Assembly: GCA_002238765.1 (NCBI GenBank)
Contig: MPMZ01000021.1
Coordinates: 1-45,336 of the forward strand
From: Nitrospira sp. bin75
GTDB taxonomy: Bacteria > Nitrospirota > Nitrospiria > Nitrospirales > UBA8639
DNA: 45,336 nucleotides
Reading direction: 5' to 3'
The notes under the pieces were generated by a model. It made no database searches. It had not been told where the DNA came from and saw only the letters and a list, made by a program, of their open reading frames with translations. A program made the position numbers and the translations under genes. Position 1 is the first letter of the stretch, and every line of letters begins with the position of its first letter. This document shows positions 1-45,336 of this stretch, in pieces.

Positions 1-450
1 GAGTGGCTCTACCAGATCATTGCGCGCGGTCCGTCCCTGCTATTGCCCTGGAATCTCCTCCCGCAACACGTGTTCTGGCTGGGACTCGATATCCTGATCT
101 TCGGCTCGCTGGCAATTTGGTGGACCTGCCGGATCATGGCGGACGAGCTGCGGTACCAGGTTGCCGGCCGCGAGAAGGCGGCCGCGGACAAGCTGCTCGA
201 AGCCGGGGAAGAGAGTGCCGTTGCGGATCGCCGCATGCGGGAAGTCGAGGAGCGCGAGCAGCGGCTGGAGGTGCGTGAATCACGGGCGGCGGCGCGCGAG
301 TCCGAGGCGGCGAACCGGGAGCTGGAAGCGCAGGCTCAGGTCGAGGACAAGGACGCGGAGATGAAGAAGATGAGCGTGGCGTTGACACGGCTGAAGAAAG
401 AAAACAAGGATCTGGAAGGCGAGGTCAGACAGTTGCGCGGAGGCTCCTGA
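1..450 (+). CDS. Membrane-anchored coiled-coil protein, 5' end outside the window
   Basis: The reading frame is open from the first base of the window, so the true start probably lies upstream; an internal TTG at 43 would give 135 residues. Near residues 10-30 of that version is a hydrophobic segment (FWLGLDILIFGSLAIWW) consistent with one membrane helix. The remainder is very rich in Glu, Arg and Ala in a heptad-like pattern (about residues 40-130), suggesting a long cytoplasmic coiled coil. The general plan (short membrane anchor, then an Ala/Glu/Arg coiled coil) resembles the protein encoded at 33622-34362 next to another tyrosine recombinase. I recognise no catalytic domain. Role unknown; a structural or scaffold role is only a guess. 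Confidence 0.6.
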   Translation, partial: EWLYQIIARGPSLLLPWNLLPQHVFWLGLDILIFGSLAIWWTCRIMADELRYQVAGREKAAADKLLEAGEESAVADRRMREVEEREQRLEVRESRAAARESEAANRELEAQAQVEDKDAEMKKMSVALTRLKKENKDLEGEVRQLRGGS

Positions 451-459
451 ACGTCGGGT

Positions 460-660
460 TCCCCCGCCTGCGACGGCGCGGCCAAAGGTCAGGTGGCCCT
501 GGCGGCCCGCATGGGCGTTCCGCAGTCGCTGGTGAGCAAGATCGAGGTTGACGAGCGGCGCCTCGACCTGCTGGAACTGCGGGCCATCCGCGGGGTGCTC
601 GGCCTGTCCCTCGGCGAGTTCGTCGCGCGTCTCGAGAAACACCTGGGCGCCGGCGGCTGA
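460..660 (+). pseudogene. Truncated XRE-family helix-turn-helix regulator
   Basis: In the frame directly after the previous stop there is an open stretch whose C-terminal 55 residues match a Cro/CI-type helix-turn-helix: LAARMGVPQSLVSKIE is the turn and recognition helix, followed by ERRLDLLELRAI. The N-terminal helix usually found before this (about 15-20 residues) is missing and no start codon with a ribosome-binding site precedes the preserved part; the first ATG (511) lies inside the HTH. I read it as the 3' remnant of a small regulator gene, in the same frame as the upstream coiled-coil gene but separated from it by TGA 448-450. Confidence 0.55.
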
Positions 661-727
661 AGTAACCCGCTGCGCCTGATGCGGCGCGTCCACTCAATGC
701 CTGAGCGCCACCGCTTGTTCTGCCTCC

Positions 728-1861
728 TCAGTCCTGGATGGTGACCGTACCGTCAAAATAGCCGGGCGGCATCTGCACGTCCCACAGGGCATTGTTGGCG
801 ATGGCCAGCCCGCGCACGCGAATCGCCGCACGCCAGTCCGGCGCCTTCAGCCTCGCCAGCCGGGTATGGCGCCTGGCGCCGGGCCGTATGCCAACCAGGC
901 AGCCGGCGTCGCCCAGCCCCCGGTAGATGTCCGGACGGGTGAAACTGTGACCGCGCTTGCGGATGATCCCAAGGAGCAGGTCCACCGCCGTCGGCGCCGT
1001 CAGGAAGGACACCTCCGGGGTGATGAACAGGTCGCCGGGATTGCTGCCCAGCCGCAGTCGTCTGGACCACGCCGCCCGCCGCAGCGCCTGCAGGAAGATG
1101 CGCGGCACGTCCGGACGCTGCCGGTTGATGTGGCCGGTAAAGTACAGCATGGAGCCGAACATGCCGCCCGGGGCGCCGGGCTCCGCGCAGGCCATCACAT
1201 CCACCGCCAGGTCGAGCGTCACGAGCGACTGTTCGTAGATCTTCAGGAAACAGGGCGCCAGGGTGCTGACCTGGGCCTGCGTCGGCTGGGCGTCAAGCCA
1301 GGTGACGTCGATCCGGTTGTCTGACGCCTCCTCCAATTCCCGGAAGGACACGCCGCCGCCGAAGAGCGGCTGCCAGCAGGCGTCTCCGGCCTGCAGCCCG
1401 TCCTTGAAGACGTGCCAGTCCTCCACTCTCCCCATCTTGATGCGCAGCCGGCACAGGGTGTGCGCCAGGTAGCGCAGGCTCATGGCGAAGAAGAGCGCGA
1501 GGCGGACGCGCGCCTCGAAGACGGCCCGCTCCCGCCTGTCCCAGCGGTCCGGCATCTTGTTTCGCCACATCACGTTTTCCTCCATGACCGGCACCGCCTT
1601 GCAGCCTTCGGCCAGGCAGGCGCGCACGAACGGCTTGCCGCTGCCCTGCGGCGCAGGGAGGCCGTCCAGACGCTTGATGATGCGGTCGACGTAGGGCTGC
1701 CAGAGGTATTCACCATCCTCCGGGTCGCGCTGGGGGATGAGTTCGGCGAGCTCTTCGGCCTCGGGTACCGGCGGCGGAGCCGGGAGAGTCGGAGAAGTCG
1801 GAGGCGTAGAAGGAGCTGCGGGACCTGTCGGCTTGTCGACATTGCGGTTCCAGAAGGCCAT
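728..1861 (-). CDS. TraI/MobH-like (TraI_2 family-like) protein, compact
   Basis: 377 residues. The start is chosen at ATG 1861 because AGGGAGGG lies just upstream; a longer frame to 1930 has no such site. After a Pro-rich linker (about residues 15-40) comes a region resembling the N-terminal domain of TraI_2-type helicase/relaxase proteins of integrative elements (WQPLFGGGVSFRELEE near residue 190), and the C-terminal third (FITPEVSFLTAPTAVDLLL onwards) resembles the TraI_2 C-terminal winged region. The HD metal-binding motif expected in functional MobH relaxases is not visible where it should be (FFAMSLRYLAHTLC), so relaxase activity is doubtful. It could be a degenerate or regulatory relative. 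Family assignment is by eye. Confidence 0.45.
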   Translation of the reverse strand: MAFWNRNVDKPTGPAAPSTPPTSPTLPAPPPVPEAEELAELIPQRDPEDGEYLWQPYVDRIIKRLDGLPAPQGSGKPFVRACLAEGCKAVPVMEENVMWRNKMPDRWDRRERAVFEARVRLALFFAMSLRYLAHTLCRLRIKMGRVEDWHVFKDGLQAGDACWQPLFGGGVSFRELEEASDNRIDVTWLDAQPTQAQVSTLAPCFLKIYEQSLVTLDLAVDVMACAEPGAPGGMFGSMLYFTGHINRQRPDVPRIFLQALRRAAWSRRLRLGSNPGDLFITPEVSFLTAPTAVDLLLGIIRKRGHSFTRPDIYRGLGDAGCLVGIRPGARRHTRLARLKAPDWRAAIRVRGLAIANNALWDVQMPPGYFDGTVTIQD

Positions 1862-1954
1862 GGCGGGCCCTCCCTGTTCGTATGTGGTTTCGGGATACGG
1901 AGAGTTTAGGGAGCGTCCCGGATCTGTCAATCGGCATGCCGATTGCCGTTTGTC

Positions 1955-1983
1955 TTGGCCCTCTTCGGCGCCTGGGGTATACT
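1955..1983 (+). promoter_or_regulatory. Candidate sigma-70 promoter
   Basis: TTGGCC (1955-1960) and TATACT (1978-1983) are separated by 17 bp, a good match to -35/-10 spacing. It lies upstream of, and divergent from, the 728-1861 gene and would start a transcript near 1990 that runs through the structured region ending at the terminator at 2642-2680. Confidence 0.45.
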
Positions 1984-1989
1984 GGCTTC

Positions 1990-2680
1990 ATTGCTCAAAA
2001 ACCCCGGATTTCTTTCTTCTTTGGTACGTGAGTTTCACCGGGGTTCTCTGGTACCCGAAAAGACGGTCTTGCTTCCTGCTTTCGGCGAGGGGTTTCCGTC
2101 TTGTCCTCCGCCTTTGTGTCCAGGCAGCGTTGGCGAATGTCTGCCGGTGCCGGCCTTCGGACCTGAAGAAGACCCTCACGGTCTTGCTTCAGGGTCAGTC
2201 CATAACCCTTTGCTGTTTGACCGCGCCAGCCTGATGGCGTCCTCCATAAACCACTCAGCGTAGTTCTCCAACCCTGAAGGAGGCGATGGCCTTGTTCACG
2301 GTGCAACTTAAACCTTTCGGGCTCCGCGGAGGCGTCGAAGTAGTGACGTTGGCGGAGGCCCTTGAGCGTGATACCCGAACCGTGGAACGGGTAAGGATTC
2401 CCGTACGCGGTGCAGCAATGAATCTGATGGCTTTAGCAACCCAACTGACCTGCATGGTCGGTGCCACCCGCAAAGGCGTCCCGAGACGCCACCTGCACAG
2501 CGCCCCCAGGCGTATCATGGTCGACGTCCAGTCGACTTACCGCCTTGGGCATTGCGTGCAGCAATGCAGGGGATGCGAGCCCGGCGTCTAGCCGCAGGCG
2601 AGCAGGCCCCAAGAGACGCCATCCCGCTACGTGGGCGGGAGATGCGTCACTGACGCGTCCAGCGCAGTGACGCATTTTTG
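1990..2680 (+). ncRNA. Candidate structured RNA transcription unit (may contain a 101-residue ORF)
   Basis: A stretch of about 690 bp with a promoter at its start and a strong intrinsic terminator at its end, but no recognisable protein. It has a dense run of perfect hairpins on the + strand: GGCGTC/GACGCC with a 4-nt loop (2475-2490), GTCGAC/GTCGAC with a 5-nt loop (2520-2536), GCATTGC/GCAATGC with a 5-nt loop (2549-2567), GGCGTCT/AGACGCC enclosing 24 nt (2583-2620), TCCCGC/GCGGGA (2622-2640), then the terminator. A further imperfect hairpin lies at about 2159-2199. An ORF 2286-2591 has an excellent AAGGAGG site before ATG 2286, but its product (Arg/Thr-rich, no family) is unconvincing after about residue 60. 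Either a structured RNA or a small gene with a structured 3' region. Confidence 0.4.
2642..2680 (+). terminator. Rho-independent terminator
   Basis: Perfect 11-bp stem ATGCGTCACTG / CAGTGACGCAT (2642-2652 and 2665-2675) with a 12-nt loop, directly followed by a T run (2675-2679). It ends the structured transcription unit before the recombinase gene. Confidence 0.8.
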
Positions 2681-2972
2681 AAGCGTCTTGTAACTGTTTG
2701 TCCTTCAAGGACATGGCAGGACTTTGGGATTGAATTCCTTCCCGTGCCCTGCCCGTGACGGACCCGGCCGTGTCCGCGCTTTCCAGAGCGTTAACCATGA
2801 CGGCTTGCGGTAACCGTGCAACTGCCTTCGAGGCGGTTGCCGTCCAATAAAAGGCAGCCTTTGAGCGCTGTATGGACAAGGCGCAACCCCGCGCCCTTGG
2901 GCCCTTTAAGCCATCCCGCCTGCGGCGTGGATGCGGGCCACTTACTCTCACCACACGGAAGACCATCGGGGT

Positions 2973-3860
2973 ATGTTACAGATCGAGTTTGAGCTCAGGA
3001 AGATGTGCCGCGAGCACCGTGTTGACGGGCGTACCACGCAGAGCGACCGCCTGGAACTGGCGGCTACCATCGCACGCGATCTTGATGCCTGTGGCTATCA
3101 CAGATTCTCCCGCCAGAAGAGCTGTTCCAGGAAGCTGAAAGACAAGCACGTGCGCGGCCTCGTCCAGCACTGGACGGGGAAGGGGCTGAGCCCCGGAACG
3201 ATCAACAACCGGCTGGCCTTCTTAAGGCTTGTCTGTGACTGGACCGGGCGTGGCGGCGTCATGTCGAAGCGTAACGCCGACTACCACGAAGGCAAGCGGA
3301 TTCGTGAGGCTACGGTGAGTAAGGCGGCCTATGTCGGGACGGAGGTCCTGAACCGGGTCCGCAACCGCTACGCGCAGGCCTCTCTGAGGCTCCAGGTGGC
3401 CTTCGGGCTGCGCCGCAAGGAGGCGCTGATGATCCAGCCCGACTGGGCGGACCGTGGCAACCGCATCGTCCTGCAGGACACCTGGACCAAGGGCGGCAGG
3501 CCACGGGAGATTCCGATTACCACCCAGGCGCAGCGCCAGGCCCTGGACCACGCCAAGGCGGTGGCCGGCAAGGGCTCGATGATCCCGCCTTCCCTGTCGT
3601 ACAAGGGCTACCGGGACGGGCTGTGGCAGAATGCTTGCAGGAGCATCGGCCTGACAGGCACGCACGGCTTCCGCCATGCCTACGCCCAGGACCGCTACGA
3701 GGCGCTGGCGGGCTTTCCATGTCCGGTACGCGGCGGGCCGAAGAGAGACGAGATGACGGCTGAGCAATTGCAGCTGGACGAGTGGGCCAGAGGCCGGGTG
3801 TCGGCGGAGCTCGGTCACGGGAGGCGGAGGGTAGTTGAAGCCTACTGCGGGAAGGGGTAA
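2973..3860 (+). CDS. Tyrosine recombinase / integrase
   Basis: 295 residues from ATG 2973; an upstream ATG at 2931 would add 14 residues, but the text upstream of 2973 (ATCGGGGT) is the better ribosome site. Tyrosine recombinases cut and rejoin DNA at short core sites through a 3'-phosphotyrosine. The catalytic set is visible: Arg147 (FGLRRKEAL), a Lys in the beta hairpin (DTWTKGGRPREIP), H231-x-x-R234 (THGFRHAYAQDR), His282 (ELGHGRRR) and Tyr291 (VEAYCGKG) close to the C-terminus. It belongs with plasmid or ICE 'integrase domain-containing' proteins and is a relative of the enzyme at 32711-33625. It is followed at once by a small DNA-binding-like protein. No attachment site could be identified. 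Confidence 0.85.
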   Translation: MLQIEFELRKMCREHRVDGRTTQSDRLELAATIARDLDACGYHRFSRQKSCSRKLKDKHVRGLVQHWTGKGLSPGTINNRLAFLRLVCDWTGRGGVMSKRNADYHEGKRIREATVSKAAYVGTEVLNRVRNRYAQASLRLQVAFGLRRKEALMIQPDWADRGNRIVLQDTWTKGGRPREIPITTQAQRQALDHAKAVAGKGSMIPPSLSYKGYRDGLWQNACRSIGLTGTHGFRHAYAQDRYEALAGFPCPVRGGPKRDEMTAEQLQLDEWARGRVSAELGHGRRRVVEAYCGKG

Positions 3861-3866
3861 GAGTAG

Positions 3867-4163
3867 ATGGCTAAATCGACAAGGGTGACGTTCGAGCTGC
3901 CGCCGGCGTCGCACAGGGTCCTGGAGCAAGCGGCACAGGAAAACGGCATCAACGTGCAGGCGGCCGCATCGCTCATCCTGCAGGCGGCGCTGGCAAGGCG
4001 GGTCAGCGGCCTGGTACCGAAGCGACCGCAGAAGGCGAAGAACGGATCGGGCGACAGGGCGCCGGCTGAGCCCCCGGTTGCCGCTACTTCAGGCCCTGGC
4101 AGTCCCAGGGCTACCGATGCAACGCCGTCCCCCGGTCCTTCGCAAGGCTCTGAAGCGGTGTAG
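3867..4163 (+). CDS. Small ribbon-helix-helix-like DNA-binding protein
   Basis: 98 residues, starting 6 bases after the recombinase stop, with AAGGGGTAAGAG upstream. The first 50 residues (TRVTFELPPASHRVLEQAA, then a helix ending LILQAALARR) have the alternating beta strand followed by two helices typical of ribbon-helix-helix repressors and of partition or antitoxin proteins. The C-terminal half is low-complexity Pro/Ala/Ser and probably disordered. Co-transcription with the recombinase suggests a regulator or accessory DNA-binding factor. The fold is inferred from pattern only. Confidence 0.55.
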   Translation: MAKSTRVTFELPPASHRVLEQAAQENGINVQAAASLILQAALARRVSGLVPKRPQKAKNGSGDRAPAEPPVAATSGPGSPRATDATPSPGPSQGSEAV

Positions 4164-4169
4164 CCTCGC

Positions 4170-4427
4170 ATGGGGTGGCACCAGGCAGTCGTCTGCACCT
4201 TCCAACAAGTGTCGCTCATCGACAGGAACCCGGATATTCTGGGCGGCACGCCCGTGTTCGCCGGCACCAGGGTTCCCGTGCGTATCTTGATGTAACATCT
4301 GGAAATGGGCGACCGGCTGGACGAGTTTCTGGACGACTATCCCACGGTGTCGCGGCGCCAGGCCGTCGCACTTCTGGAGCGTGCGACCGCGATGCTGCTG
4401 TCCGGCATCGATGAAGCTGTTGCTTGA
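4170..4427 (+). pseudogene. DUF433 antitoxin-like gene with internal stop
   Basis: The DUF433 core is plain: SLIDRNPDILGGTPVFAGTR, then VPVRILM, a TAA stop at 4293-4295, and in the same frame HLEMGDRLDEFLDDYPTVSR and QAVALLERA to the TGA at 4425-4427. DUF433 proteins are the usual antitoxin partners of DUF5615 PIN-like toxins. Everything but the single TAA is intact, so it is a recent nonsense mutation, or two fragments. The 3' end overlaps the start of the DUF5615 remnant, the normal operon arrangement for this pair. Confidence 0.8.
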
Positions 4428-4512
4428 CGAGTCCGTGCCCAGACGGCTCGTCGTGTTCTTTCCGGAGTCGTACATCGTGCACGAGGAATTCGTTACGTGT
4501 TCAACATCCTGA
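4411..4512 (+). pseudogene. DUF5615 PIN-like toxin, truncated to its N-terminus
   Basis: MKLLLDESVPRRLVVFFPES is the typical first strand and helix of DUF5615/Mut7-C-like PIN ribonucleases, with the first catalytic Asp (D6). Similarity ends after about 22 residues and the frame stops at 4510-4512, whereas normal members are about 110 residues long. The lost part has been replaced by the start of cas8e, whose GTG (4497) lies within the remnant. The break at about 4475-4495 is the left boundary of the cas operon. Confidence 0.75.
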
Positions 4513-6068
4513 CCGAACCCCTGATTCAGACTCGTACGGGACAGGACATGCGCGTGATGTCTCTCCCTGAGGTCTACGCGAAATTAATGGCAGATAACGT
4601 GGACGCCTTCCCGGCCCTTCGGCCTCACCAGCGTCACGCCTGGCACGCCTTCCTGGTGCAGCTTGGAGCCATGGCGATGCACAGGGCCGAGGTGAACGAG
4701 CCACCGCGTGACCCGGGGCAATGGGCCGCGCTGTTGCGAGGACTTACGCCCGACTCTCCGGACGACGCGCCTTGGCACGTGGTAGTGGATGACCTCATCA
4801 AACCCGCCTTCATGCAGCCGCCGGCCCGTACCGTGGACCGGAAAAGAGAGTACAAGATCAACGTGGCAACGCCCGACCAGCTGGACATGCTGATCACTGC
4901 CAAGAATCATGACTTGAAGGCTGCGGTTGCAGTCCGGGCCGGCATTGACGACTGGCTTTTCGCGCTGATCACGCTGCAGACGATGCAGGGTTTCAGTGGC
5001 GGTGGGAGTTATGGTATCTCCCGAATGAACGGCGGGTTAGCCAGCCGACCCATGTTAACGATGACCCCTTCCAGCCGGGTGGGGGCGCACGTGCGGCGGG
5101 ACATCATGGCGGTGCTGGAGTATCGTCCGAGGCTGCTGGCGCAATTTACAATGACCGAAGGCGGCGCCGGGCTCCTGTGGATTTTGCCCTGGGACGGCGG
5201 AGCAGAAGAAGCCTTGGCTGTCGACGGCCTGGAGCCTTTGTATATTGAAGTGTGCCGCCGCATCCGGTTGAGCATCGACGCGAGCGGGAATCTGTATGGC
5301 ATGCGGGCTGCTTCCAAGGCAACTCGGGTTGCAGGTAAGGAGCTCAAGGGACGAACGGGCGACCCGTGGGTGCCCGTCAATCCGCGTTGGAAAGGCCTGC
5401 CCCTGACCCCCAAAATTGGCTGTTTTACCTACAGAAAGATCACGGATTATTTGACTGATTGGGAGTTGCCGCCGTTGATGCGGCCAACGGAATCCGAGAA
5501 CCAGGCGCCGCAACCCATGCAACTGGTGGCGCGCGCCCTGGTGCGAGGGCAGGGCATAACTGCGGGCTATCATGAACGTATCATTCCGGTGCGACACAAG
5601 GCCGTGCAGTCGCTTGGAAAACCGGCCGAGGCGCTGGAACTCGGAATTATCGCCCGAGAGCGGGTGACTCAGGTAGGCGTTGTCCAACGCATCCTGCGGC
5701 GGGCGATTCAGGTTTTCGCGGCGCGTGGCGACCTCGGCAAGATCACCACCGAGCACCGGTCGCTGGCCCAGCCGTGGGTGAACAAACACGATGAAATCAT
5801 CGACCGCACGTTTTTCGAAGCGTTGCAAACCGAGTTCGAGGCCCCCGGCGAGCGCGAAGGCATCCGCAAAGCGTGGCTCATGAACGGCAGAGACGGCGTT
5901 GTCGACCACGCCCGCCGCCTTCTTCACGCCGCTGCGGACACCCTGCCTTGCCTGGGCGTCTACCGCTACCGGGCGCGTGCCAACGCCGGGGAACTGTTTG
6001 AGGGAGGACTTCGGGCCGATAGCGGACTGCCGTTTCTCTTTTCGACGCGCAACAGGGAAGACCAATAG
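4497..6068 (+). CDS. cas8e: Type I-E Cascade large subunit Cas8e (Cse1/CasA)
   Basis: 523 residues, normal for the family. Cas8e recognises the PAM, holds the non-target strand and, in complete systems, recruits Cas3. The N-terminus (MFNILTEPLIQTRTGQ) and the ALRPHQRHAWHAFLVQLGAM segment are typical. The PAM-sensing loop is preserved at about residues 168-185 (GGGSYGISRMNGGLASRP). A four-helix C-terminal region is consistent with residues 360-510. The start is GTG 4497, preceded by GAGGAA. It is the first gene of a tightly packed operon; its stop TAG overlaps the GTG of cse2. In standard I-E loci cas3 stands directly upstream; here that place is taken by broken toxin-antitoxin genes. No HNH or other nuclease insertion is visible. 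Confidence 0.93.
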   Translation: MFNILTEPLIQTRTGQDMRVMSLPEVYAKLMADNVDAFPALRPHQRHAWHAFLVQLGAMAMHRAEVNEPPRDPGQWAALLRGLTPDSPDDAPWHVVVDDLIKPAFMQPPARTVDRKREYKINVATPDQLDMLITAKNHDLKAAVAVRAGIDDWLFALITLQTMQGFSGGGSYGISRMNGGLASRPMLTMTPSSRVGAHVRRDIMAVLEYRPRLLAQFTMTEGGAGLLWILPWDGGAEEALAVDGLEPLYIEVCRRIRLSIDASGNLYGMRAASKATRVAGKELKGRTGDPWVPVNPRWKGLPLTPKIGCFTYRKITDYLTDWELPPLMRPTESENQAPQPMQLVARALVRGQGITAGYHERIIPVRHKAVQSLGKPAEALELGIIARERVTQVGVVQRILRRAIQVFAARGDLGKITTEHRSLAQPWVNKHDEIIDRTFFEALQTEFEAPGEREGIRKAWLMNGRDGVVDHARRLLHAAADTLPCLGVYRYRARANAGELFEGGLRADSGLPFLFSTRNREDQ

Positions 6069-6700
6069 TGGCAGTCACAGCGGTAACCGGACGGGTTGGC
6101 GCCGCCGGCGAGCGGGAAGACCGTAGAACATGGGGCGGCTATGCTACTGGCTTCGCCCAGCAAATGTCCGGTGCCAACTTCCGTCGCGGGGACTTGGCGC
6201 AGTTGCGTCGCATGAACCCGGACACGCCCGACGCGCCGGTATACTGGCGGCTGCTGGCCAGCCGGGAATTACTGGGCGATCCCGAGTGGGAACGCAAGTG
6301 GGCCTTGATCCTCCACGGCATAGCCCTGATGACCCGGGCCCCCATTGGAGCGCAGGTCGGCCGAGTCGCCCACGATAACCAGACGCCTGTGGGCCGCGCG
6401 TTGTTCCAGGGCGGCGAAGCCGGCCGACGGGAATCCGGCTATTTCAGCGAGTCGCGCCTGAGTCGCCTTCTCACGGCGCGCGGCCCGGCCCTGCGCGCGT
6501 TGCTCGGGAGAATGTTCCGCATGATGGCCGCCGCCAATCAGCCGTTCAACTGGTTCGAAATGGCGCGCCTTATACTTTGCGAGGGACACGACGAGGAAGG
6601 CACGGAACAGGCCCGCCACCGCATCGCCAGGGAGTATTACCGGGCGGAGCAACGCAGCCTGCGCACCGCCGGCGAGCAACGCCGCAGCACCGGAGCCTGA
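6068..6700 (+). CDS. cse2: Type I-E Cascade small subunit Cse2 (CasB)
   Basis: 210 residues from GTG 6068, overlapping the cas8e stop (TAGTG). Cse2 forms a dimer along the belly of Cascade and stabilises the crRNA-target hybrid. Family signs are the WGGYATGFAQQM start, ARLRR-like basic patch (GDLAQLRRMNPD), the SESRLSRLL motif near residue 126 and the FNWFEMARLILCEG segment near residue 160. Length is slightly above the usual 160-200. Its close packing with the neighbouring genes indicates translational coupling. Confidence 0.88.
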   Translation: MAVTAVTGRVGAAGEREDRRTWGGYATGFAQQMSGANFRRGDLAQLRRMNPDTPDAPVYWRLLASRELLGDPEWERKWALILHGIALMTRAPIGAQVGRVAHDNQTPVGRALFQGGEAGRRESGYFSESRLSRLLTARGPALRALLGRMFRMMAAANQPFNWFEMARLILCEGHDEEGTEQARHRIAREYYRAEQRSLRTAGEQRRSTGA

Positions 6701-6704
6701 AAAA

Positions 6705-7880
6705 ATGGTCACCGCAAAGTTCCTGCAGATTCACACCCTGCATTCGTATCCGGCCGCGCTTCTGAACAGGGATGACAGCGGGCTGGCCAAGAGACTGCCT
6801 TTTGGTGACGTGGTGCGCACCCGTATTTCGTCACAATGTCTGAAGCGTCACTGGCGCATGGCCCAGGATGAATTTGCTCTCTCTGCCATCGTACCGGACG
6901 CGGACGCGATACGCTCCCGCAACGTCGTGGATCGCGAAGTGATCGAGCCGCTCCAGAAAGCCGGACGGGTCACTGAGGACGTGCTGACGGCTGTACAGGG
7001 CGCTTTCAACGTCGGCGTCTACGGCAGCGGCGGGACGGCGGAAGCCGGGCGTCAACCCCTGTTGCTCGGCTTGCCCGAAGTGACCTATCTGCGTGAAAAG
7101 GCTGCGCTCATCTGCGACGCCTACCCGGCTGACGCCAAAGCGGCTGCCGCTGCGGCTGCCGACCTGTTCCGCGCGCGCGGAAGCGAAGGCGCCAATTTCG
7201 CCGCATTTCGCGATGCCGCCCGGTTGCCCGGCGGGCTGGTGGGCGCCCTCTTCGGGCGCATGGTCACGTCCGACCCCGCCGCCAACATCGACGCTGCCAT
7301 TCACGTGGCGCACGCCTTCACAGTGCACCGGGAGGAGAACGAAAGCGATTATTTCGCCGTGGTCGACGACCTGCGGCGAGACGACGAAAGCGCCGGGGCC
7401 GCCCACATTGGCGACATGGAATTGACCGCCGGGTTGTTCTATGGCTACGTTGTGGTGCACGTTCCCGGTCTCGTCTCTAATCTGGAGGGCTGCTCGCCTA
7501 AAGACTGGCAGGACGCAGACCGCGGCATCGCCGGTCAGGTCGTGGACCATCTCCTTCGTCTTATTGCCACTGTGTCGCCTGGTGCCAAGCTGGGTTCTAC
7601 CGCACCCTACGGCTATGCCGAACTCATGCTGATCGAGGCTGGCAGCCGGCAGCCTCGCAGTCTGGCGAATGCCTTTCGCATTCCGGTAAGAGCCCAGGTC
7701 GAGCCGGCAGTATCGGCATTGGCAGAGGAGTTGCAAGGCCTGGACGGCATGTACGGCGTCAAGGAGGTGCGGCGCATCAGCTCAAAGAAGGATCATGGCA
7801 TTCCCGACACGGAGCGTATCGACCTCGACGGCTTGGCAAGCTGGGCTGCCGGTGCCGTGCGCAAGGGTGAGGCGGTGTAG
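6705..7880 (+). CDS. cas7e: Type I-E Cascade backbone subunit Cas7e (Cse4/CasC)
   Basis: 391 residues from ATG 6705, four bases after cse2. Cas7e is the RRM-fold subunit that polymerises along the crRNA spacer. Recognisable pieces are FLQIHTLHSYPAALLNRDD at the N-terminus, RTRISSQCLKRHWR near residue 45 and the C-terminal glycine-containing strand GAKLGSTAPYGYAELMLIE. Length is within the family's range. No frameshifts or stops, so the backbone gene seems under selection despite the missing cas3 and cas1-cas2. Confidence 0.92.
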   Translation: MVTAKFLQIHTLHSYPAALLNRDDSGLAKRLPFGDVVRTRISSQCLKRHWRMAQDEFALSAIVPDADAIRSRNVVDREVIEPLQKAGRVTEDVLTAVQGAFNVGVYGSGGTAEAGRQPLLLGLPEVTYLREKAALICDAYPADAKAAAAAAADLFRARGSEGANFAAFRDAARLPGGLVGALFGRMVTSDPAANIDAAIHVAHAFTVHREENESDYFAVVDDLRRDDESAGAAHIGDMELTAGLFYGYVVVHVPGLVSNLEGCSPKDWQDADRGIAGQVVDHLLRLIATVSPGAKLGSTAPYGYAELMLIEAGSRQPRSLANAFRIPVRAQVEPAVSALAEELQGLDGMYGVKEVRRISSKKDHGIPDTERIDLDGLASWAAGAVRKGEAV

Positions 7881-7882
7881 AG

Positions 7883-8710
7883 TTGCGCCATCTGATTTTG
7901 GCTCTGGAAGCACCCCTGATGGCTTTTGGCGGCGAGACCATTGACGCCCGCGGCGTCATCCGTTGGTTTCCGGCGGCCTCGATGCTGACCGGGCTTTTCG
8001 GCAATGCCCTGGGATGGCGGCGGGAGGAACACGAGCGGCACCCACGGCTTCAAGACCGGCCGGGGGGGGAGGCACACGCGCGGCACCAACGGCTTCAAGC
8101 CCGGCTGGTGTTCGCCGCCCGTATTGATCGGGAACCTGTCGGCAGCTCACGGATGACCGACTTTCAGACTGCCCGGCTCCGTGCCGACGACCGCGGCTGG
8201 ACAACCCGGGGGGCGCCGGAAGGCAGGGGCGGCGCGCCAGGCACCTACAACGCACCGCATCTGCGCTACCGAGACTACTTCGCCGACATGCGGGTGGTCG
8301 TGGCCCTTCGGTTGGAACCCGACGACGAAACGCCCGAGCTGGACGCCTTGGCGTCGGCGCTGCAGGAACCGGAGCGGCCGCTGTTCATCGGGCGCAAGTC
8401 ATGCCTGCCGACGGTGCCGCTGTTCGCGGGCTTCGGCGAAGCGGATACCTGTCTGACGGCTCTGCTCGCCTGGCCCTTGGGCGAGGGCCCCGCCGCCACG
8501 CCGTCATATCCGGAAAATCGGCGTCTCCTGTGGCCCGACGGCGAGGGCAGTGAAAGCGTTACAGCCAGCCACTCCTATCTTCTCACCGACCAACGCAACT
8601 GGCGTACCGGCCTGCACGGCGGCGGGCGCATCGTGTGCGAGGGCGCAGTGTCTCATGACATGTTCGTCCCATCCGCGGGGTCGCCGGGATCTCAGCAAGC
8701 GGGAGGGTAG
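7883..8710 (+). CDS. cas5e: Type I-E Cascade subunit Cas5e (CasD) with internal 15-residue duplication
   Basis: 275 residues from TTG 7883, two bases after the cas7e stop. Cas5e caps the 5' handle of the crRNA. The RRM start (HLILALEAPLMAFGG), GVIRWFPAASMLTGLFGNALGW, and LVFAARIDREP are standard. Between the last two there is a direct 45-bp duplication (units starting at 8024 and 8069) that repeats the ERHPRLQDR-type segment as ARHQRLQAR, an in-frame addition of 15 residues not usual in the family. The rest (GTYNAPHLRYRDYFADMRV, LFIGRKSCLP) is intact. No HNH insertion. The duplicated piece probably lies in a surface loop before the conserved VFAARID strand. Confidence 0.9.
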   Translation: MRHLILALEAPLMAFGGETIDARGVIRWFPAASMLTGLFGNALGWRREEHERHPRLQDRPGGEAHARHQRLQARLVFAARIDREPVGSSRMTDFQTARLRADDRGWTTRGAPEGRGGAPGTYNAPHLRYRDYFADMRVVVALRLEPDDETPELDALASALQEPERPLFIGRKSCLPTVPLFAGFGEADTCLTALLAWPLGEGPAATPSYPENRRLLWPDGEGSESVTASHSYLLTDQRNWRTGLHGGGRIVCEGAVSHDMFVPSAGSPGSQQAGG

Positions 8711-8712
8711 AC

Positions 8713-9438
8713 ATGGCTATGGCGTCACTGCAAATGATTCGGGGCGACGTTAACGTCTCGGAATTGCATCGCTGGATGGGCCAACGACGGTTGGTTGATA
8801 CGGACTACGCCATGCACTGCCTACTCGTCGAGAGTTTCGGTACTGGATTGGCGCCCAAGCCGTTCCGTCTTCTGCTCCCTCGCGCCGGGGGTTGGGGCAC
8901 CCTGTACGGCTATGCGTCCGGTGACGCCGGATCCCTGCGACAAGCGTCCGGCATGTTTGCCTGTCCGCTGCAGTCCCGGATCATTCCTGCGAACAGTCTG
9001 GATGACAAGCCGATGCCGTCGGAATGGCGCCCGGGCAGGCAACTGGGCTTCGAGGTTCGTGTTCGACCCGTTGTGAGGCGTTCCCGCAATGCCGAATGGC
9101 GCCCGGGCAAGGAATGCGACGTATTCCTACTGGAAGCCAACCGCCACGCCAGAGGAGAAATGCCCAACAGCCGGGAGGCCGTCTATATCGACTGGCTCAC
9201 TCGGCAGTTCGAAGTCCGCCGCGGCGCCCGCCTCGTCCCGAATCGGACAAGGATGGTATCCTTCCAGCGCAGCCGCGCCGTCCTAAGGCCTGGCCGTCGC
9301 CATACCGAGGGGCCAGACGCGGTCATGCGGGGTGTCCTGACCATTACGGATGCCGCCGCCTTTTCGAGCTTTCTAGCGCGCGGCATCGGGCGGCACCGCG
9401 CCTACGGCTACGGCATGCTGCTGCTCCGCCCTGCCTGA
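8713..9438 (+). CDS. cas6e: Type I-E crRNA endonuclease Cas6e (CasE)
   Basis: 241 residues from ATG 8713. Cas6e cuts the CRISPR transcript at the base of the repeat hairpin and stays on the crRNA 3' end. The N-terminal motif D31-Y32-A-M-H35 matches the Tyr/His active-site segment of the family, and the glycine-rich loop GIGRHRAYGYGMLLLRP closes the C-terminus. Two copies of an AEWRPGK/SEWRPGR segment (near residues 102 and 131) may be an old internal duplication. It is the last cas gene; cas1 and cas2, which normally follow, are absent, and the degenerate repeats begin 57 bp after its stop. Confidence 0.9.
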   Translation: MAMASLQMIRGDVNVSELHRWMGQRRLVDTDYAMHCLLVESFGTGLAPKPFRLLLPRAGGWGTLYGYASGDAGSLRQASGMFACPLQSRIIPANSLDDKPMPSEWRPGRQLGFEVRVRPVVRRSRNAEWRPGKECDVFLLEANRHARGEMPNSREAVYIDWLTRQFEVRRGARLVPNRTRMVSFQRSRAVLRPGRRHTEGPDAVMRGVLTITDAAAFSSFLARGIGRHRAYGYGMLLLRPA

Positions 9439-9494
9439 CAGGGATGCCGAGTGTTCTGGTGCACGTCTGGTCCGCAGCGGTATGAACGTGCACC

Positions 9495-9643
9495 CACTGC
9501 CCCGTACGCGCGGGGATAGACCTTCACAAGTGCCACCTTCCAGACCAGGTTGGGAGGTTCCCCCGTCTGTGCGGGGATAGTCCTGTCTGTCATCGTCGGA
9601 TACGTAAGGTCCCGGCATTTCCCCGCTCACGCGGGGACAACAT
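9495..9643 (+). CRISPR. Mini-array of three degenerate type I-E repeats (two spacers)
   Basis: Three 28-nt units at 9495-9522, 9556-9583 and 9616-9643 share the I-E core: CCCCG, 4-6 variable bases, then CGGGGA, followed by TAGACC, TAGTCC or CAACAT. Register is 61 then 60 bp, the I-E period, giving spacers of 33 (9523-9555) and 32 nt (9584-9615). The stem-forming halves are kept in all three while loop and flanking bases differ, unlike a live array with identical repeats. Orientation matches the cas operon. No further unit is visible towards the transposon end at 9783. Read as a relic or highly diverged array whose hairpins Cas6e might still bind. Confidence 0.75.
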
Positions 9644-9782
9644 TTCGACTGTCGAGCGGGCGCGGGTCGGCAGGCGTATCAACGGCAGACCGAGAAGCGC
9701 ACGGCGGAGACGTCCCTCGTTTTCTCCTTGCCACTTGTGGCCGAGGGCGCCAGGTTTGACGCTTGTCGACTACGGCCTTCAT
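9644..9782. other. Spacer DNA between the array and the transposon
   Basis: No gene, repeat or terminator found. The last five bases, TTCAT (9778-9782), are the expected left copy of the target duplication made by the transposon. If so, the same five bases should follow position 45336. Confidence 0.5.
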
Positions 9783-9820
9783 CGGGTCGGTTGCGGATGG
9801 GGGCGAAATGACACTCTAAG
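9783..9820 (+). repeat. Left 38-bp terminal inverted repeat, transposon copy 1
   Basis: Begins CGGGTCGGTTGCGGATGG and ends ACACTCTAAG; it is the exact reverse complement of 13554-13591. The length of 38 bp is standard for the Tn3 family. Confidence 0.95.
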
Positions 9821-9826
9821 GGCAAG

Positions 9827-12715
9827 TCAACGCCTTTTTGACCACCTGTATTCGCCGTTGATCAGGAGATGTCCCCATCCGAGGGGTGAAGTGTGCGGCA
9901 GGAGCTCGGGGTCAACGGGTAGGCCGGCGCGCCTTCGCCTGGCGACTGCTTCACCCAGGCGGGCGGTGTTCCAGTAGATGACGATGGCGGCCAACAGGTT
10001 GAGGCCTGCCATGCGGTAGTGCTGACCCTCCGTGCTGCGGTCCCTGATCTCTCCCTGGCGTCCGATGCGGAGGGCATTCTTCAGGGCGTGGTGGGACTCC
10101 CCCTTGTTGAGTCCGATCTGGGCTCGCCGCTGCATGGCCGGATCCAGGGCCCAGTCGATCATGAAGAGGGTGCGCTCGATGCGGCCGACTTCACGCAGCG
10201 CCGTGGCGAGGTCGTTTCGGCGCGGATAGGCGGCCAGCTTGCGCAGGATCAGGCTGGGAGCAACCGTCCCCGCGGCCAGGGTCGCGCCGAGCCGCAGGAT
10301 GTCGGGCCAGTTCGAGGCGATCAGCGACTGGCGCAGCTTGCCGCCGATGAGGCCGCGCAGTTCCCTCGGGCAGGCGGCGGGATCGAAGAGATAGATACGC
10401 TTGGAGGGCAGGTCGCGGATGCGCGGCACGAAGCGGTAGCCCAGGATCGAAGTGACGGCGAAGACGTGGTCGGTGAAACCGCCGGTGTCGGCGTACTGCT
10501 CGCGGATGTGGCGACCGGTCTCGTTCATCAGCAGGCCGTCCAGGATGTAGGGCGCCTCGCCCGCTGTTGCCGGAATGATCTGGGTGGCGAAGGGCCCGAA
10601 ACGGTCCGACACGTGGGTGTAGGCCTTGAGTCCGGGCTCGTTTCCGTACCTGGCATTGACCAGGTTCATGGCCTCGCCCTGGCGCGTTGTCGGAAAGAAC
10701 TGGCCGTCGCTCGACGCGGTGGTCCCCGGGCCCCAGAACTTGGCCATGGGGAGTCTGGCTTGTGCCTCGATGACCATTTCCAGGGCACGGGCGAAAGCGT
10801 TGCCTTCGACGTGCCAGCGTGAGAGCCGCATGAGTTCCCAGTAGTCGTGGGTGTTGGTGGAGTCGGCCATCTTGCCGAGACTGAGGTTGATGCCTTCGGC
10901 CAGGAGGACGTTGAGGAGGCCGATCCTGTCCCTGCAGGGGGCTCCGGTGCGCAGGTGAACGAAGGCGTCCGTGAAGCCGACCTCGGCATCGACCTCCATG
11001 AGGAGGTCGGTGATGCGCGTCTCCGGGAGGCGCTTGTAGAGATCGAGGATGAGCTCGTCGGCTCCTTCCGGTGTGTCGGCGGTGAGCCGGTCGATGTTGA
11101 GACCGCCGTCGCGAATGACGCCGCCAGGGATGGCTCCGGTCCGCGCCGCCTTGGTTAGTCTGTCCAGTCCGTATGTCATCCACGCCTGACGGTCGGCCAG
11201 CCACACGCCGGCGTCGAGCGGCACGGCCAATGCGGCATTGCTCGTTGTGGTCGGCAGCGGCACCAGTGCCCGCGTCGGGTCGCTGTGGCGCCGTGAGCGC
11301 GGCAGCCAGATGTCGCCGGACCGGAAGCCGTCGCGCAGGTGGGACAGGACGGCCACCTCCCAGAGCCGCTTGTCGCCCTTGGGCTGCGCATCGAGATGCC
11401 GGTGCCACTTGGAAGTCGGACGCAGAAAGGTTCTTGGATTGTCGTGGCTGTGGCCGTCACGGATCAGGCCGGCGGCCTCCCGTAGAGGTTTTGCAACCGG
11501 GGCGCCCTGGATATCGAGGGCCCGCAGCATGCGCGGGGCGTAGCGCCGGAGGCGTCCGTATCCCTGCGTCACGTGGGCGAGCGGGTCGTTCGAAATGGTG
11601 TCGGTCAGACGTTCGGCCACGGCCACCAGGTCCTGAAGCCCATCCCAGCCGAGCTTGCCCGGCACGGCCTGTGCGAGCATGGCGGGTTGATGCCTGGCCT
11701 CGAGCAGTGCCTGCCCGAGATCAGCGAAGGACCTGAGGGTACGGCGAACCGTTGTCCTGGCGTCAGCAATACGGGCGTCACAGATCTTTTCTGCCTCCCG
11801 CCAGGTCCTGCCGACGATGCGGTCATGGGTCTCGACGAGAGTGTCAGCGAGAGCGGCCTGCCATTCCACGACACACACCGCCAGGATGGCCAGGCGCCGG
11901 TTGTCCAGCATCTCGCGCAGGCCGTCGGCGAAGTGTCGTTCCCCCTGTCTTCTCAGGCGGGCGACGCGGTGGGCGGGGAGGTCTTCGAGGATCTGTTCGG
12001 AGAGACCGAGGCTTTGCAGAAACTCCAGGCGCTCCAGCAGGCGTCCGGCGGCAGCGGCATTGTTGCCCGGTTCGGACTGCCGTAGCCAGACGAAGCGCGT
12101 CGTGCGGTTTTCCAGCGTTTCCGTAAGCAGGCTGTCGAGAGCCATTCGTGTGGCGGCGTCGAGACGGCCGGCGATTTTTTCCTCGATTCGCCGCTCGGCT
12201 GCCACGGCAGCGTCGGCGCACAGGCGTTCGAGTGTTGTGACCGCAGGCAGGATGACCTGCCTTATTTGGCATTCCTCGACGAAGCGTCTTGCCAGCTCTT
12301 CGTTGGAGCGCGCTTCCTCGGCCTGCCCGTCCAGCCAGGACCTCAGGTCCCTGGCCGTGCGTCCGGCGAACGGGCGGTATCCGTAGATCGAGCGTAGCGC
12401 CGTCATGTGTTCCTGGCGCGTCTGCCGGCGCGCTGCATAGGGCAGCAGGGACTCCACGACGATGCCCAGCTGGGCGCCGATGAAGGCCACGACCGCCGAC
12501 GGAATCAGTTCGCCGGGCTGCAGCACGCGACCGGGATAACGCAGGGCGCAGAGCTGAAGGGCGAAGCCGAGGCGGTTTTCGTCACGCCGACGCCGGCCGA
12601 TGTATTCCAGGTCGTCGTCGGCCAGGGTGTAGTGCCTCCTTAGCGACGGCTCGTCGGTTGGCAGATCGAACAAGGCGGACCGCTGCCGGTCCGTGAGAAC
12701 GGTTCGTCGGGGCAT
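9827..12715 (-). CDS. tnpA: Tn3-family transposase TnpA, copy 1
   Basis: 962 residues, the usual size for Tn3 transposases, which join transposon ends to a target by replicative transposition and leave a cointegrate. The start is taken at ATG 12715 (MPRRTVLTDRQRSALFDLPT), the conserved N-terminus; the frame is open 46 codons further but that part is not family-like. Visible family segments include HYTLADDDLEYIGRRRRDEN, LGFALQLCALRYPGR, the DDE-domain piece DGQFFPTTRQGEAMNLVNAR and the C-terminal GLNKGESHHALKNALRIGRQ and GLNLLAAIVIYWNTARL. The stop lies 6 bp inside the left inverted repeat. It is probably co-transcribed with tnpR, 43 bp upstream. Confidence 0.95.
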   Translation of the reverse strand: MPRRTVLTDRQRSALFDLPTDEPSLRRHYTLADDDLEYIGRRRRDENRLGFALQLCALRYPGRVLQPGELIPSAVVAFIGAQLGIVVESLLPYAARRQTRQEHMTALRSIYGYRPFAGRTARDLRSWLDGQAEEARSNEELARRFVEECQIRQVILPAVTTLERLCADAAVAAERRIEEKIAGRLDAATRMALDSLLTETLENRTTRFVWLRQSEPGNNAAAAGRLLERLEFLQSLGLSEQILEDLPAHRVARLRRQGERHFADGLREMLDNRRLAILAVCVVEWQAALADTLVETHDRIVGRTWREAEKICDARIADARTTVRRTLRSFADLGQALLEARHQPAMLAQAVPGKLGWDGLQDLVAVAERLTDTISNDPLAHVTQGYGRLRRYAPRMLRALDIQGAPVAKPLREAAGLIRDGHSHDNPRTFLRPTSKWHRHLDAQPKGDKRLWEVAVLSHLRDGFRSGDIWLPRSRRHSDPTRALVPLPTTTSNAALAVPLDAGVWLADRQAWMTYGLDRLTKAARTGAIPGGVIRDGGLNIDRLTADTPEGADELILDLYKRLPETRITDLLMEVDAEVGFTDAFVHLRTGAPCRDRIGLLNVLLAEGINLSLGKMADSTNTHDYWELMRLSRWHVEGNAFARALEMVIEAQARLPMAKFWGPGTTASSDGQFFPTTRQGEAMNLVNARYGNEPGLKAYTHVSDRFGPFATQIIPATAGEAPYILDGLLMNETGRHIREQYADTGGFTDHVFAVTSILGYRFVPRIRDLPSKRIYLFDPAACPRELRGLIGGKLRQSLIASNWPDILRLGATLAAGTVAPSLILRKLAAYPRRNDLATALREVGRIERTLFMIDWALDPAMQRRAQIGLNKGESHHALKNALRIGRQGEIRDRSTEGQHYRMAGLNLLAAIVIYWNTARLGEAVARRRRAGLPVDPELLPHTSPLGWGHLLINGEYRWSKRR

Positions 12716-12758
12716 GGTCGGCTCAGTTCCAGAAAGGGGTTGGATGAGGGAGATGGGA

Positions 12759-13358
12759 TCAGGCGTCAAGAAGCCGTATGCCCGGCTCCTTGAGTGTCCC
12801 GTCGGCGTGCAGGTAGTGGTAGAGCGTGCTCGCGGGGATGCTGCCGAGTTCACGGCAGATATCGGGTATCGAGCGTGTCTGGTCGGCCATGAGGGTTTGG
12901 GCGTAGCGCAGCTTCTCAGGGGTCATGACGCGGGGACGGCCGCCTTTGCGTCCACGCGCCCGTGCAGCCTTGACGCCCTCGCGGATGCGCTGGCGGATGA
13001 CGTTGCGCTCCATCTCCGCGAAGGCTGCCTGGATCTGCAGGAAGGCACGGCCCGCCGGCTCGGTGGTGTCCATCGGCGAATTGAGGGCGCGGAATCCGAT
13101 GCCGCGGTGGTCGAGTTCGTCGATCAAGGCGATGAGCTCACCCGCCCGGCGGCCCAGGCGGTCGAGGTCGAGGACGACCAGGACGTCGTCCTTGCGCAGG
13201 TAATCCAGACAGGCGGCCAGTTCCGGTCGATGGGAGGCTCCGGAAGCGCGGTCCTCGAATACGCGCTCGCACCCGGCGTCGTTCAGGGCATCGAGTTGGC
13301 GGTCGAGTACCTGACGGCCTTCGGCAGTGGATACCCGGGCGTAGCCAATGAGTCCCAT
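12759..13358 (-). CDS. tnpR: Serine recombinase (resolvase) TnpR, copy 1
   Basis: 199 residues. Small serine recombinases resolve Tn3 cointegrates at res through a 5'-phosphoserine. Ser10 sits in GYARVSTAEG; LDRLGRR near residue 80, FAEMERNVIRQRIREGVKAA and the hinge before a C-terminal helix-turn-helix (IPDICRELGSIPASTLYHYL) are all in place. No defect is visible in the protein, so failure to resolve the present structure would have to come from res, expression or recency. It is transcribed first, then tnpA, both away from the right end. Confidence 0.93.
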   Translation of the reverse strand: MGLIGYARVSTAEGRQVLDRQLDALNDAGCERVFEDRASGASHRPELAACLDYLRKDDVLVVLDLDRLGRRAGELIALIDELDHRGIGFRALNSPMDTTEPAGRAFLQIQAAFAEMERNVIRQRIREGVKAARARGRKGGRPRVMTPEKLRYAQTLMADQTRSIPDICRELGSIPASTLYHYLHADGTLKEPGIRLLDA

Positions 13359-13553
13359 GGGATGATGTCCTCTCGGTCTCGAAAAAGATGTTCTGAGGAC
13401 ATTCTATCGTAAAAAGATAACTTCTGGGTTGTCGTGAGAATTTGGCGGCAGAAAGCCAATCGTGGCAGCGTATCGCGGCGGGTTACGACAAAGTAGTGAT
13501 ATTCGTGGATGCGAAGGCGAGGTTATGAGGGAGTGGTGAGAGGGCCTCGGGCG
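13359..13553. promoter_or_regulatory. Putative res site and tnpR promoter, copy 1
   Basis: The 195 bp between the tnpR start and the right terminal repeat hold no gene. They include an inverted pair ATGTCCTC / GAGGACAT (13365-13372 and 13395-13402) just before tnpR and an AT-rich stretch (TTCTATCGTAAAAAGATAAC), as expected for resolvase subsites. A 30-bp stretch at 13486-13515 recurs outside the transposon at 16571-16600 (26 of 30 bases). Confidence 0.55.
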
Positions 13554-13591
13554 CTTAGAGTGTCATTTCGCCCCCATCCGCAACCGACCCG
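13554..13591 (-). repeat. Right 38-bp terminal inverted repeat, transposon copy 1
   Basis: Exact reverse complement of 9783-9820; it ends CAACCGACCCG and abuts CATTA of the methyltransferase gene. Confidence 0.95.
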
Positions 13592-13596
13592 CATTA
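13592..13596 (+). repeat. Target-site duplication CATTA, right side of copy 1
   Basis: CATTA here equals CATTA at 41523-41527, left of copy 2. These are the two halves of the 5-bp duplication made when the transposon entered the methyltransferase gene. Confidence 0.85.
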
Positions 13597-14596
13597 CTTG
13601 AAAATGCTGATGGATGCGGTATTCGGGAGACAGCAGTTCAGAAACGAAATCACTTGGCAACGGACGGAAAGCCACAACACGGCTGATCGGTACGGCAACG
13701 TTGCCGATATTCTGTTGTACTACTCAAAGTCCGACAAGCCGACGTGGAACACCCAGCATCAACCTTACGGAACGGCTCAAATGAGCCGCTTCCGGCATGT
13801 AGACGCCGACGGACGGCGCTACAAACTGGAGAACCTGACGGCGCCACGCCCTGATTCCGATTCGGGCAAGTTTGAGTGGCGCGGCACCACTCCCGGCCCC
13901 ACACGCGGCTGGGGTTACAAGCGCGAACAACTTGAAGCATGGTGGGCAGAAGGACGTATTCAGGTGAAAAAGGATGGGACGCCGCGCATGGATGGGCTGA
14001 AAAACTACCTTGATGAAGCAGAAGGTAAGCCCCTTCAGAATATCTGGACCGATATCACAAGGGTATCGAATACGTCATCTGAGCGCGTCGGCTATCCCAC
14101 CCAAAAGCCCTTGGCCCTACTCGATCGTATTATCAGGACGTCCAGCGACGAAGGCGACATGGTGCTTGACCCGTTTTGCGGCTGTGCCACCGCCTGCGTC
14201 GCCGCCGACCGCCTCGGCAGGCAATGGGTCGGCATCGACCTTTCTCCCCTCGCGGGCCGGCTCGTCGAGACGCGCATGCGACGAGAAGGCGCCCTGCTGT
14301 TCAAGGCGATGCGCCGAGACGACATCCCACAACGCACCGACGTTGCGAGCCTGCCGAACTACCGCACGCACAAGCACACTCTGTACGGCAAGCAGGAAGG
14401 GAATTGCACCGGATGCCGTACGCACTTCCCGTTTCGTAACCTCACGATTGACCACGTGGTACCGCAGGCAAAGGGCGGCACGAATCACTCGGACAATTTG
14501 CAGTTGCTGTGCGGGGCATGTAATTCGATGAAGGGAACAGGCACGCAGGAGGAATTGATTGCGAAGCTGATAGCGGAGGGTATCAGGGTGGCATGA
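13592..14596 (+). pseudogene. 3' part of a split DNA methyltransferase-HNH fusion gene
   Basis: This encodes residues 131-462 of a protein whose first 130 residues are at 41139-41527. The N-terminal edge (LKMLMDAVFGRQQFRNEITW) continues the HCDCTASHY end of the other half, as in intact site-specific N6-adenine/N4-cytosine methylases. The AdoMet motif DPFCGCATA (residue 321 of the restored protein) lies after the catalytic motif, giving the beta-class order. After about residue 395 comes an HNH domain: C400-x2-C403, D415-H416, and LLCGACNSMKG. A methylase and an HNH nuclease in one chain suggests a single-protein modification/restriction enzyme, but the target is unknown. In the window it is inactive because the gene is cut by the transposon. 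Confidence 0.9.
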
Positions 14597-14684
14597 GAGT
14601 CGCCGAGCCAATGCGCAAGGTGTTCTGCAGAATGTGAAGGAACCATTTCTCAGTCCGACAAACACATCTTCAGATCTCGTTACT

Positions 14685-15255
14685 TGTAGCAGCTTGAGAA
14701 CATCGGAAGCCGGGCGCGAGATCATCGCGATTTTTGGCTCACATTAACTGAGACTATATTTTGGTCCCGGCTCAAATTAAATGAGAATGAGCCCACATTA
14801 TGTGAGACGGACTCACGTTCGTGAGAATGAAGTCGGAGCCGGTGGGATCAAGCGTTGCGGGATCCCTTCATGGGCTATTCCCTGCGGCCAAGGCCGTCCT
14901 GATGCTGCGTCGTCTTCGGCGCTGCCAGAATAGATAGGATCGTATTCGAAATCTGGCAGAGTTTTGTGCGACGGATTTTCTTTCGGGAATGGGTGGTCTC
15001 CGTGGCCTCCGCAGGAGGCATCCGAAAATCCCTCGTTTACTTTGTGGAAGGGGGCGGCATAGCGTGGAGGGAGACAACAGATCAAGCGGCGCCAGGCGGG
15101 CACTCGGTGTCATTCTCAACAAGGTGAGCCCGTCTCAGATAATCTGCGCTCATTCTCAGATAATGTGAGCCGAGGCACCGTTTCATTCTCAAATAATCTG
15201 AGCCCAAAACGTCGCTGTTCTCAAGCACAACGCCGGATGTTCTCAAGTCGCTACA
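14685..15255. mobile_element. MITE-like remnant with long, iterated terminal inverted repeats (IS21-like)
   Basis: 571 bp with imperfect ends: left TGTAGCAGCTTGAGAACATC, right its near reverse complement (GATGTTCTCAAGTCGCTACA). Each end has about 145 bp of inverted similarity holding repeated boxes of the type CTCA-N-ATTA-NN-TGAGA: left at about 14739, 14771, 14793 and 14812; right at about 15113, 15133, 15154 and 15187. Multiple terminal binding boxes and a 5'-TGT end are characteristic of IS21-type elements. The 280-bp interior has no transposase, so this is an internally deleted derivative. It abuts the truncated IS110 gene on its right. Confidence 0.55.
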
Positions 15256-15256
15256 G

Positions 15257-15601
15257 GTACCCAGCGAACGCTCCTCGGGTGGACGTCGACGAGGCGACGG
15301 GATTACCAAGACGGGTAACGGGCATGCACGTCGGGTGCTGGTCGAAGCAGCCTGGAGCTACCGGTTCCCGGCACGCAAGACCGCGCACTTGCGGCGCAAG
15401 GCGGACGCGGCACCGCCTGCTGCCCAAGCCATTGCCTGGGCGGCGCAGAAGCGCCTGTGTGGGCGCTACCGGCATCTATATCACGCGGGCATGGCGAAGT
15501 GTCAGATTACCACCGCGGTGGCCCGTGAGTTGGTGGGATTTATCTGGGCGATAGCCTGCGAGGTAATGGGCCGGCCGCAGGTGACACGGGCCCTGATCTG
15601 A
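15257..15601 (+). pseudogene. IS110-family transposase, C-terminal fragment
   Basis: About 114 residues: VPSERSSGGRRRGDGITKTG, then NGHARRVLVEAAWSYRFPAR and AVARELVGFIWAIACEVMGR, which is the C-terminal Transposase_20 portion of IS110 DEDD transposases, including the conserved Ser-containing PSE-SSG segment. The N-terminal RuvC-like DEDD part is missing; the break coincides with the right end of the MITE-like element. No start codon. The following 270 bp (15602-15876) is probably the trailing non-coding part of that IS and contains no gene. Confidence 0.8.
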
Positions 15602-15876
15602 ACGCCAGGCCGTCGTCTGGTGCGATGCTTGGGGTCAGGGCGTGGCAGGCCGGTGAGGAGAACCCTCGGTTACTCTACGAGAGGCCCGGTTAAACCAAGC
15701 CAACCCACGCGCTTAGAGAGAGGCAGCTCCGCGACGAAGTGAAGTCAGGTGGTAACCAACCCACGAATATCAGTTTGATCCACCGTCGCAAATCATGCCG
15801 ACCGCACCCTGATTCCAGCATCTCGAGAAAAGCGATCCCCATGATTGTCGGTTGACAAGGTCAATCCATATCAGAG

Positions 15877-15907
15877 TAATTCTGTGTACAAACCTTGCGA
15901 TGACGCC
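15877..15907 (+). repeat. Dispersed 31-bp repeat, copy A
   Basis: One of five copies of a 31-bp unit with the core TACAAACCTTGCGATGACGCC split as TACAAACCTT + GCGATGACGCC and a 5' TAATTCTG. Other copies: 20154-20184, 29475-29505 (reverse), 29864-29894 and 40011-40041. Confidence 0.75.
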
Positions 15908-15919
15908 TGCATGGGGGCG

Positions 15920-16114
15920 TCATTCCGACTCTGTCTTTTTCAAAGACGTCATCACAAACGTGCCAGAGTTGAGTGTTTCACCGACAAACCATTCAACATC
16001 TACTTGCGAAGGATCGGTAAATCCAGACGATGTAACATGCGGCCCGATAACGGTCATTCGTGGACCGCCTGACTTCAGCATTACCACATCGCCTGCTTGG
16101 AATTGTTCTGCCAT
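15920..16114 (-). CDS. YodC-like DUF2158 small protein
   Basis: 64 residues with a good ribosome site (GAAGGAGA) before ATG 16114. FQAGDVVMLKSGGPRMTVIG is the DUF2158/YodC signature, a small SH3-like beta barrel. The C-terminal half has the usual aromatic W(F)-x-G strand (VEWFVGETLNSGTF). The function of the family is unknown; members often sit on mobile elements and prophages. It stands alone, divergent from the IS110 remnant. Confidence 0.8.
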   Translation of the reverse strand: MAEQFQAGDVVMLKSGGPRMTVIGPHVTSSGFTDPSQVDVEWFVGETLNSGTFVMTSLKKTESE

Positions 16115-16720
16115 TGAATAGTTCTCCTTCGAGGGGAGCCCCCCGGTCGGAAGCCCCCCGAAGGCTTCCGGCCCCTGCGTCGTTCCTCTCCATCCGCCAT
16201 CATAGGCCGCCGCCCTTCAATTCCCTCGCACGTCACACACCGCCGCCTCCTCCCGTACCGTCGCGGCGGTACTCCGGCCGGACGCGCTGGCCGTGGGCGC
16301 ACGTGGCATGCGGCATCGGCGCACATCATAGTCGCCGCCGTCGCGCGCAACAATAAACCGCGTTTTTGGCATCCCATATCGCCCCAGAGGAAAAAACGTC
16401 CTAAACCTGTGTGGGGGGGGGGTCAGCCAGGGATAAAAAACCCCTTAAAATCGATTCTCGCGCTAAATTCGCCCTATTCTGATTCGGTTTGCTACCCTGT
16501 TCCGCCCTCGGTCGAGTCGGCCACCCGCTCAAGATTCCCCACTTGGGGGAGGGCGTACAACCGTGACTCGCGACAAAGAGTTGATATTCGTGAATGCGAA
16601 CGACCCGGTACCCCCCCTTTCGGCTCGAACTCCGGCCCCGTCGGTGTTTCTTCCTGTTTAGACACGGCTCCCCGCTCCACTGACTGACGTTTCAGTCACC
16701 CGTTCCGAGTGTCTCCTTAC
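16115..16720 (-). ncRNA. Gene-free region with a partial copy of the repeated hairpin/terminator module (copy X)
   Basis: No gene in 606 bp. Contents: a perfect 8-bp hairpin CGGAAGCC/GGCTTCCG (about 16149-16171), and from about 16380 to 16545, on the minus strand, sequence matching the distal half of the module at 18200-18700: GTGGGGAATCTTGAGCGGG, AGGGCGAAT, and a terminator-like AGAATCGATTTTAAGG followed by a T-rich run. The promoter/hairpin core of the module is lacking. At 16571-16600 lies a 30-bp stretch with 26 identities to the res region of the transposon. Confidence 0.4.
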
Positions 16721-17368
16721 TCATGCGCCCCGTAGCTGCGCACGCGCATAACTTGCCAACGCCTCGGCGAAGTTCTCCGCCTGTACGTCGCCTCCCATGA
16801 ACCAAACCGTGTCCCCATCCCACATCGCATTCGCCGGAATTGTGACGCCCTTGGGCCTGAGGTCGTACTTGAGGGAGACCATCGCCTCATCATTCCATGC
16901 GAGGGCCTCTTGCATGGAGGCCACGGCAACACCCTTCGTCTTGTCGTTCCCGGCTTCAACCACATTCTCGTGGTGTTCTCGGCATCGCTCGTAAATGGCT
17001 TCGATGGCCGTTTGTGTATCGGGTGCAAGGTCGCGGTAGAGCTCCACCACCACATGCCTGCGCACGATTCGGCGGGTCGGTTCCTCAAGAAGCCTTAACC
17101 CTTTGATGCAGAGTTCGACGATTACCGCAAAGAGCACAAGACGCCCCATCCCCATCCCGTAGCGGGAGCGGTCCATCCCGTCCTCAATGATGCCGAGTTC
17201 ACCAGCGGGAATTCCGTGCAGGGGACATTTGCGAAGATGCCGTGCGGCGATGGCCAAACTGTCGGCAGCTTCGATCAATGACGCGGCCTCGCGCAGTCCC
17301 TGTTCCCTGTCCACCCTCGTAGCCCCCAGACGCTTCTGCGTCGGTTTGTTGTAGGCCTCTCGTGGCAC
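16721..17368 (-). CDS. Hypothetical protein, possibly HEPN-like helical domain
   Basis: 215 residues from GTG 17368 (weak ribosome site). No clear family. The middle part (LVLFAVIVELCIKGLRLL ... HVVVELYRDLAPDTQTAIEAIYERC) has the pattern of HEPN or related all-alpha proteins, where a hydrophobic helix with E-x3-K is followed by H-x-L-x-x-L-Y-x-x-L and a Pro-Thr helix. The C-terminus is a small alpha/beta region. HEPN proteins are commonly nucleases or nucleotide-binding toxins in defence loci, but no R-x4-6-H motif can be assigned with confidence. Stands 80 bp from the next minus-strand gene. Confidence 0.5.
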   Translation of the reverse strand: MPREAYNKPTQKRLGATRVDREQGLREAASLIEAADSLAIAARHLRKCPLHGIPAGELGIIEDGMDRSRYGMGMGRLVLFAVIVELCIKGLRLLEEPTRRIVRRHVVVELYRDLAPDTQTAIEAIYERCREHHENVVEAGNDKTKGVAVASMQEALAWNDEAMVSLKYDLRPKGVTIPANAMWDGDTVWFMGGDVQAENFAEALASYARAQLRGA

Positions 17369-17446
17369 GGCCAGTTACAACACAGCTGTTCTGAAGTGCC
17401 AAATTCGGCTGCGGCACCTTTGATCCGGACAGGTGGAGCGCCTACG

Positions 17447-17971
17447 TCAATTCCCGATGTGCCGGAACTCTCCAGTGCAGGACTGCGCATAGGCTTCGTC
17501 GCCAACTGCTATTTGGACCTGAACGGAATAACTCATTCGGCCGCTCGATAGCACTGTGGCGTTCAGGGTTGCCTGCATTGCAACCAATCCGATCTCATCA
17601 TTAGCGGCTGCGATTTGTGTGTCGAAGCGCATGTAGTCGCCCCGAATAATGCCAGTGCCGTAGCCGGTTCCTCCGCCATACCTCACCTCTGTCGTGAGGT
17701 GGTTGCCGTATTGCCTGATGCGAACAGTGTTCGAAAAACCCATCCCTTCAAAAATATCCTGAATCCAGGCAGGCACATTGCCCGTGCATCTTTCGCCGGA
17801 CTTTTGCCATCTGCCCGAAACGTCAACAGGTACCAGGAAGGCGTTGAGGTCGTCCCGCAGTTCTCGAAGCTCCCGCAGGATTTCAGACGTGTCAGTGTCA
17901 TGGGAAAAGACCGTTTGCGCGGACAGGACCATGGTGCCAAGCAGAACGGCGAAAACGGCGCGTCTCAACAT
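17447..17971 (-). CDS. Hypothetical exported protein
   Basis: 174 residues, ATG 17971 with GAGGAATTC upstream. The N-terminus is a typical signal peptide: basic MLRR, hydrophobic AVFAVLLGTMVLSAQTV, likely cut near FSH. Residues 25-45 form a charged helix (SEILRELRELRDDLNAFL). Then a beta-rich domain begins with VDVSGRW, as in lipocalin-like or similar exported barrels (VSGRWQ at the strand A position), with two Cys (61 and 167) able to pair. Function unknown; the periplasm is the probable location. Confidence 0.6.
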   Translation of the reverse strand: MLRRAVFAVLLGTMVLSAQTVFSHDTDTSEILRELRELRDDLNAFLVPVDVSGRWQKSGERCTGNVPAWIQDIFEGMGFSNTVRIRQYGNHLTTEVRYGGGTGYGTGIIRGDYMRFDTQIAAANDEIGLVAMQATLNATVLSSGRMSYSVQVQIAVGDEAYAQSCTGEFRHIGN

Positions 17972-18199
17972 AGGGAATTCCTCATCTGCAAGTCAGGCGA
18001 GCCGCAGACGGAGGGAACTCCAGCTGGTGGCCCCTGCGCACACCGAACGGCAAATCCGAGAGAACCCGCCCGCAAATGACGTGACGGCGAGCGAACTCGC
18101 CGCAGGTGGTGCCGAGGAATAGCACAGAAGGGAGGCGTTGTAATCGCCCTCGAACGGGGGACATGAGGACTGGGGTGAGACAGAATCGGGGTAGCTGTC

Positions 18200-18700
18200 G
18201 GCAGGTGGCGTGTCGGATGCCCCCCAGATCGCCTCAGAGGCAAAAACTACTCGAACCCGAACATTCCCATCCTGAGCCAAAAAACGACTCAGAATCGATC
18301 CTCGCGCGACATTCGCCCTATCCTGATCCGGCCCGTTACCCCATTTCGCTCTCGGCCGTGTCGGGAGGCTTCTCGCAGCCGCCCGCTCAAGATTCCCCAC
18401 CCGCCAGCCGAAACTCCGTGCCTTTCGCACCCGGCTCCCCACTGCCAGGGGATGATTTCGGCGTTTTCCGGGCATCCGGTGAGGCGTCCCGAGGGTCTGC
18501 GCCGCCAATACGCGCAAGTCCAGCAACGGCGCGGGTTTCCGCGTCTGCGAAAGTTTACATAAGAGGGCTTATCGGCAGTTGGCCGCCAGACGCACGAACG
18601 CCCCGAGGGCCGACTTCCCCCCGAGGCGCTCGTATCTACATCGCTCCGTGACTGCACGACGAGTGCAGCGAGAGCATCATAGCACCAAAGGCAACGTATT
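18200..18700 (-). ncRNA. Repeated promoter-hairpin-terminator module, copy Y
   Basis: Read on the minus strand: an extended -10 TGCTATGAT (18676-18684), a hairpin TGCAC/GTGCA, a GC-rich hairpin starting GCGCCTCGGGGGGAAG, then GGGTTTCCGCGTC-type and CACCGGATGCCCGG segments, GTGGGGAATCTTGAGCGGG, and a terminator-like GAATCGATTCTGAG followed by TCGTTTTTTGG. The same order occurs on the + strand at 27285-27694, and the first third at 24097-24240. No ORF is shared among the copies. The conservation of paired bases and the terminator suggest an RNA. It points towards the exported-protein gene. Confidence 0.5.
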
Positions 18701-18751
18701 CGACCAAAGCTGTAAAACTATCATGCTCGCGTCTGCTCACGGTGCAACCTG

Positions 18752-19054
18752 CTAGCTTGCGAAGGGGAGACCGCAGCAGCGAATGCCTGGATTGAATACG
18801 TTGGGTGTTTGTCGCCTTTGGATCAAGCGTTGCCTAAACGCTTTGTACCCTGAGCACGCCCCAACGTGGCCAACCAGGCATAGGGCAGCAATGACACTGA
18901 TACCGCCAACCATGCTGCCGCCAATGGCCGCCAGGCCGGACGTGATGCCGGCAGCAGATAATCCGGTAATCCCGCTGAAATACAGCGCCGTAAAACCTGC
19001 CGTACCACCTGTGACAGCGCCAGCGGTACTGATTGCTACTTCATCGCAATCCAT
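18752..19054 (-). CDS. Small glycine-zipper membrane protein
   Basis: 100 residues, start ATG 19054 with a textbook AGGAAACAG site. After an acidic start (MDCDEVAIS) almost the whole chain is Gly/Ala/Ser-rich and hydrophobic (GAVTGGTAGFTALYFSGITG, SAAGITSGLAAIGGSMVGG, then VIAALCLVGHVGA) and would form two or three close-packing helices with GxxxG-type motifs; the tail is basic (KAFRQRLIQRR). Such proteins are membrane-inserting, and candidates include holin-like or pore-forming effectors, but the family is uncharacterised as far as I can tell. No partner gene is obvious; the hairpin module Y lies just downstream. Confidence 0.65.
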   Translation of the reverse strand: MDCDEVAISTAGAVTGGTAGFTALYFSGITGLSAAGITSGLAAIGGSMVGGISVIAALCLVGHVGACSGYKAFRQRLIQRRQTPNVFNPGIRCCGLPFAS

Positions 19055-19421
19055 GATCTGTTTCCTGTTGTTTGAACTGCCAAAGTCACCTGCTGAAACG
19101 CCCCTAGGCAGCAACGATTGCTGTTGGGGGGTGACCTTAAGACCACAAGACCGAAGAGAAGGCAAGTATTCATGGTCTGCACAAATGTATACCATTACAG
19201 AATGCGAAGATGCTTGGACAGTCCGCGGCGGGTAATCGTCGGAAATTGACATAACGCGAGGTTATCGGAACTAGTTGCCAAACCCCTCTTGGGCATCCCG
19301 GGTAGGCCGGCAACTTCGCATAAACCAAGATTATGTAAACATTCGGATCACGGGCGCTCTAACCTAGTCTCAGAGTGTGTCGCGCTCAGCATCGCAGCCT
19401 GCAAACTGTCAGGGTTTGATA
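19055..19421. other. Intergenic region without recognised gene
   Basis: About 370 bp. It holds the leader of the glycine-zipper gene and the 3' flank of the convergent-strand neighbour. No tRNA, terminator or repeat of the families described elsewhere was found. Confidence 0.4.
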
Positions 19422-19859
19422 TCAGAAAATGCCCCGACGCTCTTGCCGTTCCCAAAATCTCACCATTTCATCCAAGAAAGAATCTGCTGACTGTTGTTCT
19501 CCGTTTGGCAATTCGATGTTCAGGGGACGGGCGAAATCCTCACTGAAATCGGAGGAAAAACCAAGTTGAACATGCGTGTTCGCTTTCGCCTTAAAGTGCT
19601 TCGTTCCGTTGGTTATATTCCTCGCGAGGTCGAATTTCTCAACCATACGATGTTCGATTGGTGGGTATACTGATTTGAAATGACTCTCGGTGAATTTAGT
19701 CTCGTGAACCCATTCATACATATGGTAGACAAGGGTAATTGTGAGCAAGGCATGTCGTGAAGAAGAATTGTCCTCTATGAAGTTCTCATGCTGCGGGATG
19801 ATCATCTCGTGCAAGAAATTTCGAGGAGTTACTATGTTGAAACTGGCACGATGCGTCAT
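19422..19859 (-). CDS. Conserved-type hypothetical protein
   Basis: 145 residues, ATG 19859, no strong ribosome site. The sequence is rich in His, Tyr, Trp and Phe and looks like a true soluble alpha-helical protein: FLHEMIIPQHENFIEDNSS, then LTITLVYHMYEWVHETKF, a helix with LARNITNGTKHF, and a C-terminal segment with FSSDFSEDFARPLNIEL. It resembles uncharacterised proteins found scattered in proteobacterial accessory regions. A conserved R-N-x3-G-x-K-H pattern might be functional, but no family name or activity can be given. It uses more A+T than its neighbours, suggesting separate acquisition. Confidence 0.55.
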   Translation of the reverse strand: MTHRASFNIVTPRNFLHEMIIPQHENFIEDNSSSRHALLTITLVYHMYEWVHETKFTESHFKSVYPPIEHRMVEKFDLARNITNGTKHFKAKANTHVQLGFSSDFSEDFARPLNIELPNGEQQSADSFLDEMVRFWERQERRGIF

Positions 19860-19889
19860 AGCAAATGCAACCCTTTTGTACTAGACATC

Positions 19890-20150
19890 ATCGTCTTTGG
19901 TGCGATTGCCCACTTCGAGCGGCGGCTCATCTCCAAGCGCGCGCGACGGCATTGCGGCCGCCAGAAAACGTGGCAGGAGGACCGGCCGGCCGCTGCTTGA
20001 CCGTGAGACCGTCTCGGCCGCGCAAAAGCCTGATCGAAGCTGGCCTGGCACTAGGGCAAGCTGCGAAACAACTAGGCATTGGCAGGACAGCGGCCTACAG
20101 AATCGCGAAGTCGGCACGCGGAAGTCGCCCATCCGGGTTTAAAGTGGCCT
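19890..20150 (+). pseudogene. Serine recombinase C-terminal fragment with frameshifts
   Basis: In three successive frames one reads IAHFERRLISKRAR, then ARDGIAAARKRGRRTGRP and LLDRETVSAAQK, then LIEAGLALGQAAKQLGIGRT with AAYRIAKSA. Together these are the E helix, arm and helix-turn-helix of a resolvase/invertase of the Tn3-associated type. The catalytic N-terminal half is absent and at least two frameshifts are present. It ends directly before copy B of the 31-bp dispersed repeat. Confidence 0.75.
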
Positions 20151-20153
20151 TAG

Positions 20154-20230
20154 TAATTCTGGATACAAACCTAGCGATGACGCCTACTAGCCAGATTTGT
20201 GTGAAAATGCACTCCAAGGATTCTATCGAG
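20154..20230 (+). repeat. Dispersed 31-bp repeat copy B joined to a 46-bp repeat
   Basis: 20154-20184 is copy B of the 31-bp unit. 20185-20230 (starting TACTAGCCAGATT, ending TTCTATCGAG) recurs at 23034-23079 with two mismatches, where it truncates an hsdR remnant. The abutting of the two repeats marks a junction between mobile or rearranged segments. Confidence 0.7.
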
Positions 20231-20334
20231 TCTCCTGGGATAAATCCGACGCGTTGCTGTGACGGACGTTGACAACTTGAACCCTTTCTGTTCCTTACTA
20301 CAACGCATCTCATAAAAAGAGTGCTTCCAGTTGT

Positions 20335-21132
20335 TCAAATCTGAGGAAGGTCCGACAACGAAATAACAGGAAGGGGTACATTAGGGTTGTGGGCTTTCTC
20401 TGCCGCTCGGCGGATCATTTTCTTGACCGCCTTCTCTAAAAATCGACACTCCGATTCCGTCAGATTTGTGGCGACCGCGTTTCCCTTTCTGGCCCCGGTC
20501 GGGCCACCTTTGTTCGCACAAAGATCACCAATTCTATCAAGGACGGATTTCTCAATTTGAAAGACATTGGCAGCCTCTGAGCGGCGTCCATTATTTATTT
20601 TCGTCGAATACTGTGGAGCGACCAATTTGCATAAAAAATCCAGGCAGAAATTGGCCATGCCTGTCAATTTCTCATGCCCTTGACGATAATCCATGTACCG
20701 CTGATACATTGTCTGAACATCTGAATTAAGGCTGACGTCCGATGGGGGCGAGGGATATCGGGACGCAACATACGTAAGCCTCGAAGAACCGCCAACTTCC
20801 GTATTGCCGATTCCCCTCATTCGGATTTGTCCGGGTGTCGGATTTCGATCCACAATCTCCGCTCTGTCGAATTTGAGTCGAAAGGCCGGGCCTCCGCGTT
20901 CAAGGTTGGCATCAAACTCCCAAACACGGATGTAATCTTCGACGGTCTCCTGTGCCTCACCTTCCGTGGCATAATGAACTTTGAACTCAAAGCGCGCCTT
21001 ATTGTCTTGGACTTCCAGCCCAAACTTTGATTCCTCCCAACCAACAAGCGGTTCTGCATTGCTGTAGTCAACACTTGGAATGTCTTCTTGCTCGACGCGA
21101 TAAATTAGCGCGACCACATGAGGATCGTTCAT
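20335..21132 (-). CDS. Hypothetical protein, neighbour of the membrane-anchored HNH gene
   Basis: 265 residues. ATG 21132 is preferred because of AAGGAA eight bases upstream; the frame is open further but without family-like sequence. The N-terminal half (ALIYRVEQEDIPSVDYSNAE, FGLEVQDNKARFEFKVHYAT) is beta-rich; the C-terminal half is helical with QTMYQRYMDYRQGHEKLTGM and LTESECRFLEKAVKKMIRRA. No catalytic motif is evident. It lies 224 bp downstream of the HNH gene on the same strand and may be co-expressed; between them is a hairpin-forming stretch (ACCCGCAAGACTTGCGG). Confidence 0.6.
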   Translation of the reverse strand: MNDPHVVALIYRVEQEDIPSVDYSNAEPLVGWEESKFGLEVQDNKARFEFKVHYATEGEAQETVEDYIRVWEFDANLERGGPAFRLKFDRAEIVDRNPTPGQIRMRGIGNTEVGGSSRLTYVASRYPSPPSDVSLNSDVQTMYQRYMDYRQGHEKLTGMANFCLDFLCKLVAPQYSTKINNGRRSEAANVFQIEKSVLDRIGDLCANKGGPTGARKGNAVATNLTESECRFLEKAVKKMIRRAAEKAHNPNVPLPVISLSDLPQI

Positions 21133-21356
21133 CGCCAGTTCCTTCTTTTGTCTGTGCCTCCCCGTTGTTCGCATAAGACGCATTCTGTAAACTTCCCAAG
21201 TCATTCCACGAGCAGGACTGGCTGCCGTCCACCTTTGGGACTCATGCATAGCCAACCAGCGAAACCCGCAAGACTTGCGGATTTGTGCGATTTTCCAACT
21301 TGCCGTAAAGGTGGTTATGTTGCCTTGCTTCAGCAGCTTGCTTCCGATGTCAGCAC

Positions 21357-22256
21357 TTAGATTTTCGTACCCTTGGCTAGATTGCATGAACGGCAAAGAA
21401 GCTGGAGATTGTTGACAGTTGTTGCTCCGCCCTTTTTCACCGGAATGATGTGGTCGAGCTGCAAGTTCTCTTTGCGGCCGCACTTCACACATTCCCCCTC
21501 GTCTCTTCGCCAAACCTGCGACCGCACGGCATCCGGGATTGGCTCCCTGACGGTCTGCTCATAAGGAAGCGGATCTAACGGTGTCGTGAAGCCAGCAAGC
21601 TTGTCCGGATAGTACCGGGCAAAATCTTTGATCAAACCAACTGCTTCCTGAGCCCTGGGACTGGCCGCTGCCGCACGTTGCCGCTTGTTGCACGTGCGGC
21701 ATTCGTATTGGATGGACCTACCATTTGGGCTAACCGACAGCAGGGACATCATATTTTCGTAGCAGCTGGGACAACTCTTGACCAGAAACGACGTGCTCGC
21801 AATTTCTGCTAGTTCGCTAACGACGGCTTCTCTCCTTCTCCGTTCCTCTAGCCGTTTTTCCCGTTCCTTTTCTTGCTCCTGTTTCCGTGCTGCCTCTGCT
21901 CTCCCCCACTCTACCTCTCTCCTTCTCCTTTCCTGCTCCCGTGCTACTTCCCTCCTTGCTCTTTCCTCCTTCCGTTCCGCCTGTCTTATTGCCTTTTCCT
22001 CGGCGCTCTTCGCCTTCGCTGCCGCTCGTTGAGCCTTCGCTTCTGCTACCGTTGTTTCCCAGTCAGCCCGGACCTTTTGCCCCCAGGCGTTGTTCCACAA
22101 CTCACGTCCAACGAGCACGGTGAACACCAACACCCCAAGTCCAAGCTCTTGCATGATCGAGATGTCTATGAACTGCTTCACTACCCACCAGACAAGGCCT
22201 CCAACACAGCCCCAGAGAAAATACCTGACGAATTTCCTCCAAAGTTCATTTTTCAT
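21357..22256 (-). CDS. Membrane-anchored coiled-coil, zinc-ribbon and HNH nuclease protein
   Basis: 299 residues from ATG 22256 (AAGGTGAT upstream). Order: two hydrophobic segments at residues 12-28 (FLWGCVGGLVWWVVKQF) and 35-50; a long Ala/Glu/Arg coiled coil at 60-150; a four-Cys zinc ribbon C162-x2-C165 ... C186-x2-C189; a linker; and an HNH domain at the C-terminus with C256-x2-C259, D268-H269, N283 and C288-x2-C291 (LQLDHIIPVKKGG, NNLQLLCRSCNLAKGTK). The HNH core seems complete, so DNA cutting is likely. Anchoring a nuclease at the inner membrane would fit action on incoming DNA. The HNH resembles that of the split methyltransferase but is a separate gene. Confidence 0.8.
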   Translation of the reverse strand: MKNELWRKFVRYFLWGCVGGLVWWVVKQFIDISIMQELGLGVLVFTVLVGRELWNNAWGQKVRADWETTVAEAKAQRAAAKAKSAEEKAIRQAERKEERARREVAREQERRRREVEWGRAEAARKQEQEKEREKRLEERRRREAVVSELAEIASTSFLVKSCPSCYENMMSLLSVSPNGRSIQYECRTCNKRQRAAAASPRAQEAVGLIKDFARYYPDKLAGFTTPLDPLPYEQTVREPIPDAVRSQVWRRDEGECVKCGRKENLQLDHIIPVKKGGATTVNNLQLLCRSCNLAKGTKI

Positions 22257-22439
22257 GCATCACCTTCGCTGGCGGATCTTCTGGAGTCTCCATCAATCAG
22301 GCTAGAGAGCCGGGCGGTCACGATCACTCGCTTATGTCCTCGCCATCTTTCCACCACGTCTCGTCTCTCCATGTGCGTTTCCAGACCGCGGCGCTCACGG
22401 AATCGAGGGCAAGGCGCCTTCCAGCAGGGTTATAGTCCG

Positions 22440-23033
22440 TCATGCCGCCCAGCGCGCCGAGAGCGCCTCGGCCTGTTGCAGGACGGTCTGCACGGCGGCG
22501 TCCTGCAGGTCCGGGGGGTAGCCGTACTTGCGGAGGATGTGTTTGACCAGGATTCGCATGCGCGCCCGTGCCGACGCCCGGTGCTGCCAATCCACCGGAG
22601 CGTTGGTCTTCAGGCTGCTCAGCAGTTCATGGGCGATGAGGCGAAGCTGGTCATTACCCATTACCTCAACCGCGCTCTCATTCTGGGCCAAGGCGTCGTA
22701 GAAAGAGATTTCCTCCTGGCTCAGGCCTTCGTCTTCGCCGCGTTGGTGCGCGGCACGAATGTCCTTGGCGAGTTCGATCAGTTCCTGAATGACCTCGGCC
22801 GTGGTGAGGGCATTGGTGTGGTAACGGGCGATTGCCTCTTCCAGTCGGTCGGAAAAGGCTCGCGTTTCCACGACGTTGACGCGGCTGCGCGAGCGTATCT
22901 CGCCGTTGATGAGCTTGCGCAGCGCCTCCATGGCGAGGTTCTTCTTTTCCATCCCCTGGACCTCGGCGAGGAACTCGTCGGAGAGGATGGAGATGTCCGG
23001 CGTCTCCAGCCCGGCGGCTTGCAGAATATAGGG
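22440..23033 (-). pseudogene. hsdR: Type I restriction subunit HsdR, C-terminal fragment
   Basis: About 198 residues matching the C-terminal helical domain (DUF3387-like) of HsdR: FLAEVQGMEKKNLAMEALRK, VETRAFSDRLEEAIARYHTN, LTTAEVIQELIELAKDIRAA, and the ILRKYGYPPDLQDAAVQTVL end. The nuclease and helicase parts are absent. The break is at about 23033 where the 46-bp repeat begins; no hsdM or hsdS is nearby. An open frame continues a little upstream but is not HsdR. Confidence 0.85.
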
Positions 23034-23079
23034 TACTAGCCAGATTGGTGTGAAAATGCACTCCAACGATTCTATCGAG
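23034..23079 (+). repeat. 46-bp repeat, second copy, truncating hsdR
   Basis: Two mismatches from 20185-20230, same orientation. The match stops after TTCTATCGAG in both places. Confidence 0.7.
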
Positions 23080-23467
23080 CTATCTGGAGTCGATGACCCG
23101 TTTTCAGCGAACAGTGTGATGCGGCAGCCTCGATGAAATCGCCGATTAGCGCGTGCTTGCGAGTCCATCAGAGCATGGCGAGGATCTAAGGGAGGTGTCG
23201 AAGAAAATCTGTTTCCAGGGTTCTATCTCACACTTACGGAACAGCGAACCCGTCAGGTTTTACCTCACGATTCGTTGATCCAAACGGACGTTTTGTCCTG
23301 ACACGTCCGTCAGTCATAGTCGTCACCGATCCCGACATATCCCAACCCCGTGTGACCCGCGTTCTTGGCCGTCCTCCTCCACAAACCCGCTTGAAGATCG
23401 AGCCGGAAATCCGGAGACTGACGACGCCTTACAGTGCATTTTTACAAGAATCGGGCTGGTACCTTTA
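23080..23467. other. Gene-free region
   Basis: Nearly 390 bp without a convincing gene, terminator or promoter. A 69-codon frame at 23352-23561 has no ribosome site and overlaps the next gene's end. Confidence 0.4.
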
Positions 23468-24049
23468 TCACCAAGCACTGGCACCGCTTAAGCCGAGCGT
23501 AAAGTACTGGAACCTGTGCGAATCCGACACTTTGTCATGGCCCAAGACGGCCAACAAATAAGCATCCTCGGCACGGGATCCGTTGAAGCGCCGGACCCAC
23601 TCGGCAAGATGGCCGGCAAGGCTTTCAGCGTCTTTGACCTTTTCATGGCGCCACTCCTCTCGCCAGTCGTAGCAGACCATGAGACGCACACCCGCACGCC
23701 CCAATAAAAGCCTCGAAAAACCGCTTTCAACTGTTTCAATGTCGCGGGTGCGTGCCCATCGGTGGTCCACGAGCAAGTGCGCGTCGACGAGCCACCCCTC
23801 GGTTTTTCTCAACCCGACGGTATGGTGGGTGTATTCGAGCCAGGTCATCGCATAGAGCCATGCCAAAGACTCGGCCTTGGGCGCACGGCTTGGCTGCACG
23901 CACACGTAGCAACCAAACTCCTCTTGACCGATTTCGCAGAGCTTGGTGTAGATGGCTTGGGTCCAAGACCCCCATGTCACATCCGGAGCGAAACGAACAT
24001 CGTCAAGCCCCTTCCGAATCGCGTTCATGATGTCGAGCTTTCCTGGCAT
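23468..24049 (-). CDS. Nuclease-like hypothetical protein, paralogue 1
   Basis: 193 residues; ATG 24049 follows GGGAAGGG. It is a clear relative of the protein at 27725-28375: SWTQAIYTKLCEIGQEEFG, GFSRLLLGRAGVRLMV and EDAYLLAVLGHDK all have counterparts. In the other protein the corresponding positions suggest a PD-(D/E)XK fold (DITW ... AECE ... FQKLLLARAG); here they read YAMTW, LLVDHRW and FSRLLL, so the putative acidic and Lys residues are mostly replaced. This copy may be inactive as a nuclease. It is divergently arranged from hairpin module W. Confidence 0.6.
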   Translation of the reverse strand: MPGKLDIMNAIRKGLDDVRFAPDVTWGSWTQAIYTKLCEIGQEEFGCYVCVQPSRAPKAESLAWLYAMTWLEYTHHTVGLRKTEGWLVDAHLLVDHRWARTRDIETVESGFSRLLLGRAGVRLMVCYDWREEWRHEKVKDAESLAGHLAEWVRRFNGSRAEDAYLLAVLGHDKVSDSHRFQYFTLGLSGASAW

Positions 24050-24096
24050 ACCCACACCCTTCCCAACTTCGACCATGCCCGGCAGGTTGACTCTGG

Positions 24097-24240
24097 TGTT
24101 ATGATGCTCTCGCTGCGCTCGTAGCGCAGTCACGAAGCAAGAAGCGATGAAGACGAGCGCCTCGGGGGGAAGTCAGCCCCCGGGGCGTTCGTGCGTTCGG
24201 CGGCCAACTTCCGATAGGGCGTCTTATGTCGCCTTTGGGT
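24097..24240 (+). ncRNA. Repeated promoter-hairpin module, copy W (core only)
   Basis: Extended -10 TGTTATGAT (24097-24105), perfect hairpin TGCGCT-CGT-AGCGCA (24114-24128), GTCACGAAGCAAGAAGC, then an 11-bp GC hairpin (CGCCTCGGGGG / CCCCCGGGGCG, about 24160-24188), TTCGTGCG, GGCCAACTTCCGATA and a final TTATGTCGCCTTTGG. Copies Y and Z have the same core. A second hairpin with a possible terminator follows (GCCCCGCCGGGG, about 24248). The predicted transcript is about 80-120 nt. Confidence 0.5.
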
Positions 24241-24331
24241 GAAAAAAGCCCCGCCGGGGAATGTCCCGTTGGGGCGGCTGGGCAGGTTCGGATAACCCCA
24301 GGTTATGTTGCCTTCCGTTACCTTCCAATGA

Positions 24332-25348
24332 TCAAGCCGCTGCCCCTACAGCCAGATCCGGAACAGTATCTTTTTTGGCCCCAAGAAGAACCGGAAAGAT
24401 CTCCGTCCGCTCCCTCGGCGTCTGAGAAAGCATTTGAAGTATCTCTTGAACGACCTGCCCGGCATTTACATTCAGCCGATCGGCTAGGAACCGGGTCCAG
24501 TAGTCTTCTGGACTGTTGGGCGGCAACCACGTCCGGAGGACCCGGAGAATGGCGTTCTTGTCGCCCTCCAGTATCGCCGTTTCGACGATACTGGTGGCCC
24601 TCTCCCAAGCGTAGACACGTGAAGGAACGTCGAGGGGCAGATACACGACGGTAATCCCCAGTTTCTCGTCAAACATGACGCCCCGATACCGAGGCATCTC
24701 GACGGTAACGGCCAGATCAATCGGGTAGGCCTGCAAAACCCGGCGGGTTTTTTCCTCCAAGAGCCGTCGTCGCCCGATTTTGAGGGAGGCGAGTACGGCA
24801 AATCGATAGTCCAGATCGGTTTCGTGCTCGCAGAAGACGACGTCAACCTTGTCTTCCAATCCCGGATATTTGTGGGTGGCGGCATTTTTAAGGCCGCGTC
24901 TGGCATCCCGGAGCATGCGGAAACGTCCAAATGCAGCGATGAGGTCCTCAGCATTGGTACTTTCCTTGCTAACTCGGACACAAGACAGGTTGTCAATATT
25001 GAGGTCTTCCCGGCCAACTTGGTCGGATACCAAAATAGACCGGGCGCGGTCGATGCCTTCGCAGATTAGGGAGTAATACGGCTTCATTCGACGGTTGAAT
25101 AATTCGGCAACGGCATATTCAAACGCCTTGCCGCGCCAGCCATTGCTGTAGCCGGACATCTTGCGGCGACGGTTATACAGGCCGCCAATCTCCCGAATGG
25201 TGGGCAACGGGCCGAGGGATTCAAGATCCGGCTCTGATAAGAGTTCGGGAAGGGCCGATAAATGAGCATAGATGGAGATGCCGAGAAGATCGAATTCGGA
25301 TTCAACTCTCACCAAATGGACCTCTGAATCGACGATTCCGCTAAACAT
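24332..25348 (-). CDS. Hypothetical protein, possible restriction-endonuclease-like fold
   Basis: 338 residues from ATG 25348 (GGGAG upstream). No named family. GWRGKAFEYAVAELFNRR near residue 95 has the look of the first helix of PD-(D/E)XK enzymes, and EDKVDVVFCEHETDLDYRFA followed by VLASLKIGRRRLLEEKTR could be the beta hairpin with an Asp and a terminal Lys. The C-terminal 100 residues are helical. It has moderate GC and no frame damage. Standing among nuclease-like and defence-like genes it might be an effector, but that is inference from context and weak motif likeness. Confidence 0.5.
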   Translation of the reverse strand: MFSGIVDSEVHLVRVESEFDLLGISIYAHLSALPELLSEPDLESLGPLPTIREIGGLYNRRRKMSGYSNGWRGKAFEYAVAELFNRRMKPYYSLICEGIDRARSILVSDQVGREDLNIDNLSCVRVSKESTNAEDLIAAFGRFRMLRDARRGLKNAATHKYPGLEDKVDVVFCEHETDLDYRFAVLASLKIGRRRLLEEKTRRVLQAYPIDLAVTVEMPRYRGVMFDEKLGITVVYLPLDVPSRVYAWERATSIVETAILEGDKNAILRVLRTWLPPNSPEDYWTRFLADRLNVNAGQVVQEILQMLSQTPRERTEIFPVLLGAKKDTVPDLAVGAAA

Positions 25349-25476
25349 ACAATCTCCCAATTGACTCAAAGCTACAATCTGTAGCGACCTGGAATTACCC
25401 GACGTCGGAATTGAGAACCTCACCCTTTTAGACTCAGGGTTGAGAGAGACTCACCCTACGAGAAAGGGGGTTTGAC

Positions 25477-25578
25477 GTGCAAGACAACGTCTTTCGGAGA
25501 TTGCGAGAGAGGTATGAGAAGCACCAGCAGGCTCAACCTATCGAGTTGTCACCGAACGGAACCTGTCAACGACTTTGA
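25477..25578 (+). pseudogene. 5' part of a small gene interrupted by IS3
   Basis: GTG 25477 with AAAGGGGG upstream starts VQDNVFRRLRERYEKHQQAQ and continues to the TGA formed by the IS end (25576-25578). The likely 3' part is at 27133-27283, in a different frame, so besides the insertion there is at least one frameshift or a larger rearrangement. No family recognised. Confidence 0.4.
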
Positions 25579-25596
25579 GACACTGACGACTGCGAT

Positions 25597-26598
25597 TTAC
25601 TGAGTAGTTTCTCCTGTTGTGGATGTTACGGGTGGATTGATCCAGACCGCTTCGGGTAGGGGGTCTGGCTTTGGGATGCCCCGAACGAAGCGCTCGGGAT
25701 GACGGGCCCAGGCGGTTTGAAGGGTCCGCCCGCGCCTGCGCAGCACGCTCTCGGTTCGATGGTGATGGACGTCGTCCGGGGTGAGCATGGCAATGCCGCC
25801 ATGTCGATGCTCGGTGTTGTACCAAGGGAAGAACGTTCGACAGAAGGCGGTGGCGGCGGTGATGTTGTGGAACCGCCCGGGGAAGCCTGGGTGGTACTTC
25901 AGGGTCTTGAACTGGGCCTCGGAGAACGGGTTGTCATCGGACACCTGGGGGCGGCTCAGCGAGCGCGTGACCCCGAGGTCGGCGAGCAGTTGCGCGGTGC
26001 ACTTGCTCGTCATCGGCGCCCCGCGGTCGGAGTGCAAGGTGAGGACCTGGGGCCGGACACCTTGTTTGTTGCAGGTCTCTTCGATGAGACGGGCAGCCAG
26101 CGCCGAGTTCTCCCGGTCGGCGACCATCCAGCCGACCGCATAGCGGCTGAAGATGTCGAGCACGACGTAGAGGTAGAAGTACGTCCACTTCGTCGGCCCC
26201 AGCAGTCTGGTGATATCCCAGGACCAGGTCTGGTTCGGGGCCGTGGCCACCAGTTCGGGTTTGGCGTACTGGGGATGCTCACGCTGATTGCGCCTCTCTC
26301 GAACCGGCTGGTTGGTGGCCAGGATCCGATACATGGTGCGCTCCGAGCACAGGTAGTGGCCTTCGTCGAGCAGTGTTGCCACCACCTCCGCCGGCGCACG
26401 GTCAACGAAGCGTGGACAGGCGAGCACATCGAGGACCTGCTCGCGTTCGGAGTCACACAGCGCCCGGGCGGGCGTTGAACGGGGCTGCTGGTGCCCGGGA
26501 GTTAACCTCTGACGACGGTAGAAAGTCGCCCGCGACACGCCCAGCGCCCGGCACGCCGGCACGACGCCGACCTGCTCTGCCAGCGATTGGGCTGCCAT
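25597..26598 (-). CDS. IS3-family transposase OrfB (DDE integrase)
   Basis: 333 residues. It begins at ATG 26598 overlapping the orfA stop (TGATG), which allows reinitiation; many IS3 elements instead use a -1 frameshift, and the frame is open upstream for this too. HTH_21 domain (VGVVPACRALGVSRATFYRR), then the rve core: D in WSWDITRLLG, D in LHSDRGAPM, E in DDNPFSEAQFKTLKY. WYNTEHRHGGIAMLTPDDV is the C-terminal hallmark. No damage seen. Confidence 0.92.
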   Translation of the reverse strand: MAAQSLAEQVGVVPACRALGVSRATFYRRQRLTPGHQQPRSTPARALCDSEREQVLDVLACPRFVDRAPAEVVATLLDEGHYLCSERTMYRILATNQPVRERRNQREHPQYAKPELVATAPNQTWSWDITRLLGPTKWTYFYLYVVLDIFSRYAVGWMVADRENSALAARLIEETCNKQGVRPQVLTLHSDRGAPMTSKCTAQLLADLGVTRSLSRPQVSDDNPFSEAQFKTLKYHPGFPGRFHNITAATAFCRTFFPWYNTEHRHGGIAMLTPDDVHHHRTESVLRRRGRTLQTAWARHPERFVRGIPKPDPLPEAVWINPPVTSTTGETTQ

Positions 26599-27080
26599 CA
26601 GGAGCGCGTTTCGTGTTCGAGGTTCAATCCCAGCAGCCCGGATATTTTTCCCTGCACGTCCAGGATCGTGTGCGCGGTGTGCAACTCGTCTTCCAGGCGT
26701 TCCACTTTCGCTTCGAGCATTCGCACTTTCGCATCCAGCGGGTTGCGTTCGGCCGGTTTTACGCCGCGCTTCTTCGCGGCCAACTCCCGCAACGAGCCCT
26801 TTCGCCGCGCCTTTCGCCAAGTCGCCAGGTGAGAGCTGTACAACCCCTCGCGGCGAAGCAGGCGACCCACTTCGCCGGGCTGTGTACAGCGATCGGCCTC
26901 CTCGAGGATCCGCAGCCGATACTCCGCGGTGAACTGGCGCCGCATCGGCTTGGCCACGACCTCCGGGTCAGGGGTCGCTCCGGCGCGGCCGTCCCTGGGG
27001 GCCTCGTCGCTACGCTCCTCGACCCCCAGGGACGAATAGGGAATCTCATTCAATGTCATTGGGTCTCTCTCTGCGGCCAT
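26598..27080 (-). CDS. IS3-family OrfA (helix-turn-helix)
   Basis: 160 residues in the longest version (start 27080; an ATG eight codons in is also possible). RRQFTAEYRLRILEEADRCT is the classic IS3 OrfA helix-turn-helix and LRREGLYSSHLATWRKARRK the second part, followed by a leucine zipper (LDAKVRMLEAKVERLEDELH). It binds the IS ends and gives the N-terminus of the OrfAB transposase. Stop overlaps the orfB start. Confidence 0.9.
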   Translation of the reverse strand: MAAERDPMTLNEIPYSSLGVEERSDEAPRDGRAGATPDPEVVAKPMRRQFTAEYRLRILEEADRCTQPGEVGRLLRREGLYSSHLATWRKARRKGSLRELAAKKRGVKPAERNPLDAKVRMLEAKVERLEDELHTAHTILDVQGKISGLLGLNLEHETRS

Positions 27081-27132
27081 CGGTTTTCACCTCCACCGCC
27101 CTACAGTAATTCAAAGGGGTACCGGTGTCTCA

Positions 27133-27283
27133 CTCATGTTGGCAGAGAGGGGAACGATGTAGCACTGCTCTACAAGTTGGCAGGTGAAGCGTTGAAAACA
27201 GCTGAGGCTGATTTTGACAATTGGCATGAAACCATCAACAGCTACTGTGAGGGCAACCTACACCACGATCCGTTAAGCTAACT
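27133..27283 (+). pseudogene. 3' part of a small gene interrupted by IS3
   Basis: An open frame from the IS end to TAA 27281-27283 reads HVGREGNDVALLYKLAGEAL and KTAEADFDNWHETINSYCEG, a protein-like composition with no start codon. It is the probable continuation of the gene starting at 25477. Unknown family. Confidence 0.4.
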
Positions 27284-27284
27284 T

Positions 27285-27694
27285 CCGATAGGGCCCGTTA
27301 TATCGCCTTTGGTGCTATGATGTTGCCGCTGCGCTCGTAGCGCAGTCACGGAGCAAGAAGCAAGATACGGCGCCTCGGGGGGAGTCGGCCCCCGGGGCGT
27401 TCGTGCGTCTGGCCGTCAACTTCTCATAAGTGCCATTATGTCAACTTTCGGAAACGCGGAAACCCGCGCCGTTGCTGGACTTGCGTGGTTCCGGCCTGAA
27501 GTCTCTCGAAACGCCCCACCGGAAGCCGGGAAAAGACCGGATTTGGGCCCGAGCGGTGGGATAGAATTATCAGGAATGCCCGTTTTTGGGCCGTGAAGTG
27601 GGTAATTTCGAGCGGATGGGGGTTCGGGTATGGAGGTTTTCTAGGGTACCCCAAAAAAACGCCCCAGAATCGATTCTGGGGCGTTTTTTTGGGG
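27285..27694 (+). ncRNA. Repeated promoter-hairpin-terminator module, copy Z (complete)
   Basis: Extended -10 TGCTATGAT at 27313-27321; hairpin TGCGCT-CGT-AGCGCA at 27330-27344; GC hairpin around 27371-27400; then TTATGTCAACTTTCGG, GCGGAAACCCGCGCCGTTGC, CCCCACCGGAAGCCGGG, GTGGGTAATTTCGAGCGG, and the perfect terminator at 27649-27694. Compared with copy Y the order is kept over about 400 bp with many substitutions. It precedes the nuclease-like gene at 27725 on the same strand, so it may be its leader or an independent RNA. Confidence 0.55.
27649..27694. terminator. Perfect 46-bp palindromic bidirectional terminator
   Basis: CCCC-A7-CGCCCCAGAAT / ATTCTGGGGCG-T7-GGGG: every base of the 46 pairs. 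The A/T tracts on both sides make it a terminator in either direction. It isolates module Z from the gene at 27725. Partial relatives of its AGAATCGATTCT centre occur in modules X and Y and at about 34770. Confidence 0.85.
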
Positions 27695-27724
27695 TGATGG
27701 CTGCGGACAGTGAAATGGGGAGGG

Positions 27725-28375
27725 ATGCCTGTGACACCATTTCAGGCCGACATCGTGGACGCCATTCGGGACGCCTTTGGCCAACTGAATTTTCGATTTG
27801 ACGGGGAGAACTTTTGTGTCTGGGTCCCTTGGGGTGAGCCTCTTTCAGGGCGAAACGGCTGGACCAGAGCCATCAACACCGCCCTATGCAGGGTTGGGCA
27901 GGAATTCGGCTTTGAAACAAGGGTCAGGCCGGACAAACACGATCAGGCTGGGGGGTCTACCCCGAATGGTGGCGAACTCCTCTGGGACATCACTTGGCTG
28001 AAAAAGGATGGCCAGGGGCGGATGGTTGATATGCCCTTGATTGCAGAGTGTGAGTTTGGGTTTGCTTCTGTTGGTGAAAACATTCTCCCGGACTTCCAAA
28101 AACTTTTGCTGGCTCGTGCTGGCGTGCGTCTCATGGTTCATGAACATTGGCGTGAACGTGGGACCAGAGAACCGTGTGATCCGCAAGCTGTGGCCAACTA
28201 CCTCGCCCAACACATTCAAGCGTTCGGCCGCACCCAGTCAGACGATGTTTACCTGCTGGCCGTGTTAGAGGGGGAGGATTATCGCAAGATACGGTATTTC
28301 AGGCTTGGAGCGGATGGCGAGGCTGTCGAATGGGTCAAGGGGGAACCATCTCCGTTCGGGGCCGACGAACCCTGA
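27725..28375 (+). CDS. Nuclease-like hypothetical protein, paralogue 2
   Basis: 216 residues from ATG 27725; GTG 27731 has better spacing to GGGGAGGG and may be the real start. Related to the protein at 23468-24049. Motif order suggests a PD-(D/E)XK nuclease: ELLWDITWLKKDG (Asp on a strand), MPLIAECEFG (E-x-E on the next strand), then DFQKLLLARAGVRLMV (Lys on the helix). The end (DVYLLAVLEGEDYRKIRYFR) is the region best shared with paralogue 1. Here the acidic residues are kept. It is followed 63 bp later by a PH-like membrane protein. The substrate is unknown; the fold is an inference. Confidence 0.65.
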   Translation: MPVTPFQADIVDAIRDAFGQLNFRFDGENFCVWVPWGEPLSGRNGWTRAINTALCRVGQEFGFETRVRPDKHDQAGGSTPNGGELLWDITWLKKDGQGRMVDMPLIAECEFGFASVGENILPDFQKLLLARAGVRLMVHEHWRERGTREPCDPQAVANYLAQHIQAFGRTQSDDVYLLAVLEGEDYRKIRYFRLGADGEAVEWVKGEPSPFGADEP

Positions 28376-28438
28376 AAAGTCTCTCCGTGTGCCGGGCCTG
28401 AGTAGTTCAAACCAATACCCTTGAAGGGACTAGGATCG

Positions 28439-28831
28439 ATGAGCTACGTAAAGAGCGCGTTGGTGACAGGAGAGCAGATCCAATACGAAGGACATTTCCA
28501 CTGGACGGACAAGCTGACCGCGCTGATTCTGTGTTGTGTGGTCGTGGGGATTTTCTGGGTCATCTCGATGTGGGCTACCGAGATGGCAGTAACCAACCGG
28601 CGGTTGATCTATAAGCGCGGTTGGATTGCGCGAAAAACCGAAGAGTTAGGCTTGCAGCGAATAGGGGAAGTCAACCTGACACAAGGCATTCTCGGACGAA
28701 TCTTGAACTACGGCAAGGTGCAGGTACGGGGCTTGGGTGGAGGAGATATAATGCTCCCGAAAATGAGAAGCCCGCTAGGCTTCAAGAAAGCGCTTCAGGA
28801 AGCACAGGCTCAGGCCGAAATAACCTCTTAA
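28439..28831 (+). CDS. Membrane protein with bacterial PH (bPH2-like) domain
   Basis: 130 residues, ATG 28439. One hydrophobic stretch (LTALILCCVVVGIFWVISMW, residues 26-45), then a small beta domain with MAVTNRRLIYKRGWIARKTE and LGLQRIGEVNLTQGILGRIL: the 'TNRRLIYKxG' and 'I..V.v.qgilgRifgyG' patterns of YdbT/YdbS-type bPH2 domains. Such proteins sit in the inner membrane; their ligand is unknown. Likely the second gene of the unit starting at 27725. Confidence 0.8.
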   Translation: MSYVKSALVTGEQIQYEGHFHWTDKLTALILCCVVVGIFWVISMWATEMAVTNRRLIYKRGWIARKTEELGLQRIGEVNLTQGILGRILNYGKVQVRGLGGGDIMLPKMRSPLGFKKALQEAQAQAEITS

Positions 28832-28880
28832 AATCAAGGCAATTCGAACCAAAAATGTCTTCATTTCGTAATCTAATCAC

Positions 28881-28923
28881 CCGCGCTGTGTCAGGCTCGC
28901 AAGCTCCCCTCGACACAGCGCGG
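28881..28923. ncRNA. Long hairpin with conserved 21-nt loop, copy 1
   Basis: Perfect 11-bp stem CCGCGCTGTGT / ACACAGCGCGG closing a 21-nt loop (CAGGCTCGCAAGCTCCCCTC + G). The loop matches that of the hairpin at 32349-32397 (GAGGCTCGTAAACTCGCCCC + G) while the outer stem bases differ in both arms together, so pairing is kept. No T run follows. Confidence 0.6.
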
Positions 28924-29061
28924 TACAAGTCCCTCCACACAAGGGTATTTCCCACTTACACGCCTTGGCTTCGCGCCACGCCAGATCAGCGCCCACCCGA
29001 ACGCCTCCATGTGCACCGATCCCAGGCCGCAGGCAGCGCAATGCGACAGTCAGTTGGCACA

Positions 29062-29295
29062 CTACAGGACCGGCTCGTCGTCCTCGTCCAGGCTTGCCTC
29101 ATCGTCACAGTATTTCAGACGCCTTCTGCGTTCACGGACTGCCGCCACCGTCGCCAGATAGCGGCAGTTCTGACACTCGCCTTCCGGCGTCAGGTACAGC
29201 ATGTGACGGCAGGTTATACAGCGCGGCTGACGGTCATCGGACAAACGCTTCTTCGTGCCATTCATGACGGTGGGAGTACCCCTCCACTTGACCAC
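29062..29295 (-). CDS. Small zinc-ribbon protein
   Basis: 77 residues from GTG 29295 (CAGAGG just upstream); ATG 29265 would give 67. It contains CITCRHMLYLTPEGECQNC, two CxxC knuckles of a zinc ribbon, then a basic helix (VAAVRERRRRLKY) and an acidic tail (DEASLDEDDE). The VAAVRERRR piece recurs in the helix-turn-helix protein at 32425-32736 (AAVRERRRLSRRRR), hinting at common origin of the two loci, each with the same hairpin nearby. Function unknown. Confidence 0.55.
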   Translation of the reverse strand: MVKWRGTPTVMNGTKKRLSDDRQPRCITCRHMLYLTPEGECQNCRYLATVAAVRERRRRLKYCDDEASLDEDDEPVL

Positions 29296-30072
29296 AAAAC
29301 CTCTGGCCGACCTGTGCGCAGGGCTTCGCCATCAGACGGCCTGGCCCGACGCCTGGAACAGGTGCCTCGAACACTTCCGGATGGTGAGAGTCATTGAGCC
29401 GGATAACCTCCATAGGAGGCATCGCTGAGGGCTCGTTCCGCGAGGCTGCGGAGTGTCCTGTGCGACCGCTCTTTGGCCTCATCGCAAGGTTTGTAGCTGA
29501 AATTACGTTAAGCCGTGTGTGGCCATGCGGGGTGAAGTGCTCTGAGCACCATATCGCGTGTCTCAGAAACATCGCTGTCCGTTTTGAGACTGCCCGGATT
29601 ATGGGGACGAATAAAGGGACAAGCCGAAGGTCCTGGGCAGGTGCATTCAGGTATCCCTCAAGAGTGTTCCCGAACTGATCGTTAAAGAGACAGCGGGCCG
29701 TCCAGCTTGCGACTGAAAAACCATGTCAACCGCATAAAATCTTGTCGAGACCGCCTTCGCGTCGAGGCAGACTGCGCGGCATATGGGTACCGATGAGGCA
29801 ACGAGCTGCAGGATCGCTAAAACGCCACGCTGAAGCCGTACAACCGAGTTATGCTGCTTAGCGTAAATCTGAGTACAAACCTTGCGATGAGGCCTAACTG
29901 GTCTGCATCACGCGATCCAGACCTCCGACGGGCCCAGACCCGCAACAAATCGCCCCAGGGCTGCGCAGGAGCTGCGATCCGAGCCCAGGCAAGGGTCCAG
30001 ACAGGGGTGATTTCCGGGCTCAGAGCCAGTCCTAGCCACCGAACTCCTGGAGGCGCAAGTTCTCGTCCTTCC
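29296..30072. other. Gene-free region with two copies (C, D) of the 31-bp repeat
   Basis: No convincing gene in 777 bp. It contains the 31-bp repeat in opposite orientations at 29475-29505 (minus, copy C) and 29864-29894 (plus, copy D), 358 bp apart, facing each other as an inverted pair. The DNA between them has no ORF of note. Confidence 0.5.
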
Positions 30073-30300
30073 TCAGTCAAAAGACGGCACGGTCCCGATG
30101 GGCGTCTCGTTTCCCATTGTGCCGTCCTCGAGCAACAAAGTCATGAAATCGTCATTGATGCCTCGATGGTACACAAAGAAGCGCTCGCCGGAGTCGTCAA
30201 CCGGCTGAACCGTTATGCGTCTGAGGTGTGGTGAGTTCCGGCGGATTTCCTCCGCCGCCTCCCATGCGCTCTTCCTGCTCTCAAACTGTCTCACTCTCAT
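30073..30300 (-). CDS. Small hypothetical protein
   Basis: 75 residues, ATG 30300 with a perfect AGGAGAAAG site. Basic N-terminus (MRVRQFESRKSAWEAAEEIR), then a strand-rich part with VQPVDDSGERFFVYHRG and acidic/hydroxyl C-terminus. No family recognised. It is monocistronic on the minus strand, upstream of the signal peptidase in position but downstream in transcription. Confidence 0.6.
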   Translation of the reverse strand: MRVRQFESRKSAWEAAEEIRRNSPHLRRITVQPVDDSGERFFVYHRGINDDFMTLLLEDGTMGNETPIGTVPSFD

Positions 30301-30405
30301 GTCTTTCTCCTGTTCCAAGATTTAGTGTCGTCGTGGCTCCTCAACAGGCAGCCAATCATTAGCAAACCGATTTGTCGGAACAGCGGCCTTCTTTCTGACC
30401 TCCTG

Positions 30406-31467
30406 TCATGGGCTATTCACAGACTGACCGATTCGCTCCCAACGCACACGGCCTGTCTTTTGGTCCCACGACCAATATATCCTTTTTGCAAGGCCTAGGA
30501 TCTGCGGGTCTGCAACAAATCCCCAAAACCGACTGTCCCGGCTGTTGCCGCGGTTATCGCCCAGCGTCAAGTAGTAATCGTTCTCAACAACGCGCGGCCC
30601 GATGGGCTGCCGCAGGGTCGTTCCCGGTGGAAACAGCGGCCCGTAAAACACCTGGAATCCGTCCATAGCCTGACCATGCTTGCTCGGGAAGAACACCCCC
30701 AAGGGAATGGGCACACGTTCGCCGTTCAAGTAGAGGTTCTGGTCCTGCCGAATTTCGGCCGTGTCCCCCGCGCGCGGGACGACGACCGGTCCGAAGTTGT
30801 CGTGGCCTAGCGGTGCTGTTTGATTCAGGTACCATTCCTGTCCCAGCGCCTCGCCGTTCACGTATACTTGTTGATCGCGCACGTCTACCTGGTCACCTGG
30901 AAGGGCGACCACGCGCTTGATGAAGTCGAGATCTTCGTCCCAAGGATGCTGGAAGATGATAATGTCGAATTGTTTGGGATCGGTGGACCGATAGAGAAAC
31001 CTGTTTACTAGGATATGGTCACCGATGAGCAGGGTGCCCTCCATCGCCCCAGAAGATACTCTGAATGCCTGCATTACCACATGCCGCATAATCCGGTTCA
31101 AGGCCGGCTGCGCTACAAAGACACAAGCTAACCAAACCATCAGATAGAAGTACCACCTGTTGTATGACTTCCGTGCGAAGGCGTCTCCTTGCAATCGGGC
31201 GACTCGTATTGCATCAACGGCAATGCAGAGATACACCGAAAGTACGGTAAGAACAGGAATGGCGACGTTAAAGGGAGGGAGGGATAATTCCATCCCGATC
31301 ACGAGACCGACGATGACAACGGCCCAGAGCAAACAGAAAAACACAATACCTTTTGTCAGTTCACCATTATGTATCTGGCCAAGACCCGGGAGTAACAAAC
31401 TCAGCACTGCTGCTTGCCATGGTTTTCTATGGGGCTTTGGATTGGTTCCGCTTACATGAGTGCTCAT
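30406..31467 (-). CDS. Signal peptidase I-like (S26) protein with Ala at the nucleophile position
   Basis: 353 residues, ATG 31467 with GAGGTTGAA upstream. Residues 16-90 form a TM2/DUF5683-like pair or trio of membrane helices (WQAAVLSLLLPGLGQIHNGE), residues 106-124 another helix, then the S26 domain. The box that reads SGSM in active enzymes is S138-S139-G140-A141-M142 here, so the nucleophilic Ser is Ala, although the general-base Lys184 (DFIKRVVALPGD) and the GDNRGNSRDSR box are intact. A signal peptidase on mobile DNA usually serves conjugation or exported cargo. It may be an inactive, regulatory or unusual member; Ser138/139 might substitute. Confidence 0.85.
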   Translation of the reverse strand: MSTHVSGTNPKPHRKPWQAAVLSLLLPGLGQIHNGELTKGIVFFCLLWAVVIVGLVIGMELSLPPFNVAIPVLTVLSVYLCIAVDAIRVARLQGDAFARKSYNRWYFYLMVWLACVFVAQPALNRIMRHVVMQAFRVSSGAMEGTLLIGDHILVNRFLYRSTDPKQFDIIIFQHPWDEDLDFIKRVVALPGDQVDVRDQQVYVNGEALGQEWYLNQTAPLGHDNFGPVVVPRAGDTAEIRQDQNLYLNGERVPIPLGVFFPSKHGQAMDGFQVFYGPLFPPGTTLRQPIGPRVVENDYYLTLGDNRGNSRDSRFWGFVADPQILGLAKRIYWSWDQKTGRVRWERIGQSVNSP

Positions 31468-31580
31468 ATTTCAACCTCGTGTCGCATTAATCGGGTTACT
31501 GACTTGAACCGCGGCCGTTTGATAGATGCCCAAAGGCATCATCGCACGATTTCCCACACCCTGAAATCGCCCCAGGATGG

Positions 31581-31862
31581 TCAGGGGTATCCCTCTCTTT
31601 CAATCAGGTTCAGCTGCACACCCGAGCGCTTTCCAGCCTCATACACGCGCTTCACTGTAGTCGGATACCACGTCCCGCCCCGTGGCGCCCCGACACCGAC
31701 TGCATTCAGCATGTCCGCGATGGCCCGCCAGCCGCGTCCCTCATCCCGGCAGTTCTGGATCTGAACGAAGACCCGTCCGACGTGCTCCATCTGCTGCGCC
31801 CGCCTGGTCTGTCCGGACAGCTTCCCGGCGCGCCTTGCCGTGCGTTTGTTCCGGAATGTCAT
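31581..31862 (-). CDS. Small protein with recombinase-type DNA-binding motif
   Basis: 93 residues, ATG 31862. After a basic N-terminus (MTFRNKRTARRAGKLSG) comes CRDEGRGWRAIADMLNAVGV and GAPRGGTWYPTTVKRVYEAG, the 'LN..Gi.tprG..W..stV.riy' pattern of the PF07508-type domain in large serine recombinases and of many small plasmid regulators. No catalytic domain. It is divergent from 31971-32294 with a palindromic operator pair between them, so it is probably the autoregulated repressor of that region. Confidence 0.65.
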   Translation of the reverse strand: MTFRNKRTARRAGKLSGQTRRAQQMEHVGRVFVQIQNCRDEGRGWRAIADMLNAVGVGAPRGGTWYPTTVKRVYEAGKRSGVQLNLIEREGYP

Positions 31863-31877
31863 GCCTTACTCTCTGCC

Positions 31878-31912
31878 TGTTAACATGAACAAAGTCATGT
31901 TGATGTTAACAT
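31878..31912. promoter_or_regulatory. Operator: two TGTTAACA palindromes 26 bp apart
   Basis: TGTTAACATG (31878-31887) and ATGTTAACAT (31903-31912) are palindromes whose centres are 26 bp apart, with a further half-site TCATGTTG between. They lie in the divergent region between 31862 and 31971, the expected place for an autoregulator's operator. Confidence 0.6.
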
Positions 31913-31970
31913 ACCCTCACGTGCTACACTCCCCTCCGAGAATCCGCAACTCTGTGACGGAGACAATGCC

Positions 31971-32294
31971 ATGCCAAAGATTGACGACGAGACACTCCGG
32001 CAACGCTACGAGAAGGCGAAGGCCGAATGGGACGAGCGCCAGAAAGAGAACCGCGCCCGGCAGCGCCGCGAGAAAGCCCAGGCGGACGCCCGCCGCAGGA
32101 CCATCATCGGCGAGATGGTCCTGCACCACGTGCAGGAAAACCCGCACGAACACGATCGCCTCATGAAGCGGCTGGACGCCTTTCTCAAGGACCCCGGAGA
32201 CCGCGCCCTGTTCGACCTACCGCCCAGGTCCGAAGCGCCCGCTTCCGTCCCTTCAACGGAGCCTTCACCCCCCGGAAATTCGTCCCCTCAGTAG
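31971..32294 (+). CDS. Plasmid mobilisation-type accessory protein
   Basis: 107 residues, ATG 31971 with GGAG upstream. A highly charged helix (LRQRYEKAKAEWDERQKENR, ARQRREKAQADARRR) leads into TIIGEMVLHHVQENPHEHDR and LMKRLDAFLKDPGDRALFDL. This R-R-x-x-I-x-G ... L-x-x-FL-x-x-DRALF arrangement is that of small proteins found beside relaxase genes on mobilisable plasmids (MobC/MobS-like). The tail is Pro/Ser-rich. No relaxase gene lies next to it in this replicon, so mobilisation would need one in trans. Confidence 0.6.
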   Translation: MPKIDDETLRQRYEKAKAEWDERQKENRARQRREKAQADARRRTIIGEMVLHHVQENPHEHDRLMKRLDAFLKDPGDRALFDLPPRSEAPASVPSTEPSPPGNSSPQ

Positions 32295-32348
32295 TCCGAT
32301 TCCGGCCTTGCCGATTGCCTCTACATCTGCCACAATTCCACCATCCCT

Positions 32349-32397
32349 TGCCCCTGCTGTGTGAGGCTCGTAAACTCGCCCCGACACAGCAGGGGCA
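32349..32397. ncRNA. Long hairpin with conserved 21-nt loop, copy 2
   Basis: 14-bp stem (TGCCCCTGCTGTGT / ACACAGCAGGGGCA) around a 21-nt loop (32363-32383) that differs from the loop of copy 1 at only five positions. It lies 28 bp before the ATG of the helix-turn-helix gene at 32425 and within its probable leader, so a role in controlling that operon is likely. Also possible: transcription terminator of the gene at 31971, but no T run follows. Confidence 0.65.
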
Positions 32398-32424
32398 TAT
32401 CCCCATTTTACATGGAGTTATGCC

Positions 32425-32736
32425 ATGGTAGGCGCGCCGCATAACGCCACAGGTTTAACGCCACACGACTTGTCGGCCAAGTTAGCAGCCGTCAGGGAGC
32501 GGCGGCGCTTATCCCGAAGGCGGCGCTACCGGCGCAGCAAGCTGGATCGCTACCGCGCCGAGCTGGTCGCCCTGCACCGCATGGGCGTCAGCTACCGGGA
32601 CATGGCCGTGTACCTGCGCCAAGAACACCGCAAGCAAGTGGACCCGACAACCATCCGGCGCTATCTCATCAAGCTCCCCGAAGTCATCAACCCGGAAACG
32701 GAGGTCGACCGTGCCGGTATTCCGCACGCCTGCTAG
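32425..32736 (+). CDS. Helix-turn-helix protein upstream of recombinase
   Basis: 103 residues, ATG 32425 (GGAG at -8). A strongly basic stretch (AAVRERRRLSRRRRYRRSKL) precedes YRAELVALHRMGVSYRDMAV and YLRQEHRKQVDPTTIRRYLI, a Tn916-Xis or Mor-like helix-turn-helix. The last 26 bp overlap the start of the recombinase gene, indicating translational coupling. It could be the excisionase or regulator for that recombinase. Function inferred from position and motif. Confidence 0.7.
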   Translation: MVGAPHNATGLTPHDLSAKLAAVRERRRLSRRRRYRRSKLDRYRAELVALHRMGVSYRDMAVYLRQEHRKQVDPTTIRRYLIKLPEVINPETEVDRAGIPHAC

Positions 32737-33625
32737 CCAGGCGAAAAAGGCGCTGCGCCGCGTCCTGGCCCTCAAGACGCCGAGGCACGACAACCGCAAC
32801 GACGGCAAGGTGCACTCGGTCGGCACCGCCAGGTCGTACGAGCGGGCGCTCACCCGCGTTGCCAAGTGGATGCGGGAGCGGCGCGACAACAAGGGCCTGG
32901 AGAAACTGACGGCCGAGGAAGCCAGGACGTACCTTGAGAAACGCGCTCTCAGCGTCCGGCAAAAGACCCTGGACCAGGAACGCCAGGCGCTGCAAACCCT
33001 GCCCCTGGTCGGCAAGCTGGAGCGCGTCAAGTCTGACCCCACACTGAAACCAACGCGCCTGGCTACGGAGGGACGGGCCTACACCCCGGAGCAGGTGGAA
33101 GTCATCGCCCAGGCGCAGACGCCGAGGAACGCCCTGGCAACCCGCATTGCCTACGCCTCGGGGGTGCGGGCGACCGAGCTTCTGACCCTTATGCCGGCAT
33201 CAGAGCGGCCAGCCTCGGAGCACCGGGAGTGGTCTCCGGATCGCTTCGACGGGATGGGCAACGTGCGGCTCTACACCGTGGACGGCAAGGGTGGTCTGAA
33301 ACGCGAGGTGGCGCTGCCTCTCTACCTGGCCGAGCAGCTGGAGGCTTGCCGCCTCAAGAAGCCCGAGCGCGTCACCGATCGAGGCGTCCATTGCAAGCAG
33401 TATTACGACCTCGGCGGCGGCAACGCCTGGAGCAAATCGTTCAGCACCGCGAGCAAGTACGAACTGGGCTGGTCGACCGGCGCCCACGGCCTCCGACACG
33501 GCTACGCCCAGGACCGCATGGACGAGCTCCAGGGAAGCGGCTACGAACACGCCTCCGCCCTGGAGACGGTGAGCCAGGAACTCGGGCATTTTCGGGCGGA
33601 TATAACGAGGGTGTACCTACGGTGA
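32711..33625 (+). CDS. Tyrosine recombinase, second
   Basis: 304 residues from GTG 32711. SAM-like core-binding domain (GTARSYERALTRVAKWMRER), then a catalytic domain with Arg153 (YASGVRATELLTL), Lys in VDGKGGLKREV, HGLRHGYAQDRM, His in SQELGHFRADIT and Tyr302 (RVYLR) next to the very C-terminus. It shares the HG-x-RH-x-YAQDR motif with the enzyme at 2973-3860 and they are distant relatives. The stop TGA overlaps the GTG of the next gene (GTGA), so three genes 32425-34362 form one coupled operon. Probably integrates or resolves the inserted replicon. Confidence 0.87.
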   Translation: MPVFRTPASQAKKALRRVLALKTPRHDNRNDGKVHSVGTARSYERALTRVAKWMRERRDNKGLEKLTAEEARTYLEKRALSVRQKTLDQERQALQTLPLVGKLERVKSDPTLKPTRLATEGRAYTPEQVEVIAQAQTPRNALATRIAYASGVRATELLTLMPASERPASEHREWSPDRFDGMGNVRLYTVDGKGGLKREVALPLYLAEQLEACRLKKPERVTDRGVHCKQYYDLGGGNAWSKSFSTASKYELGWSTGAHGLRHGYAQDRMDELQGSGYEHASALETVSQELGHFRADITRVYLR

Positions 33626-34362
33626 TAATCCTGCTCATGCTCGTCGGTATTGTGTTCCTCGTCTATCTCCTGTTCAAGGCCACTTCCAGCGATGCGCCTG
33701 AGCCGGTGATCTGGTTCATTCTCGCCTTAATGGGAGGCCTCGGTTATCTCCTGTACCAGGATGCAGACGTCTTCGTGGTGTTGTGGACCGGCGTCACAAC
33801 CTGGCTGGCTACGGCGATGGCCAACATTGCAGCCGCCGTGAGCGACTTTCTGAGTGGCATGGCGGCGTTCTGGAGCTGGGTCGGCTTTGGCCTGACCATG
33901 GCTATCGTGATAACTGGCAGCATCAGCATCCTCTGGCCAATGGCCAGGGGACTGGCCAGGATCGAGGTCAATCGGGCAAAGGCGCAGACCGCGGCGGCAG
34001 AGCGTCATGCAGAGGAGGAGCGGCAAAAGCGTATCGATGCCGAGCAGCGAGAATCTGCGGCCCGGAAGCTGGCGCGGCAGGCCGTAGCGGACAAGGCCGA
34101 GGCGGAACGCTGTTCCCAGGGTCTGAGCGGGCAACTCGCGGAGGCCGTCAGGCTGGCGGACAGCCGCGGCTTGCAGCTGCGCGAGATACGGGAGAAGAAG
34201 CGGGCCGAAAATGCCGGTCTGCCGACGCAACCCGATACCCCGCAAGGCGACACCCAGCAAGCCGTCCAGGCGGCGAACGGCCGGCACAAGAAACCGCACG
34301 GCACACGAGGGAACAAGCGAACCGGGAAAGGGACCGGGAGAGGCCGGTTGCCGAAGAAGTGA
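33622..34362 (+). CDS. Three-helix membrane protein with coiled-coil tail
   Basis: 246 residues from GTG 33622, which overlaps the recombinase stop. Hydrophobic segments at about residues 2-18 (IILLMLVGIVFLVYLLF), 28-45 (VIWFILALMGGLGYLL) and 85-110 (FWSWVGFGLTMAIVITGSIS), with VWLATAMANIAAA between. After residue 125 a long Ala/Glu/Arg coiled coil, then a basic, Lys/Arg/Gly-rich tail (RGNKRTGKGTGRGRLPKK). Length and layout recall the partial gene at 1-450. Coupling to a recombinase suggests a service in maintenance or transfer of the element, but no family is known to me. Confidence 0.7.
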   Translation: MIILLMLVGIVFLVYLLFKATSSDAPEPVIWFILALMGGLGYLLYQDADVFVVLWTGVTTWLATAMANIAAAVSDFLSGMAAFWSWVGFGLTMAIVITGSISILWPMARGLARIEVNRAKAQTAAAERHAEEERQKRIDAEQRESAARKLARQAVADKAEAERCSQGLSGQLAEAVRLADSRGLQLREIREKKRAENAGLPTQPDTPQGDTQQAVQAANGRHKKPHGTRGNKRTGKGTGRGRLPKK

Positions 34363-34994
34363 GCCGGGGCTATAGTGGCGCCGTTAGCAAGAGGAGCGCC
34401 ACGGCTCTGACAATGAACGTGGAACGGGACCGGGCCCAGAGTACGGAAGACTCCCGGTGGCGCAAGCCGAGTACAGGGCGAATCCCGAGAATCCCCACCA
34501 GGCCTGAATACGCGGTGCAGGGGACGAATAGAGTCGGGATCGCAGGGAAACGAGGCTCCAGGACGGCCCAGGATCGGTTTTTTCGGGTGGGGTAATGGTT
34601 TGGGATAGGGGGAAGACTCCCGATCCGGCCTGCATCCCCTGGCGGCCCTCAGACACCCTGAAACAGGGTGAGTCCCACAAGGTTCCCGTCTCCCCGCCAG
34701 GCCTGAATACCCGGCGTGGCAGGCAGACTGAAACGGGACCGCAGGGAAACGAGGCTCCAGGACGGCTCGGAATCGATTCTTTCGGCCGGGGCAATGGTAC
34801 GGACAGGGGGAACTGGGAATTCTCCCGATCCGGACTGCGCCCCTTGGCAGCCCTCAGACACTCAAAAAACAACAGGCGGGATCAGCGCGGGCCTGGGTGA
34901 TCATCACAGATCACCGAACCGGGGCGAGGCGGCGTGAATGCACCGCTGCCGTGGCGCTTGCTCAACCAGGCGTCATGCTTCTGACGGAACCCGA
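34363..34994. repeat. Gene-free region with a 199-bp tandem duplication
   Basis: Two diverged direct units, 34499 to about 34662 and 34698 to about 34862, with 199-bp period: both start CAGGCCTGAATAC, share GCAGGGAAACGAGGCTCCAG then GACGG, TCCCGATCCGG and CCCTCAGACAC. Unit 2 has GGAATCGATTCTTTCGG where unit 1 has AGGATCGGTTTTTTCGG, like the terminator centre in the modules at 18.3 and 27.67 kb. No ORF spans it. Candidates: decayed terminator/RNA pair or an origin/partition region. Confidence 0.5.
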
Positions 34995-35049
34995 GACAAC
35001 GGCCCCTCCCTGGAGTTCCTGCACAGAGCCGAAGGGAGGGGCCGTTGTC
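34995..35049. terminator. Perfect 16-bp inverted repeat
   Basis: GACAACGGCCCCTCCC (34995-35010) and GGGAGGGGCCGTTGTC (35034-35049) pair fully around a 23-nt loop. There is no T run, so it may be a factor-independent terminator between convergent units only in part, or a protein-binding palindrome. It lies between the + operon ending at 34362 and the minus gene ending at 35088. Confidence 0.5.
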
Positions 35050-35087
35050 GTGTTCAAGCAACCGGATTTTACGCTCGCCGAAACGCG

Positions 35088-35507
35088 TCAAGGTGAGCCT
35101 TCGGCCTCCAACTGCTCCCGAATGATCTCGATCTGACCTTCATTCCGCGACACCCGACGGTCAAAACTCATGATGGCTTCCAGGACCCCTTCGAAGCGTC
35201 GGCTGATCTCCGTTTGGTGCGCGTCGAAGCGCCGGTTGAACTCCGCCTGCATGCGGTCCATGCGATCGAACACTTGATCAAAACGGGTGTTGACGGCCTC
35301 GAAACGGGCACTCGTCTCAGCCTGCATGCGATCCATGCGGTCGAACATTTGATCAAAACGGGTGTTGACGGCCTCAAAACGGACGTTCGTCTCAGCCTGC
35401 AAACGGTCGATGCGCTCATGCACGAGGTTAAAACCCGTGTTGACGTTCCAAAACAGACCTGCCAATGCGACAAACATAACCGTCCACGCCAGATAGTCGA
35501 TCTTCAT
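35088..35507 (-). CDS. Membrane-anchored coiled-coil repeat protein
   Basis: 139 residues, ATG 35507 with GAGGCG upstream. One N-terminal membrane helix (YLAWTVMFVALAGLFWNV), then a continuous coiled coil built from a near-exact repeat of about 25 residues: RFEAVNTRFDQMFDRMDRMQ is followed by RFEAVNTRFDQVFDRMDRMQ. The DNA repeats are about 75 bp and nearly identical (35263-35330, 35340-35404), so the number can change by slippage. Similar small coiled-coil proteins are common on plasmids; function unknown. Downstream member of the minus unit with 35561-35776. Confidence 0.7.
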   Translation of the reverse strand: MKIDYLAWTVMFVALAGLFWNVNTGFNLVHERIDRLQAETNVRFEAVNTRFDQMFDRMDRMQAETSARFEAVNTRFDQVFDRMDRMQAEFNRRFDAHQTEISRRFEGVLEAIMSFDRRVSRNEGQIEIIREQLEAEGSP

Positions 35508-35560
35508 GCTCGTTCGCCTCGTCGTTATTGTGCGCCGTAGCGGCACGCCTCCCCTTTATC

Positions 35561-35776
35561 TCAATCACGTCCGAAGCCGAGCGGCGGCTCCAGGGCTTCC
35601 AGGCCCCCGAAATCGTACTCGCAGACAGTCTCCAGTTTTTCGGCGGCCGCGGATCCCTCGAGACTATCGGGCAGATTATCGAGCCAGCTCTGATACTCGA
35701 CTTGCAAGTCGACGAGCGTCTGAACGGCATCACGCCAACGCTGCAGACGGGGGTTACTTAAATCGCGGACCCACAC
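35561..35776 (-). CDS. Small conserved-type plasmid protein
   Basis: 71 residues from GTG 35776, with GGAAGGGG directly upstream. The part LSNPRLQRWRDAVQTLVDLQ, VEYQSWLDNLPDSLEGSAAA and LETVCEYDFGGLEALEPPLG has the pattern of short helical proteins seen on proteobacterial plasmids (N-P-R-x3-W ... W-L-x-x-LP-x-x-L-x-x-S). A longer frame upstream is Gly/Cys-rich and not protein-like. Function unknown. Confidence 0.6.
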   Translation of the reverse strand: MWVRDLSNPRLQRWRDAVQTLVDLQVEYQSWLDNLPDSLEGSAAAEKLETVCEYDFGGLEALEPPLGFGRD

Positions 35777-36039
35777 CCCTTCCCCCCTGTCACCCCCTAT
35801 CCCCCAAAACCACCATCGAGAGCCTACACCTAAACCAAGCCAACCGACACCGGAAGCAAATGAGCCGCTCGCTCCGCTCACGGTTCCGCACGCCTCCGGT
35901 GCGCCAACAAATCCTGGCGCACACTCCGCGTACGGCTCAAGAAGCGCTCCGCGCAAAAACCCGACTACAATCGAATTCAAAACCAAGAAACCATCACACC
36001 ACCTCGCGCACGAATTCGCGCACGCATTGGCTACGCCAC

Positions 36040-36150
36040 AATATAAAGGGACGCAAAAAAGCCCACCCCCGGCAATTCGATATTTCAGCCCCCAATGACC
36101 AGCCAAAGACGTCGCTCACAGCGAATATAAGAGGACGTAAAAAAGCCCAC
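36040..36150. repeat. Pair of 27-bp direct repeats at the 3' end of the rep gene
   Basis: 36040-36066 and 36124-36150 match at 24 of 27 positions (AATATAA, GGACG, AAAAAAGCCCAC), spaced 84 bp. The second overlaps the last codons of the Rep-like gene. Direct repeats near a replication gene may be iterons or a terminator duplication. The remaining 260 bp to 35777 hold no gene but have GC-rich palindromes (about 35870-35950). Confidence 0.45.
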
Positions 36151-37582
36151 TTCCTGCAAAGCCAGCCAGGAAGTAGGAACAAGCGGACAAGCAGGTCGAG
36201 GCTGCGGCCAAAATGCGGCGGATACCACCTCGGCTTAAGCCGTGTCGGATCGCCAATTCCCGCTGTGAAAAACCCTCGGCAGCTTCCCGGCGGATGGCCT
36301 GGTCGCGGTCGGCACGTGCTTGAGCCCGGATCTCAACGTCTGGACGCCTCGCCTCGCGGTGCTGTGCAGCATTCCGACGCCGCTTCTCATCCCGCGAGAT
36401 GATCGTCCGCATCTGACGCTCCTCGTCCGGCGTGATCTGGAACGTCTCGATCAACTTCGTATTGCCAATCCAGTACAACCCTCTCGTCCGGTCTCCAGGA
36501 TGTTCCATCTCGTGCTTTGCCCGACGATACAGCGTACTCAGATCACTGTCCCGCCACTCGCGATTCCAAACGAAGCCCGAGTTGAACTCACGTGCCAGCG
36601 CCTGGGCCTCGTGAAACATCTGCCGCGGCGTCGTGACACCACTCGCCAGCATGAACAGCAGCGACCAAAACAGCGTCTCCTCTCGAAGTCCTTCTTTGAC
36701 CATCCCTCCACGCAAACGCTGCAGGGTACGTAGGTCCTGCAACCGCGCCCATGCCAGACCGCGAACTGAAAACCGTGCCGGGCCTTCCCGGCCGCCGCGC
36801 AGCAGACGCAACTCCTGCTGTCCCGCTTTCTTCAACGCCCGTCTTGTCCGTAGGGCCTCCAGTTCCCGGCGCGTCCACGGAAGCACCGCCTCCGCCAACC
36901 GTTCAAAGTCGTAACGCAACGGCTCGCCGTCCATCTCCTCGACGTGCAGCACGCGGACGCGCTCACCCGACTTGGTGTTCACCGTCTGCACCAACCGCAG
37001 CACCTGAGAGGCCGATCTTGCTTTCCAGTCCGCATGGAAGGGCGAGAATCTCTCCAGCAGTGCCTCCTGAACCGCGTTCCAGCGCGGCAGCGCCGCCTGC
37101 GGCAGCGGCTGCTCCAGTATCCACTTGGCGTACAGGCCGCGCCCGCTGCTGATGATCACACTCGGCAGTGGTACTCCTTCATCGCCGCAATAACGGCGTA
37201 ACACCTGGACGACGTGATTCAGATTCTCGCCGGCAAGGGCTGACTTGTATACGTCCAGATCGACGAAGCACAGGTTGATATGCCAGAGGTGAATGACTCG
37301 CCTGGTCGGACGAAAGAACTGTGCCTGAGACAGGAAGCTGTCGCGACTGGGATCCAGGTGATCGAGGACGAGGGGCATGTGCTCGATGCGATACGAAGAC
37401 TGGCGGGAACGGCGGCGCACCTTCCCATAGGCGCGACGGTCGTGTTCGATGTCGGCCGGGCTTGGTTTGGTGAGAAGGGCGAAGAAACCGGGCGCTTTGG
37501 CTTCGTGCAGAAGTCTGGCTTCGGGGAGAGAACTGTGGTTGAGACTATCAACGAGGGGCAGGCTGAACTGGTGCCGTGCCAT
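36116..37582 (-). CDS. Replication/primase-like plasmid protein
   Basis: 488 residues; ATG 37582 has AGGAG at -7. The N-terminal half has features of archaeo-eukaryotic-type primases found in plasmid Rep proteins: INLCFVDLDVYKS supplies the D-x-D pair and SVIISSGRGLYAKWILEQPL the S/T-x-G-R-G strand. The middle is helical; the C-terminus carries a helix-turn-helix (FSQRELAIRHGLSRGGIRRI). The last 20 residues are hydrophobic and may result from a 3' rearrangement with the direct repeats. It is divergent from parA across a strong terminator. Most likely the replication initiator or primase of the inserted replicon. Confidence 0.65.
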   Translation of the reverse strand: MARHQFSLPLVDSLNHSSLPEARLLHEAKAPGFFALLTKPSPADIEHDRRAYGKVRRRSRQSSYRIEHMPLVLDHLDPSRDSFLSQAQFFRPTRRVIHLWHINLCFVDLDVYKSALAGENLNHVVQVLRRYCGDEGVPLPSVIISSGRGLYAKWILEQPLPQAALPRWNAVQEALLERFSPFHADWKARSASQVLRLVQTVNTKSGERVRVLHVEEMDGEPLRYDFERLAEAVLPWTRRELEALRTRRALKKAGQQELRLLRGGREGPARFSVRGLAWARLQDLRTLQRLRGGMVKEGLREETLFWSLLFMLASGVTTPRQMFHEAQALAREFNSGFVWNREWRDSDLSTLYRRAKHEMEHPGDRTRGLYWIGNTKLIETFQITPDEERQMRTIISRDEKRRRNAAQHREARRPDVEIRAQARADRDQAIRREAAEGFSQRELAIRHGLSRGGIRRILAAASTCLSACSYFLAGFAGSGLFYVLLYSL

Positions 37583-37683
37583 GCGGTGCTCCTGCGGTGT
37601 TGGGAGCACGCTTGACTCGGCCAGGCGAATGATCTACTGTCACACTTGTTGCTTACGTTAATCGCTGGCTTCGTCAGCGTGCG

Positions 37684-37719
37684 AAAAGGCCGTCCGGATT
37701 GGTCCCCGGACGGCCTTTT
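37684..37719. terminator. Bidirectional rho-independent terminator
   Basis: Perfect 14-bp stem AAAAGGCCGTCCGG / CCGGACGGCCTTTT with an 8-nt loop and A/T tracts on both sides. It lies in the leader region between rep and parA. Confidence 0.85.
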
Positions 37720-37822
37720 CTGCGTCCGGCAGACGGCTCATGGCAGCGCGGACACTGTATCGCCCTCACCAGCCATTTGCAAACTGCTACCCACTTCTCC
37801 GATACCCTTACCCTTCCAAATT

Positions 37823-37857
37823 TTGGCATTTCACGACGCCTTCGTGCATAATATCAC
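37823..37857 (+). promoter_or_regulatory. parA promoter overlapped by a repeated operator
   Basis: TTGGCA (37823-37828), 18 bp, CATAAT (37847-37852). The -10 lies inside TGCATAATATCAC (37845-37857), which is repeated exactly at 38524-38536 just before the partner gene. Other TGCAT/ATGCA elements follow (TTGCATGCAG near 37884). These are likely binding sites of the ribbon-helix-helix partner, for autoregulation and perhaps as a centromere. Confidence 0.6.
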
Positions 37858-37913
37858 TCCTGCATCTATACATGGTTGAATGCTTGCATGCAGTCTTTTC
37901 AGAAAGCAACGCC

Positions 37914-38558
37914 ATGCAAACCGTCGCGCTTATCAGCCAGAAAGGCGGCGCGGGAAAGACCACCGTCGCCCTGCACCTTGCTGTTGCCTTCGCTGCCACA
38001 GGCCGCAACACTGCGGTGATCGATCTTGACCCGCAGGCCTCTGCGATCAACTGGGCCGACCGCCGAGAAGCCGAACTGCCCGTGGTCATCTCCGCCCACG
38101 CCAGCCGGCTACAGCACGAAATGCGACGCGCCCAGGACGCCGGCTGCCAAGTCCTCGTTCTCGATACGGCGCCACACTCCGACAGAACCGCCCTCGACGC
38201 CGCCAAGGCAGCAGATCTCATTCTCATGCCCTGCAGGGCCGCCATACTCGATATCGAGGCCGTAGCCACGACGCTCGATCTCGTGCACACGACCGGCAAG
38301 CCCGTCTACGCAGTCCTCAACGCAACTACCCCACAAGGGCATGAAGCCAGGGAAGCTGCCGACGCCCTCGCCGAACTGAACGTCCACACCTGCCCCACGT
38401 GGCTGGGTAACCGTGTGGCGTTCGCACGCTCCCTCATCAGCGGCCAGACCGCCCAGGAGATCGAACCCAAAGGCAAGGCCGCTCAAGAAATAGCAGGATT
38501 GCATACATTCGTGCATGCAATCCTGCATAATATCACACAGGAAGGAACGCAACCATGA
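37914..38558 (+). CDS. parA: ParA-family partition ATPase
   Basis: 214 residues from ATG 37914. Deviant Walker A K10-GGAGKTT (LISQKGGAGKTT), Walker A' DLDPQASA near residue 37, Walker B VLVLDTAPHSD near residue 77. No N-terminal helix-turn-helix, so it is a small type Ib (ParF-like) ATPase that partitions plasmids with a ribbon-helix-helix partner. The partner starts within its stop (ATGA). The 3' end contains repeated TGCAT elements (38498-38536). Confidence 0.92.
   Translation: MQTVALISQKGGAGKTTVALHLAVAFAATGRNTAVIDLDPQASAINWADRREAELPVVISAHASRLQHEMRRAQDAGCQVLVLDTAPHSDRTALDAAKAADLILMPCRAAILDIEAVATTLDLVHTTGKPVYAVLNATTPQGHEAREAADALAELNVHTCPTWLGNRVAFARSLISGQTAQEIEPKGKAAQEIAGLHTFVHAILHNITQEGTQP
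38524..38536 (+). repeat. Second copy of the parA operator repeat
   Basis: TGCATAATATCAC, identical to 37845-37857, with TTCGTGCATGCAATCC just before it; 18 bp upstream of the partner gene start. Confidence 0.65.
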
Positions 38559-38812
38559 CCGAAAAGGCTAACAAGTTCACGACAGCCATGAAGGATGGGC
38601 CTGCAGGCAGGGGCCCCGCGCCGCGCCAAGCGTCTTCGAGCCGTGGCGCCAAGCATATTGGCGGGTACTTCACGCCCGAGGTTTCCAGGCAGCTCCGCAT
38701 CATTGCCGCCAGCGAGGACACGTCGATCCAGAACCTCCTGGCTGAATCCCTGGACATGCTTTTTCATAGTCGTCAGATGCCGACGATCGCGCGGAACCCG
38801 ACCTCACAATAG
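38555..38812 (+). CDS. Ribbon-helix-helix partition partner of ParA
   Basis: 85 residues, ATG 38555 overlapping the parA stop by four bases, ACAGGAAGG upstream. Unstructured N-terminus (about 35 residues, Lys/Arg/Pro), then GGYFTPEVSRQLRIIAASED and TSIQNLLAESLDMLFHSR: beta strand, helix, turn, helix of the ParG/ribbon-helix-helix type. The flexible N-tail of such proteins stimulates the ParA ATPase. It should bind the TGCATAATATCAC sites. Confidence 0.85.
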   Translation: MTEKANKFTTAMKDGPAGRGPAPRQASSSRGAKHIGGYFTPEVSRQLRIIAASEDTSIQNLLAESLDMLFHSRQMPTIARNPTSQ

Positions 38813-38908
38813 CTTCCTGCAAGAACGATCCGAACAGCAGGTGCCCACGGTTCAGTGCGCTACAATGCGCCCTGACCCCACGAACTCGAGACGCGAGGAT
38901 CCGTGTGC

Positions 38909-39811
38909 ATGGCCGACATCCACCAGCCTCACGACAGGCTCTTCCGATCCGTCTTCTCCGACGCCTCAGAGGCGGCCGCCTTACTCCAGGCTGCACTGCC
39001 CGACTCTGTCGGAGACAACTTCGACTGGACGACCCTGACGCTGGTCGACGGCACTTTTATCGACGAAGATCTGCAAGGCAGCCAGTCCGACCTGCTCTAC
39101 CAGGTTGAGCACGCCGCGACCAGACAACCCATGTCTATGTATTTGCTCTTTGAGCACCAGTCGTCGCCCGACCCGTGGATGCCCCTGCGGCTCCTGCGGT
39201 ACTGTTGCAGAATCTGGGAAGCTGACCGCCGCGACGATCCGGGCCGGCGAGAGCTGCGCCCGATCATGCCGGTGGTGTTCTATCAGGGGGCCCGTGGCTG
39301 GAATCATCCAACCGAATTCAGCGACCTGTTCCCCGAGACCGCCCGAGCTCTGCCTTGGGTGCCGCGGTTCACTCACGAACTGATCGACCAGACCGCCCTC
39401 ACGCCGGAGGCAGTAGCCGGGGACGTCAGAGGACGTATCGCCCAGCTACTGATGATGGTCGCGTTCGATCGTCACGTGGACAGAGCGCTACAGCTGACGG
39501 CGCAGTTGATCCTATCGCTAAGTCAGGCTGGCGGCGAAGCGGATGAGTTCCGCCGATTTTTCCTGTACTTGGCGTCGACACAAGACCGTGAGGTGATCGA
39601 GAGGTTCGGCGAGGCACTCCAGCGCCAAGGACTTCAGCAAGGAGATGAAATCATGACGTATGCAGAGGAAGTTCGGGCAGAAGTGCAGGTCGAAATGGTG
39701 GAGGGCCTGTTGCGGGTCGGGGTGACCTGGGACGTTATCGAAGCTGCCACCGGCCTAACCGAAGCCAAGTTCCAGGAGCTTAAGGCGCAGTTACCAGCCT
39801 CTGGTTCGTAA
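38909..39811 (+). CDS. Rpn-family (YhgA/PF04754) PD-(D/E)XK nuclease
   Basis: 300 residues from ATG 38909 (GTG 38903 also possible). HQPHDRLFRSVFSDASEAAA is the family N-terminus; the catalytic region is G-S-Q-S-D-L-L-Y-Q-V (Asp, near residue 55) followed by SMYLLFEHQSSPDPWMPLRL (E-x-Q on the next strand) and LRPIMPVVFYQG. Rpn proteins are DNA endonucleases that promote recA-independent recombination and are often on mobile DNA; some relatives act in defence. C-terminal helical region with MTYAEEVRAEVQVEMVEGLL. Appears intact. Confidence 0.88.
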   Translation: MADIHQPHDRLFRSVFSDASEAAALLQAALPDSVGDNFDWTTLTLVDGTFIDEDLQGSQSDLLYQVEHAATRQPMSMYLLFEHQSSPDPWMPLRLLRYCCRIWEADRRDDPGRRELRPIMPVVFYQGARGWNHPTEFSDLFPETARALPWVPRFTHELIDQTALTPEAVAGDVRGRIAQLLMMVAFDRHVDRALQLTAQLILSLSQAGGEADEFRRFFLYLASTQDREVIERFGEALQRQGLQQGDEIMTYAEEVRAEVQVEMVEGLLRVGVTWDVIEAATGLTEAKFQELKAQLPASGS

Positions 39812-40140
39812 AATCGGCGGCGCCACGACAGGAATAAGTTGTCCAGACAGCCGATGCAGGCCCGCTTAGATTGAGGGCCAGTGTCAGGGCCAAGGTCGTT
39901 TGTACCTCGCCCTCGGCCAGACCGGTTGCATCGAGCGCAACTTGTTCATGCTGGGGCGGTTCGAACGTAGCGGCTCTGGTCTGTCCAGGCTCCCCCGCCA
40001 CTGCCTAGCGCAATTTTGGATACAAACCTTGCGGTGACGCCAAAAGTACAAGGGAAGCTCTCCTGTGGTGAATTGCACTTCTCTCTGCGTTAGCTGCGTA
40101 GACTGCCGTCATTCGTTAGTTTGGTGGAGGAGGTCTGTAC
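39812..40140. other. Gene-free region with copy E of the 31-bp repeat
   Basis: Contains 40011-40041 (copy E). Left of it, on the minus strand, a fragment reads ATFEPPQHEQVALDATGLAE, which has the D-A-T-G-L look of IS4/IS5-type DDE transposases, but it is too short and without context to call. Confidence 0.4.
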
Positions 40141-40461
40141 ATGATCCAGTTTCTGCTTAGCCTGCTCCGATGGATGACCCGAAACACAAAGCCGCGCGTT
40201 GAGCACAGGCCTACGCAGCGCCCTACAGAGAAACATCCCAAGCCAATACGCGCCCCAAAACGTCCGAACACCTCGATAAAACAACAAGGTAGAAAGAACC
40301 GCCCTCGTCCTGAACATCGTTCCGGGCCGTCCGCATGGGCCCAAAAACCCATCATCACGAAAAGTGTTAAAGAATCGGGCAGGGGTGCCCAGGGGAACTG
40401 CAGGTTTTGTGGACGTCGGGCAATACCAGGAGACACTGTTTGCTATGACTGTCAGCGTTAG
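40141..40461 (+). CDS. Small basic protein with C-terminal zinc ribbon
   Basis: 106 residues, ATG 40141 preceded by GGAGGAGG. N-terminal amphipathic helix (MIQFLLSLLRWMTRNT), long Pro/Arg/Lys-rich disordered region, and a C-terminal CRFCGRRAIPGDTVCYDCQR with four Cys in two CxxC pairs. Nucleic-acid binding is plausible. Function unknown. Confidence 0.6.
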   Translation: MIQFLLSLLRWMTRNTKPRVEHRPTQRPTEKHPKPIRAPKRPNTSIKQQGRKNRPRPEHRSGPSAWAQKPIITKSVKESGRGAQGNCRFCGRRAIPGDTVCYDCQR

Positions 40462-40875
40462 ACTCCACGGACGGGAAGCTTGCGAAGCTGCCAGCGTAAC
40501 AATCTGCTTCGCCGACGTGGCCCGACCCTTCAAGAACCTGCAGGCCGTCGTCCTGCTCAACCAAGTGCAGGGCAGCGGGATCATCATGGCCGCCGGTCAC
40601 AGGCCTACATGCAAGGTACCCAGTCCACGTTTCACCCCGCCCTGCACCCAGTTCGTGTCTTACCGCGAGGTCTTCGCTCTCGGACAATCCGTATTCCGCC
40701 TGGCAAGAAGGGATCGCGAACCATGGACGCATTGGTAGAGACTGGAAGCGTGACATCCGCGGCCGCGGATGCCAACGAGCGCGAGGTGACCAAAGGATGG
40801 ACAGGTGGTGGCAATGCGGGGATTGAAAGTTGATCGAAAGACAGTTGCGGTGTCAGCGGGAGGAGCGGAGGTGCC
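40462..40875. other. Region without a confident gene
   Basis: Open frames in several phases (for example ATG 40445-40738) but none has both a ribosome site and a recognisable product. Confidence 0.35.
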
Positions 40876-41142
40876 GTGAAGCGTGATATGGACCTTGTTC
40901 GCCATATATTGCAGACAGTCGAAGATACAACAAATACAAGAGGTATCGTGCATATCGACCAATTTAATGATGGTCATCATTCGACTGAACAAATCCGCTA
41001 CCACCTCGATATGATGGGGCAAGCCGATTTAATCGCGGTTGAATACATAGACATGAGACATGGGGCTGTGCTGAGAGTGCGAGCCCTCACTTGGCAAGGG
41101 CATAACTTGTTGGACGACCTACGCAGTAAGGAAAGTTCTTGA
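40876..41142 (+). CDS. DUF2513 protein
   Basis: 88 residues, GTG 40876 (GGAGGAGCGGAGGTG upstream). MKRDMDLVRHILQTVED, then a His-rich middle (DQFNDGHHSTEQIRYHLDMM) and a winged-helix-like end (GAVLRVRALTWQGHNLLDDL) are the DUF2513 pattern. Its TGA overlaps the TTG start of the methyltransferase (TTGA), so the two were coupled before the transposon cut the second. The family role is unknown; a regulatory winged helix is plausible. Confidence 0.85.
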   Translation: MKRDMDLVRHILQTVEDTTNTRGIVHIDQFNDGHHSTEQIRYHLDMMGQADLIAVEYIDMRHGAVLRVRALTWQGHNLLDDLRSKESS

Positions 41143-41527
41143 CCACCCCTAATTGGCAGAATCGCACCATGTGGACCGGGGATAACCTCGAAATCATGCG
41201 CGGTATGAACTCGGCCAGCGTGGACCTGATCTACCTCGATCCCCCGTTCAACTCCAACCGCACCTACTCGGCCCCGATCGGCAGCGAGGCGGCGGGCGCG
41301 GCATTCAAAGATGCGTGGACGCTCGACGACGTGGACTTGGCGTGGCACGGCGAGATTGCCGAACGCGAGCCGCCCCTCTATGCCGTAATCGATGCGGCGG
41401 GGCAGGCGCACGGCAAGGGCATGAAGTCGTACCTCATCATGATGGGCGTGCGATTGCTCGAAATGCGGCGGGTGCTAAAGGATACGGGAAGCATTTACCT
41501 GCACTGCGACTGCACTGCCTCCCATTA
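41139..41527 (+). pseudogene. 5' part of the split DNA methyltransferase-HNH fusion gene
   Basis: Residues 1-130: start TTG 41139 (ATG 41169 is an alternative). Target-binding catalytic motif D34-P-P-F37 in VDLIYLDPPFNSNRTYS, and LEMRRVLKDTGSIYLHCDCT leading to ASHY at the transposon end. It joins to 13597-14596: 389 + 1000 = 1389 bp, exactly 463 codons with the stop, with Tyr130 split across the junction (TA + C). Confidence 0.9.
41523..41527 (+). repeat. Target-site duplication CATTA, left side of copy 2
   Basis: Identical to 13592-13596 on the right side of copy 1. Confidence 0.85.
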
Positions 41528-41565
41528 CGGGTCGGTTGCGGATGGGGGCGAAATGACACTCTAAG
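41528..41565 (+). repeat. Left 38-bp terminal inverted repeat, transposon copy 2
   Basis: Same sequence as 9783-9820. Confidence 0.95.
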
Positions 41566-41571
41566 GGCAAG

Positions 41572-44460
41572 TCAACGCCTTTTTGACCACCTGTATTCGC
41601 CGTTGATCAGGAGATGTCCCCATCCGAGGGGTGAAGTGTGCGGCAGGAGCTCGGGGTCAACGGGTAGGCCGGCGCGCCTTCGCCTGGCGACTGCTTCACC
41701 CAGGCGGGCGGTGTTCCAGTAGATGACGATGGCGGCCAACAGGTTGAGGCCTGCCATGCGGTAGTGCTGACCCTCCGTGCTGCGGTCCCTGATCTCTCCC
41801 TGGCGTCCGATGCGGAGGGCATTCTTCAGGGCGTGGTGGGACTCCCCCTTGTTGAGTCCGATCTGGGCTCGCCGCTGCATGGCCGGATCCAGGGCCCAGT
41901 CGATCATGAAGAGGGTGCGCTCGATGCGGCCGACTTCACGCAGCGCCGTGGCGAGGTCGTTTCGGCGCGGATAGGCGGCCAGCTTGCGCAGGATCAGGCT
42001 GGGAGCAACCGTCCCCGCGGCCAGGGTCGCGCCGAGCCGCAGGATGTCGGGCCAGTTCGAGGCGATCAGCGACTGGCGCAGCTTGCCGCCGATGAGGCCG
42101 CGCAGTTCCCTCGGGCAGGCGGCGGGATCGAAGAGATAGATACGCTTGGAGGGCAGGTCGCGGATGCGCGGCACGAAGCGGTAGCCCAGGATCGAAGTGA
42201 CGGCGAAGACGTGGTCGGTGAAACCGCCGGTGTCGGCGTACTGCTCGCGGATGTGGCGACCGGTCTCGTTCATCAGCAGGCCGTCCAGGATGTAGGGCGC
42301 CTCGCCCGCTGTTGCCGGAATGATCTGGGTGGCGAAGGGCCCGAAACGGTCCGACACGTGGGTGTAGGCCTTGAGTCCGGGCTCGTTTCCGTACCTGGCA
42401 TTGACCAGGTTCATGGCCTCGCCCTGGCGCGTTGTCGGAAAGAACTGGCCGTCGCTCGACGCGGTGGTCCCCGGGCCCCAGAACTTGGCCATGGGGAGTC
42501 TGGCTTGTGCCTCGATGACCATTTCCAGGGCACGGGCGAAAGCGTTGCCTTCGACGTGCCAGCGTGAGAGCCGCATGAGTTCCCAGTAGTCGTGGGTGTT
42601 GGTGGAGTCGGCCATCTTGCCGAGACTGAGGTTGATGCCTTCGGCCAGGAGGACGTTGAGGAGGCCGATCCTGTCCCTGCAGGGGGCTCCGGTGCGCAGG
42701 TGAACGAAGGCGTCCGTGAAGCCGACCTCGGCATCGACCTCCATGAGGAGGTCGGTGATGCGCGTCTCCGGGAGGCGCTTGTAGAGATCGAGGATGAGCT
42801 CGTCGGCTCCTTCCGGTGTGTCGGCGGTGAGCCGGTCGATGTTGAGACCGCCGTCGCGAATGACGCCGCCAGGGATGGCTCCGGTCCGCGCCGCCTTGGT
42901 TAGTCTGTCCAGTCCGTATGTCATCCACGCCTGACGGTCGGCCAGCCACACGCCGGCGTCGAGCGGCACGGCCAATGCGGCATTGCTCGTTGTGGTCGGC
43001 AGCGGCACCAGTGCCCGCGTCGGGTCGCTGTGGCGCCGTGAGCGCGGCAGCCAGATGTCGCCGGACCGGAAGCCGTCGCGCAGGTGGGACAGGACGGCCA
43101 CCTCCCAGAGCCGCTTGTCGCCCTTGGGCTGCGCATCGAGATGCCGGTGCCACTTGGAAGTCGGACGCAGAAAGGTTCTTGGATTGTCGTGGCTGTGGCC
43201 GTCACGGATCAGGCCGGCGGCCTCCCGTAGAGGTTTTGCAACCGGGGCGCCCTGGATATCGAGGGCCCGCAGCATGCGCGGGGCGTAGCGCCGGAGGCGT
43301 CCGTATCCCTGCGTCACGTGGGCGAGCGGGTCGTTCGAAATGGTGTCGGTCAGACGTTCGGCCACGGCCACCAGGTCCTGAAGCCCATCCCAGCCGAGCT
43401 TGCCCGGCACGGCCTGTGCGAGCATGGCGGGTTGATGCCTGGCCTCGAGCAGTGCCTGCCCGAGATCAGCGAAGGACCTGAGGGTACGGCGAACCGTTGT
43501 CCTGGCGTCAGCAATACGGGCGTCACAGATCTTTTCTGCCTCCCGCCAGGTCCTGCCGACGATGCGGTCATGGGTCTCGACGAGAGTGTCAGCGAGAGCG
43601 GCCTGCCATTCCACGACACACACCGCCAGGATGGCCAGGCGCCGGTTGTCCAGCATCTCGCGCAGGCCGTCGGCGAAGTGTCGTTCCCCCTGTCTTCTCA
43701 GGCGGGCGACGCGGTGGGCGGGGAGGTCTTCGAGGATCTGTTCGGAGAGACCGAGGCTTTGCAGAAACTCCAGGCGCTCCAGCAGGCGTCCGGCGGCAGC
43801 GGCATTGTTGCCCGGTTCGGACTGCCGTAGCCAGACGAAGCGCGTCGTGCGGTTTTCCAGCGTTTCCGTAAGCAGGCTGTCGAGAGCCATTCGTGTGGCG
43901 GCGTCGAGACGGCCGGCGATTTTTTCCTCGATTCGCCGCTCGGCTGCCACGGCAGCGTCGGCGCACAGGCGTTCGAGTGTTGTGACCGCAGGCAGGATGA
44001 CCTGCCTTATTTGGCATTCCTCGACGAAGCGTCTTGCCAGCTCTTCGTTGGAGCGCGCTTCCTCGGCCTGCCCGTCCAGCCAGGACCTCAGGTCCCTGGC
44101 CGTGCGTCCGGCGAACGGGCGGTATCCGTAGATCGAGCGTAGCGCCGTCATGTGTTCCTGGCGCGTCTGCCGGCGCGCTGCATAGGGCAGCAGGGACTCC
44201 ACGACGATGCCCAGCTGGGCGCCGATGAAGGCCACGACCGCCGACGGAATCAGTTCGCCGGGCTGCAGCACGCGACCGGGATAACGCAGGGCGCAGAGCT
44301 GAAGGGCGAAGCCGAGGCGGTTTTCGTCACGCCGACGCCGGCCGATGTATTCCAGGTCGTCGTCGGCCAGGGTGTAGTGCCTCCTTAGCGACGGCTCGTC
44401 GGTTGGCAGATCGAACAAGGCGGACCGCTGCCGGTCCGTGAGAACGGTTCGTCGGGGCAT
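41572..44460 (-). CDS. tnpA: Tn3-family transposase TnpA, copy 2
   Basis: 962 residues, identical to copy 1 (9827-12715), start ATG 44460. The same transposase domains are present and there are no differences, so the duplication is very recent or kept uniform by recombination. Confidence 0.95.
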   Translation of the reverse strand: MPRRTVLTDRQRSALFDLPTDEPSLRRHYTLADDDLEYIGRRRRDENRLGFALQLCALRYPGRVLQPGELIPSAVVAFIGAQLGIVVESLLPYAARRQTRQEHMTALRSIYGYRPFAGRTARDLRSWLDGQAEEARSNEELARRFVEECQIRQVILPAVTTLERLCADAAVAAERRIEEKIAGRLDAATRMALDSLLTETLENRTTRFVWLRQSEPGNNAAAAGRLLERLEFLQSLGLSEQILEDLPAHRVARLRRQGERHFADGLREMLDNRRLAILAVCVVEWQAALADTLVETHDRIVGRTWREAEKICDARIADARTTVRRTLRSFADLGQALLEARHQPAMLAQAVPGKLGWDGLQDLVAVAERLTDTISNDPLAHVTQGYGRLRRYAPRMLRALDIQGAPVAKPLREAAGLIRDGHSHDNPRTFLRPTSKWHRHLDAQPKGDKRLWEVAVLSHLRDGFRSGDIWLPRSRRHSDPTRALVPLPTTTSNAALAVPLDAGVWLADRQAWMTYGLDRLTKAARTGAIPGGVIRDGGLNIDRLTADTPEGADELILDLYKRLPETRITDLLMEVDAEVGFTDAFVHLRTGAPCRDRIGLLNVLLAEGINLSLGKMADSTNTHDYWELMRLSRWHVEGNAFARALEMVIEAQARLPMAKFWGPGTTASSDGQFFPTTRQGEAMNLVNARYGNEPGLKAYTHVSDRFGPFATQIIPATAGEAPYILDGLLMNETGRHIREQYADTGGFTDHVFAVTSILGYRFVPRIRDLPSKRIYLFDPAACPRELRGLIGGKLRQSLIASNWPDILRLGATLAAGTVAPSLILRKLAAYPRRNDLATALREVGRIERTLFMIDWALDPAMQRRAQIGLNKGESHHALKNALRIGRQGEIRDRSTEGQHYRMAGLNLLAAIVIYWNTARLGEAVARRRRAGLPVDPELLPHTSPLGWGHLLINGEYRWSKRR

Positions 44461-44503
44461 GGTCGGCTCAGTTCCAGAAAGGGGTTGGATGAGGGAGATG
44501 GGA

Positions 44504-45103
44504 TCAGGCGTCAAGAAGCCGTATGCCCGGCTCCTTGAGTGTCCCGTCGGCGTGCAGGTAGTGGTAGAGCGTGCTCGCGGGGATGCTGCCGAGTTCACGG
44601 CAGATATCGGGTATCGAGCGTGTCTGGTCGGCCATGAGGGTTTGGGCGTAGCGCAGCTTCTCAGGGGTCATGACGCGGGGACGGCCGCCTTTGCGTCCAC
44701 GCGCCCGTGCAGCCTTGACGCCCTCGCGGATGCGCTGGCGGATGACGTTGCGCTCCATCTCCGCGAAGGCTGCCTGGATCTGCAGGAAGGCACGGCCCGC
44801 CGGCTCGGTGGTGTCCATCGGCGAATTGAGGGCGCGGAATCCGATGCCGCGGTGGTCGAGTTCGTCGATCAAGGCGATGAGCTCACCCGCCCGGCGGCCC
44901 AGGCGGTCGAGGTCGAGGACGACCAGGACGTCGTCCTTGCGCAGGTAATCCAGACAGGCGGCCAGTTCCGGTCGATGGGAGGCTCCGGAAGCGCGGTCCT
45001 CGAATACGCGCTCGCACCCGGCGTCGTTCAGGGCATCGAGTTGGCGGTCGAGTACCTGACGGCCTTCGGCAGTGGATACCCGGGCGTAGCCAATGAGTCC
45101 CAT
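44504..45103 (-). CDS. tnpR: Serine recombinase (resolvase) TnpR, copy 2
   Basis: 199 residues, identical to copy 1 (12759-13358), with Ser10 in the ARVST motif. With two res regions in direct orientation this enzyme should be able to excise the 31.7-kb unit between them. Confidence 0.93.
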   Translation of the reverse strand: MGLIGYARVSTAEGRQVLDRQLDALNDAGCERVFEDRASGASHRPELAACLDYLRKDDVLVVLDLDRLGRRAGELIALIDELDHRGIGFRALNSPMDTTEPAGRAFLQIQAAFAEMERNVIRQRIREGVKAARARGRKGGRPRVMTPEKLRYAQTLMADQTRSIPDICRELGSIPASTLYHYLHADGTLKEPGIRLLDA

Positions 45104-45298
45104 GGGATGATGTCCTCTCGGTCTCGAAAAAGATGTTCTGAGGACATTCTATCGTAAAAAGATAACTTCTGGGTTGTCGTGAGAATTTGGCGGCAGAAAG
45201 CCAATCGTGGCAGCGTATCGCGGCGGGTTACGACAAAGTAGTGATATTCGTGGATGCGAAGGCGAGGTTATGAGGGAGTGGTGAGAGGGCCTCGGGCG
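45104..45298. promoter_or_regulatory. Putative res site, copy 2
   Basis: Same sequence as 13359-13553, direct orientation, 31745 bp away. Confidence 0.55.
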
Positions 45299-45336
45299 CT
45301 TAGAGTGTCATTTCGCCCCCATCCGCAACCGACCCG
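45299..45336 (-). repeat. Right 38-bp terminal inverted repeat, transposon copy 2
   Basis: Same sequence as 13554-13591, ending at the window edge. The cointegrate model predicts TTCAT as the next five bases. Confidence 0.95.

Follow-up and report, generated by a model that had tools for sequence, protein, structure and literature searches.

What is the role of the DNA that lies between a minus-strand gene (728-1861) and a tyrosine recombinase gene in Nitrospira sp. bin75, and in which hairpin follows hairpin? The stretch of contig MPMZ01000021.1 (GCA_002238765.1) that was analysed, called the window throughout, comprises 45,336 nt, and the feature under study occupies positions 1955-2680 (Table 1). 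A preliminary description had proposed a structured, probably non-coding transcription unit with a strong terminator, and had left a leader peptide or small gene as a second option.

Table 1. Features of the region and its surroundings, in window coordinates
Feature	Position	Strand	Remarks
Promoter-like pair TTGGCC-17-TATACT	1955-1983	+	L036 has TTGGTT-17-TATACT
Putative transcript, 5′ part	1990-2120	+ (strand not certain)	Two long-arm hairpins
Stretch without L036 counterpart	2121-2223		From the alignment
ORF with GGAGG ribosome site few bases before ATG	2286-2591	+	No coding signature; frame broken in L036
Hairpin ACTGACC.tgcat.GGTCGGT	2444-2462	+	L036 ACCGACT.tgcat.AGTCGGT: C-G to T-A, T-G to C-G
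Perfect hairpin GGCGTC.ccga.GACGCC	2475-2490	+	Lost in L036
Perfect hairpin GTCGAC.gtcca.GTCGAC	2520-2536	+	L036 compensatory, GTCGGC/GCCGAC
Perfect hairpin GCATTGC.gtgca.GCAATGC	2549-2567	+	L036 compensatory, GCGTTGC/GCAACGC
Short hairpin CGGC.gtcta.GCCG	2582-2594	+	L036: stem conserved, loop changed
Hairpin TCCCGC.tacgtgg.GCGGGA	2622-2640	+	L036: stem conserved, loop changed
Inverted repeat, core GTCACT...AGTGAC (previously called a terminator)	2642-2675	+	Family-wide; 32 bp identical in C114
Repeat-to-integrase stretch; place of R1 RNA in relatives	2681-2930	+	Structured, z -3.3; R1 not detected on this strand
Hairpin TGTCCT.tca.AGGACA	2699-2713	+	Identical in L036
Second box ending CCGTGACGG	2733-2761	+	Common to C114; echoed 3′ of repeat in many relatives
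Tyrosine recombinase, Integrase_1/Phage_int_SAM_2	2973-3860	+	Catalytic R, K, HxxRH, H and Y present
Small gene, weak ribbon-helix-helix (RHH) similarity	3867-4163	+	6 bp after recombinase

Flanking genes and the closest relative

The neighbouring recombinase was confirmed by its Pfam domains, Integrase_1 and Phage_int_SAM_2, and the recombinase alignment makes ATG 2973 a more likely start than 2931. The opposite neighbour had been called relaxase-like, which could not be confirmed: protein family searches with the product of the minus-strand gene matched no named family, and its AlphaFold model was useless (mean pLDDT 33). A search of 85k species genomes yielded one close homologue of the locus, the contig L036 from a MAG that carries the label Alphaproteobacteria. 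On this contig, minus-strand gene (58% identical), promoter, hairpins, integrase (79% identical) and small gene all follow one another as in the window; in several relatives, too, a small gene occupies the equivalent position.

Directly past the recombinase and a broken pair of small genes, reading of the ORFs pointed to type I-E-like CRISPR-Cas genes (4497-8710), a position which suggests that these cas genes lie on, or adjoin, a mobile element; one protein from this stretch was checked against Pfam and gave no match. Elsewhere in the window, an exact 3809-bp direct repeat (9783-13591 and 41528-45336) with 41-bp terminal inverted repeats has a transposon-like appearance, and its second copy reaches the contig end.

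Hairpins and fold of the region

The promoter-like pair of the preliminary description is present and kept in L036. With perfect hairpins defined by an arm of at least 6 and a loop of 3-12, 2470-2680 contains five (those beginning at 2475, 2520, 2549, 2622 and 2642), whereas 200 dinucleotide shuffles averaged 0.52 and never exceeded 3. The densest 210-bp hairpin step across the 45-kb window starts at 2521. The hairpins announced earlier are therefore real, but the statement that five perfect ones lie in the last 170 bp has to be amended, since only four of these five fall there and the fifth hairpin in that interval is the shorter CGGC.gtcta.GCCG. RNA folding of 2270-2690 (421 nt) gave z = -5.25. 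A scan of the window against Rfam, at gathering thresholds and at E<=5, returned nothing relevant; no family reached threshold, in agreement with the earlier failure to name one. DNA searches with the region in plasmids and 197 related genomes returned only the C114 repeat described below and two short matches. G124 has a match to window positions 2181-2222. The leader sequence was not found in viral contigs.

Comparison with L036 revealed that the best conserved stretch is 2001-2120 (89%). In every segment, the two-sequence alifold score was better than those of nearly all column shuffles, with z ranging from -2.4 to -4.8 and a value of -2.4 for 1990-2120. L036 retains four of the window's hairpins with arms of at least 6. 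Three helices (2444-2462, 2520-2536 and 2549-2567) change on both sides yet stay paired, two further helices keep their stems with changed loops, and the helix at 2475-2490 is lost. On the minus strand, 2176-2271 reads MENYAEWFMEDAIRLARSNSKGLWTDPEARP and resembles the C-terminal part of a thermonuclease, with no match in Pfam; it is possibly a gene remnant and lies mostly within the stretch absent from L036.

Coding potential of the open reading frame

The excellent ribosome site attributed to the ATG at 2286 is there, with GGAGG a few bases 5′, and the ATG itself is conserved in L036. A real small protein or leader peptide, with the hairpins as its structured tail and an ordinary terminator, would be in accordance with these features, with the TTTTT 3′ of the last hairpin, with one 3-nt in-frame gap between the two sequences, and with a frame-0 BLOSUM score for 2286-2466 that is slightly, but in this comparison with one homologue not significantly, above chance (p = 0.18). 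The substitution pattern speaks against it. Changes between the window and L036 are distributed over the three codon positions as 16/16/22 in 2286-2466, without the bias seen in the integrase (47/35/113), and a 13-bp indel breaks the frame of the ORF, whose stop is not conserved. As the preliminary description had stated, no protein could be recognised: the translation matches no Pfam, NCBIfam or PHROGs family, and no relatives were found in viral contigs. Moreover, the T-run after the last hairpin is missing in most relatives. Because the ORF carries no codon signature and its frame breaks, we favour a non-coding, structured region for 1955-2680, based on one close homologue, and regard a protein product as very improbable. 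Codon-like substitution without covariation, the pattern that would have spoken for a gene, was not what the alignment gave, and the proposal of a structured, probably non-coding unit thus holds for the putative transcript.

An inverted repeat upstream of the recombinase family

We compared 96 loci carrying relatives of the recombinase on plasmids, chromosomes and viral contigs. A perfect inverted repeat with the core GTCACT...AGTGAC (GTCCCT in one clade) recurs 260-1050 bp upstream of the recombinase gene, with one site per locus. It is present in 52 of the 85 Integrase_1/Phage_int_SAM_2 loci with enough upstream DNA, in contrast to none of 74 equal downstream stretches and an average of 0.1 after mononucleotide shuffling; in some loci of the family no such repeat was found. 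These counts show that our region ends with a copy of an inverted repeat commonly carried at this position by Integrase_1-family recombinase loci. This copy, with 11-bp arms, a 12-nt loop and then TTTTT, is terminator-like in look and had been taken for a strong terminator; our simple terminator scan did not list it because its loop exceeds the permitted 3-8 nt. Most relatives have no T-run there, and the element is better read as one instance of a conserved, family-wide hairpin site.

Outside the core, the arms vary among loci yet remain complementary. At outer stem positions 2-5, 57-60 of the 61 loci have a pair (58-60 with G-T), formed by several pair types, and positions 1-5 include 14 G-T/T-G cells and zero A-C/C-A cells. 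Stem length, with G-T pairs admitted, served to choose the candidate repeat in each locus, and this choice tilts the result towards pairing and wobble there; the asymmetry therefore supports a folded single strand without being decisive. An independent strict search, restricted to Watson-Crick pairs, likewise yielded variable but complementary arms. This is the pattern expected of a folded single strand, either RNA or the DNA strand being transferred; a duplex binding site could hardly account for it by itself, and we read the repeat as selected in its folded single-strand form. The stretch between repeat and gene is conserved and gene-poor, and many loci have a CGTGACGG-like box approximately 60-90 bp downstream of the repeat. 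Based on these relatives and on L036, the region 1955-2680 is shown, as far as its sequence can tell, to be a conserved and folded module, largely non-coding, that precedes the gene for an Integrase_1-family tyrosine recombinase.

Repeat copies elsewhere in the host genome

The 3.04-Mb host genome contains exactly three matches to CGTCACT-N4-30-AGTGACG, compared with zero for the reversed control pattern. One is the repeat in the window, and the other two (69-96 and 1122-1241) are located on a 4.8-kb contig, C114 (L005; G000:C114). One C114 copy is identical to the window's repeat over 32 bp, loop included, whereas this loop differs even in L036. The second box is also common to both, at spacings of 90 and 91 bp. 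C114 encodes an AAA_25 ATPase, and none of the five larger open frames scanned matched a tyrosine-recombinase family. The natural reading is that C114 may be a relaxase-free hitchhiker with a borrowed site.

C114 (L005:288-396) and the window (18464-18692, 24086-24229 and 27305-27534) also have in common a repeat of ~100-230 bp with 71-83% identity. A fragment of a second integrase occurs on another contig (L024; G000:C96, 9308-9610), near the contig end; it is 78% identical over residues 208-308 and has an internal stop.

A structured RNA between repeat and integrase

Six groups of relatives were compared for conservation, which increases at the repeat or close to it and, in most groups, is high again beside the integrase. 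Between the GTCACT repeat and the Integrase_1 genes, across Proteobacteria, we identified a predicted new structured RNA, R1, of ~155 nt with the core hairpin CGGGAGUGGUGUCCCG and the 3′ motif CAGAAACACUUACC. Among 18 sequences, 21 of 30 pairs are compensatory, with 90 two-sided cells compared with 25 after shuffling and at most 24 when slid. G-U cells (23) exceed A-C cells (6), which favours the integrase's strand as that of R1. A pseudoknot between the GUGU loop and the downstream ACAC motif, both invariant, is possible. R1 is carried by L046:484-640 and about 68 further loci; the R1 model, whose E-values are rough, detects it in most of the other loci compared. Its place is between repeat and integrase in all 45 loci where both were found, and no known RNA family occurs there among the 31 relatives' loci scanned. 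A single match (G158) across 396 genomes of the phylum indicates that the element is rare and patchy.

In the window's own genome, the R1 covariance model has no match at E<=1. A minus-strand match at 2012-2105 (10 bits) was rejected and is probably due to chance, as the core hairpin is missing and the homologous place in L036 reaches only 5 bits. The RNA of the window, if made, would have to be diverged from R1 or different to it.

Two Rfam sRNAs of unknown function belong to the same elements: STAXI (L035:3329-3471, Salmonella plasmid), which immediately precedes a copy of the repeat next to an Integrase_1 gene, and PAGEV (L026:348-565, pSIO1), in an element with the same recombinase and repeat. 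This setting connects both to a possible mobilisation module. Their presence would also fit a regulatory or plasmid-maintenance element, in which repeat and RNA control copy number, incompatibility or the expression of the integrase without serving directly as a DNA-processing site, as would the frequent ending of R1 within ~60 nt of the integrase start. Elsewhere, however, R1 lies 340-1020 nt from the gene and is therefore not simply a 5′ leader, and C114 carries repeats although its scanned frames match no tyrosine-recombinase family. We consider a purely regulatory role rather improbable.

Plasmids and coupling-protein genes

Coupling proteins serve relaxases. On pSIO1, the integrase is followed by a small gene and a VirD4-like coupling protein (T4SS-DNA_transf, E 1e-45); the coupling-protein gene of Pleionea begins 2 bp past the integrase; and the order integrase to coupling protein is likewise found in Psychrobacter and Acinetobacter plasmids. 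Coupling proteins of this subfamily are found in 42 PLSDB plasmid records, every one of which is typed non-mobilizable. In at least 25 of 40 listed plasmids, the integrase lies on the same strand just upstream of the coupling-protein gene, with two of these pairs counted across the record start. The majority are Acinetobacter baumannii plasmids that hardly differ from one another, so independent cases number about ten. Altogether, PLSDB types as non-mobilizable 119 of the 186 plasmids that carry a relative of the recombinase. Among the 96 loci examined, a coupling-protein gene lies beside the integrase in three; none was noticed in the window.

Folded single-strand recombination sites are known from integron attC and from phage sites used by Xer. 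The repeat could be such a site, used for integration, circularisation or dimer resolution, with the RNA regulating the integrase. The enzyme belongs to the same superfamily as those of the integron attC and Xer systems and has all catalytic residues, the outer stem is paired with a variable sequence in which wobble is allowed, and some loci of the family are chromosomal. This explanation is at odds with the linkage to coupling-protein genes in plasmids without a known relaxase and with the single site per locus, 260-1050 bp away from the gene, and it leaves the conserved RNA between site and gene unexplained; we judge it unlikely.

Discussion

The reading that we prefer, with a probability of about 0.55, is that the region is an oriT-like mobilisation module of a tyrosine-recombinase relaxase that includes a structured RNA. 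Several lines of evidence point to it: the occurrence of the repeat in upstream DNA (52/85 against 0/74 downstream) with an outer stem paired by varied pair types, the conserved and gene-poor stretch between repeat and gene, the position of R1 between repeat and integrase (45/45) with its 21 of 30 compensatory pairs, the integrase-to-coupling-protein order in plasmids typed non-mobilizable, the low number of repeats in the host genome (three, of which C114 carries two), and the precedent of SGI1, which has the same order. Four observations weigh against it, namely that a coupling-protein neighbour is present in only 3/96 loci and none was noticed in the window, that searches for R1 in the window and the rest of its genome were negative, so that the RNA there is deduced from one homologue, that the recombinase contains a core-binding domain, unlike MpsA, MobK and TcpM (PMC8152469), and that some family loci show no repeat.

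In this mechanism, the tyrosine recombinase would take the place of a classical relaxase. It would bind the folded GTCACT/AGTGAC hairpin together with the CGTGACGG box nearby, nick a single strand and pass it on to a coupling protein. The structured RNA, located 5′ of the repeat in the window and, in relatives, 3′ of it as R1, would be required to assemble or deliver that complex, a role modelled on that proposed for the sgm-sRNA of SGI1. The matching repeats of C114 would allow that element to be mobilised in trans. The conserved non-protein stretch would then probably belong to an unrecognised DNA-transfer system, with a recombinase as nicking enzyme and a structured RNA. A more tentative generalisation, which we put forward as a possibility, is that Integrase_1/Phage_int_SAM_2 proteins form a large unrecognised family of conjugative relaxases, borne by plasmids at present typed non-mobilizable, for which the folded GTCACT/AGTGAC hairpin is the oriT and a dedicated structured RNA is required. 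R1 and its diverged counterparts, that of the window included, would make an RNA part of the DNA-transfer machine.

If the recombinase is a relaxase and the hairpin its origin of transfer, many plasmids typed non-mobilizable could be transferred, unnoticed by mobility typing. The link to R1 would make it testable whether SGI1 stands alone with its sgm-sRNA or exemplifies an RNA component that is common in conjugation. With the repeat core and the R1 model, elements of this kind can be searched for, even relaxase-free ones such as C114.

Comparison with known systems

The known tyrosine-recombinase relaxases are TcpM and MobK, with MpsA of SGI1 as the presumed third (PMC6414798, PMC9299015, PMC8152469). 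The putative relaxase of the window has in common with MobK (pIGRK) and TcpM (pCW3), MOBM, the tyrosine-recombinase fold, the catalytic residues and inverted repeats upstream of the gene, which belong to the oriT in the known systems and to a putative oriT in the window; in contrast, MobK and TcpM have no core-binding domain and no reported RNA. For a relaxase role of the window's protein, the support comes from gene neighbourhoods in plasmids. The likeness to STAXI (RF01728, PMC2864571) and PAGEV (RF03037) lies in the shared elements and, for STAXI, in the place just upstream of the same repeat; scored against both Rfam models, the window and L036 stay below threshold. Intrinsic terminators resemble the last hairpin in its GC-rich stem and TTTTT, and differ from it in that the T-run is absent in most relatives, the loop has 12 nt and the core GTCACT is conserved.

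Transfer of SGI1 needs an sRNA that is cut from a 650-700 nt transcript also carrying the small ORF S022 with an ideal SD, and its oriT lies within the 3′ part of S022 (PMC6414798, PMC9299015). The layout of the SGI1 module (oriT, mpsA/mpsB and sgm-sRNA) recurs in the window as a promoter, a small ORF with an ideal SD, GC-rich inverted-repeat DNA, a tyrosine-recombinase gene, a small gene after it and a predicted structured RNA by the putative oriT. The GC-rich hairpin DNA overlaps the end of the ORF, and the terminal repeat lies ~690 nt from the presumed start, which would give the putative transcript a length similar to that of the SGI1 primary transcript. Both proteins belong to the tyrosine-recombinase family, with R, K, H, R, H and Y as the catalytic residues of the window's integrase. 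They differ in that the latter carries the core-binding domain (Phage_int_SAM_2) itself, whereas that of MpsA is supplied separately by MpsB (integrase SAM-like), and in that the small partner in the window looks weakly RHH-like rather than like an MpsB-type SAM domain. Compared by layout and not by sequence, and with no membership claimed, the module of the window may work like the oriT/mpsA/sgm-sRNA module of SGI1.
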